From positions 1 through 36,973 of IMG/VR virus record IMGVR_UViG_3300045741_000183: DNA of 36,973 bases; one strand, written 5' to 3'. This DNA is from a virus. The notes under the pieces were generated by a model. It ran no database searches. It was not told the origin of the DNA and worked only from the letters and a program-made list of their open reading frames with translations. The translations under genes were made by a program, and so were the position numbers. Below, one piece after another: positions 1-36,973 of the stretch; within the stretch, counting starts at the first letter, position 1; the number at the start of each line of letters is the position of its first letter.

Positions 1-1398
1 GCGCTGCATGTGGCGCACGCTCGGCAGGCCGGTGTCGTACGCATCGATGACATCGCGGGCAACGTCGAGGTCGACGCCGAGTTGCACGGCAGTCTTCGCC
101 GCGCCGGCCCCGTAGATCTTGCTGAAGCCGACGATCTTCGCGGTGTGCCGGTCGAGCACGATGCCGGCGCGCTCGGACACCGTGGCGCGGGCGAACTCGT
201 GCATGTCGAGGCTCGGGTTATCGCGGTACGCCTGCGCTATCGGGCCGTCTTCGAAGTGCGCGAACAGGCGCCACTCCTGCTGGTTGTAGTCGACGCCGAA
301 CAGGCACCAGCCACGCGGCGCCTCGATGTAGCTACGCACGACCGGCAGCGTCCAGTCGCGCCGCCACAGCGTGTGCAGCTTCAACAGCAGCTTCGCCGGG
401 TCTTTGGTGATGTTCTGGAAATTCGGCTCCGACGACAGCCGGCCCGTGCGGGCGCCGGACTCGTCGCGACGCGCGCTGGTGCCGCGCACCTGATTCCAGT
501 GGACATGCATGGTGCCGCCGCTGCGCGCCCACGGGCGCATGAACGTGCCGAGCGAGTAGGCCAGCGCCGAGCGGTAGAGCAGCAGCGCCTTGACCTTGGC
601 ATCGGGGATGCTCTCCTCCAGCACACCCTTCGCCGTGCTGCGCCGGCCGGTCGGGGTCGGCGGCAGCTTGATGCTGTACCGTGATTCAATCGCATCCGCG
701 AGGCTGTCGTTGCTGTCGATGTCCAGATCCTTCGCGCGCAGCCGGCGGCGGATGTCATGCTCGACATCGGAGAGGATGATCTCGTACTTCGCGAGGTCGC
801 GCTTCAGTCGCGCCTTCGCGATGGGGATGCCGGCCTGCTCCATCTCCAGCAGCATCGGCAGCAGCGCGCACTCGCGGTCGTACGCCGAGCGCATGCCGGC
901 TTTCGCTACGAGTGGATGCAGCTTGTCGAAGAGCTTGCGCGTGCGGACGACATCGCCAATCGCATACGGACGCACGAGGGCGGCCGGGGCGTCGCTGATG
1001 TGCGCGCCCCACTTGCGGTCGCGCTTCGTGACGATGCCCTGCGCGATCAGCCAGTCGCGCACGGCGTCGCGCTCGACCGGCTTCATGCCGAGGTACTTCT
1101 CCGCAAGAGGTTTAAGACCTAAATCGTCGAACGGGTCGAGCAGAAAGGCGAGGATCAGCGTGTCGTGGACGCGCGCTGGCAGCGTGAGAAGCTTCGCCGC
1201 CTGCCCGACCGCGAGGTCGAAGATGGCGTTGTGGCAGAGCATCTCCGCGACATGCGGGATGAAGACCAGCGAGCCGCTCTCGTCGTGGTGGCCCCACGAG
1301 TGGTACGTCGGACTCGGCGTATCGACCGCGACGCCGACCGGCGCAGGCGGGTAGCTCGTCGCGTCGATGGCGACGGTTTCGTAGTCAAGCGTCAGCAT
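1..1398 (-). CDS. Family A DNA polymerase (3' end cut by window edge)
   Basis: Replicative phage DNA polymerase of the Pol I family. The first 466 codons are present. A 3'-5' exonuclease domain comes first: LDYETVA with D5/E7, then HNAIFD ending at D61, then YAIGD at 145-149. The polymerase domain shows TGRLSSEPNFQNI (318-330), motif A VDYNQQEW with D370, and motif B R417...K421...YG at 429-430. Motif C lies beyond the edge. There is no 5'-3' exonuclease domain, which is usual for phage enzymes. The ATG at 1398 follows GGAGA and overlaps the upstream gene by 14 bp, so the two are probably coupled. The frame is not listed as one ORF from a stop because it runs off the window. Family assignment is secure; biological role in phage genome replication is inferred from family and neighbours. 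Confidence 0.95.
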   Translation of the reverse strand, partial: MLTLDYETVAIDATSYPPAPVGVAVDTPSPTYHSWGHHDESGSLVFIPHVAEMLCHNAIFDLAVGQAAKLLTLPARVHDTLILAFLLDPFDDLGLKPLAEKYLGMKPVERDAVRDWLIAQGIVTKRDRKWGAHISDAPAALVRPYAIGDVVRTRKLFDKLHPLVAKAGMRSAYDRECALLPMLLEMEQAGIPIAKARLKRDLAKYEIILSDVEHDIRRRLRAKDLDIDSNDSLADAIESRYSIKLPPTPTGRRSTAKGVLEESIPDAKVKALLLYRSALAYSLGTFMRPWARSGGTMHVHWNQVRGTSARRDESGARTGRLSSEPNFQNITKDPAKLLLKLHTLWRRDWTLPVVRSYIEAPRGWCLFGVDYNQQEWRLFAHFEDGPIAQAYRDNPSLDMHEFARATVSERAGIVLDRHTAKIVGFSKIYGAGAAKTAVQLGVDLDVARDVIDAYDTGLPSVRHMQR

Positions 1399-1651
1399 CG
1401 GGCGTCTCCCGGTAAGCCGCGTGCAGCGAGATGATCTCGTCGGCGGCCGGCGCACGGGCGCGCAGCATGTCGGTGAACTCGATCTCGCGCGTGACGATGA
1501 TCGGCACGATGCGCGGGTCGAACAGCCCGTCGAGCAGGCCGGTCACCTGCCCCATGCCCTCGTTGCACTTGAGGCGCTCGACCAGCGCGTCGAGGGTGTC
1601 CTGCGGGTCATCCGCGCAGGCGAAGAAAACGGTGAGTGAGATGATCGACAT
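1385..1651 (-). CDS. Hypothetical protein, 88 aa
   Basis: Small acidic protein that I do not recognise. It begins MSIISLTVFFACADD and contains a hydrophobic stretch FDPRIVPIIVTREIEF near the middle, so it is probably a small globular fold rather than a membrane protein. The ATG at 1651 has a good GAGGAAGG ribosome site. It sits between the hairpin at 1673-1721 and the polymerase, whose start overlaps its 3' end. The context suggests an accessory role in replication, or simply a co-transcribed small gene. No motif supports a specific function. Confidence 0.75.
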   Translation of the reverse strand: MSIISLTVFFACADDPQDTLDALVERLKCNEGMGQVTGLLDGLFDPRIVPIIVTREIEFTDMLRARAPAADEIISLHAAYRETPDADA

Positions 1652-1672
1652 ATACCTTCCTCGGTAAAAGAT

Positions 1673-1721
1673 GTCGGCGGCCGGGGTGCGTCGGGTAGGA
1701 ATGCTTTCCCCGGCCGCCGAC
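1673..1721 (-). terminator. Long GC hairpin with T-rich tail, leftward
   Basis: A perfect 14-bp inverted repeat, GTCGGCGGCCGGGG (1673-1686) and its complement (1708-1721), flanks a 21-nt loop. Read leftward, the stem is followed by ATCTTTTACC. This fits an intrinsic terminator or attenuator just after the 244-aa gene. It lies 22 bases upstream of the next start codon, so partial termination could set polymerase-gene expression. The loop is long for a classical terminator. Confidence 0.6.
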
Positions 1722-1732
1722 GAATGGGGACT

Positions 1733-2467
1733 TCAGAACTTGCGCGCTCGCGCCCCCGGCTTCGGCTTGTCCTCTGCGATGGTCGCATAGGGCGTGGTCA
1801 CCAGCCGCTCGGCGGCCGGCACACGCGCAGCGATCAGGTCGAGGATCTTGTCGTTGGTGATCTGCGTCGCGCTGAACGACAGCTTGTACTGGGTCTTCGG
1901 GTCGTTCTCATTCTTGATCGAAATGCCGAAGCACCAAGTCGGCAAGTCGTGCCCGTCGAGTTCCGCCTCGACGAAGGCGCGCCACGCCATCGCGGCGGAC
2001 ACGCTGAAGCGCGCCTGCACGATGTCGGCCTCGGTGATCTTCTCCGGCTTCTTCAGCACATCGCCGTGCAGGAGCGCGATTCTCGCACCCTCTTTGCATG
2101 CCTTCCCCTTGCCGTTCGTCGCAGACCCGAACTCGTTGAGCGGGCAGTTCGCACAGTCGGCGGCGCCCTTGTTCTTCGCCTGCGGGTGCGGCTTCTCGCC
2201 GTCGAAGGAGTAGCACTCCGGCGCGGCGGCCTTGCCCTCGACGAACGCGCCCGCATAGTAGACGCGCTCGGCGCTCGCGGCCAGCACGATCACCGGCAGC
2301 GGGTTGGGCAGCTTGTCGTCCCCGAGCTTCGTCGTGCCGCCACGCCACGAGAGGAACGCGCCGCTCGATGCGCTCGGCAGCTTCAGCGTCTGCGCCCGCT
2401 GGGTGACGAGGGACTTCGTCATCTGGTCTTTCCACGTTCCCGTGGTCAGTGCTTTCGATTTACTCAC
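1733..2467 (-). CDS. Phage protein with cysteine motif, possible ssDNA-binding protein
   Basis: A 244-aa soluble protein starting at GTG (2467) after GGAGA. Its centre holds PECYSFDGEK followed by CANCPLNEFGS and GKGKACK. These four cysteines (C-X2-C with outer cysteines) look like a zinc- or metal-binding insert. The C-terminal tail is basic (KPKPGARARKF). In many phages an ssDNA-binding protein (for example the DUF2815 type) is encoded immediately before the family A polymerase, and this gene has that position. I see no sequence proof of an OB fold, so ssDNA binding is an inference from context. The cysteine motif itself is clear. The Zn-binding central region could alternatively belong to a recombination or packaging accessory protein. 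Confidence 0.75.
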   Translation of the reverse strand: MSKSKALTTGTWKDQMTKSLVTQRAQTLKLPSASSGAFLSWRGGTTKLGDDKLPNPLPVIVLAASAERVYYAGAFVEGKAAAPECYSFDGEKPHPQAKNKGAADCANCPLNEFGSATNGKGKACKEGARIALLHGDVLKKPEKITEADIVQARFSVSAAMAWRAFVEAELDGHDLPTWCFGISIKNENDPKTQYKLSFSATQITNDKILDLIAARVPAAERLVTTPYATIAEDKPKPGARARKF

Positions 2468-2567
2468 GACATTCTCCGATTGATGTTGCGGTGCCCTGCG
2501 CTGCTATCGGCCTGCGGGCCACAGGTGTCATCTTCAGGGGCAGCGCCGCCCCCGCGTAGCCTAGGAA

Positions 2568-2951
2568 CTACGCGCGATTCGGCTTGCGTGCGGTGACGCT
2601 GAGATCCTCCCGCTGGCCCGGTCGCACGCCGGGGATCACCTTCTCGGCGGCCCAGTACTCGCGGGCGGCCTCGACGGTGCAGCGACGGTGCAGGAGTTCG
2701 AAGGCCTTGTGCTTCGCGACGTACGCGAAGAAGGCATCCGGGTCGTGCAGTTCCGCGAAGGTCGTGCGCTTGATCGCGATGGTGAGCTTCGGCGTGCTGA
2801 ACGCTTCCAGCTTCGCCGCGTGCAGCGCGTCGAGGATCTGCTCCTCCAGCGCATCCTCCTGCGCCTTGAGGTCGGCCAGCTTGGCCTGCGTCGCCTTGCG
2901 TTGCTTGATGAGCTTGCCGAGTTGATCGGCAGCCTGCTTCAGGTCGGTCAT
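2568..2951 (-). CDS. Hypothetical coiled-coil phage protein, 127 aa
   Basis: The first half is a charged helix (roughly residues 2-45, rich in K, Q, L, A and E heptads). The second half is globular and ends in VIPGVRPGQREDLSVTARKP, a tail style seen in many phage proteins of unknown function. I chose ATG 2951 because it follows the shared leader GAGGAGACGAAC at good spacing. An in-frame ATG at 2969 lies inside that leader and would add MTEETN. Promoter at 2992-3020 reads into it. Function unknown; expression in the early leftward arm is inferred. Confidence 0.75.
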   Translation of the reverse strand: MTDLKQAADQLGKLIKQRKATQAKLADLKAQEDALEEQILDALHAAKLEAFSTPKLTIAIKRTTFAELHDPDAFFAYVAKHKAFELLHRRCTVEAAREYWAAEKVIPGVRPGQREDLSVTARKPNRA

Positions 2952-2991
2952 GTTCGTCTCCTCGGTCATGGTTACATGTGACAGTCAGCGA

Positions 2992-3020
2992 AAGTTACAC
3001 GTGCGCGTTGCGTGCGTCAA
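2992..3020 (-). promoter_or_regulatory. Leftward sigma70-like promoter, repeated-family member
   Basis: On the minus strand TTGACG (3015-3020), a 17-bp spacer, then TAACTT (2992-2997). The spacer carries GCAAC three bases after the -35 box, as in the six other copies in this window. The -35 box overlaps the stop codon of the upstream 85-aa gene. It drives the 127-aa gene at 2568-2951. Confidence 0.6.
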
Positions 3021-3274
3021 GACCCGCCGACGAGGCGCGCCGAGGGGCGGTATTCCGCCATCCACGCCAGCGCCTTGCCGTCACTCTCGCAGCGGGTCAG
3101 GACACACGGTGCGCACCACGTTCCCGGCTTCTTGCTGCCGGATAATGGCGGGACGTAGTTCGCCATCCAGATGGTGCCGTAACCGTCGACGATGTAGCGG
3201 CGCTGCCGGCGCTCGCCGGACGTCCCGACGTACGCGCGTTCGAACACGGCGCGTTGCTTCTCGACGTATCTCAT
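3017..3274 (-). CDS. Hypothetical protein, 85 aa
   Basis: Basic small protein with ERAYVGTSGERRQRRYIVDG, then WMANYVPP and a CAPCVLTRC cysteine cluster in the second half. The cysteines suggest a small metal-binding knuckle, but the motif is not diagnostic. The ATG overlaps the stop of the 56-aa zinc-ribbon gene (ATGA), with GAGGATGA just upstream. It is therefore the third gene of the coupled set that starts at 3821. I do not recognise a family. Confidence 0.7.
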   Translation of the reverse strand: MRYVEKQRAVFERAYVGTSGERRQRRYIVDGYGTIWMANYVPPLSGSKKPGTWCAPCVLTRCESDGKALAWMAEYRPSARLVGGS

Positions 3275-3441
3275 TCGTCATCCTCCTCATCACGCGGGTA
3301 CGCGCAGCGCGCGCAAATCTGCTCCTCGTTGTCTTCGTCTACTTCCATCTCCCGGCCGCACTCCTCGCAGCGGGAGTACGCGCCCATGGCACGGTCGATG
3401 TCGCGGGGCGTGCAGCCCGGGGGCAGGTTCCAGCCGGTCAT
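3271..3441 (-). CDS. Small zinc-ribbon-like protein, 56 aa
   Basis: Begins MTGWNLPPGC and contains CEEC followed after 18 residues by CARC, a two-knuckle zinc-ribbon arrangement. The tail is very acidic (PRDEEDDE). An upstream in-frame start exists, but the ATG at 3441 overlaps the preceding stop as ATGA and is much more likely. A similar knuckle layout with an acidic tail occurs in many small phage proteins that bind host proteins or nucleic acid. No specific role can be assigned. Confidence 0.75.
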   Translation of the reverse strand: MTGWNLPPGCTPRDIDRAMGAYSRCEECGREMEVDEDNEEQICARCAYPRDEEDDE

Positions 3442-3821
3442 GCGCGTGTACCGTCTTCGCGCACGATGCGCGTGGTCATCGCTTCGGCGTAGGCATGGTC
3501 GGTGCGCTTGCGCTTCGCACGGGCACGCTGCTCGTCCTTGCGCCACGCCCACTCCTGCCCGGCGTCGAGGGCGCCCTGCACCGTGCTGTAGTACTCGTAG
3601 CGCGTGCTGCCGAACATCCCCTCGTTGCGGGTGTAGCGGCAGAAGCGGTAGGTGCAGTCACTGCGGTCAGCGTCCTCGAACACCATGCACACGCTGCCCT
3701 TCGGGAGGTTGGTGAGCGTGTAGTACATCGTGCCGGCAACGACGGTCTGCGTGCCGATGCGCTTGCCGATGTAAGCGCCGCCCATGTCGTAGTCGTGGAA
3801 CTTGCGGTCTGAGAATGCCAT
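3438..3821 (-). CDS. Hypothetical phage protein, 127 aa
   Basis: Begins MAFSDRKFHDYDMGGAYIG, followed by a probable beta-rich core with many aromatic residues (TMYYTLTNLP, CTYRFCRYTRN, STRYEYYSTV), and ends with a lysine/arginine-rich helix. The ATG at 3821 follows the shared leader GAGGAAACGAAC. The longer reading frame begins inside the promoter and palindrome at 3858-3900 and is rejected. It is first in a coupled operon with the zinc-ribbon and 85-aa genes. Function unknown. Confidence 0.75.
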   Translation of the reverse strand: MAFSDRKFHDYDMGGAYIGKRIGTQTVVAGTMYYTLTNLPKGSVCMVFEDADRSDCTYRFCRYTRNEGMFGSTRYEYYSTVQGALDAGQEWAWRKDEQRARAKRKRTDHAYAEAMTTRIVREDGTRA

Positions 3822-3857
3822 GTTCGTTTCCTCGGTCAGGTGTTTCGATGCAGGGCC

Positions 3858-3900
3858 AGTATGCTCGCAGGGTGTTGCTCTTGTCAACACCCTGCGAGCA
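3858..3900 (-). promoter_or_regulatory. Leftward promoter within a perfect 16-bp palindrome
   Basis: Minus strand TTGACA (3882-3887), an 18-bp spacer, then CATACT (3858-3863). Arms TGCTCGCAGGGTGTTG (3862-3877) and its exact complement (3885-3900) flank a 7-nt loop and cover most of the promoter. It could be an operator, a terminator-like stem for the gene ending at 3906, or both. No T-tract follows, so an operator is favoured. Confidence 0.65.
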
Positions 3901-3905
3901 GCGGA

Positions 3906-4175
3906 TCAGAAGGGGATGTCCTCGTCCTCGACGGCGATGCGGGGGAACTCGCGAACCGGCGCGGCCGGGGCGGGCATCCCCTCCTCGTCGAGGTCGTAAT
4001 CCTCGGGGTGACGCTGCGGCGGGCCGACGTAGTGGGGGTTACGCACCCAAACGTCGTAGTCGGTCAGGAGCCAAGCGTACTTCGCGTTGTGCTCGGTGCC
4101 GCCGACGTTCTCAGCGAACTCGCGCATGGCATCAGCCGGCGTGGCGAGACGGTCTTCTTCGTGGTCGTAGAACAT
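3906..4175 (-). CDS. Small acidic protein with SSB-like C-terminal tip, 89 aa
   Basis: Begins MFYDHEEDRLATPADAMREF and contains YAWLLTDYDVWVRNPHYVGPP. The last residues are VEDEDIPF, which closely resembles the D-D-D-I-P-F tip by which bacterial SSB recruits its partner proteins. No OB fold is visible and the protein is far too short for SSB, so it is not an SSB itself. A role in attracting or blocking SSB partners is inference. The ATG follows GAGGAAACGAAA, a leader variant, and the promoter at 4221-4249 lies upstream. It is the first leftward gene next to the divergent control region. Confidence 0.75.
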   Translation of the reverse strand: MFYDHEEDRLATPADAMREFAENVGGTEHNAKYAWLLTDYDVWVRNPHYVGPPQRHPEDYDLDEEGMPAPAAPVREFPRIAVEDEDIPF

Positions 4176-4220
4176 TTTCGTTTCCTCGGTCAGTGGGCGA
4201 CGGCGCCGCCCTTGAGAAGA

Positions 4221-4249
4221 ATAGTGCGCTCATCTGTTGCCGATTGCAA
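4221..4249 (-). promoter_or_regulatory. Leftward promoter, repeated-family member
   Basis: Minus strand TTGCAA (4244-4249), a 17-bp spacer and CACTAT (4221-4226). GCAAC follows the -35 by three bases, and TGTTG/CAACA-type half-sites are present. It drives the 89-aa gene. It lies in the only sizeable gap (4176-4413) between the divergent arms. Confidence 0.6.
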
Positions 4250-4302
4250 CAACTATTTTAAGCCCTTACGCATCAAGGACTTAGCGCGTGCGCCGGGTAA
4301 AA

Positions 4303-4337
4303 GAAAGCCCGGAAACGCGAAGCGTAACCGGGCTTTC
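4303..4337 (-). terminator. Intrinsic terminator hairpin, leftward U-tract
   Basis: GAAAGCCCGG (4303-4312) pairs with CCGGGCTTTC (4328-4337). The 15-nt loop contains a smaller ACGC/GCGT pair. Read leftward, the stem runs into TTTTACCC; read rightward there is no T-tract. It would stop leftward antisense transcripts from the late arm before the early promoter at 4221-4249. Confidence 0.65.
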
Positions 4338-4344
4338 CAGTGCC

Positions 4345-4385
4345 CTACCGGGCCGGTAGACCGAGGAAGGTCTGCGGCGTACAGT
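4345..4385 (+). promoter_or_regulatory. Candidate rightward promoter and palindromic operator
   Basis: TAGACC (4357-4362), a 17-bp spacer and TACAGT (4380-4385) each match the sigma70 consensus at four of six positions. The palindrome CTACCGGGCCGGTAG (4345-4359) overlaps the -35 box. It is the only plausible promoter between the control region and the primase gene at 4414. Moderate support only. Confidence 0.4.
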
Positions 4386-4413
4386 ACACATTCACCGACC
4401 GAGGAGCAAGAAG

Positions 4414-6318
4414 ATGCAGTTCAGCACCGTCCAGCACCGTCTGGACAAGTCCCCCATCGTCGCCAGCGATCTCTGGCACTGGCTGCACGCGAACATCCGC
4501 GTCGCCACGCTGACACGCGAGCAGTACCACGCACTCACACCGGAAGAGCGCGCCGCGCTGAAAGACGGCCCCGCATTCATCTGCAACTCCGTGCCCGCAC
4601 GCACTGCCGCGCAGTTCAAGTCCGCCGAGTTCGTCGTCGTAGATCTCGACAAGGGCAACTGGTTGCGCGAGAAAATCCTCGCCGCGATCAAGCCGCACAA
4701 GTACATCCTGTACGAGTCGCCGTCCTCCGCTCCTGACGCGCAACGCTGGCGGATAGTTCTCTTCACCAAGCCGATCCTCGACCGCGCGGTGTTCAGCGCA
4801 ACGGCGCTGTCGGCTGCGGCGATCTTCGGTGCGGATGCGGATCGCTCCGCGACGAACCCCGTGCAACTCTGGTACGCGCCGCTGCAGTTCGACAAGCCCG
4901 TGACGATCCTGCGCGGCGGACGCAAGCCCTTCCCCCACGCCGCACCCGGCGTGCGTGCGGTGAAGAGCGGCAAGTTCAGCGGGCCGCGCTGGACGGAGAC
5001 CGGCTTCGCGCAAGCGCGTGAGGCGCTGATGCGGCGTGATCCGTCCTGCTCGCGCGCCGAATGGCGCGAGCTTGCCTGTGCGCTCCACGACGGCACGCAC
5101 GGCGAGCAGGACGGTCTCGACCTCTTCATCGAGTGGTCGAGCGCCGGGGCGAACTACCTCGGGCCGGCAGACTGCATCAAGTTGTGGGACGGCATCGAGC
5201 CGGGGAGGGGCATCACGCGCGCGAGTCTCTTCAAGGCGTCCGCCGAGCCGCGCGAGACGCCGCCCACGCCCCCAGCCGAGCCACGCTCGCGCAGCATGGC
5301 TGCACTGCTGCGGGCGAGCGTGCAGAAGGTCTACTACTTCTGGCAGGACATCCTCGTACCGGGGCTGTACCTCTTCAGCGCCGGGGCGAAGTGCGGCAAG
5401 TCATGGCTGCTGCTGAACCTCGCCCGTGCGGTTGCGCGCGGTGAACCGTTTCTCGACCGGGCCACCACGCGCGTCGGCCTGCTATACATCGCGGCCGAGG
5501 ACGAGGAGACGACCCTGCAGCCGCGCATCGAGCAACTCGGGTTCTGCCCGACCGACGATGTCGACCTGCTGCTCGGCGCTTCGCTGCGCGAGGAGGCCGA
5601 GGCGAACTGCGACGAGGAGGGCAACCCGATCCTCGCACCCCATGAGTGGCTGAAGCAGTACTTGATCACGCGCCCTCACATCCGGGTGGTGTTCCTCGAC
5701 ACGGGGGCGCGCTTCGAAGCGATCATGCGGGTCAATCAGGTGAAGCGCGGCAGCGGGGATGTCACGGCCGACCACTACGACTACTCCAGCCGCTACCAGA
5801 ACCTCGCGCTGGAACTTGGCATCACCATCGTGCTGGTGATGCACACCGCGAAGGGGCACCTGACGAAGTCGCTCGACAACATCTTCGAACGGCACAACAT
5901 GGCGGACACTGTCGTCGCTGGCGCGACCGGCATCCTGCTCATGCTCTGGCCGCCGGGATACGAGCCGGGGATGAAGGACGCACGGCGCCTGCTCGCGATC
6001 CGACACCGCCACGCGCAGCGCGATGTGGCGCTGGAGATCGAGTTCACCGCGACGAGCGAGTTCAAGTGCAACGGCGAGTACCACGAGGTGCGCCAGAGCA
6101 ACCAGCAGGGCGAGATCCTCGCCACAGTGGAGGCCTTGCAGGGCAAGACCGACCGCTACGTCACCTGCGCGGAGATCGCCACGGAGATGGGCCTGCAGAA
6201 GAACACCGTGCAGAAATACGTCAACACGATGGTGCGGACGAACCGCACGGTGTGGAAGGGCCAGCGGCTGGAAACGAAGACCGGCCGCGAGGGCGGAATT
6301 CGTCTTTCAGCGTTGTAG
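4414..6318 (+). CDS. Bifunctional primase-helicase (AEP-like primase plus RepA-like ATPase)
   Basis: A 634-aa replication protein. Residues about 50-165 resemble the archaeo-eukaryotic primase fold of phages: VVVDLD at 74-79, then YESPSSAPDAQRWRIVLF at 100-117. Residues about 195-275 look like a primase C-terminal (PriCT) helical domain. Residues about 300-560 form a RecA/RepA-type ATPase: Walker A GAKCGKS (324-330), AEDEE (361-365) and Walker B VVFLDT (425-430). The end looks like a winged-helix segment. It would open and prime the phage origin for the family A polymerase. ATG 4414 follows AGGAGCAAGAAG. It is alone on the plus strand near the divergent region, apart from the other replication genes, which lie on the minus strand. 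Confidence 0.88.
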   Translation: MQFSTVQHRLDKSPIVASDLWHWLHANIRVATLTREQYHALTPEERAALKDGPAFICNSVPARTAAQFKSAEFVVVDLDKGNWLREKILAAIKPHKYILYESPSSAPDAQRWRIVLFTKPILDRAVFSATALSAAAIFGADADRSATNPVQLWYAPLQFDKPVTILRGGRKPFPHAAPGVRAVKSGKFSGPRWTETGFAQAREALMRRDPSCSRAEWRELACALHDGTHGEQDGLDLFIEWSSAGANYLGPADCIKLWDGIEPGRGITRASLFKASAEPRETPPTPPAEPRSRSMAALLRASVQKVYYFWQDILVPGLYLFSAGAKCGKSWLLLNLARAVARGEPFLDRATTRVGLLYIAAEDEETTLQPRIEQLGFCPTDDVDLLLGASLREEAEANCDEEGNPILAPHEWLKQYLITRPHIRVVFLDTGARFEAIMRVNQVKRGSGDVTADHYDYSSRYQNLALELGITIVLVMHTAKGHLTKSLDNIFERHNMADTVVAGATGILLMLWPPGYEPGMKDARRLLAIRHRHAQRDVALEIEFTATSEFKCNGEYHEVRQSNQQGEILATVEALQGKTDRYVTCAEIATEMGLQKNTVQKYVNTMVRTNRTVWKGQRLETKTGREGGIRLSAL

Positions 6319-6323
6319 TGGGT

Positions 6324-6434
6324 ACTGGTATGGGTAAGTATGCAACAATACCAGTAAGGGGGTGGGGGGTATCTTATCTGGACTGGTTGTTGTGTAATGT
6401 TGTATATACCCCCCATACCCCGCGCGCGCGCGCG
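6324..6434. other. Structured non-coding stretch: two inverted repeats, G/C tracts, (CG)7
   Basis: ACTGGTAT (6324-6331) pairs with ATACCAGT (6348-6355). GGGGGGTAT (6364-6372) pairs with ATACCCCCC (6406-6414) around an AT-richer 33-nt loop containing TTGTGTAATGTTGTATATA. A (CG)7 run at 6421-6434 follows, which can adopt Z-DNA. The strand asymmetry (G-rich, then C-rich) and the lower GC loop suit a replication origin, a promoter or an RNA structure. No gene lies in 6319-6463. Function is inference. Confidence 0.5.
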
Positions 6435-6463
6435 AGGCTGGGCAACTACGAGGAGAGACGAAA

Positions 6464-6598
6464 ATGAAAGCTCTTGACCCGAAGCCGGTGCCGCGCATCA
6501 TTGCGGCGACGGAGCATGCCCGCATGTTCGCGGGGCTGCCGTGGTTGCGCTTCCGGCGCGATGTGCGCCTGACGAAGCGCGAGAGGAGGTTGCGGTGA
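6464..6598 (+). CDS. Small basic protein, 44 aa
   Basis: Begins MKALDPKPVPRIIAATEHAR and ends in an arginine-rich tail with RFRRDVRLTKRERRLR. It is too short for most gene callers. Support comes from an excellent ribosome site (AGGAGAGACGAAA) before ATG 6464 and a GTGA overlap with the next gene. The basic tail suggests nucleic-acid or ribosome contact, but nothing specific is visible. First of a run of tiny coupled genes after the structured stretch. Confidence 0.55.
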   Translation: MKALDPKPVPRIIAATEHARMFAGLPWLRFRRDVRLTKRERRLR

Positions 6599-6777
6599 CG
6601 GCACCGTGTTCACACAGCGAGGTACGCGACGCGCGCGAACCCGGCGTGATGGTGTGCCGGCACTGCGGTGAGCGTCTATGGGTCGGGGAGTTGCTGAACC
6701 GGCTTACCCGGCGCATCGCGGAACTGGAGATGCGCGAGCGGCCGGTGCCACGCAAGGTGAAGGAGATGCTGCGATGA
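6595..6777 (+). CDS. Small putative zinc-finger protein, 60 aa
   Basis: Starts at GTG 6595, overlapping the previous stop as GTGA, with GAGAGGAGG upstream. The sequence has APCSHSE and then MVCRHCGERLWVGELL, so a C-X-H and C-X2-C style metal site is likely. The rest is helical and charged. An in-frame GTG at 6541 would overlap the 44-aa gene by about 58 bp, so I prefer 6595. Small zinc-finger proteins are common in phage early and middle regions, with unknown roles. Confidence 0.6.
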   Translation: MTAPCSHSEVRDAREPGVMVCRHCGERLWVGELLNRLTRRIAELEMRERPVPRKVKEMLR

Positions 6778-6887
6778 TGTACCTCGTCGCATTGTGCGTT
6801 GGCTTCGTGCTGGGCTTCCTGCTCGCTGCGCTGATCGTCGCGGGCCGCGATCCGGGCGTGGATGACGAGCGCAAGGGGTGGCACTGA
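6774..6887 (+). CDS. Single-span membrane peptide, 37 aa
   Basis: MMYLVALCVGFVLGFLLAAL forms one hydrophobic transmembrane helix, then a short charged tail (AGRDPGVDDERKGWH). ATG 6774 overlaps the previous stop (ATGA), and the gene ends in TGATG with the next one. The N-out/C-in orientation is not certain. It is not in the lysis cassette, which lies at 25093-26061, so it may be a membrane-associated superinfection or takeover protein. That is inference. Confidence 0.5.
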   Translation: MMYLVALCVGFVLGFLLAALIVAGRDPGVDDERKGWH

Positions 6888-7042
6888 TGTACTTCATCCT
6901 CGGGGCAGTGCTGGCGATGTGTTTTGGCTGGGCCGGTGTGGTCGGTTTCTGTGTGGTGTGGATCATCGCGGAGTCGTGGGCCGAGGCGCGGGAGATCAAG
7001 CGGGCGATGCGGGCGCTGGACTCACAGCGCCACGCGCGATAG
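6887..7042 (+). CDS. Single-span membrane protein, 51 aa
   Basis: An N-terminal hydrophobic helix (MYFILGAVLAMCFGWAGVV and on to about residue 27) is followed by an amphipathic charged helix EAREIKRAMRALDSQRHAR. It overlaps the preceding gene as TGATG. Two successive tiny membrane proteins suggest a pair acting at the inner membrane, but holin or spanin function cannot be shown. Start and stop positions come from direct reading. Confidence 0.5.
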   Translation: MYFILGAVLAMCFGWAGVVGFCVVWIIAESWAEAREIKRAMRALDSQRHAR

Positions 7043-7053
7043 GATCTGGCGCC

Positions 7054-7116
7054 ATGAGGATCTACGGACGCTTCCGCTCGCCTGCCCGCATCGCCGGTCG
7101 CTGGCGCCGCACATGA
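7054..7116 (+). CDS. Possible 20-aa leader peptide
   Basis: MRIYGRFRSPARIAGRWRRT is encoded directly before the next gene, with an ATGA overlap (7113-7116). The ribosome site (AGGATCTGG) is poor. It is very basic. It could be a translated coupling peptide or merely a chance frame. Confidence 0.25.
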   Translation: MRIYGRFRSPARIAGRWRRT

Positions 7117-7469
7117 CGCTCGTCGAACAGGGCGTACCGTCCCGGCCCTACGCGACTGCGTTCGTCGCGCAGTACGAATCGTCGCTGCTCGACCTGTCGT
7201 TCTTCGATGCGAACGGTGTGCCGGCCACGCCGTCGTCGATCCGCTACCGCATCGACAACCTGACGACGAGCTACGAGGTGTTGGGCTGGACGAGCGTCAC
7301 ACCGACCGGCGTCGCGCAGACGCTCACCATCACGCCGACGCAGAACACCATTCAGCGGCAGTACAACGAGCGCGAAACGCGACAGGTCACGGTGGAGGCG
7401 ACAGTGGCGGGGCTGGTGAAGCGTGAGATCTTCCCTTACATCCTCGTGAACCAGAATGCGCCGGCATGA
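7113..7469 (+). CDS. Conserved-style phage protein of unknown function, 118 aa
   Basis: Begins MTLVEQGVPSRPYATAFVAQ and continues with an apparently beta-rich core (SIRYRIDNLTTSYEVLGW, then TLTITPTQN) ending REIFPYILVNQNAPA. Alternating strand patterns suggest a beta-sandwich, perhaps a minor virion or head-associated protein. It is placed immediately before the terminase small subunit, whose ATG overlaps its stop. This location is typical of head-gene modules, but I do not recognise a named family. Confidence 0.7.
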   Translation: MTLVEQGVPSRPYATAFVAQYESSLLDLSFFDANGVPATPSSIRYRIDNLTTSYEVLGWTSVTPTGVAQTLTITPTQNTIQRQYNERETRQVTVEATVAGLVKREIFPYILVNQNAPA

Positions 7470-8191
7470 CTGCGAAGATCGAACTTACGCCGGAACTCGC
7501 ACAGCGCATCTGTTTCGAGGTGGCGCAGGGCCGCTCGCTGCAGCGGATCGCGAAGGACAACGACTGGTGCCCGTCGTTCAAGACCATCTTTGTCTGGTTG
7601 CTGACGCGCTACGACTTCAGGGAGTTGTATGAACACGCCAAGCGAGAAGCAGCCGACGCCCTTTTCGACGAGATCGTGGACATCGCGGATGACGCAAGCC
7701 GCGATTACTACACGGACGAAGCTGGTAAGCGCGTTTACGCGCCTGAAGCAGTGGCTCGCGCGCGTCTTCGCGTCGATACGCGCAAGTGGGCCGCCGCCAA
7801 GCTGAAGCCGAAGAAGTATGGCGACACGATCACAGTCGAAACGCAGCGACGCTACGTCGAAGAGCTTAGTGACGAAGAACTCCTTCGTATCGCCCGCAGT
7901 GGCAGCGTCGGAGATCACGCGGCGGAAGATGGCACGCTCATCCCTGCAGACTTTCACGGAGTACACGACTCCGGGCTGGAAGGCGGCGCGGATTCACCGG
8001 CTGATCTGCGACCAGTTCGATCGGGTCGAGCGCGGCGAGATCGACCGGCTGATGCTGCTCTGCCCGCCCCAGCACGGCAAGAGCCAGATCGCGAGTCGTC
8101 GCTACCCAGCGTTCGCGCTCGGACGCAACCCGCAGCACGACGTAATCAGCGCGAGCGCGGTGGGCAGCCTCGCGGCGGACTTCGGGCGTAG
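7466..8191 (+). CDS. Terminase small subunit
   Basis: DNA-recognition subunit of the packaging motor. The first about 150 residues are a classical small terminase: an HTH-like ELAQRICFEVAQGRSLQRIAKD at the N-terminus, then a helical core (YEHAKREAADALFDEIVDIADD) and a coiled segment with VDTRKWAAAKLKPKKYGD. It ends naturally near LSDEELLRIARSGS. Beyond that the frame continues for about 90 low-complexity residues over the large subunit. The true stop is at 8191 unless an indel exists (see finding). ATG 7466 overlaps the preceding stop. Family by pattern recognition; good confidence for the N-terminal part. Confidence 0.82.
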   Translation: MTAKIELTPELAQRICFEVAQGRSLQRIAKDNDWCPSFKTIFVWLLTRYDFRELYEHAKREAADALFDEIVDIADDASRDYYTDEAGKRVYAPEAVARARLRVDTRKWAAAKLKPKKYGDTITVETQRRYVEELSDEELLRIARSGSVGDHAAEDGTLIPADFHGVHDSGLEGGADSPADLRPVRSGRARRDRPADAALPAPARQEPDRESSLPSVRARTQPAARRNQRERGGQPRGGLRA

Positions 8192-9359
8192 TGTCCGCGA
8201 CCTGATCGCGGGGCCGGAGTACCAGCGCCTGTTCCCCGGCACCAGCCTGTCGGAGGACAGTCAAGCCAAGGGGCAGTGGAACACCAACGAGGGCGGCAGC
8301 TACTACGCGGTCGGCGTGGGCGGCGCTGTCATGGGTCGTGGTGCGACGCGCTTCCTCATCGACGACCCGTTCGCCTCGATGCTCGACGCCAAGTCTGAGA
8401 CCACCCGCAACGCGGTGTGGGAGTGGTATCAGGGCACCGTCTACAACCGCGTGCGACCGGGCGGCGCGATCATCCTGATTCAGCACCGCATGCACGAGGA
8501 CGACCTCGCCGGCCGGCTGATCGAGAAGCAGCAGCACGGTGGCGACCGCTGGGAGATCGTCGAGCTTCCGGCCGAGGGCGCCGAGTGCCTGTGGCCCGAG
8601 CGGTACGGCCCCGAGGCCCTCGCGCGCATCAAGTCGAACATGACGCTGCTCGACTGGTCGGCGCTCTACAACCAAGAGCCGAGGCCGCAGACCGGCACGT
8701 TCTTCCAGCGGTCGTGGTTCAAGCGGTACGCGACGCTGCCGGCCGGTGCCAGCCTGTTCTTCACCTCCGACTTCGCCGTCACTGACGAGGGCGACGGTGC
8801 CGACCCGGACTCGACCGCGCTCGGCATCCACGGCGTCACCGACGCTGGCGAGATCTTCCTCGCGGTCGACTACTGGTGCGGGCGCACGACCTCCGATGTG
8901 TGGGTCGAGAAGATCTGCGACATGCTGCTCGCGCATGCGTGCGAGGCGGCCTTCGGTGAGGCCGGCCCGATCCGTCGCTCGGTCGAGCCGTTCCTCGTCA
9001 AGCGGATGAAAGAGCGCAACGCTGCCGTGCGCTGGGAGTGGCTGCCGTCGATCCGCGACAAGGTGAGCCGCGCATTGGCGCTGCAGGCTCGCGCCTCGAT
9101 GGGTCAGGTCTACGTCCCGTACGGCCCGGTGGGCGATGCCATCATCGAGCAACTGGTGTCGTTTCCGCTCGGCAAGCACGACGACGACGTTGACATGTGC
9201 GGCATGATGGCGCGCGTCCTGCACGAGGCGCACGTTGCAGTTCAACATCGTGTACCTGAACGCTTCCCCAGTGACTTCGACTCGGCGGATAGCATGGGAC
9301 TGCCTCTGATTCAGCAGGGCGCCCTCTTCTTGCCGGGTTCAGGAGAATTTTGTGGCTGA
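7869..9359 (+). CDS. Terminase large subunit
   Basis: ATPase-nuclease that pumps DNA into the prohead. Start uncertain: GTG 7869 gives MTKNSFVSPAVAASEITRR, whose ASEITRRKMARSSL matches typical N-termini; ATG 7929 would cut this, and ATG 7818 adds 17 residues. Motor motifs are Walker A PPQHGKSQ, Walker B FLIDDP and coupling-like ILIQHRMHEDD. The nuclease half shows FFTSDFAVTDEGDGADPDSTA, the RNase H-type acidic segment. C-terminal region ends GEFCG. Strong homology to the P22/BPP-1-like terminases is suggested by pattern. It overlaps the small-subunit frame by about 320 bp and the portal by 8 bp. Confidence 0.9.
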   Translation: MTKNSFVSPAVAASEITRRKMARSSLQTFTEYTTPGWKAARIHRLICDQFDRVERGEIDRLMLLCPPQHGKSQIASRRYPAFALGRNPQHDVISASAVGSLAADFGRSVRDLIAGPEYQRLFPGTSLSEDSQAKGQWNTNEGGSYYAVGVGGAVMGRGATRFLIDDPFASMLDAKSETTRNAVWEWYQGTVYNRVRPGGAIILIQHRMHEDDLAGRLIEKQQHGGDRWEIVELPAEGAECLWPERYGPEALARIKSNMTLLDWSALYNQEPRPQTGTFFQRSWFKRYATLPAGASLFFTSDFAVTDEGDGADPDSTALGIHGVTDAGEIFLAVDYWCGRTTSDVWVEKICDMLLAHACEAAFGEAGPIRRSVEPFLVKRMKERNAAVRWEWLPSIRDKVSRALALQARASMGQVYVPYGPVGDAIIEQLVSFPLGKHDDDVDMCGMMARVLHEAHVAVQHRVPERFPSDFDSADSMGLPLIQQGALFLPGSGEFCG

Positions 9360-11469
9360 CAAAGATGCTGTCGTAGAAGAGACCCGCGTAGTCGAGCAGA
9401 GCGAGGAGGAACTCGAAATACTCGCGGAGTTGCGTGCCCGCTATCAGGTCGTCGATATGAGCGAGGCCGACAACCGCAACTGGGCGGTCGACGACCTGCG
9501 CTTCCTCTACGAACCGAACGGGCAGTGGACGCAGATGGAGTTGAACCGGCGCGCGGGGCGGCCGACCTACACCTTCAACCGTTGCCTGCCGGCGCTCAAT
9601 CAGGTGATCGGTGACCAGCGACAGGTGTCGCCCGACATCAAGATCCGCGCCGTCGACGCGGCGGCCTCGCAGGCGACTGCCGAGGTCTACTCCGGGCTGA
9701 TCCGCAACATCCAAGACCAGTCGGACGCGAAGACCGCGTACGACAATGCGTTCAAATACGCGGTCGGCTGCGGCTATGGGTACTGGATCGTGGTGCCCGA
9801 GTACTGCGACGCCGAGAGCTTCAATCAGGACATCTTCGTCAAGATGGTCGCGAACCCGTTCACGGTGTTCATCGACCAGCAGGCTGTCGAGCCGACCGGC
9901 CGCGATGCGAACTGGGCAATCGTGGCCGAGCGCATCTCGAAAGACGAGTTCAAGTCGCAGTACCCCGGCCGCATCCCGCACAGCATCCAGATCAGCCGCG
10001 ACACGCTCGGCTGGATCACCTCCGAGGGCGTACGCATCGCGGACTACTGGCGGCGCGGCTGGGACATCACCGAGATCGCGGAACTCGACGACGGCACGGT
10101 GGTGCCCTACGACAAGGGCACGCGCAAGATCCTGCGCGAGGATGCCGCCGACCGGAAGATCGTACGCACCCGCGAGGTACGCAACCCGTACATCGAGTGG
10201 TGCAAGGCGGATGGGTACCAGATCCTTGAAGGCCCGATCAAGTATCCGTGGAAGTACATCCCGGTGGTGCGCTGCGCTGGGCGCTACGTCAACATCGAGG
10301 GGCGGCGCCGCTTCCTCTCGATTCACCGCACGGCGAAGGACGCGCAGCGGTCGTACAATTACAACCGCTCTGCGATGGTCGAGCGCGTCGCGCTGGTGCC
10401 GCGCGCGCCGTACCTCGTCACGCCGAAGATGATCAAGGGCTATGAGTCGGTGTGGGCGACGGCGAACACGCGCAACACCCCGTACCTGCCCTACAACGTC
10501 GATCCCGAGGCATCCGCCACGGGTGGCGCGCCGAAGCGTGAGACTCCGCCCGATGTGCCGTCCGCTGCCATTGCGCTCGCCACGCTCGACGCGCAGGACA
10601 TCGAGGCGACCACCGGCTACCACAAGTCGAGCCTCGGCAATGACCAGCAGGACGCTTCGGGCACGGCGATTGAGAATCGCCAGCGCGAGGGTGATGTCGG
10701 CAGCTTCGAATTCATCGACAACTTTGGCAAGGCGCTGCGCTACACCGCCGAGATCCTCATCGACATGATCCCAAAGATCTACGACACCGAGCGCGAGATC
10801 CGCATCCTCGGCCCGGACGGTGCGGAGGACTTCAAGCGCATCAACGCGGCCGGTCATCCCGACCTGTCGAAGGGGCGCTACGACGTTGCCGTCGCGCTCG
10901 GGCCGAGCTACACCACGCAGCGGCAGGAGTCGCTCGACACGTTGCTCGATCTCCTCGCCAAGATGCCGGCGCTCGGCCAGATCGCGCCCGACCTCATCGT
11001 CAAGAACCTCGATGTGCAGGGCGCGCAGGAACTGGAGCGGCGCATCCGCTGGCCGCTCGTCCAGCAGGGCGTGATCGAGCCGAACGACGAGGAGAAGCAG
11101 AAGCTCGCTCAGCGCCAGCCCGACCAGCCCGACCCGCTGGTGGCGGCGACGGTGAAGGATCTGGAGGCGAAGGCCGAGAAGACCCACGCCGAGGCAATGG
11201 GCGCGCACATCGAGAACATGAACACGGTCGTCGCGCAGAAATCTACTGCGCTGAAGCTGCAGAAGCTGATCGAGGAGATCACGGGCGACCACCTCGACAA
11301 CCTGCTGAAGGCGCGTGAACTGGGCCACGCGGCGCCGCTCGTCTCCGACCACCTCGACAACGCACTGAAGGCGAAGACCCTCGGTGCACCGACGCACGAG
11401 GCTGCACACCTCGACAACGCACTCAAGGTGAAGGAGCTTCGCGCGCCGCCCGATCAGCCTGTGACTTGA
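9352..11469 (+). CDS. P22-like portal protein
   Basis: A 705-aa portal, close to the 725 aa of P22 gp1. It forms the dodecameric DNA gateway at one capsid vertex. Recognised by YEPNGQWTQMELNRRAGRP, FNRCLPALNQVIGDQR and the conserved run GYGYWIVVPEYCD, all typical of the P22-type portal. GTG 9352 overlaps the terminase by 8 bp. From about residue 590 the protein is long and helical (the barrel), and its end has three tandem 19-20-residue DHLDN repeats. The next gene follows after 16 bp. Assignment to P22-like portals is an inference from sequence style but looks firm. Confidence 0.92.
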   Translation: MADKDAVVEETRVVEQSEEELEILAELRARYQVVDMSEADNRNWAVDDLRFLYEPNGQWTQMELNRRAGRPTYTFNRCLPALNQVIGDQRQVSPDIKIRAVDAAASQATAEVYSGLIRNIQDQSDAKTAYDNAFKYAVGCGYGYWIVVPEYCDAESFNQDIFVKMVANPFTVFIDQQAVEPTGRDANWAIVAERISKDEFKSQYPGRIPHSIQISRDTLGWITSEGVRIADYWRRGWDITEIAELDDGTVVPYDKGTRKILREDAADRKIVRTREVRNPYIEWCKADGYQILEGPIKYPWKYIPVVRCAGRYVNIEGRRRFLSIHRTAKDAQRSYNYNRSAMVERVALVPRAPYLVTPKMIKGYESVWATANTRNTPYLPYNVDPEASATGGAPKRETPPDVPSAAIALATLDAQDIEATTGYHKSSLGNDQQDASGTAIENRQREGDVGSFEFIDNFGKALRYTAEILIDMIPKIYDTEREIRILGPDGAEDFKRINAAGHPDLSKGRYDVAVALGPSYTTQRQESLDTLLDLLAKMPALGQIAPDLIVKNLDVQGAQELERRIRWPLVQQGVIEPNDEEKQKLAQRQPDQPDPLVAATVKDLEAKAEKTHAEAMGAHIENMNTVVAQKSTALKLQKLIEEITGDHLDNLLKARELGHAAPLVSDHLDNALKAKTLGAPTHEAAHLDNALKVKELRAPPDQPVT
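11287..11445 (+). repeat. Three in-frame tandem repeats at portal C-terminus
   Basis: Units start at 11287, 11347 and about 11404, with periods of 60 and 57 bp. Each encodes a DHLDN-type motif followed by LKAxxLG. They code the distal helix of the portal barrel, and copy number may vary between related phages. Confidence 0.8.
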
Positions 11470-11485
11470 CAACCTCGGAGGACTT

Positions 11486-12340
11486 GTGTCAGATACTGAC
11501 CCTAACGCTTTGGCTCCAGCGGAAAACGAGCCGACTTCGCCGGTAGCGGGATCGCCGCCCACAACCGACGTAACCTCTGGCGAACCGGACGCACACGCGG
11601 AGTCGTCCACCGCAGTCGCCTCTCCTGAAGGCGTGCCCCCGACCAAGTCGCGGGCGCAGGAACGCATCGAGGAGCTTGCGCTGGAACGGCGCGTAGCGGT
11701 CGACGCGGCAGAGTACTGGCGCCAGCAGGCGCTGCAGAACATGCGGCTTCCGGTGCAACCGGAGACGCCTGCAGCGACGCCGGAGCCGAAGCTTGAGGAT
11801 TTCGACTACGACGGTGAGAAGTGGCAGGCCGCGTGGAAAACGTGGCAGGCCAGTAGCATCGAGAAGACCGTAGCCGGCACCATTGAGCAGACCCTGCGCG
11901 AACGGCAGTCACGCGAGCGGCAGCAGCAGATCGAGACGGAGTGGGAAGCGCGTCGCACCGCATTCCGGGCCAAGGTGCCCGACTACGATGTGACGACTGC
12001 CAATCCGAACCTGCCGATCACTCCCGCGATGGCGAAGGTGATCAAGTCCTCCGACAGGGGGCCGGAGATTGCCTACCACCTCGGGAAGAACCCGGTCGAG
12101 GCCGCACGGATCGCGCGGCTGGAAGACCCGGTCGAACAGGCAGAGGCGCTCGGTCGGCTGTATAACCGCGTCGTCACATCGCCCGCTCCTCCGAAGACAA
12201 CGTCGGCACCGCCGCCGCCCACTGCGGGCAAGGCTGGCGCCTCGCCGGGAGTTCCGCTCGATGCAATCGAGAGCGTGGACGACTGGATGAAGCGCCGCCG
12301 CGAGCAACTCATCTCGCAGCGGAAGGTGGTGCGCCGGTAA
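11486..12340 (+). CDS. Putative scaffolding protein
   Basis: A 284-aa acidic, proline/alanine-rich N-terminus (SDTDPNALAPAENEPTSP) followed by a long glutamine- and arginine-rich helix (residues about 60-160, LERRVAVDAAEYWRQQALQNMR and later). The C-terminal segment is basic (MKRRREQLISQRKVVRR), like the coat-binding end of P22 gp8. It lies between portal and coat exactly where scaffold is expected. Starts at GTG 11486 after CGGAGGAC. It would direct procapsid assembly and then leave. Identity rests on position and composition rather than a diagnostic motif. Confidence 0.75.
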   Translation: MSDTDPNALAPAENEPTSPVAGSPPTTDVTSGEPDAHAESSTAVASPEGVPPTKSRAQERIEELALERRVAVDAAEYWRQQALQNMRLPVQPETPAATPEPKLEDFDYDGEKWQAAWKTWQASSIEKTVAGTIEQTLRERQSRERQQQIETEWEARRTAFRAKVPDYDVTTANPNLPITPAMAKVIKSSDRGPEIAYHLGKNPVEAARIARLEDPVEQAEALGRLYNRVVTSPAPPKTTSAPPPPTAGKAGASPGVPLDAIESVDDWMKRRREQLISQRKVVRR

Positions 12341-12367
12341 CCGTAACGCTTTTCAGGAGTACTTTTC

Positions 12368-13639
12368 ATGGTAATGGCAAACACCCCCTTAACCCCGCGC
12401 ATGATCACGCGCGAGGCGCTGCGGATTCTGCACGCGAAGCTGCACTTCGTCGGCGCAGTCAATCGGCAGTACGACAACCGCTTCGCCCAGTCGGGCGCGA
12501 AGATCGGTACCACGCTGGACATTCGTGTCCCGCCGAAGTACACGACCCGCAGCGGTGCGACGATCTCCAGCTACCAGAACTCGACCGAGCGCAAGATCGC
12601 GCTGCCGGTCACCACGCAGAAAGGCGTGGACATGAACTTCTCCTCGGTCGAACTGACGATGCAGATCGACGACTTCGCCAAGCGGTTCCTTGAACCGGCA
12701 ATGGCGCAGCTTGCGTCGACCATCGAGGCCGACGCGCTGTCGATGTACAAGAGCGTGCCGTCGTACTCGGGCCGTGCGGATGAAACGCTGGCCTCGACGG
12801 CGACCACGAATGCGTACAACAAGTTCCAGAATGGCGGACGCTACATGACGGAACTGCTGGCGCCGGTCGACAACAACCGTGTGGCGCTGCTCAATCCGCA
12901 GTCGCGGGTCGACTTTTCGGATGCTGTGAAAGGTCTCTTTCAGGCTTCGCAGAACATCGAGGAGCAGTACCGCGAAGGCATGATGGGGCGGACGGGCGGC
13001 TTCGATGTGTTTGAATCTACCCTGATTCCGGCACACACTCCGGGTAGCTACACCACGGGTGGGCAGTCCAATGGTGCTACGCAAGGCAACAACGGCGCGA
13101 ACAACGTGTTCGTGTCGACCAGCGACATCATCCTCTCGGGCATGGGTGCTGCAGCCACGCTCAAGGCTGGTGATGTCATTACCTTCGCTGGTTGCTACGA
13201 GGTGCATCCTGAGACGAAGGTGGCTTACGGCTACTTGAAGCGGTTCGTCGTTAATGCGGACTTCACCGCAGACGGCGCAGGCGCCGGCACAGTGACGGTC
13301 TCTCCGGCAGTCATCTACGGTGGCGCGTTCCAGAACGTCTCGGCCAGCGTGGCGAATGCCTCTGCTGTCGTGAAGCTGACCGGCGTCACGGCCAGCACGG
13401 CGTACGGGCAGAACCTCATGTTCCACCGTGACGCCTTCGTGTTCGCGACAGCGGATCTGGAGGATGTCAGCCAGTACGGCGCGTGGGGCGCTCGGGAGGT
13501 CTACGACGGCATCTCGATGCGAATCGCTCGCCAGTACGACATCGCGAACGATCTGGTGCCGACCCGCATCGATGTACTCTACGGGTATGTCGCGGTCTAC
13601 CCGGAACTCGCGAATCGGCTTGTCCATCAGATCGCGTAA
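12368..13639 (+). CDS. P22-like major capsid protein
   Basis: A 423-aa coat protein, close to P22 gp5 (430 aa). Conserved stretches include NTPLTPRMITREALRILHA, FAQSGAKIGTTLDIRVP, DFAKRFLEPAMAQLAS and the late FHRDAFVFATADLEDV. The central region at about residues 220-340 with VFVSTSDIILSG and TFAGCYEVHPETK corresponds to the inserted I domain typical of P22-type coats. ATG 12368 is best placed for AGGAG; the ATG at 12374 is also possible. The gene is followed by a strong terminator, which fits the need for high coat expression. Confidence 0.94.
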   Translation: MVMANTPLTPRMITREALRILHAKLHFVGAVNRQYDNRFAQSGAKIGTTLDIRVPPKYTTRSGATISSYQNSTERKIALPVTTQKGVDMNFSSVELTMQIDDFAKRFLEPAMAQLASTIEADALSMYKSVPSYSGRADETLASTATTNAYNKFQNGGRYMTELLAPVDNNRVALLNPQSRVDFSDAVKGLFQASQNIEEQYREGMMGRTGGFDVFESTLIPAHTPGSYTTGGQSNGATQGNNGANNVFVSTSDIILSGMGAAATLKAGDVITFAGCYEVHPETKVAYGYLKRFVVNADFTADGAGAGTVTVSPAVIYGGAFQNVSASVANASAVVKLTGVTASTAYGQNLMFHRDAFVFATADLEDVSQYGAWGAREVYDGISMRIARQYDIANDLVPTRIDVLYGYVAVYPELANRLVHQIA

Positions 13640-13663
13640 CGGCGCACTGACGGATGTGATCAT

Positions 13664-13697
13664 GGCCGGGATCGGGGTAACCTGATCCCGGCCTTTT
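13664..13697 (+). terminator. Intrinsic terminator after the coat gene
   Basis: GGCCGGGATC (13664-13673) pairs with GATCCCGGCC (13684-13693) around a 10-nt loop, followed by TTTTCTCT. This is a classical rightward terminator. It may terminate most transcripts and keep head-protein mRNA at high level relative to the tail genes. Confidence 0.88.
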
Positions 13698-13713
13698 CTC
13701 TGGAGAAGACACT

Positions 13714-14778
13714 ATGCCAAGAGCACCGAATGGTACGCCCGATGTCTACGGTTTTGGCACCGGGCAGCCGAATCAGCAGAACGCGACGCGCATCGAGCAT
13801 GACCTGTACGTCGCCGGCCGCATCATCGAGGACGATCCATTCCGCGTCTCCGCGTGTGGCCCGTTCGCTGGCAGCTTCATCCACAACCCGCTTCGCGCGC
13901 GTGTCATGACATGCGAGTTCGATTCTTTCACGACTGTCGCGGCAGCCAGCGCGGCGATCTCCAACAGCGCATGGTCGGACACTGTTCCCGGCTGGGCAGC
14001 GACTGCTGGCACGACCGCTGGGTCGCATAGCTTCACTTCATTCGGCAAGGGTATGCCCCGGCTGATCTACAACCTGATCACGGGGGCGAACATCGGTGAT
14101 ACCGTGCGGATGCAGCCGCTGTTCAGTTCCGGCATCAGCGGTGGCGGTTTCAACACGCTCAACAAGCAGATCGCGCAGTGGCTCGGCAACCAGTTCAATC
14201 TGCACACTGCCTTCGGCGCGTACGCCGCGTCGTCAGCAACGGCACTCGGTGACTGTTTCGTCGGTCTGGCGAAGGCGCCGTTCTCGCACGACTACACGGG
14301 TGCGACGACGACCGATCAGCTCTTCGGTATTTCCATCATTGCGGGTGTGCCGCACTTCCTCTGGCGGCCGACTTCTTCGGTGCTGATGGATCTGAACCTC
14401 GGGCAGAACTGGAACACGACAACCGCATTCATACCGGCGACGAGCAACGCTGGCGCGCAGGGCATCAACGAGTTCCAGATCAACATTAACTGGGACAAGC
14501 TGCTGGTCGAGGTGGCGTTTCGCAAGACGCAGGGCGCGCCTGCGACTTGGCTGTACGACTACAACTACACGGGGTATCCGCCAAGTGTGGCCGAGCAGAA
14601 GGGCGGCGCGCAGTGGCAGACGAAGTCCATTGCCATCCCCCAGCAGACGATGTCCGACCTCGATCTCGGTGCAAACGGTCTGACGCAGATGGCGCCGATC
14701 ATCGCGGCGAAGAACACTGCGGGTGGTGCGGCTGCGGGAATCAGCATCGATAACTACTTTCTCTCCGTCGAGCGGTAA
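13714..14778 (+). CDS. Putative virion structural protein, 354 aa
   Basis: Follows the coat gene and precedes the gp4-like adaptor. Rich in Gly, Ser, Thr and Asn, with a probable beta-sandwich architecture (DLYVAGRIIEDDPFRV early and INEFQININWDKLLVEVAF late). It lacks membrane segments. Position suggests a capsid decoration or head-completion protein. I recognise no named family, so virion placement is context only. ATG 13714 is preceded by TGGAGAAGAC. Confidence 0.75.
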   Translation: MPRAPNGTPDVYGFGTGQPNQQNATRIEHDLYVAGRIIEDDPFRVSACGPFAGSFIHNPLRARVMTCEFDSFTTVAAASAAISNSAWSDTVPGWAATAGTTAGSHSFTSFGKGMPRLIYNLITGANIGDTVRMQPLFSSGISGGGFNTLNKQIAQWLGNQFNLHTAFGAYAASSATALGDCFVGLAKAPFSHDYTGATTTDQLFGISIIAGVPHFLWRPTSSVLMDLNLGQNWNTTTAFIPATSNAGAQGINEFQININWDKLLVEVAFRKTQGAPATWLYDYNYTGYPPSVAEQKGGAQWQTKSIAIPQQTMSDLDLGANGLTQMAPIIAAKNTAGGAAAGISIDNYFLSVER

Positions 14779-14784
14779 CTCGCC

Positions 14785-15189
14785 GTGAGCGTGTCGAACA
14801 GTCAGGTCGTCACTGGCGCCCTGCGCCTTCTTGCCATCCTCGCGGAGACGCAGGACGCGAGCGCGGAGCAGGCCGAGCAGGGGCTGGACATCCTGAACGA
14901 CATGCTCGCAGCGTGGCGCGCGGGCGAAGACGGTATCGACTTCGGCTGGTATCCGCAGACCGACCTCAACGCGACGGCGCCGATCCCCGATGGCGACGTA
15001 CGCTGCGTCAAGTACAACCTCGCCTGCTCGATTGCGCCGGAGTACGGTGTCGAGCCGACCGAGACGACGAAGGAGGTCGCTGTCGCGGCCTACGCGCACC
15101 TCGCGCGCCGCTACCTGAAGGTGGTTGATTCGGACATGGGCGATCTGCCGCGCAGCTTCCCGCTCTCCGGGTGGAGTCCCTTCGTCTAA
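14785..15189 (+). CDS. gp4-like head-tail adaptor
   Basis: A 134-aa mostly helical protein beginning MSVSNSQVVTGALRLLAIL and containing LDILNDMLAAWRAGEDGI. This is typical of the P22 gp4 adaptor (packaged-DNA stabilisation) family, which binds the portal after packaging and forms the first tail ring. The start is a GTG at 14785, six bases after the previous stop. It ends directly before the gp10-like gene. The start and family are both well supported by synteny (adaptor, hub). Confidence 0.88.
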   Translation: MSVSNSQVVTGALRLLAILAETQDASAEQAEQGLDILNDMLAAWRAGEDGIDFGWYPQTDLNATAPIPDGDVRCVKYNLACSIAPEYGVEPTETTKEVAVAAYAHLARRYLKVVDSDMGDLPRSFPLSGWSPFV

Positions 15190-16638
15190 GTGCGTGACGA
15201 GCGCCTGCCACTGCCGGTCGGCTCTTATGCTCTGAGGAGTCTGCCGGCGGCTGGGCGGCGCCTGCTGAACTGCTATAGTGAGGTGGCGCTGCCGCAGGAG
15301 GGCGCTACCGGCAAGGGGCCGGTGGTGATGTACCGGGCACCGGGCGTCACGCCGTGGACATCCGGCGGCGACGGGCCGATCCGGGGCGCGTGGGTCAGCG
15401 AGGAGGTGTTGTACGTCGTCTCTGGCGACGAACTCCTGCGCGTCACCTCGGGCGGCGGGGTCACGGTGCTGGCCGAGGGCATCACCGGCAACGGGCGCGT
15501 GTGGATGGCGGACAACAACGCGCGCCAGATCGTCGTTCTGACGCAGGAGGGTCGTGGCTTCGTCTATAACACGGACACGACCGGCTTCACCGAGATTCTC
15601 GCACCGAACTTCACGGCCACGGGCGCCATCGCGGTCACCGGCCTCGACGGTTACCTGCTGTTCGCGCCGCCTGACGACAACACGGTGTTCACCTCCGAGT
15701 TGAACTCCGCGCTGACGTACATGGGCTACTTCTTCAGCGCGGAAGGCCTGACCGACCACATCGTCGGCCTCATCACCGATCATCGCGAGATCGTCATCGC
15801 GAAGAGCCGCACGATGGAAACGTGGTACGACGACGGTAACCCCGCACCGGGCGATCCACCTGTGCCGCGTGCGCCGTTCTCGCGCTCCCCCGGCGGCTTC
15901 ATGGAGGTCGGCTGCGCGGCTGGCTTCTCACTGGCGAAGATCGACGAGTCAGTGTTCTGGCTGGCGAACGACCGCACCGTGCGCCGCGCGCAGGGGCAGC
16001 AGCCGCTGCGTGTGTCGAACCACGGCATCGAGCAGGCGCTCGCGCTGATCCCCGACATCAGCGACGCCTTCGCGATGACGTACACCGACCACGGTCACTT
16101 CTTCTACGTCCTCACATTCCCGCGCGCCGACCGCACATTCGTCTTCGACGTTACGACCAACGAATGGCACGAGCGTGCGTCGTACGGTACCGGCCGCTGG
16201 CGGCCGAACTTCATCGTCAACGTCTACGGCAAGCTCATCGTTGGGGACAGCCGCAGCAATCAACTGGGCATCCTCACGCGCGAGGAGCAGCTTGACTGGG
16301 GCGACCCGCAGACCATGTGGTGGGTCTATCCGGGCGTCTACATGGAAGGCAAGCGTGTCCGCTACAACACTTTCGAGGCGTACTTCAACGCCGGTAGCGG
16401 CACGCCGACCGGGCAGGGGGCGAACCCGGTGGCGACGCTCTATTGCTCCGATGATGGCGGCCGCAACTATTTCCCGATGCAGCAGAAGAGCCTCGGTCTG
16501 ATGGGTGCGACTGCCGAGCGGCAGATCTGGACACGCCTCGGCTCGGCGCGCAACCGCGTCTTCAAGCTGGAGATCAGCGATCCGGTGCCGGTGCTGGCGC
16601 ACGATACCTACATCGATGTGGATGTGACCTCGTCGTGA
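15190..16638 (+). CDS. gp10-like tail hub / packaged DNA stabilisation protein
   Basis: A 482-aa beta-propeller-like protein. The N-terminus (LPLPVGSYALRSLPAAGRR, LNCYSEVALPQ) is characteristic of P22 gp10-type proteins, which plug onto the adaptor ring. Later repeats such as VVSGDELLRV, VVLTQEGRGF and DNTVFTSEL fit repeated beta-blades. GTG 15190 directly follows the adaptor stop. It seals the head and receives the tail spikes. The next small gene overlaps its stop as GTGA. Confidence 0.9.
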   Translation: MRDERLPLPVGSYALRSLPAAGRRLLNCYSEVALPQEGATGKGPVVMYRAPGVTPWTSGGDGPIRGAWVSEEVLYVVSGDELLRVTSGGGVTVLAEGITGNGRVWMADNNARQIVVLTQEGRGFVYNTDTTGFTEILAPNFTATGAIAVTGLDGYLLFAPPDDNTVFTSELNSALTYMGYFFSAEGLTDHIVGLITDHREIVIAKSRTMETWYDDGNPAPGDPPVPRAPFSRSPGGFMEVGCAAGFSLAKIDESVFWLANDRTVRRAQGQQPLRVSNHGIEQALALIPDISDAFAMTYTDHGHFFYVLTFPRADRTFVFDVTTNEWHERASYGTGRWRPNFIVNVYGKLIVGDSRSNQLGILTREEQLDWGDPQTMWWVYPGVYMEGKRVRYNTFEAYFNAGSGTPTGQGANPVATLYCSDDGGRNYFPMQQKSLGLMGATAERQIWTRLGSARNRVFKLEISDPVPVLAHDTYIDVDVTSS

Positions 16639-16904
16639 GCCTGCAAGGTCAAGTCCAGCGGGTGCCGGTGAAGTGGAGCGCGGAGTGGTTCCGCACGCTG
16701 GTGCGCGACCTCGGTGTGATCGTCGACCCGCCGGGGCGCCCGCCGCTGCACATCCCGGCCGAGTGGGATCGGGGCTGGTTCCTGCGGTTCCTGCGTGACG
16801 TACCGCTGCTCGCGGGGCCGGGTGTAAAATTGGCTGCGGCGCAGGTGCCGAACGAGTGGAGTGCTGAATGGTTTCGTCGGTTCATTCGCGACCAGTTGTC
16901 TTAG
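16635..16904 (+). CDS. Small protein of three WSAEWF-like repeats, 89 aa
   Basis: Begins at GTG 16635 overlapping the hub stop. Three copies of a motif occur at about residues 10, 40 and 71: VPVKWSAEWFRTLVRD, IPAEWDRGWFLRFLRD and VPNEWSAEWFRRFIRD. The spacing is 30-31 residues, with proline/glycine-rich linkers. Each copy is an amphipathic tryptophan-rich helix. The location after the hub suggests a minor tail or virion part, but no family is recognised. See finding. Confidence 0.75.
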   Translation: MSLQGQVQRVPVKWSAEWFRTLVRDLGVIVDPPGRPPLHIPAEWDRGWFLRFLRDVPLLAGPGVKLAAAQVPNEWSAEWFRRFIRDQLS

Positions 16905-16915
16905 CCAAGGTCGAG

Positions 16916-17320
16916 ATGCGCCAGCAGATCGACCGGTTGGAAGCCGCGATGAAAGCGGAGCCTGCGGTCATCGAGCTTCCGCTGCAGCACTACCACGCAC
17001 AGGGCATCTATGGGCGGCGCTTGCTCATCCCGAAGGGCACGGCGTATGTCGGCAAGATCCATCGCTTCTCGCACCTGCGCGTCGTGATGAAGGGGCGCCT
17101 GCTGATCGTCACGGACGAGGGGCGCTACGAGTGTGTGGCACCGCATGTCATGGTGACCCCGGCCGGCGCGCGGCGTGTGGGTTACGCGCTGGAGGACTGC
17201 GAGGTGATGACGTTCCACGCGACCGAGTTGTCCGACCCTGACGAGATCGAAAAAGAGATCATCATGCCGCGTGAGGAACAGTTGCAGGAAGAGCAGCGTC
17301 TGCTGGGAGAGATCACATGA
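16916..17320 (+). CDS. Phage cupin-fold protein
   Basis: A 134-aa protein; the start at ATG 16916 follows AAGGTCGAG. Upstream ATG 16868 would overlap the previous gene by 37 bp. It contains YHAQGIYGRRLLIPKG, then GKIHRFSHLRVVMKG and APHVMVTPAGARRVGYALED, the pattern of small double-stranded beta-helix (cupin) proteins found among podovirus structural genes. HYH and IHRFSH could be metal ligands. Function in the virion or host is unknown. The C-terminus is a charged helix, and its stop overlaps the next start (ATGA). Confidence 0.75.
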   Translation: MRQQIDRLEAAMKAEPAVIELPLQHYHAQGIYGRRLLIPKGTAYVGKIHRFSHLRVVMKGRLLIVTDEGRYECVAPHVMVTPAGARRVGYALEDCEVMTFHATELSDPDEIEKEIIMPREEQLQEEQRLLGEIT

Positions 17321-18507
17321 CATACGTCGCAGTTGCCATTGCCGGCAGCGCCATCCTCGGCGCAGGCGCGTCGATCTACGCGGGGAACAAGGCATCGAAG
17401 ACTGCTGGCAACGCCGCAGCAAGCTCGCTCGCGGAGCAGGCGCGCGAGTACAACACCGGCCTCGCGATCACCGCACCGTCACGCCAGCTTGGCTACGGTG
17501 CGATGAACCAGCTTGAGTCGCTCTTCGGGATGCCGTCGAGCTACACGCCGGTCACGGATGCGAAGGGTAACGTCTGGTACGTCGACCCGCGCACGGGTGC
17601 CTTCGTCGATGGTTCCGGTGCGTCGCCCGGTGCGGGTGGCGCGGGGCCGGTGACTGGTGCTGGACAGCCCACGCCTGCGTGGCCGACTGCGCCCGATGGA
17701 TCGTTCAACACGACGGCGCCCGGTGGCCCATCGGTCGGCACGCCCGACCGCAAGTACGCGAACGGTTTCTTCAGTCATCTTCTTAACCCGCTGAACATCG
17801 GTGGTGGCGGCGCGAAGGGCGTCATCAATAACGCGCTCGGCTCGCTCACGCCGATGGGGCTGCCGGCACCGAACCTGAACAACGGCGTCAAGGGTCTCAT
17901 CGATCCGGCTGGCGTTTTCACGCGGGGTGGCAGTAGCAGTGGCAGTGGTGGCAGTAATGCGCTCACGGCGCCGCTCGGCCCGATCCCGCCCGGTGCGGGT
18001 GGTAGCGGTGGCTTCGACACGTTCCTCAACTCGCCCGAGTACCGCTACGCGCTGGAGCAGGGACTGCGTGGCGTCGAGGGGGCAGCGGCGGCCGGTGGTG
18101 GCGTATCGAGCGGCTCGCTCGGTGCAGCGGCGGCGACTGCTGGCGGCCTCGCCTCGACGCATCTGCAGGAGTACATCGCGAACCTGATGCAGATGGCGGG
18201 TCTCGGGTCGAACACTGCCGTGTCGAATGCCGGCTACGGCGTGCAGACCGGCGCGAACATGGGTGCGACGACGATGAACGGCGCGACCATGCAGAACAAC
18301 GCGCTGATGTCGGGCGTGACTGGCGTGAACAACGCCGTGCAGGGTGGCGTGCAGAACTGGCTGATGGCGCCGTACTTTCGCGGAATGAATACCGGCGGGG
18401 GCTACAACGTCGGTTCGCCGGGTGATTATAGCGGTGCCTTCAACGCGAACGTGCCGGGGGCCGGTCAGATGCAGATCCCGGCAGCGGTACTCACAGGTAA
18501 CGGGTAG
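17317..18507 (+). CDS. Putative internal virion / DNA ejection protein A
   Basis: 396 aa. N-terminus MTYVAVAIAGSAILGAGASI is a hydrophobic Gly/Ala helix, as in podovirus ejection proteins that cross membranes. The middle is a flexible Gly/Ser/Pro linker, followed by FLNSPEYRYALEQGLRGVE and AAATAGGLASTHLQEY, a pattern common in DNA-transfer proteins. It is the first of three successive candidates (gp7/gp20/gp16-like by position). ATG overlaps the cupin stop. Ejection role is inferred. Confidence 0.78.
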   Translation: MTYVAVAIAGSAILGAGASIYAGNKASKTAGNAAASSLAEQAREYNTGLAITAPSRQLGYGAMNQLESLFGMPSSYTPVTDAKGNVWYVDPRTGAFVDGSGASPGAGGAGPVTGAGQPTPAWPTAPDGSFNTTAPGGPSVGTPDRKYANGFFSHLLNPLNIGGGGAKGVINNALGSLTPMGLPAPNLNNGVKGLIDPAGVFTRGGSSSGSGGSNALTAPLGPIPPGAGGSGGFDTFLNSPEYRYALEQGLRGVEGAAAAGGGVSSGSLGAAAATAGGLASTHLQEYIANLMQMAGLGSNTAVSNAGYGVQTGANMGATTMNGATMQNNALMSGVTGVNNAVQGGVQNWLMAPYFRGMNTGGGYNVGSPGDYSGAFNANVPGAGQMQIPAAVLTGNG

Positions 18508-18513
18508 ACGACC

Positions 18514-19782
18514 ATGCCGAACTTTGCCCTCGGTCAGACCTTCAACCTCGGTGATGTCATCAACACCGGGATGGCGCTGCGGAACCAGAACATGCTGCAG
18601 CAGGAGGCGCAGCAGCGTAACGCGCTGATGGCGCAGCAGACGCAGGGGTTGTCGCTGGAGAATCAGCAGAAGGCGCTGCTGATGCAGGATCTGCAGGGCG
18701 CGGTCGGCCCGCAGGCGGCGGGCCTCGTCACCGGGCAGATCCCCACTGCTGGCGGCGCGCCGGGGAACGCGCTCGCGGCACCGGGTGCCGATCAGCCGGT
18801 CGCGCAGGAGAACGGCCAGCCGGGGTTCACGCCGCAACAGTTGTTCAGCGATACGCCGCCCGTGATCTACGCACCTGAGATGATCCAGCGCGTCGCCTCG
18901 CATAACCCGCAGATGGCAGGCCCGATGATGCAGGCGAACGAGGCGTACCAGAAGCAGTGGCTGGAGCAGCGGCAGTACAAGGGCAAGACCATGTACACGA
19001 CCGGCGCGCAGCTTCTCGATGCCATCGACAAGGGCAAAGATCCGGTCACGTTCATGAAGATCGTCGTGCCGGAGATGTACCAGCAACTGAAAGCGCAGGG
19101 TGTCGATGTCGATCACCTCAAGCCCGATCAACTCCAGCAAATGGCGGGTGGTCTGAAGTCGCGCGGCGAGCAGATGCTGCAGATCACACCCTTCGGACAG
19201 TCGCAGGAAGCGGAGAAGGAAAAAGCTATTGCCGGCTTCAAGGGCGAGGAAGAGCGCAAGACCGAAGGGGTGAAGTGGGGGCTTGCCAGTCAGGAGCGTG
19301 CGTACACGCGTGAAGCAGGCATCCGCAAGGAACTCACCGAAGCGGTCACGACGCAGAAGCTGCCCGAAGCTGGCATGGCTTACAGCGCGGCGCACGCCGC
19401 ATTTCAGCAGGCACAGCGCGAGATCCACCACAACGGCAACCCGGCCTTCAGTGATGCCGCGCTCATCACGCAGGTTATCAAGCTGCAGAATCCGAACGCG
19501 CGCATCAACAACGGTGTGGTCGAGAACTACACCGACCTTGAGCCGACCTCGCAGTTGCTGGCGCAGAAGCTGCGCGAGACCTTCCTCGGCAAGCAGGCAC
19601 TCGGCGTCGAGGAACGCAAGGCGCTGTTGCACACGGCAGATGTGCTGTACAAGGAGAAGAAGGTGCAGCACGACAACATCGTGGAGTCGTTCAAGGCGCG
19701 TGCCCGCGAGGCTGGCGCAGATCCGTCGCATGTCATCGTCAACTACGGGATGCCGGCTGCACCCAAGATCGAGGGCGAATAG
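18514..19782 (+). CDS. Putative internal virion / DNA ejection protein B
   Basis: 422 aa, mostly alpha-helical and glutamine-rich, beginning MPNFALGQTFNLGDVINTGM. The N-terminal third is a repeated QQ/A-rich helix; the rest has charged helices and ends HVIVNYGMPAAPKIEGE. Such large helical proteins between tail hub and tail fibre usually form the internal ejection apparatus. Ribosome site before ATG 18514 is weak. Not identifiable by a diagnostic motif. Confidence 0.75.
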   Translation: MPNFALGQTFNLGDVINTGMALRNQNMLQQEAQQRNALMAQQTQGLSLENQQKALLMQDLQGAVGPQAAGLVTGQIPTAGGAPGNALAAPGADQPVAQENGQPGFTPQQLFSDTPPVIYAPEMIQRVASHNPQMAGPMMQANEAYQKQWLEQRQYKGKTMYTTGAQLLDAIDKGKDPVTFMKIVVPEMYQQLKAQGVDVDHLKPDQLQQMAGGLKSRGEQMLQITPFGQSQEAEKEKAIAGFKGEEERKTEGVKWGLASQERAYTREAGIRKELTEAVTTQKLPEAGMAYSAAHAAFQQAQREIHHNGNPAFSDAALITQVIKLQNPNARINNGVVENYTDLEPTSQLLAQKLRETFLGKQALGVEERKALLHTADVLYKEKKVQHDNIVESFKARAREAGADPSHVIVNYGMPAAPKIEGE

Positions 19783-19785
19783 CTC

Positions 19786-22700
19786 ATGGCATTCGACGCT
19801 GAAGCGGCCCGCAAGGCTGGCTACAACGACCAGCAGATCGCTTCGATGCAGGCCGAGGCGCTGTCGGAGGCACCTGCCGAGGGTGAGGCACCTGCCGAGG
19901 GCGATACGCTCTCGCAGATCGGTACGATGGCGGGCACGGTCGGCGCAGCGGCTCTCACGCCCGTAACTTTCCCGCTCGACGCGCTCAACATGGCGATCAA
20001 CGGACTGATCCGCGTCGGCCACCATGTTGCGGGCGGCAAAGGTGAACCGTTCCAGTTCCCGCTGCCGTCCGAGGCGAACCTCAAGCAACCGATGGAAGCG
20101 ATGGGCTGGCGGCGCCCACTACCCGGTAAGGTGCCCGAGAACGAGGTCACGGCGAATCGTGTCGCTGAAGGTCTGACGAGTGCAGCATCGATACCCGGTG
20201 GTGCCGAGGCGCTGCCCGAGGCTATGGCAGCATCGCGCGAACTGTTGATGACACAGAGGGGCTTGCAGGCAACGTCTGGTGCCACTGGTGCGGCGGCCTC
20301 CGAGGCAGTTCGTCGCGGACGCGCGGGCGGCGGCACTGACCTCGTCGGGCTGGAGCGCGGCGGGCAGGGTGAGCAGTTCATCGCGTCCCTCCTCGGCGGC
20401 ACGGCGCCGTTTGGGGCGGCCCCGCTGGCAGCGATGGCGACGCGCAAGGCGCTGCTCGCCGGAGCGTCGCCGGAGGAGGCGGCGACTGCCGCGCGTGAGA
20501 TGGAGTCGATGGGGGTACAACCGACCGTCGCACTGGTCGGCGGCGCCGCGCAGCCCGAGTCCGCGATGAAGAAGATCCCCGGCGTCAGTGACCTTGCACT
20601 CAAGCGTGGCAAAGAGAACACCGCCGCTTTCGAGCAGGCAGTCGCGCAAGAAACGCCGCGCGGGCTGGCGTCACCGCAAGCGGCGGGCGAGACGCTGTTC
20701 GCACGCCTCAAGGGCCGATTCGATGCGCGCACGCGCGTGGCTGGACGGGACTACGAACGTGTCGAGCAGAAGATCGACCCAGAGTCGTTGACCGGCACGG
20801 GTGCGACTGGCCTTGCCTTCGATCAGCTTTTGCACCGTGAACAGGTGCCGGTCGGCCTCGGTGGTTCGCGCGACTCGGAGTTGCTGGCCGCCGGTCGGAA
20901 TCCGAAGATCGAGCAGTGGCGCATGGCGCTGATCAACGACGCCGACGAACATGGGCAGGTGCCGTTCCGCATCCTCAAGCGGTTTCGCAAACAGATCTTC
21001 GACAAGCTGCAGGGTCGCGGTATCGCTCCTGATGATCCGGGACAGGCCGATCTGCGCGCGATCTATGGTGCGGTCACGGAGGATATGGGGCAGGCAGCCG
21101 AGCGTGCCGGCGTGCGCGATGAGTGGGACGCTGCGCGGCGCGGCTGGGCGTCGGTCATGGATGATCGCCGTGAGGTCGGGAACATCCTCGACAAGCTGGA
21201 GAAGAAGCCCGAGATGGTGCTGCCGGCGATCATGGCCGAAGCGAAGAAGGGCGGCTCGCGGCTGCAGATGGTCGTCGATGCGCTACCCTCGCGTGGGCGC
21301 GCGACGCTGCGTGAGACGGTAATCTCGCATCTCGGTGAGGAAACGCCGGGACGACCGGAAAGTACGTTCAACGTCGCGCGCTTCGCGACGAACTATAAGG
21401 CGCTGTCGGAGGAGGCGAAGGCGGCGCTCTTCACCGACAATCCTGCACAGCGCGCGACGATTGAAAAGTTTGTGCGCGTCGCGGATCGCATCAAGGCGAC
21501 GGAGCAGCTTTACAGTAATCCTCCGGGCACCGCGCACGCGGCAGCGCAGATCGGCGCCAGTGCCTTCATGCTGCACGCACTGACCTCCGGTTCACTGGAA
21601 AACTTCGCCGTGACCGCTGCACAGGTCGGCGCGGGGCTGACGGTCGGGCGTCAGGTCACGAAGCAGGTGCTGATGAACCCGAAGTTCGTCGACTGGCTGG
21701 TGCGTAACGCCGACCGGCCGATGAGCGACAGTGGGCCTGCCCTGATGCAGCTTGCCCGGATCGCGGCCACGAGCGCCGACCCGGCCCTTGGGGCTGCCGT
21801 CCAGACCTTTGCTGCAGCCGCAGCAAAAGTGCCGGCCTTGGCGGCTGTGGCGAAGGCTGCCGTCGCCAAGCTCGGCGCAGGCGGCATGGTGGCCGGCCTG
21901 AGGCCGAATCAGGTCGAGCCGGTGGTCGGGTCGCGGATCATCACAGAAGTGCCCAGAGGAGCTGTGGTGTCGTCTGGCAGGGAACCGCCGGGGCCGGCCC
22001 CGCCGCCGGGTACCCCCATTCCCGGCACGACCGCCCAGACCTTGACGCCGGGAGAGAAGTACAAGGCCGCCCAGAGCCTCGAAACACCGGGAGCAGTCAA
22101 TGAGAAACCCCCGGTGACGATGGCCGGCCAGCGGGAAGCGTTCAGCGCGGCGCTCGACCGGCACCTCGCGCTCGACGACAAGGCCCGCAAGCTGTCTTGG
22201 CGCGATGCGAATCAGCGTGTGGCGGTCTATACGTCGCCTGAGGTGGGTCGCTTCAACAACCTGCTGGCGAAGAACCGCAAGATGCTGAAGACCGAGGAGG
22301 GCGCCGGAATCGAGGCGCCGATCCGGCTACCGGACGGTCGCAGCGTCGAGACGACCGGGCTGGCACTCGCGCCGGGATTCCGCGAGGGGAAGTACGCGAT
22401 CTGCACGAACAACGGTGTGTGCGTCGACATCTGCCTCGGCAAGAGTTCCGGCAACTACTATCTCTACGGTGGTGGTGCGGACAACGAGGTCTTCGAGGGG
22501 CCGCGCCTGTTCGCGCTCAACAAGACCTTCGCCTTCATGCGCGACCCGGAAGCGTTCGCCATCAAGCTGCACGATGAGATCGAGGTAGCGAAGCGCAAAG
22601 CGGCGCAGAACGGCGCGCACCTCGGTGTGCGCCTGAACATGCTGTCGGATATTCCGCCGTTCGTGCATGAGGGCATCATTCGCGCGCACCCCGATGTGAC

Positions 22701-23280
22701 GTTCTACGATTACACCAAGCTGCTATCGGATGTCATCGCAGACAATCACTGGTACACCTACTCCTCGACTGGCTTGACGCAGGTCGTTAACGGTAAGCTG
22801 ATCCTGAACCCGTTCAGCAACTGGGATCATATGGAGAACCTGCTTGAGCGCGGCGAGAACGTCGCCATGCCGTTTAACATGCGGTCGATCCCGAAGGTGC
22901 GGCGGACGACCAAGGACGGCGTCGTGCTACCGGACAAGCCGCTGCCGAAGACGGTGTTCAGCGAGAAGACCGGGCGACAGTTTCCGGTCATCGACGGTGA
23001 CACGCACGACTTCCGGCCGTTCGACCACCTGTCCGGCAAGTCCGGCGTGATCGTCGGGCTGCGGAACAAGGACATAGAATTGCGCGACGAAGCGACTGCT
23101 GCCTTCGGTCGGCCCGATGCACCGAACTCGGCGGGCTTCTTCGTCCATTACGATCCCGGCTATGTGCTGGGCAAAGGTGCGAAACCCACGCGCGACGCGC
23201 AGGGCAACTTCGTCGTGCGGAACACGGAAGTACGCATCAGCAAACAACCGCGCTTACCGCGCCCGAGGTCGAGCCGATGA
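19786..23280 (+). CDS. Large ejection protein with C-terminal GP88-like domain
   Basis: 1164 aa. Residues 1 to about 740 look like a podovirus internal protein: a helical N-terminus with a duplicated EAPAEG repeat, a hydrophobic Gly/Ala region, and helices ending near NPKFVDWLVRNADRP. A proline-rich linker (about 740-765) leads to residues about 775-1110, which match the GP88 family I know from phages: ICTNNGVCVDICLGKSSGN (about 871-889), FALNKTFAFMRDPEAF, VRLNMLSDIP (about 947), FYDYTKLL, and VIDGDTHDFRPFD. GP88 has no established function. The usual transglycosylase domain of such proteins is not seen. The C-terminal end is basic. The fusion suggests an effector-like cargo entering the host, which is inference. 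Confidence 0.85.
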   Translation: MAFDAEAARKAGYNDQQIASMQAEALSEAPAEGEAPAEGDTLSQIGTMAGTVGAAALTPVTFPLDALNMAINGLIRVGHHVAGGKGEPFQFPLPSEANLKQPMEAMGWRRPLPGKVPENEVTANRVAEGLTSAASIPGGAEALPEAMAASRELLMTQRGLQATSGATGAAASEAVRRGRAGGGTDLVGLERGGQGEQFIASLLGGTAPFGAAPLAAMATRKALLAGASPEEAATAAREMESMGVQPTVALVGGAAQPESAMKKIPGVSDLALKRGKENTAAFEQAVAQETPRGLASPQAAGETLFARLKGRFDARTRVAGRDYERVEQKIDPESLTGTGATGLAFDQLLHREQVPVGLGGSRDSELLAAGRNPKIEQWRMALINDADEHGQVPFRILKRFRKQIFDKLQGRGIAPDDPGQADLRAIYGAVTEDMGQAAERAGVRDEWDAARRGWASVMDDRREVGNILDKLEKKPEMVLPAIMAEAKKGGSRLQMVVDALPSRGRATLRETVISHLGEETPGRPESTFNVARFATNYKALSEEAKAALFTDNPAQRATIEKFVRVADRIKATEQLYSNPPGTAHAAAQIGASAFMLHALTSGSLENFAVTAAQVGAGLTVGRQVTKQVLMNPKFVDWLVRNADRPMSDSGPALMQLARIAATSADPALGAAVQTFAAAAAKVPALAAVAKAAVAKLGAGGMVAGLRPNQVEPVVGSRIITEVPRGAVVSSGREPPGPAPPPGTPIPGTTAQTLTPGEKYKAAQSLETPGAVNEKPPVTMAGQREAFSAALDRHLALDDKARKLSWRDANQRVAVYTSPEVGRFNNLLAKNRKMLKTEEGAGIEAPIRLPDGRSVETTGLALAPGFREGKYAICTNNGVCVDICLGKSSGNYYLYGGGADNEVFEGPRLFALNKTFAFMRDPEAFAIKLHDEIEVAKRKAAQNGAHLGVRLNMLSDIPPFVHEGIIRAHPDVTFYDYTKLLSDVIADNHWYTYSSTGLTQVVNGKLILNPFSNWDHMENLLERGENVAMPFNMRSIPKVRRTTKDGVVLPDKPLPKTVFSEKTGRQFPVIDGDTHDFRPFDHLSGKSGVIVGLRNKDIELRDEATAAFGRPDAPNSAGFFVHYDPGYVLGKGAKPTRDAQGNFVVRNTEVRISKQPRLPRPRSSR

Positions 23281-23462
23281 AACCGAACGATCCAGCGAAC
23301 GGACAGCCGCGACTCCCGCAGAGTCTGTACTGGTCGCAGTTCCATCACGCGGACGGCTACGAGAACGATCCGGGTGAGAGCATCGACCCGGAGACGCTGC
23401 CGCCTGCGCCGAAGAGCAGCGCACCACGCAACCCGCGCTTCAAGCCGGAGAGCAATAAATGA
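23277..23462 (+). CDS. Small hypothetical protein, 61 aa
   Basis: ATG 23277 overlaps the ejection-protein stop (ATGA), and its own stop overlaps the fibre start (ATGA). It begins MKPNDPANGQPRLPQSLYWS, is Pro- and Asn-rich with WSQFHHADGYENDPGES, and ends lysine-rich. Likely disordered. Because it is squeezed between virion genes and translationally coupled on both sides, a small structural or assembly role is possible. No family recognised. Confidence 0.6.
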   Translation: MKPNDPANGQPRLPQSLYWSQFHHADGYENDPGESIDPETLPPAPKSSAPRNPRFKPESNK

Positions 23463-25096
23463 CGACACCGACTGCCCCGCTCTTCACTGCGCCGGTCGTG
23501 GACGCCTTCGGCGGCACGCCGCTGGTCGCTCTGCCCGGTGCGAAGCTGTACTTCACGCTGGCCGGTGGGACGACGCCGACGACGGTTTGGACGGATGGCG
23601 CGCTCACCGTGCCGGCCGCTTCGCCGGTCGTGGCTGATGCGACCGGGCAGTTCATCCCGGTGTACCTCAACCCGAACGTGCCGCTGCGTGTCCGCATGAC
23701 CAAGGCGGACGGCACGCTGGTCTATCAGGTCGACCCGTACAACCCGAGTCAGACCGCTGCGCTGATCTACCCGGCGACCGCGACGGAGGTCGCGGCTGGT
23801 GCGGTCATCCTCAACGGCGTCTATCGGCCCGGTGACCCGCGCCGCTACGGTTACTTCGAAGGCAACACTGACGCTGGTGCTTGGATTCTGTACGCCGCCA
23901 GCAAGGCGGGCTTCGTTGCGCTCTACGACATCCAGTACCTCGCGTACGATCAGGACATCGTGCTGACGGTGCCGTTGCTCTTCATCACCGGCACGCTCAA
24001 GATCGACGGCGTCCTCGCGCTCAACGTCAAGCCGCCGGGATGCATCATCGGTGCGACGCGCGACTCGATCACCATCCACGGTGGCGGCACGCTCACCAAT
24101 GTGCTGGAGGTACCGACCAATCACGGTGACCGCATCGAGGTCGGAGCCGACGCGCGCACGGGCTACCAGTCCAGCATCGCGGTTGGCCTGACGGCACGCG
24201 CGCTGGCGACCAAGGCTGTCGCACTCGGGCGGGCGGCGGTCTCCGAGGGGTCGAATTCAATTGCCATCGGTACTACCGCTATCGGCTATTCGGCAAGCTC
24301 CGTCGTCATCGGGTCGAACGCACAGGGCGGCGTCAACACCTTCAACACTACGACGACCACCGCTTCTGCGGCTATCGGTGATTCGGCCATCAAGGTTGCC
24401 GCTCTCGGCACCATTGGTGGCGGCTCGGTCGTTCTCATCGAGACGGTCGACGGTTCGCTTTATACGGGCACGGTACTCAACACTTCAGCCGGCCCGCCAA
24501 TCAGTATCACGCTGACAGCGGCGCTACCGATTGCCGTGAACAACGGTGCAGTAGTCCGCACGGCGACGACTGGCAACGTGGCAATCGGTGCTGGTTCGTA
24601 TGCAGGGCGGGACAACTCCGTCGCCATCGGCCCCGGTGCTGCTGCGTTCGTCGCAGCTACGGGCAACGCCGTCGCTATCGGCTACAACTCCGCTGCCAGC
24701 GCCTACGAGTGCATCGCGATTGGCTATGCTTCCTCGGCTCTGAACACTGGCGCAATTGCCATCGGGCAGTCAGCGGTAGCGGATGTCAGTTCCTCGCAGG
24801 CCGTCGTCATCGGCTCCGGCGCGCAGGCAACGAGTGCCACTTACGGCATCGCCATCGGCTACGGCGCGCAGGCGTTGTATCAGGATCAGATCGCGCTTGG
24901 GCGCCCGACGCACGGCGAACTGAAGCTCGCCTTCGTCGAGGCCGAACCAGCGGACGCGCATCTTGAGAACGGCACGCTGACGCTCTGGGTGGATTCGACG
25001 AACCACCGGCTGATGTTCAAGGTGAAGGAGGCGGGTGGCACGGTGAAGAAGTCCGTCGCTGGGACGGCCGGTAGCTACCTCGCACTGCAGACATGA
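23459..25096 (+). CDS. Tail fibre with YadA-head-type repeats
   Basis: 545 aa. Residues 1-100 match the common phage fibre/spike N-terminal domain: PGAKLYFTLAGGTTPTTVWT, then VVADATGQFIPVYLNP. Residues about 238-290 and 372-481 contain repeated IAIG/VAIG motifs (SIAIGTTA, AVAIGYNS, AIAIGQSAVA, GIAIGYGAQA). This is the left-handed beta-roll of trimeric autotransporter (YadA) heads. A 12-15-residue spacing and a non-repeat insert (about 291-371) separate the blocks. The C-terminus may trimerise. It likely binds the host receptor, but the receptor is unknown. Confidence 0.9.
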   Translation: MTTPTAPLFTAPVVDAFGGTPLVALPGAKLYFTLAGGTTPTTVWTDGALTVPAASPVVADATGQFIPVYLNPNVPLRVRMTKADGTLVYQVDPYNPSQTAALIYPATATEVAAGAVILNGVYRPGDPRRYGYFEGNTDAGAWILYAASKAGFVALYDIQYLAYDQDIVLTVPLLFITGTLKIDGVLALNVKPPGCIIGATRDSITIHGGGTLTNVLEVPTNHGDRIEVGADARTGYQSSIAVGLTARALATKAVALGRAAVSEGSNSIAIGTTAIGYSASSVVIGSNAQGGVNTFNTTTTTASAAIGDSAIKVAALGTIGGGSVVLIETVDGSLYTGTVLNTSAGPPISITLTAALPIAVNNGAVVRTATTGNVAIGAGSYAGRDNSVAIGPGAAAFVAATGNAVAIGYNSAASAYECIAIGYASSALNTGAIAIGQSAVADVSSSQAVVIGSGAQATSATYGIAIGYGAQALYQDQIALGRPTHGELKLAFVEAEPADAHLENGTLTLWVDSTNHRLMFKVKEAGGTVKKSVAGTAGSYLALQT

Positions 25097-25323
25097 CGCA
25101 GCAGCGTGACAATGGCATGTACCAGATTCCAGCCGCGCTCGTGACACGGCTGATCGTGACGATCATCACCTCGATCAGCTTCGTCGGCGGCTACATGGTG
25201 CTGTGGGCGCTGAACGACGCGCAGTGGAAGGGAACGTGGCAGAAGCAGATCGAGGTGAACTCGCACCGGCTCGACGCACTGGAACACAAGGTCTATGGAA
25301 ACCCTCCGGCAAAAACAGAGTAG
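25093..25323 (+). CDS. Small membrane protein in lysis cassette (putative holin or spanin-like)
   Basis: 76 aa. Residues 17-39 (VTRLIVTIITSISFVGGYMV) are a clear transmembrane helix, followed by a coiled C-terminal helix VNSHRLDALEHKVYG. It overlaps the fibre stop (ATGA) and lies just before the endolysin. It lacks a signal peptidase II lipobox, so it is not an Rz1-type lipoprotein. A second holin or antiholin is possible because a three-TM holin follows at 25642. Confidence 0.65.
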   Translation: MTQQRDNGMYQIPAALVTRLIVTIITSISFVGGYMVLWALNDAQWKGTWQKQIEVNSHRLDALEHKVYGNPPAKTE

Positions 25324-25645
25324 GTTCACGCGCTACGTCGCGAGCCTCATCGTGTGGGCCTTCGACCACGGCTACGAGTTGACCTTCGGTGAGGTGCAAC
25401 GTGACGCGCGCATCGCCATCGAAAACGCCAAGTCCGGGGCCGGCATCAGCAACTCGCTTCACCTTGTTTCTCTCGCCGTTGATCTCCATCTCTTTGTGGC
25501 TGGACGATACGCCACCGACACCGAGAGCTACCGACCGCTGGGCGAGTACTGGAAGTCACTCGCCCCCGACTGCCGCTGGGGCGGGGACTTCAAGTCCCGG
25601 CCAGACGGAAACCACCTGAGCATCGAGCATGGGGGCAGGGCATGA
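25295..25645 (+). CDS. M15-type peptidase endolysin
   Basis: 116 aa. The motif SLHLVSLAVDLHLF at about 54-67 gives the zinc ligands H56 and D63. NHLSIEHGG at about 106-114 supplies the catalytic Glu and third His, as in L-alanyl-D-glutamate peptidases of the VanY/Ply500 type. The protein cuts the peptide stem of peptidoglycan to lyse the host. No signal sequence is present, so it needs the holin at 25642. Its start overlaps the preceding gene by 29 bp. Key residues are clear, so family confidence is high. Confidence 0.88.
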   Translation: METLRQKQSRFTRYVASLIVWAFDHGYELTFGEVQRDARIAIENAKSGAGISNSLHLVSLAVDLHLFVAGRYATDTESYRPLGEYWKSLAPDCRWGGDFKSRPDGNHLSIEHGGRA

Positions 25646-26061
25646 CACCGTTACTGGGCGCGATCCTCGACATCGCGAATAACCTCCTCGGCCGCATCTT
25701 CCCCGACCCGGCGCAGAAGGCCGAGGCGCAACTGAAGGTGATGCAACTGGCACAGGCCGGCGAGCTTGCCGAGCTTGAGTCGTTCACGAAGATCGCGCTG
25801 GCGCAGGCTGGCATCGATCAGGCTGAAGCGGCGAGCGCCGACAAGTTCGTCTCGCGCTGGCGGCCCTTCATCGGCTGGGTGTGCGGCTGCGGGCTGACCT
25901 ACCAGTTCGTGCTGCGCCCGTTCCTTGAATTCGGCGCGAAGCTCGCCGGCAGCGCAGCGGTGCCGCCGGCCCTCGACATGACCACGCTGATGACCCTGCT
26001 CTTCGGCATGCTCGGCCTCGGCGTGTACCGCACGGCAGAGAAGATCAAAGGGGTGTCGTGA
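25642..26061 (+). CDS. Three-TM phage holin
   Basis: 139 aa. Two definite hydrophobic segments lie at about residues 75-95 (FIGWVCGCGLTYQFVLRPFL) and 112-130 (TLMTLLFGMLGLGVY), with an amphipathic N-terminal helix (PLLGAILDIANNLLGRIF). The central FVSRWRPFIGWV and the C-terminal GLGVYRTAEKIKG are characteristic of the 3TM holin family. ATG overlaps the endolysin stop. It forms the membrane lesion through which the peptidase reaches the wall. Confidence 0.85.
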   Translation: MTPLLGAILDIANNLLGRIFPDPAQKAEAQLKVMQLAQAGELAELESFTKIALAQAGIDQAEAASADKFVSRWRPFIGWVCGCGLTYQFVLRPFLEFGAKLAGSAAVPPALDMTTLMTLLFGMLGLGVYRTAEKIKGVS

Positions 26062-28946
26062 TGTCGCTTACCGGCGCCAGTGCCGGTTTCGCGGATCAGG
26101 CGAGTGTAAAGAAGCAGCCCGGTACGACGCTCTACGTCGTCACGGATCGCATTCCAGACGGTACGCAGAACACCTCCTACTCCGTGGCGCTCGTGGCGCT
26201 GGGCGGCACCAGCACCGGCTACACTTGGACGGTCAAGTCCGGTTCGATCACCGGCTGTACGCTCTCCAGCGGCGGCGTAATCAGTGGGGTGCCCAGTGTG
26301 ATCAGCACATTCACCATCAACGTCGAGGTCACGGACAGCGACGGTAACAAGGCGCAGAAGAGCTTCACCATGTCCGTCGGCGCGCAGCCGCTGGTCATCA
26401 GCACGCTTTCAATTCCGCCCGCACAAGCTGGTGTGGAGTACGCCACCGGCCTCGTTGCCTCGGGCGGCAGGAAGCCATACATCTGGTCGACCGGCAGCGG
26501 TTCCACTGTTACCGGGTTGTCAGCGTTCAACGTGTATCAGGACTTTGGCGCCATCAACGGCGTGCCGATTAGCCGTGGTTTGTTCAACTTTGAAGCTGTC
26601 GTCACGGACGCTGATGGTCGCGTCGCTCGCGCCACCTACGGCATCAACGTCACAGCCTCAAGTCTGGTGCTGGTAACGCCCACGCCGCTGCCGGGTGTGT
26701 TGGTCGGCAACGCTTACAGTCAAGCGATTGTTGCCAGCGGCGGTCTCGTCCCGTACACCTACGCGCTGACCAGCGGTACGCTGCCGCTCGGGTTGGCCTT
26801 CAATACTACGACGGGCACGATCAGCGGCACGCCGACGACGGCAGGTACGGCAAATTTCACCGTCGCTGTTACGGATGTGACGAACACTGCAGTTTCGCAG
26901 GCGTACACTTTAACCGTCACCGCAGTGGTCGCCAGCGTCTATTCGCTATACGGCTACACCGTCACGGGAAATAACTACAACTACGCCGGTGCGCCACTGC
27001 AGGGGCAGTCGATCAGCGGGACGAACTACGACATCTACGTCACGCCGACCACCAACATCCGGGTCGATCCGAATCGGGTGCTTTCGAGCGTGGACTTCTA
27101 CATCGACGATCCACTACGCAGCGGAGCGCCGTTCCATCAGGAGTTCGCCGCACCCTTCGACATGGCTGGCAGCAGCATCGCGTGGGATACGAACACCCTG
27201 ACGAACGGGCAGCACAGTGTTACGGCAGTCGTGTGGCTGACCGATAACACCTCGCAGATCATCACCTCGACGTTCAGTGTCTCCAATACCGTTGCGCCGC
27301 CCACGATCACGACTGCGGCTGGCGCGCTCGCCGGAGCCACCGTCGGCGTCGCGTACAACGTGCCGATCACGGTCACCGGCTCGGCCACGCCTTTCGCATG
27401 GGCGATCAGCGTAGGCGCGCTGCCCGCCGGCCTGACGTTGAGCAGTTCGACGGGCGTGATCAGCGGTACGCCGACGACGGTCGGTAATTCCAGCTTCACG
27501 GTACGGGTGACCGACCACAACGGCAGCACGGCCACGGCAGCCTATACGATTGCCACGGTCGCACAGCCGCTGACGGTGCAGACCGTCGTACTGTCTTCGG
27601 GGATCAACGGTACACCCTACTCGCAGCAGATCGTCGCAATCGGCGGCACGGCGCCCTACTCGTTCGCGCTGTTCTCGGGCACGATGATTCACGGTTGCAC
27701 ACTCAGTGCTGGCGGCCTGATCAGCGGCACCCCGGATACCGCCACGAGCTACAGCTTCACGGTGCGTTGCACCGACAGCGCCGGTAGTCCGGCGCATGTC
27801 GACACCTCCTACAACGTCACAATCGCAGCGGCCGGCACGACGGATAACTACGCAGCGCGCGTCGCCGGAGACCACGGTGGCGCTGCCGCACTCGTCGCAA
27901 CCAACTTCCTGTCCACTGACTTCACCGCAGGAGACTGGACGTACGGCACACTGACGGGCAGCGCCGGACAGGTTACCGTCGCACGCATGCCGCTGTCGTG
28001 GAACCCGACTGATCGTCACATGTTCCTCGACACCACGGTCGCCCCGGCGGCCGGGGCAAACTCGATCCGCATGGAGATCTGGCCGACCGACACCGAACAC
28101 AGCAACGACCTGAACTTCCACATCGACGACTACAGCAAGCAGTTTGGTGAGAACAGCGAAGTATGGTTCCAGTTCCGGCAGCGGTTCGATGCGAACTATC
28201 TCAACACCGTGCTGTCCGGCCCGTCATGGTGGAAGCAGATGTTCATCACGGCCGGGGTCGGCAATCCCAATGGCGGCACCTACGCGCCGTATCCCGACAC
28301 CGGCAGCAACAGCCTGTACACGAAGTTCCGCTCGTGCGCCGAGCTTGAGATCGTCATGCGGCAGATGGCAGTCGGGCACGCGATCCCGAAGATGTACCAC
28401 GGCTGCGGCGGCCTGATCCCGTCAGGTACATGGGAGCTTGAGTGGTACTACGGCGCCGGGAATCAGTACTGCCACCAGAATCGCGGCTTCACGACCGGGC
28501 CGTTCGACGAGGCTGATCCCAGCTACGGCACGCCGAACCAGTGGGGCGCGATCACCTACGCGGCTGACCAGTGGATGACGTTCATGGTGTGCGTCAAACC
28601 CGGCCCGTGGGGTTCTGCCAACGGTAATACGTTCCCCGGCTCCGGCTACAACGGTACGCTGAAGGGCTTCACCAACTCGACCATCGAAGTCTACATCGGC
28701 TATGAGGGCGAGCCACTGCAGCTTGCCGTGCGTGCCACTGGTATCCTCCTGCGTCGGGGCAGCGATGTCGATGCCATTGGTGAATGGTTCGACGCCAAGT
28801 ACGGCGCATTCCTGCTGTCGAATTTCTGCACCAGTCTCACGGCCGACGGCGCGCGCCCTACGATGAAAACGTGGTACGGTCAGCCCATCGTGAAGGGTAA
28901 CCGACCACTCGATCCTGCCCCCATCAAACCGAGCTACGTCCCATGA
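26061..28946 (+). CDS. Ig-repeat tailspike-like protein
   Basis: 961 aa; ATG 26061 (the GTG at 26058 is possible). Five Ig-like (He_PIG-type) domains cover about residues 25-110, 110-200, 200-288, 410-500 and 500-590, each with an LSSSTGVISGTPTT-like turn. Residues about 290-410 form another Ig-like or beta block. The C-terminal about 370 residues hold repeated Trp-rich stretches (EVWFQFRQRF, WKQMFITAG, GTWELEWYYG), resembling a lectin-like or glycan-lyase beta-jellyroll. This suggests a host polysaccharide-binding or degrading spike. The exact enzyme activity is not proven. Coupled to the next gene by ATGA. Confidence 0.82.
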   Translation: MSLTGASAGFADQASVKKQPGTTLYVVTDRIPDGTQNTSYSVALVALGGTSTGYTWTVKSGSITGCTLSSGGVISGVPSVISTFTINVEVTDSDGNKAQKSFTMSVGAQPLVISTLSIPPAQAGVEYATGLVASGGRKPYIWSTGSGSTVTGLSAFNVYQDFGAINGVPISRGLFNFEAVVTDADGRVARATYGINVTASSLVLVTPTPLPGVLVGNAYSQAIVASGGLVPYTYALTSGTLPLGLAFNTTTGTISGTPTTAGTANFTVAVTDVTNTAVSQAYTLTVTAVVASVYSLYGYTVTGNNYNYAGAPLQGQSISGTNYDIYVTPTTNIRVDPNRVLSSVDFYIDDPLRSGAPFHQEFAAPFDMAGSSIAWDTNTLTNGQHSVTAVVWLTDNTSQIITSTFSVSNTVAPPTITTAAGALAGATVGVAYNVPITVTGSATPFAWAISVGALPAGLTLSSSTGVISGTPTTVGNSSFTVRVTDHNGSTATAAYTIATVAQPLTVQTVVLSSGINGTPYSQQIVAIGGTAPYSFALFSGTMIHGCTLSAGGLISGTPDTATSYSFTVRCTDSAGSPAHVDTSYNVTIAAAGTTDNYAARVAGDHGGAAALVATNFLSTDFTAGDWTYGTLTGSAGQVTVARMPLSWNPTDRHMFLDTTVAPAAGANSIRMEIWPTDTEHSNDLNFHIDDYSKQFGENSEVWFQFRQRFDANYLNTVLSGPSWWKQMFITAGVGNPNGGTYAPYPDTGSNSLYTKFRSCAELEIVMRQMAVGHAIPKMYHGCGGLIPSGTWELEWYYGAGNQYCHQNRGFTTGPFDEADPSYGTPNQWGAITYAADQWMTFMVCVKPGPWGSANGNTFPGSGYNGTLKGFTNSTIEVYIGYEGEPLQLAVRATGILLRRGSDVDAIGEWFDAKYGAFLLSNFCTSLTADGARPTMKTWYGQPIVKGNRPLDPAPIKPSYVP

Positions 28947-30100
28947 GCAGCATGGTGCTGAAAAAACAGACCAGCGTCGCTGGCCCCGGTACGCGCTACC
29001 TGCGCGACGCCAATCCCAGCGAATGGCTGAACGGCGCAGGCGGCGACGGGGCCGGACATACCGGGCCGAACGGTTACGGCGGCTTCGGCAACTCCTATGG
29101 CGGCGCCTGCTTCGACCTGAAGACACGCACCGCGTGGGTGCCAGCGCAGGGCGGGCACTCGGTCACCTACAACAACGGCATCTTCTTCAATCAGTTCCTG
29201 CCCTCCGGCATCACCGGCTGGCAGTTGTTCGACATTTCGCCGCTGTCGGCCTCGCTGCCGGACAGTGCGCTGGTGAACAACTCCTACGGTGACGGTAATC
29301 ACTTCTACGCGGACGGCCGCATTCCATCGTCGCACTTCAACGGGTGTGCAATCGGTAACGGCAAGATCTGGGTCTGCTCGGGTAACACAAACCCGAACGG
29401 CAACTCCACGATGCTGCTGTACTCCATCGACCTGACGACGAAGGTGCATCGCTGCTGGGGCGGCGCGCACAGCCCGAACGGGTACCCGACCTCCGGCTGG
29501 GACATGTTCTATGACGATGCCACGAAGTGCATCGTGCTGATGGACTTCGACTACGACGGGCAGATCCGCTACGGCATCTTCGACACGCGCCTGCTGGCGT
29601 GGCGGATCAGGAACCAATACACCAACACTGGCGTGCAGACCATCGACGGACAATCGCTGGCCTATGACACGCGCCGCCATCGGGCACTCGTGGTCGGCCC
29701 ATCGCACCGCGCTCCGGTAACGCCGGCCACGCAGATCGACTGGGACGGCCGGCAATCCGTCACCAGCACGATCATCACGCCGACTCCGGGCTACGAGGCT
29801 ATCCTGAATGCAAGCGGCCCAGCACTGGCGTACTGCCACGAGTGGGATCGCTACATCTGCATGGCGCTCGACTGGGGTTCGACCGGGCAGTTCGCCACGT
29901 TGCTGGAGATCCACCCCGAGACCTACGCGATCACGCCGCATACATGGGCTGGGGATGCGATTGTCCCGCACACCGGGACGGCCGGCGTGGTCGACACGGC
30001 GAACCGCGCGCATGGGTGCCTCTGGCCGCTCTGGGGCTGGAACGCAGTCGCGCTGTGTAACTGCAACGTCGACGATGTATACGTCGGGTCGCTGCCGTAA
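28943..30100 (+). CDS. Putative beta-propeller-like tail protein
   Basis: 385 aa with repeated blade-like patterns: SYGGACFDLKTRTAWVPAQ, FNGCAIGNGKIWVCSGN, MFYDDATKCIVLMDFDYDG and LAYDTRRHRALVVGPSH. These resemble kelch or galactose-oxidase propeller blades. It overlaps the spike gene by ATGA and is the last rightward gene, so it probably works with the spike in adsorption. No catalytic residues identified. Terminator follows at 30104. Confidence 0.72.
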   Translation: MSSMVLKKQTSVAGPGTRYLRDANPSEWLNGAGGDGAGHTGPNGYGGFGNSYGGACFDLKTRTAWVPAQGGHSVTYNNGIFFNQFLPSGITGWQLFDISPLSASLPDSALVNNSYGDGNHFYADGRIPSSHFNGCAIGNGKIWVCSGNTNPNGNSTMLLYSIDLTTKVHRCWGGAHSPNGYPTSGWDMFYDDATKCIVLMDFDYDGQIRYGIFDTRLLAWRIRNQYTNTGVQTIDGQSLAYDTRRHRALVVGPSHRAPVTPATQIDWDGRQSVTSTIITPTPGYEAILNASGPALAYCHEWDRYICMALDWGSTGQFATLLEIHPETYAITPHTWAGDAIVPHTGTAGVVDTANRAHGCLWPLWGWNAVALCNCNVDDVYVGSLP

Positions 30101-30103
30101 AAA

Positions 30104-30125
30104 GAAAGCCCCCTTGCGGGGGCTT
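30104..30125 (-). terminator. Terminator between convergent arms
   Basis: AAGCCCCC (30106-30113) and GGGGGCTT (30118-30125) form an 8-bp stem with a TTGC loop. Leftward, it is followed by TTTCTTTTTACGG, a strong U-tract. It ends leftward transcripts and could also stop rightward ones weakly. Confidence 0.85.
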
Positions 30126-30130
30126 CCGGT

Positions 30131-30277
30131 TCAGCGTTTCTTCTTCTTCGCTTTCGCCTTGTCGGCGGCCTCGAACTCCTCCGCGACGCCCTGCGGGATG
30201 CCCATCTTCTTCGCGAACTTCGGGTCGTGGGCTGCAGCGCGCATGGTGCGGGCCTGCTTGGCTGACTTGCTCGGCAA
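30131..30277 (-). CDS. Small lysine-rich phage protein, 48 aa
   Basis: TTG start at 30277 with a near-perfect AGGAGGTGAT ribosome site. The sequence (PSKSAKQARTMRAAAHDPKF, then AKKMGIPQGVAEEF) resembles a widespread short phage protein in which SK.Q and HDPKFAKK..GIP recur. The end is highly basic (KAKAKKKKR). Function unknown; possibly DNA- or RNA-binding. The last gene of the leftward arm. Confidence 0.72.
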   Translation of the reverse strand: MPSKSAKQARTMRAAAHDPKFAKKMGIPQGVAEEFEAADKAKAKKKKR

Positions 30278-30282
30278 TGTAA

Positions 30283-30432
30283 TCACCTCCTCTCGATGCG
30301 TAGATCGTACCTGACGTTCTCGATGCGCCGCTGGTACCAGATCTCCAGTCGCGCTCGCCAGTGCCAGCGGTAGAACAGGCTGAACCGGCGCCAGCGGTCG
30401 TCCCACGGTGAGCGGTAATAGACCGCGTACAC
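30283..30432 (-). CDS. Small Arg/Trp/Tyr-rich protein, 49 aa
   Basis: Begins at GTG 30432 about 7 bases after AGGAGG; a GTG at 30438 overlaps the previous stop as GTGA but is too near the ribosome site. The sequence (YAVYYRSPWDDRWRRF, then FYRWHWRARLEIWYQRR) is unusually aromatic and basic. It might be a membrane- or nucleic-acid-active peptide. No family recognised. Confidence 0.5.
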   Translation of the reverse strand: MYAVYYRSPWDDRWRRFSLFYRWHWRARLEIWYQRRIENVRYDLRIERR

Positions 30433-30434
30433 CG

Positions 30435-30788
30435 TCACACCTCCTGTGCGAGCAACTCGCGCGCCTGTCGCACCGTCGCGCGGAGTTGTCCGTTGCGGGC
30501 CTGCAAGTCGCGGATCGGGTTCTCCGTGATGGAGATGAAGTCGAGCAGCACGGTGTGTAATGCCTTGATGTGCGCGCGGGCTGCGTCGACGGCCGCCGCC
30601 CACTCGGCCGCCTCACGGCGCGCCTCGGCGGCCTCCTCCGCATAGAGGTCAAGCTGCTTCTCGGCGGCGCGTATGTTGGTGTCGAACTGCTCCACGACCC
30701 GGCGGAACAGTTCCGGTGCGACCGGCCGATTGTTCGCGTAGGTGTGCCGCTCAAGCTGGTCGACATCGACCTCGTCGAAGCTGCTCAC
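30435..30788 (-). CDS. Coiled-coil protein, 117 aa
   Basis: GTG 30788 overlaps the previous stop (GTGA). A long helix spans about residues 30-100 (FRRVVEQFDTNIRAAEKQLD and the following Ala/Glu-rich stretch). Probably a dimeric coiled coil. It is downstream of the HTH-like gene and could be its partner. Function unknown. Confidence 0.65.
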   Translation of the reverse strand: MSSFDEVDVDQLERHTYANNRPVAPELFRRVVEQFDTNIRAAEKQLDLYAEEAAEARREAAEWAAAVDAARAHIKALHTVLLDFISITENPIRDLQARNGQLRATVRQARELLAQEV

Positions 30789-31171
30789 TTGAGGTCTCCC
30801 CGGTGCGCCCGCGCCGCCGCCAAGGCCTGCGCCAGCGTGGCGGACTCCTTCACCAGCTTCGCGGCGTGCTTGTGCAGGCCACGGCACATGCGACGCGCGC
30901 CGTTGATGCAGATGCCGTGCTTGTCGGCCAGCGTGCCGAGCCACATGTTGGTGTTGATGTAGTCGAGCAGGACAGCCTCGACCTCCGTCAGCGACAGGTA
31001 CTTGCGCTTCGCCTTCGGCGCGAACGGCGCGAACGGCGCGGGTACCGCAGGCTCGGCTGTCACCTCCCCCGCGTCGAAGTCGGAGACGGTCAGCTTCCAC
31101 GCTGCGATGCTCTCTTCGAACTCGGCCGCGCGGGTGATGGGGATGTCGATGCAGTAGTGTAGCGTTCTCAT
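30785..31171 (-). CDS. Putative HTH-containing protein, 128 aa
   Basis: N-terminal region is an alpha/beta unit (MRTLHYCIDIPITRAAEFEE). A proline-rich linker (APFAPFAPKAK) leads to about residues 60-115 containing LSLTEVEAVLLDYINTN and LADKHGICINGARRM, which has the look of a helix-turn-helix. A role in transcription control is possible. ATG 31171 follows AGGAGG. Moderate support only. Confidence 0.6.
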   Translation of the reverse strand: MRTLHYCIDIPITRAAEFEESIAAWKLTVSDFDAGEVTAEPAVPAPFAPFAPKAKRKYLSLTEVEAVLLDYINTNMWLGTLADKHGICINGARRMCRGLHKHAAKLVKESATLAQALAAARAHRGDLK

Positions 31172-31174
31172 GGC

Positions 31175-31444
31175 TTAGACCTCCTCGGTCTGGTGAAGAA
31201 ACTCTTTGGCGGCCTGCGTCGCGCCCCACTCGCGCGCGAGCTTGCGGAACCGGGCGACCGGGTCACGCTTGCTGACATCGCACCAGCCGGGGCGCAGCGC
31301 GCGGTACTCGCCCTCGTCGAGGTAGCGCACGCGCACCTCCCCGTCGAGCAGGACGATGGCGCCGCGCTTACGCGCGAAGGGGGCCGCGAGCGCCGGCTTC
31401 AAGCCGGCGCCGGGGTGGTAGTAGAGGACGGGGGTGAGGCTCAT
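31175..31444 (-). CDS. Hypothetical protein, 89 aa
   Basis: Begins MSLTPVLYYHPGAGLKPAL and contains FARKRGAIVLLDGEVRVRYL with a later helix FRKLAREWGATQAAKEFLHQ. ATG overlaps the preceding stop (ATGA). It could be a small alpha/beta DNA-binding or modification-inhibitor fold, but no motif supports this. Member of the leftward accessory operon. Confidence 0.65.
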   Translation of the reverse strand: MSLTPVLYYHPGAGLKPALAAPFARKRGAIVLLDGEVRVRYLDEGEYRALRPGWCDVSKRDPVARFRKLAREWGATQAAKEFLHQTEEV

Positions 31445-31647
31445 CGCCGCACCTCCACCGTCAGACCGTCACGCACCGCGCCGTCGATGATGGCGCGGGC
31501 AGGCCGGTGGTCGCAGGCAATACCGCCACCGATGTAGCTGTAGTCCTCGGCCTCGATGTTGCTGTCGATCCAGTCGCTGCCGACCGGCGTATTGCTGGTC
31601 AGCACGAGGATCGTGCCGTAGTCGCGGAAGGTCAGGTCTGCACTCAT
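31441..31647 (-). CDS. Hypothetical protein, 68 aa
   Basis: ATG 31647 follows the leader (GAGGAGATCGAC). The longer frame reaches into the promoter and is rejected. MSADLTFRDYGTILVLTSNT and WIDSNIEAEDYSYIGGG are acidic, beta-prone and probably compact. The promoter at 31685-31713 drives it. No family recognised. Confidence 0.65.
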   Translation of the reverse strand: MSADLTFRDYGTILVLTSNTPVGSDWIDSNIEAEDYSYIGGGIACDHRPARAIIDGAVRDGLTVEVRR

Positions 31648-31684
31648 GTCGATCTCCTCGGTCAGTTGTTGCGGTACGGTTCGA

Positions 31685-31713
31685 ATCATGCGCTCAGTTG
31701 TTGCCCCTGTCAA
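31685..31713 (-). promoter_or_regulatory. Leftward promoter, repeated-family member
   Basis: Minus strand TTGACA (31708-31713), a 17-bp spacer and CATGAT (31685-31690). TTGTTGACAGGGGCAACAAC includes a TGTTG-N7-CAACA pair. The spacer overlaps the stop of the 86-aa gene. The match is near-consensus. Confidence 0.8.
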
Positions 31714-31954
31714 CAACTCCGTTAACATCCGCTTGCTGCGACACGGCAGACTCCCACGGCGCGTCAGGCGCCTCCCACGGTGGCGCGTGGGGAACGGTCA
31801 CCCCGGCCGCGCCATCGGCCTCCAGCAGGGCCGCAGCGGCGTGGCAGATAGCCCCCACGGCACGGGCGACGGTATGTACCTCGGACTGCTCCACGACCAC
31901 CCAGAAGTCCGGGGGGAAGGCGCGCAGCAGCCGGATCAAATCGGCGCGGTTCAT
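31694..31954 (-). CDS. Hypothetical protein, 86 aa
   Basis: ATG 31954 overlaps the regulator stop (ATGA). Begins MNRADLIRLLRAFPPDFWVV and is helical, with an alanine-rich segment (AICHAAAALLEADGAAG) and a Pro/Trp-rich tail. The gene's end is embedded in the promoter at 31685-31713. A function linked to the regulator is possible from coupling only. Confidence 0.6.
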   Translation of the reverse strand: MNRADLIRLLRAFPPDFWVVVEQSEVHTVARAVGAICHAAAALLEADGAAGVTVPHAPPWEAPDAPWESAVSQQADVNGVVDRGNN

Positions 31955-32175
31955 GCGAACAAGTCCGGGCGGATCGCCGCCATGCTGGTGTCGAGGATGT
32001 CCGCCAGTGCGCGCACCCACGTTGCCGGCACGAGGACATCCTCGCCGGCCTCGGCGCGCTGGACATACCGATACACGCTGCCCTGATTCATCCCCGGACG
32101 GATCGCGTGCGCCAGCTTCTGGTAGCTGCCCAACTTGCGGTACGCGCGTAGTAAAGGATGCTTTGCTTTCGTCAT
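31951..32175 (-). CDS. Cro/YdaS-like HTH regulator, 74 aa
   Basis: Helix-turn-helix features: LLRAYRKLGSYQKLAHAI, then NQGSVYRYVQRA, with the closing IRPDLFA signature seen in Cro/YdaS-type proteins. The ATG at 32175 follows CAGGAG. The longer frame extends over the helicase and is rejected. It would bind short palindromic operators and is the natural candidate for the repeated TGTTG-N7-CAACA sites in this window; that link is inference. The basic N-terminal end is as expected for DNA binding. Confidence 0.78.
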   Translation of the reverse strand: MTKAKHPLLRAYRKLGSYQKLAHAIRPGMNQGSVYRYVQRAEAGEDVLVPATWVRALADILDTSMAAIRPDLFA

Positions 32176-32180
32176 GGTCG

Positions 32181-33536
32181 TTAACTCCTGCTGAGAGATT
32201 TGAGTAACCCGTCCTGCACCGCGCGCTTCTGCACGAGCAGATCGGAAACGTGCGAGTCGATGGTGTCGTCCGCCACGATGTGATGGATGACCACCGTCTT
32301 CTCCTGCCCCTGCCGATGCACGCGGGCATTGAACTGAATGTATTCCTCCAAGTTCCACGTCAGCGTGAACCACGCCACCGCGTGGCCGCCGGCCTGCAGG
32401 TTCAGCCCGTGCGCGACACTCGCCGGGTGCGCGAGCAGCACCGGGATCTTGCCGCTGTTCCAGTCCGCGCAGATCGCGTCGCTCGCCTTCGGGCTGATGC
32501 CGCCGCCGAGGTACGGGGCGTCGTAGCCCAGTGCCTTGCGGATCGCGTCGACCTCGTGCTGGAAGGCGACCGCGACGAGGAGCGGCTGGCCCTCCTGCTC
32601 CTCGATGAGGTCGACCAGCGCGTCCACCTTCGCGGTGTGCTGGTAGGCCACGCCCATGGAGGCGTACACGCCGCCGCCCGCGATCTGGCGCAGCTTCATC
32701 CCCTTCGCAGCGGCGTTCGCCGCCGTCACTTCACCCTCGGCCACCTCGGCGTAGAACTCGTTCTCAAGCTCGCGGTACACGCTCATCGCAGCCGCCGGCA
32801 GTTCCACGCCGATGACGTTCGTCAGGCAGGCGGGCATCTTCAGGTAGTCCTCGGCGCGCAGCGTGAGGGTGATGTCCTTGATCTTGTCCTCGATCTCACG
32901 CGCGGTGTTCCGGCGCGGCAGCCACTCGCTGTACCCGTAGCGGCTGGGGATCTCGTCGAAGTACTTGCGGCGGAAGCGCGTGATGAAGGTCTCCAGCCGC
33001 GCGCCCCCGTCGAGGAGGAACAGCGGTGCCCAGAGATCCTGCAGCGAGCGCGGTGCCGGAGTGCCCGTCAGGATCATGCGACGGTCGAAGCGGTTCGCCA
33101 TCGCGCGCAGCGTCTTGAAGCGCACGGTCTTGCCGTTCTTCACCTTCGTCGATTCGTCCAGCACCAGCACATCGAAGCGGCGCGCCGGGTGCAGGCTCTT
33201 CTCCAGCCACGCCAGCCCGTCGTAATTGATGATGTACAGGTCGGCCTTCTGTGCGAGGCGCTCGGCCTTCGCCGGCCCGTGCAGGACGGTGTAGGTCAGC
33301 CCGTTGAAGTCGGCCCACTTCGCGATCTCGCTCGGCCACACGCTGTACGCGGGGCGCAGCGGGGCGACGACGAGCGCGCCGTTCTTCAGCTTGCCGGCCT
33401 CCTTCAGCACGGTGAGCGCGGCGAGCGTGATGCTCGTCTTGCCCAGTCCGGGTTCGAGGAAGAGTGCTGCCGCCGGGTTCGCGAGCGTGTGCTGCACGGC
33501 GCGAAGCTGGTAGTCGTGGGGCTGCCAGTTTTTCAT
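32181..33536 (-). CDS. SNF2-family DNA helicase/translocase
   Basis: 451 aa. Motif Ia/I: Q-motif-like HDYQLRAV, Walker A PGLGKTS (29-35), DEST (127-130) as a DEAH-like Walker B variant, and TGTPAPR (157-163). C-terminal RecA domain ends with FNARVHRQGQEKTV, the motif VI arginine finger. Such phage SNF2 proteins sit with VRR-NUC and Pol A genes and assist replication or recombination. The stop precedes the regulator start by 5 bp. The exact substrate is unknown. Confidence 0.93.
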   Translation of the reverse strand: MKNWQPHDYQLRAVQHTLANPAAALFLEPGLGKTSITLAALTVLKEAGKLKNGALVVAPLRPAYSVWPSEIAKWADFNGLTYTVLHGPAKAERLAQKADLYIINYDGLAWLEKSLHPARRFDVLVLDESTKVKNGKTVRFKTLRAMANRFDRRMILTGTPAPRSLQDLWAPLFLLDGGARLETFITRFRRKYFDEIPSRYGYSEWLPRRNTAREIEDKIKDITLTLRAEDYLKMPACLTNVIGVELPAAAMSVYRELENEFYAEVAEGEVTAANAAAKGMKLRQIAGGGVYASMGVAYQHTAKVDALVDLIEEQEGQPLLVAVAFQHEVDAIRKALGYDAPYLGGGISPKASDAICADWNSGKIPVLLAHPASVAHGLNLQAGGHAVAWFTLTWNLEEYIQFNARVHRQGQEKTVVIHHIVADDTIDSHVSDLLVQKRAVQDGLLKSLSRS

Positions 33537-33537
33537 G

Positions 33538-33726
33538 TTAGCGGGCCTGCAGCCGCGCCAGCGTGGCAGCGGCGACGAGGTTGCTCGGGTCAGCGGCGAC
33601 GCGCTCTTCCCACTTGGCGATCTTGCGGGCCAATTCGCGGCGCTCGGCGCGATCCTGCTTGGCGAACAAGCGGTCGTTCCAGAGGTTCTTCTCGGCTCGG
33701 GCGTCGCGGGCGGTGTAGATGTTCAT
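33538..33726 (-). CDS. Small basic helical protein, 62 aa
   Basis: ATG 33726 after a leader variant; longer frame reaches the promoter and is rejected. MNIYTARDARAEKNLWNDRL and an Arg/Lys/Glu-rich helix follow, ending TLARLQAR. Sits one base before the helicase start, so coupled to it. May be a helicase cofactor or a small nucleic-acid binder; no family recognised. Confidence 0.65.
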   Translation of the reverse strand: MNIYTARDARAEKNLWNDRLFAKQDRAERRELARKIAKWEERVAADPSNLVAAATLARLQAR

Positions 33727-33772
33727 TTCGGTTTCCTTGGTCGTGGGCCGGGAACGCCCCGGCCATGTGCGA

Positions 33773-33801
33773 ATCATGCGCCGGGGCGTTGCCGTTGTCA
33801 A
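33773..33801 (-). promoter_or_regulatory. Leftward promoter, repeated-family member
   Basis: Minus strand TTGACA (33796-33801), a 17-bp spacer and CATGAT (33773-33778). TTGACAACGGCAACGCC carries the conserved GCAAC. It directs the 62-aa gene, the SNF2 helicase and probably the regulator. Confidence 0.8.
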
Positions 33802-33805
33802 CACC

Positions 33806-34693
33806 CTACCAGCCGAACCGCTCCGCGCAGATCGGGCCGATCCCCGCTTCGACGGACACCGGGTCAGTCAGCAGGCGCCCGCAGCAGGAGCAGCTTCCCA
33901 TCCGGTGCCCGTCCGCCTTGGCAGCCGCTGCCGGGTCGATCTCGATCTCGGCCAGCCGGGAGAGGAGGGCCGGGTCGGGGCGCCCCTTGGGGGTCAGGCG
34001 GCCGTCTCGCTCGATCCGGCCGGCGTACTCGCCCTGCCAAAAGATTGACACCGTCCCGAACCACGGGGAGTAGTGGCCGGCGCCCTTCAGCACCAGCCCC
34101 TCGAAACGCAGGGTCGGCTTGTCCAGCGCCTCACCAGCCCGCGCCAGAGCGGCCTGCAGCTTCGGGAAGGAGGGGGCCGCCACCGGGGCAGGGGTGGGGG
34201 CGGGAACGTCCCCACGGGCCGCCAGACGCTCCACATGGGGGCGTTGCCGGTCGGTGAACGACCCGTACCGGGCGAAGCCGGCGAGGAGGGAGGCGGCGAA
34301 GGACTCGCTCCCGGCGCAGGCGCCGTTGTCGAGGGCGGCGCGGAGCGACTGGGCCAGTACCGCGTCCGGGGAGGGGCCGGCGGCCGGCACCGGGGCGGCC
34401 ACGAGGCGGGCAACGTGCGGGCGCTGCTTGTCGGTGAAGCTGCCGTACTTCAGGAACCCGCGCAGCAGGGAGATGGCGAAGTCCCGGTCGCGGTTGGCGA
34501 TCTTGCTGTTCTCGATGGCGGCCTGCAGGGTCTCGCCCAGTTCGCCGTCCGCGATCCTCTGAGCAAGTCGCTCCTGAATGGTCGGCGCCGGGGCGGGGTC
34601 GCGGATGGCGGCGGCTGCGGTGGTCTTCCACGAAGCGCGCAGGGTCGCATTCTCGTCGTCGGTCACGGAGGTAATGGTCGGTTCGAAGTTCAT
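33806..34693 (-). CDS. Zinc-finger protein with twin YGSFTD repeats, 295 aa
   Basis: ATG 34693 after leader GAGGAAACGAAC. Two copies of a motif, FAISLLRGFLKYGSFTDKQ (about residue 72) and FAASLLAGFARYGSFTDRQ (about 132), are each followed by RPHV.RL.A. The C-terminus has CSCCGRLLTDPVSVEAGIGP then C..RF, a treble-clef zinc site like DUF6011. A beta-rich region (PWFGTVSIFWQGEYAGRIER) precedes it. A role as a DNA- or RNA-associated protein is likely but unproven. Confidence 0.82.
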   Translation of the reverse strand: MNFEPTITSVTDDENATLRASWKTTAAAAIRDPAPAPTIQERLAQRIADGELGETLQAAIENSKIANRDRDFAISLLRGFLKYGSFTDKQRPHVARLVAAPVPAAGPSPDAVLAQSLRAALDNGACAGSESFAASLLAGFARYGSFTDRQRPHVERLAARGDVPAPTPAPVAAPSFPKLQAALARAGEALDKPTLRFEGLVLKGAGHYSPWFGTVSIFWQGEYAGRIERDGRLTPKGRPDPALLSRLAEIEIDPAAAAKADGHRMGSCSCCGRLLTDPVSVEAGIGPICAERFGW

Positions 34694-34730
34694 GTTCGTT
34701 TCCTCGGTCATGGGTTGCGGTACGGGTGCT

Positions 34731-34759
34731 ATCTGATCACACCGTGTTGCCGGTGTCAA
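34731..34759 (-). promoter_or_regulatory. Leftward promoter, repeated-family member
   Basis: Minus strand TTGACA (34754-34759), a 17-bp spacer and TCAGAT (34731-34736). GCAACA follows three bases after the -35, and the stop codon of the 68-aa gene lies in its spacer. A CCGTACCGCAAC segment after the -10 is shared with the 31685 promoter. Confidence 0.7.
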
Positions 34760-34943
34760 CACCGCTCTTCAGCCCGTGCAGGGCCATGCGCCGATGCCGC
34801 CAGGCCGTGGAGTCGGTCGGCTCCTCGTTCGCGATGTCCCACAAATGCCCGCGCAGGTGCGCGTTCTCGGCTCGCAGCGCGGCGATCTCAGCATCGACGG
34901 CGGCGCGCAGCATTGCAAAGCTTTGCTCGGTGTTCAGGTTCAT
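34737..34943 (-). CDS. Coiled-coil protein, 68 aa
   Basis: ATG 34943 follows GAGGAAACTACG. It has a helix FAMLRAAVDAEIAALRAENA with a leucine-zipper-like pattern, then a Trp-containing tail. It likely dimerises. Gene ends within the promoter at 34731-34759. Unknown function. Confidence 0.6.
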   Translation of the reverse strand: MNLNTEQSFAMLRAAVDAEIAALRAENAHLRGHLWDIANEEPTDSTAWRHRRMALHGLKSGVDTGNTV

Positions 34944-34969
34944 CGTAGTTTCCTCGGTCAGGTGGTTGG

Positions 34970-35299
34970 TTAACGCAGGTTCCATTCGCGGTCGAGTTGC
35001 CAGTGAACGCCGATCATCCAGAAGGCGTCCTTCTTCGTCGGCTGTTCGTCGTTGTCCCAGACGTTCCGGCCGAACTTCAGGTCGCCGTCGTAACCGTAGC
35101 GGATCGCCCAGTTCTTCTCGCCGCTGAACTTGGTGATCAGCGCGGCGCGCTCACCATCGGGATGCACGACCTTGATCTGCGTCATGCCGTTGCGGCGATG
35201 CGTGTACGCGGCCAGTGCGCCGATGCGGCGGCTGAGTTCGTCGGCGCGGGCCAGCGAAGCGCGGCACTCGGTGAGGGCGGCATGGAGGTCGGCGTTCAT
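34970..35299 (-). CDS. Hypothetical protein, 109 aa
   Basis: ATG 35299 after the leader GAGGAAACGAAC; an in-frame ATG at 35317 adds MTEETN. Begins MNADLHAALTECRASLARAD, then a compact alpha/beta core with IKVVHPDGERAALITKFSG and a Trp-rich end. No family recognised; operonic with the 99-aa gene. Confidence 0.68.
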   Translation of the reverse strand: MNADLHAALTECRASLARADELSRRIGALAAYTHRRNGMTQIKVVHPDGERAALITKFSGEKNWAIRYGYDGDLKFGRNVWDNDEQPTKKDAFWMIGVHWQLDREWNLR

Positions 35300-35329
35300 G
35301 TTCGTTTCCTCGGTCATGGGGTTGGGGGG

Positions 35330-35629
35330 TTAGGCGACGGCCAACACGCGGGCGCCGTTCGCCTCGTCGATACGCTGACACTCACGCAGCGCGGCGACCA
35401 GCACGGCAGCGTAGGTGGGGGAGATGTCGCCCTTCTTGGTGTACCCCTTTACGACGCGCGTGCGGCGGGTCACGGGGTGGAACGAGCAGATCGTCGGCTT
35501 GCAGACGAGTTCGTTCGTGCTGTTTTCGCGATACCAGCACACGATGTACTCGACGCTGTTGTGGGTGACCTGCACGGAGATTTCGTAGAACTCGGTGCCG
35601 ACTTTGCGGACGTTGATCTGGTTGCTCAT
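35330..35629 (-). CDS. Hypothetical protein, 99 aa
   Basis: ATG 35629 follows the shared leader. Begins MSNQINVRKVGTEFYEISVQ, with beta-strand patterns (YIVCWYRENS, RVVKGYTKKG) and a helical C-terminus. First gene after the promoter at 35677-35706. It could be a small beta-fold accessory protein. No family recognised. Confidence 0.7.
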   Translation of the reverse strand: MSNQINVRKVGTEFYEISVQVTHNSVEYIVCWYRENSTNELVCKPTICSFHPVTRRTRVVKGYTKKGDISPTYAAVLVAALRECQRIDEANGARVLAVA

Positions 35630-35676
35630 GTTCGTTTCCTCGGTCTGGGGCGGAGGACATCTCCGCCATGGGACGA

Positions 35677-35706
35677 ATCATGCGCCCGGACTGTTGCTCC
35701 TGTCAA
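35677..35706 (-). promoter_or_regulatory. Leftward promoter, repeated-family member
   Basis: Minus strand TTGACA (35701-35706), an 18-bp spacer and CATGAT (35677-35682). The -35 box overlaps the stop of the VRR-NUC gene. TGTTGACAGGAGCAACA shows the inverted half-sites exactly. Confidence 0.8.
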
Positions 35707-35981
35707 CACCCCTCGCCAAATATTTTCTCCCGGTATGACGCGGTGCAGCGGACGACCTCCACGAGGAACCCCCACCCCTCCAGCTTGCGGTGGACGTAGT
35801 GCTGCCGCCGGGTGAGCTTGCCCCCCGGCAGCTTGAACTCCACGAACACGAGGAATGCCTGCGGGCCGATCACCAGTGCGTCTGGGAGGCCTGTGACGAG
35901 CGGCCAGAGCTTGATCTGCCAGTACCCCTGCCGGTCGGCCAGCCGGCGGCAGGCGCGCTGTAATGCGGCCTCATCCCGCAT
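35703..35981 (-). CDS. VRR-NUC domain nuclease
   Basis: 92 aa, a PD-(D/E)XK nuclease of the small phage VRR-NUC type. Conserved residues: GLPDALVIG with D34, FVEFKLPGGKLT with E48 and K50, and Q60. These enzymes act on branched DNA such as Holliday junctions in replication or recombination. The start overlaps the end of the Cas4-like gene by 11 bp. A neighbour set of Pol A, SNF2 helicase and RecB-like nuclease supports the assignment. Confidence 0.88.
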   Translation of the reverse strand: MRDEAALQRACRRLADRQGYWQIKLWPLVTGLPDALVIGPQAFLVFVEFKLPGGKLTRRQHYVHRKLEGWGFLVEVVRCTASYREKIFGEGC

Positions 35982-36636
35982 CGCACGGCCCGCCCTTCTT
36001 CGCGCTGAACGGACAGAAGCGGCACGCCCAGTTGCCGGGGGTCGGCGCGAACGTCCGATCCGCGAGCAGGGTCTCGGCGCGACCGCGCCAGATCTGCGCG
36101 AGGCGGCGCGCGTCGTCGCGATTGTAGGCGTAGCTCGCGACCTCGACGCCTTGGTCGAGATACCACATCTCGACGTTGACGACCTTCACATCGTCGAACT
36201 TCGCGAACGCGCCCAACGCATACACCTCGCCCTGCTGCTTGTGCTTCAGGTCGTAGACGCGCCCGGTCTTGTAGTCGACAACGTGCGCGATGGACTTGCG
36301 GATGATGTTGTGCGCGTCGGTCTTCATGCGACACCACACCTCGCGCTCGGTCTCGTTCCAGCCGTCGTCGAACGTCCACATCTCCTCCGGCGTCGCGCCG
36401 GTCTTGATCAACTTCGCAACGCGCTCTTCCCAGAAGTCCGTGTCGCCCTTGATGTCGGTCGGGAACTGCGCGGTGTTGCGCTGGAGCAGGCACTGCTCCA
36501 GTTGCGCGTGGATCTCCGTGCCGCGATCCGCATGGGCATTCGGCGGCTGCGGTAGATGGTCGACGTAGGTGTAGCGATACTTGCGCGGGCACTCCGCGTA
36601 GGTCGACCATGAGGAGTACGTCCAGTGCTTACGCAC
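35971..36636 (-). CDS. Cas4/RecB-like PD-(D/E)XK nuclease with probable Fe-S cluster
   Basis: 221 aa. Four cysteines frame the protein: C16 in TYAECPRKYRY near the start and C205, C208 and C218 in WACRFCPFSAKKGGPC at the end, as in 4Fe-4S Cas4/AddB-type nucleases. Active-site motifs are GTEIHAQLEQ (H43), HVVDYKTGR (D121, K123) and QGEVYALGAF (Q135, Y139). It may resect or process DNA ends with the VRR-NUC and SNF2 proteins. It is not linked to a CRISPR array in this window. Confidence 0.88.
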   Translation of the reverse strand: MRKHWTYSSWSTYAECPRKYRYTYVDHLPQPPNAHADRGTEIHAQLEQCLLQRNTAQFPTDIKGDTDFWEERVAKLIKTGATPEEMWTFDDGWNETEREVWCRMKTDAHNIIRKSIAHVVDYKTGRVYDLKHKQQGEVYALGAFAKFDDVKVVNVEMWYLDQGVEVASYAYNRDDARRLAQIWRGRAETLLADRTFAPTPGNWACRFCPFSAKKGGPCDAG

Positions 36637-36973
36637 GGAGGAGATCCTTCACGGCGTCGAGGGCGGCTCTTGCATGACCGTAGATATACGGCATGGGCGG
36701 CACCGTGGGCGGGTCGAAGTTCCCCGCTGCGACTGCCTCGATGTTACTCAGGGCCTGCTCCAGCGCCGTGACCTGCGTCTGGAGTAGCTCATTATCGGCC
36801 TTGATAGTTTTGAAATTCTCCTCGTGGGCGTAGCTGTTTTTCAGCCATGCGTCACGATCACCACGCACTATGGCAAGGCTGTTATCTCGCTCCCATACCT
36901 GCGTCACTAAGTCGCTGATGCGCTTATCCTGCTCGGCTATAGTCGCTTTGGCTTCCTCAAGCCACGCCGATAA
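36629..36973 (-). CDS. Coiled-coil protein (5' end cut by window edge)
   Basis: The frame remains open to 36973, so the N-terminus is missing. Visible residues are SAWLEEAKATIAEQDKRISD, then a long heptad helix and a C-terminal segment NFDPPTVPPMPYIYGHARAA. A GTG at 36907 could start a shorter version, but the upstream frame continues the coiled coil. The base composition is lower in GC than the rest. Overlaps the Cas4-like start by 8 bp. Function unknown. Confidence 0.65.
   Translation of the reverse strand, partial: LSAWLEEAKATIAEQDKRISDLVTQVWERDNSLAIVRGDRDAWLKNSYAHEENFKTIKADNELLQTQVTALEQALSNIEAVAAGNFDPPTVPPMPYIYGHARAALDAVKDLLRA

Follow-up and report, generated by a model that had tools for sequence, protein, structure and literature searches.

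The locus raises the question of why a small viral protein should end in the C-terminal tip of a single-stranded DNA-binding protein (SSB) without being one. The C-terminus of bacterial SSB consists of a disordered linker followed by a DDDIPF tip. The window, i.e. the whole stretch of DNA analysed, spans the whole of a virus contig record of 36,973 bases, on which a terminase-like gene and one for a P22-like portal are also present, and the product of its 89-aa ORF terminates in RIAVEDEDIPF directly before the stop codon. The ORF and its parts are as follows:

3906-4175, minus strand: 89-aa ORF, ATG start, stop codon at 3906-3908, matching phrog_36991
3996..4148, minus strand: folded core, residues 10-60, with the motif D.W..NP.Y.G....HPE (invariant columns; pLDDT)
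3927..3995, minus strand: linker, residues 61-83, disordered and non-conserved (pLDDT ~53; pair scores near shuffled)
3909..3926, minus strand: SSB-type C-terminal tip DEDIPF, residues 84-89 (translation, shuffle test, codon comparison)

The sole profile match of the protein was to phrog_36991, a family with no assigned function (E 3e-11), and it spans residues 11-64 with the tip outside. All 71 members of alignment A2 (71 rows, excluding L042, L025, L018 and L052) matched the same profile. Pfam gave no match for the 89-aa protein or for any of these 71 members, PADLOC anti-phage defence models matched 0/71 family members, and a search of NCBIfam with the family produced a single match that was weak and implausible. 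In an AlphaFold2 model built on a 63-row alignment, residues 11-60 reached pLDDT values of ~90-95 and the tail ~53; the modelled core comprised one helix and two short strands, and D41, W43, N46, G51 and P57 were invariant core columns in the family alignment. An OB fold was not present in this model, which, together with the lack of a Pfam match, bore out the original prediction that the tip sits on a protein lacking that fold. Comparison of the core with the PDB by Foldseek returned no significant match (best E 2.2), none of 38 chains in a structural alignment reached Z ≥2, and a search for solved relatives by sequence gave an unrelated peptide as its best hit (E 0.29). Only two small proteins in a viral structure library matched the core at E <0.001, and their identities of 46 % and 50 % suggest that they are probably family members.

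Family members were collected by core motifs, and the tip was not used as a search criterion. A tblastn search of annotated phages identified nine records (seven Brevundimonas phages, Xanthomonas phage XacN1 and Erythrobacter phage L02), core-derived patterns identified 75 loci in viral contigs, and one locus with the core pattern was found among bacterial and archaeal genomes representing 84,980 species, one genome per species. The family set comprised 85 proteins, including eight of the nine phage records, of which 75 were distinct; the counts omit L014 and L002, which lie on the contigs of L001 and L016, respectively. The core pattern is missing from L042 and L045, and their removal left 73 distinct members with a recognisable core. 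L045, thus excluded, ends in DPPF, which would count as a loose tip; L062 ends in YDFPF and was scored tipless; and L025 (scored tipless) and L042 are, by eye, possibly frame-broken. Plasmid members stand outside the 73.

Two architectures were apparent among these 73 sequences. Thirty-five end no more than 14 residues past the ~50-aa core, and 38 have a longer tail, which finishes in an SSB-type tip ([DE]..[IVLC]P[FY]) in 29 cases and does not in nine. When each tail was shuffled, only 0.037 tips were expected against the 29 observed in the 38 long tails, and the strict form [DE][DE][IV]PF occurred in 15/38 compared with an expectation of 0.002. As a background, six-frame ORFs of at least 60 aa from the same loci displayed the tip in just 1/1768 cases. 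Clustering of cores at 70 % identity yielded 47 clusters, with a long-tailed member in 29 and a tip in 21 of those. The reading of VEDEDIPF at the extreme C-terminus as an SSB-type tip is thus confirmed, far beyond chance, whilst the expected conservation of the last six residues across homologues held for most long tails and failed in the tailless members and the nine tipless long tails. An acidic tail ending in IPF by accident might be entertained because acidic tails are common in the family, with a mean tail charge of -7 (the 89-aa protein as a whole has a net charge of -14). The shuffling retained composition, however, and tip-bearing members share core identity as low as 25 %; together with the background ORFs, the shuffling rules out a chance resemblance, which we regard as having a negligible likelihood.

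Conservation in the tails was restricted to the last six positions. Across 21 representatives the linkers aligned with scores only slightly above those of shuffled sequences and the hexamers agreed, such that an acidic stretch followed by I/V/L-P-F at the very end, on a drifting linker, describes these 29 of 38 long tails; a few tips break the acidic rule (TDPIPF, DALIPF). The 30 tip-bearing genes encode the tip with 25 different 18-base sequences, indicating that it is the amino acids that are kept and not the DNA. Three comparisons among four Brevundimonas phages showed five or six amino-acid changes in 32 linker codons and none in the six tip codons, though synonymous tip changes were also absent, so this small set alone proves little. 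Tipless members include XacN1, Erythrobacter phage L02 and the inspected Komagataeibacter and Novacetimonas plasmid members. In a tree built from 56 core columns, in which most of the forks were unresolved, members with and without the tip were interspersed; this implied 19 changes between the two states, at least four of them forced by well-supported branches. Judged by these sequence comparisons, the tip of the phrog_36991 family is under selection.

The sequence, the conserved tip on its drifting linker, the predicted core and disorder and the absence of an OB fold describe what appears to be a small non-OB core from which a disordered linker leads to a C-terminal acidic I-P-F peptide. We propose that the 89-aa protein is an SSB-tail mimic whose core-tethered tip docks on SSB-partner enzymes, making it a bivalent adaptor or blocker, and we assign this reading a probability of roughly 0.6. 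The tip peptide would dock in the pocket where genome-maintenance proteins bind the bacterial SSB tip, the core would bind a separate target of its own, and the protein would either join that target to SSB-partner enzymes or divert them. These enzymes would most likely be the host's, and the function would be one of recruitment or competition. According to the available part of PMC7145534, the E. coli SSB tip is a docking code through which 17 or more proteins are recruited to single-stranded DNA, and isolated SSB-tip peptides bind RecO, PriA, PriC and chi regardless of linker length; according to that of PMC5928155, a phage SSB needs its last six residues in order to load the phage recombinase Sak4. 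Since tip peptides alone bind partners and a phage SSB tip loads a recombinase, a free DEDIPF terminus carried by a flexible tail should in principle be capable of entering such pockets. That the core is also found alone, in 35/73 members, suggests that it has its own job and that the tip is an add-on resembling a localisation tag. Hijacking or inhibition of host repair proteins, as first suggested for this protein, is plausible on these grounds. The accessible portion of PMC12904381 also lists phage SSBs as setting off the Nhi, Hachiman, Septu and retron Eco8 defence systems, and a decoy role against such systems is conceivable for the 89-aa protein.

The surroundings of the gene bear on how the tip might be deployed. 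The relevant features of the window are:

4173..4189, minus strand: leader with ribosome-binding site CCGAGGAAACGAAAATG, start codon included
3862..3900: perfect inverted repeat of 16 nt with a 7-nt loop, just 3' of the 89-aa ORF stop (z -7.45)
4303..4337: inverted repeat between the 89-aa gene and the divergent helicase-primase-like gene (z -5.76)
4414..6318, plus strand: divergent helicase-primase-like gene with AAA_25 and PriCT_2 domains
1733-2467, minus strand: candidate gp32-like SSB of 244 aa (structural matches; same gene run as the 89-aa ORF)
1..1395, minus strand: family A DNA polymerase truncated by the record end (PF00476, E 1.1e-23; same gene run)

A leftward gene run starts with the 89-aa ORF and extends to the family A DNA polymerase at the record end. 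The leader of the ORF contains a strong ribosome-binding site, and near-identical copies of it lie before other minus-strand genes. Following the form CCGAGGA[AG]ACGAA[AC]ATG, they precede several such genes at both record ends, with start codons near 2951, 3821, 4175, 34691, 35297 and 35627, and are perhaps a shared early-gene signal. The 89-aa gene is flanked by the two strong hairpins at 3862-3900 and 4303-4337, the first of which is a possible terminator or operator and overlaps a minus-strand site resembling a promoter; the perfect 16-nt repeat after the stop indicates that the ORF may have its own transcript or its own regulation. The 127-aa protein encoded at 2568-2951 (minus strand) matched phrog_13900, labelled 'minor head protein', yet it is located among replication genes, as it is in Xanthomonas phage Xp15, and the label may be wrong. 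A Pam3 gp34-like protein was sought in the window and gave 0 matches.

A strong leader and ribosome-binding site, a small product and a tip that alone suffices for partner binding (PMC7145534, available part) would also suit a pure competitor, made abundantly and early to fill SSB-tip pockets and shut off host repair enzymes or nucleases, with the core a mere carrier. The core, however, is conserved more widely than the tip and occurs without a tail in nearly half of the members, which argues that it is not a mere carrier. In addition, bacterial SSB is a tetramer, and a protein with one tip per chain would have to compete with it. We consider such a competitor improbable, and the bivalent adaptor or blocker is favoured over it.

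The tip had further been described as occurring without an SSB, and this holds only in part. The canonical SSB domain PF00436 gave 0 matches in the window record and was above cut-off in 3/46 family-bearing records, many of which are fragments; it was also absent from Gurke, Marchewka and XacN1, which are deposited as complete. These record checks covered 46 or 47 family-bearing records, a portion of the loci found. The window does, on the other hand, encode the 244-aa protein at 1733-2467, whose model (mean pLDDT 86.5) had its best structural matches in a phiC31 integrase-RDF fusion chain (Z 7.9), RB69 gp32 (Z 7.0) and T4 gp32 (Z 6.6). The alignment tool grades values of Z <8 as middling and Foldseek alone found nothing significant, so the protein stays a candidate, though on its predicted structure a good one, for a gp32-like SSB. 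No relatives were recovered by single-sequence search, whereas an alignment search recovered 499, of which 80 were kept. Amongst 70 distinct relatives, 58 end in [KR][FY] against 0.75 expected when the last 25 residues are shuffled, and by sequence the family is large, its conserved C-terminal tip having the opposite charge to the SSB-type tip.

These data also bear on whether the 89-aa protein binds the gp32-like protein and supplies its missing acidic tail in trans. Within the window the idea is attractive, as both genes lie in one leftward run and the gp32-like protein has a basic C-terminus (ARARKF) with no acidic tip. As a general rule it fails on co-occurrence, with the two families found together in 1/47 family-bearing records, the window alone; furthermore, none of the 80 relatives of the gp32-like protein has an acidic tip, and phage G011 carries a canonical SSB with its own tip, yet has a tipped family member too. 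We hold this arrangement to be highly unlikely.

Carriers of the family range from the 37-kb P22-like record to jumbo phages of 0.3 Mb, and 13 plasmid records from acetic acid bacteria contained relatives. Of six plasmid records inspected, two from Kozakia end in DALIPF, and three from Komagataeibacter and one from Novacetimonas are tipless. The acetic-acid-bacterial plasmids L319 and L321 to L324 encode a 226-aa protein ending in DALGF, which in Komagataeibacter directly precedes the family member and in Kozakia, where it is similar by eye, follows ~1.1 kb after it; the Kozakia plasmid also has an ssb gene, ~5 kb downstream, whose product ends in LDDEVPF. Locus comparison revealed no neighbour gene common to the whole family, with shared ORFs splitting into subgroups: a terminase-like ORF was near the family gene in 20 loci including the window, and other shared ORFs in at most 13.

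This distribution can be set against a partner encoded by the phage itself, whereby the tip would recruit a phage enzyme with an SSB-tip pocket and the protein would act as an accessory to the replisome or to recombination, without any target in the host. Such a partner would be in keeping with the gene run that the ORF shares with the candidate SSB and the DNA polymerase, and with the known loading of phage recombinase Sak4 by a phage SSB tail (PMC5928155, available part). Given that carriers vary greatly in size and gene content, share no family-wide conserved neighbour and include plasmids, we find it doubtful. For the SSB-tail mimic, occurrence in phages of very different sizes and in plasmids makes a host protein more likely as the shared partner, and a host target common to carriers so different is plausible from their sequences. 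The broader view, that an undescribed family of SSB-tail mimics in phages and conjugative plasmids rewires the host SSB interaction network with a modular core and an optional tail, has in our estimation about even odds. If true, a mobile-element protein that carries the SSB docking code and is no SSB would be a natural tool for redirecting or blocking that network, and a tip-bearing protein a ready-made probe of it. A testable function is in any case now proposed for phrog_36991, which previously had none assigned.

The same ending was also examined outside the family. In 16/47 family-bearing records, [DE][DE][IVM]PF-stop was present at 18 sites and the reversed pattern at none. Twelve sites belong to the phrog_36991 family, two to canonical SSBs and four to other proteins, namely proteins of 214, 292 and 86 aa matching PHROGs without assigned function and a 400-aa AAA ATPase. 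A wider survey of phage ORFs ending in DDDIPF, confined to TAA stops, found at least 80 loci, of which 78 ORFs of at least 30 aa were scanned. Among the 78 listed, 22 have a PF00436 match and 22 fall to phrog_44, annotated as single strand DNA binding protein, and further single-strand-binding PHROGs and helicases were present, indicating that in phages such an end accompanies DNA metabolism. Phage proteins that by their matches are not SSBs and nevertheless carry an SSB-type tip were L129, L149, L165, L112, L121, L127, L147, L175, L143 and L094; they include two SF2 helicases, a DnaB-like helicase fragment, a 63-aa protein, an AAA ATPase and a family of 73-75 aa (phrog_1811 for L112). The tipped phrog_36991 family may thus exemplify something more general among non-SSB phage proteins such as these SF2 helicases and the 73-75-aa family. 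Searches of the open-licence literature listed no paper that describes an SSB tip on a phage protein other than an SSB.

Known systems resemble the 89-aa protein in part. As in the C-terminus of bacterial SSB, acidic residues and I-P-F stand at the very end of a disordered linker that varies in length and sequence; in contrast to bacterial SSB, the 89-aa protein lacks both an OB fold and similarity to PF00436, and its tail is attached to a different small core that also occurs tailless. The phage proteins gp5.9 and Abc2 are comparable as small proteins directed against host DNA-break repair, but they aim at RecBCD, and the available part of PMC9836394 does not mention an SSB-type tip for them. 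The SSB of HK620, which ends in NDYPPF and loads Sak4 (PMC5928155, available part), is alike in having SSB-like last six residues; the recruitment role is HK620's, and its protein is a true SSB, whereas the 89-aa protein is not.
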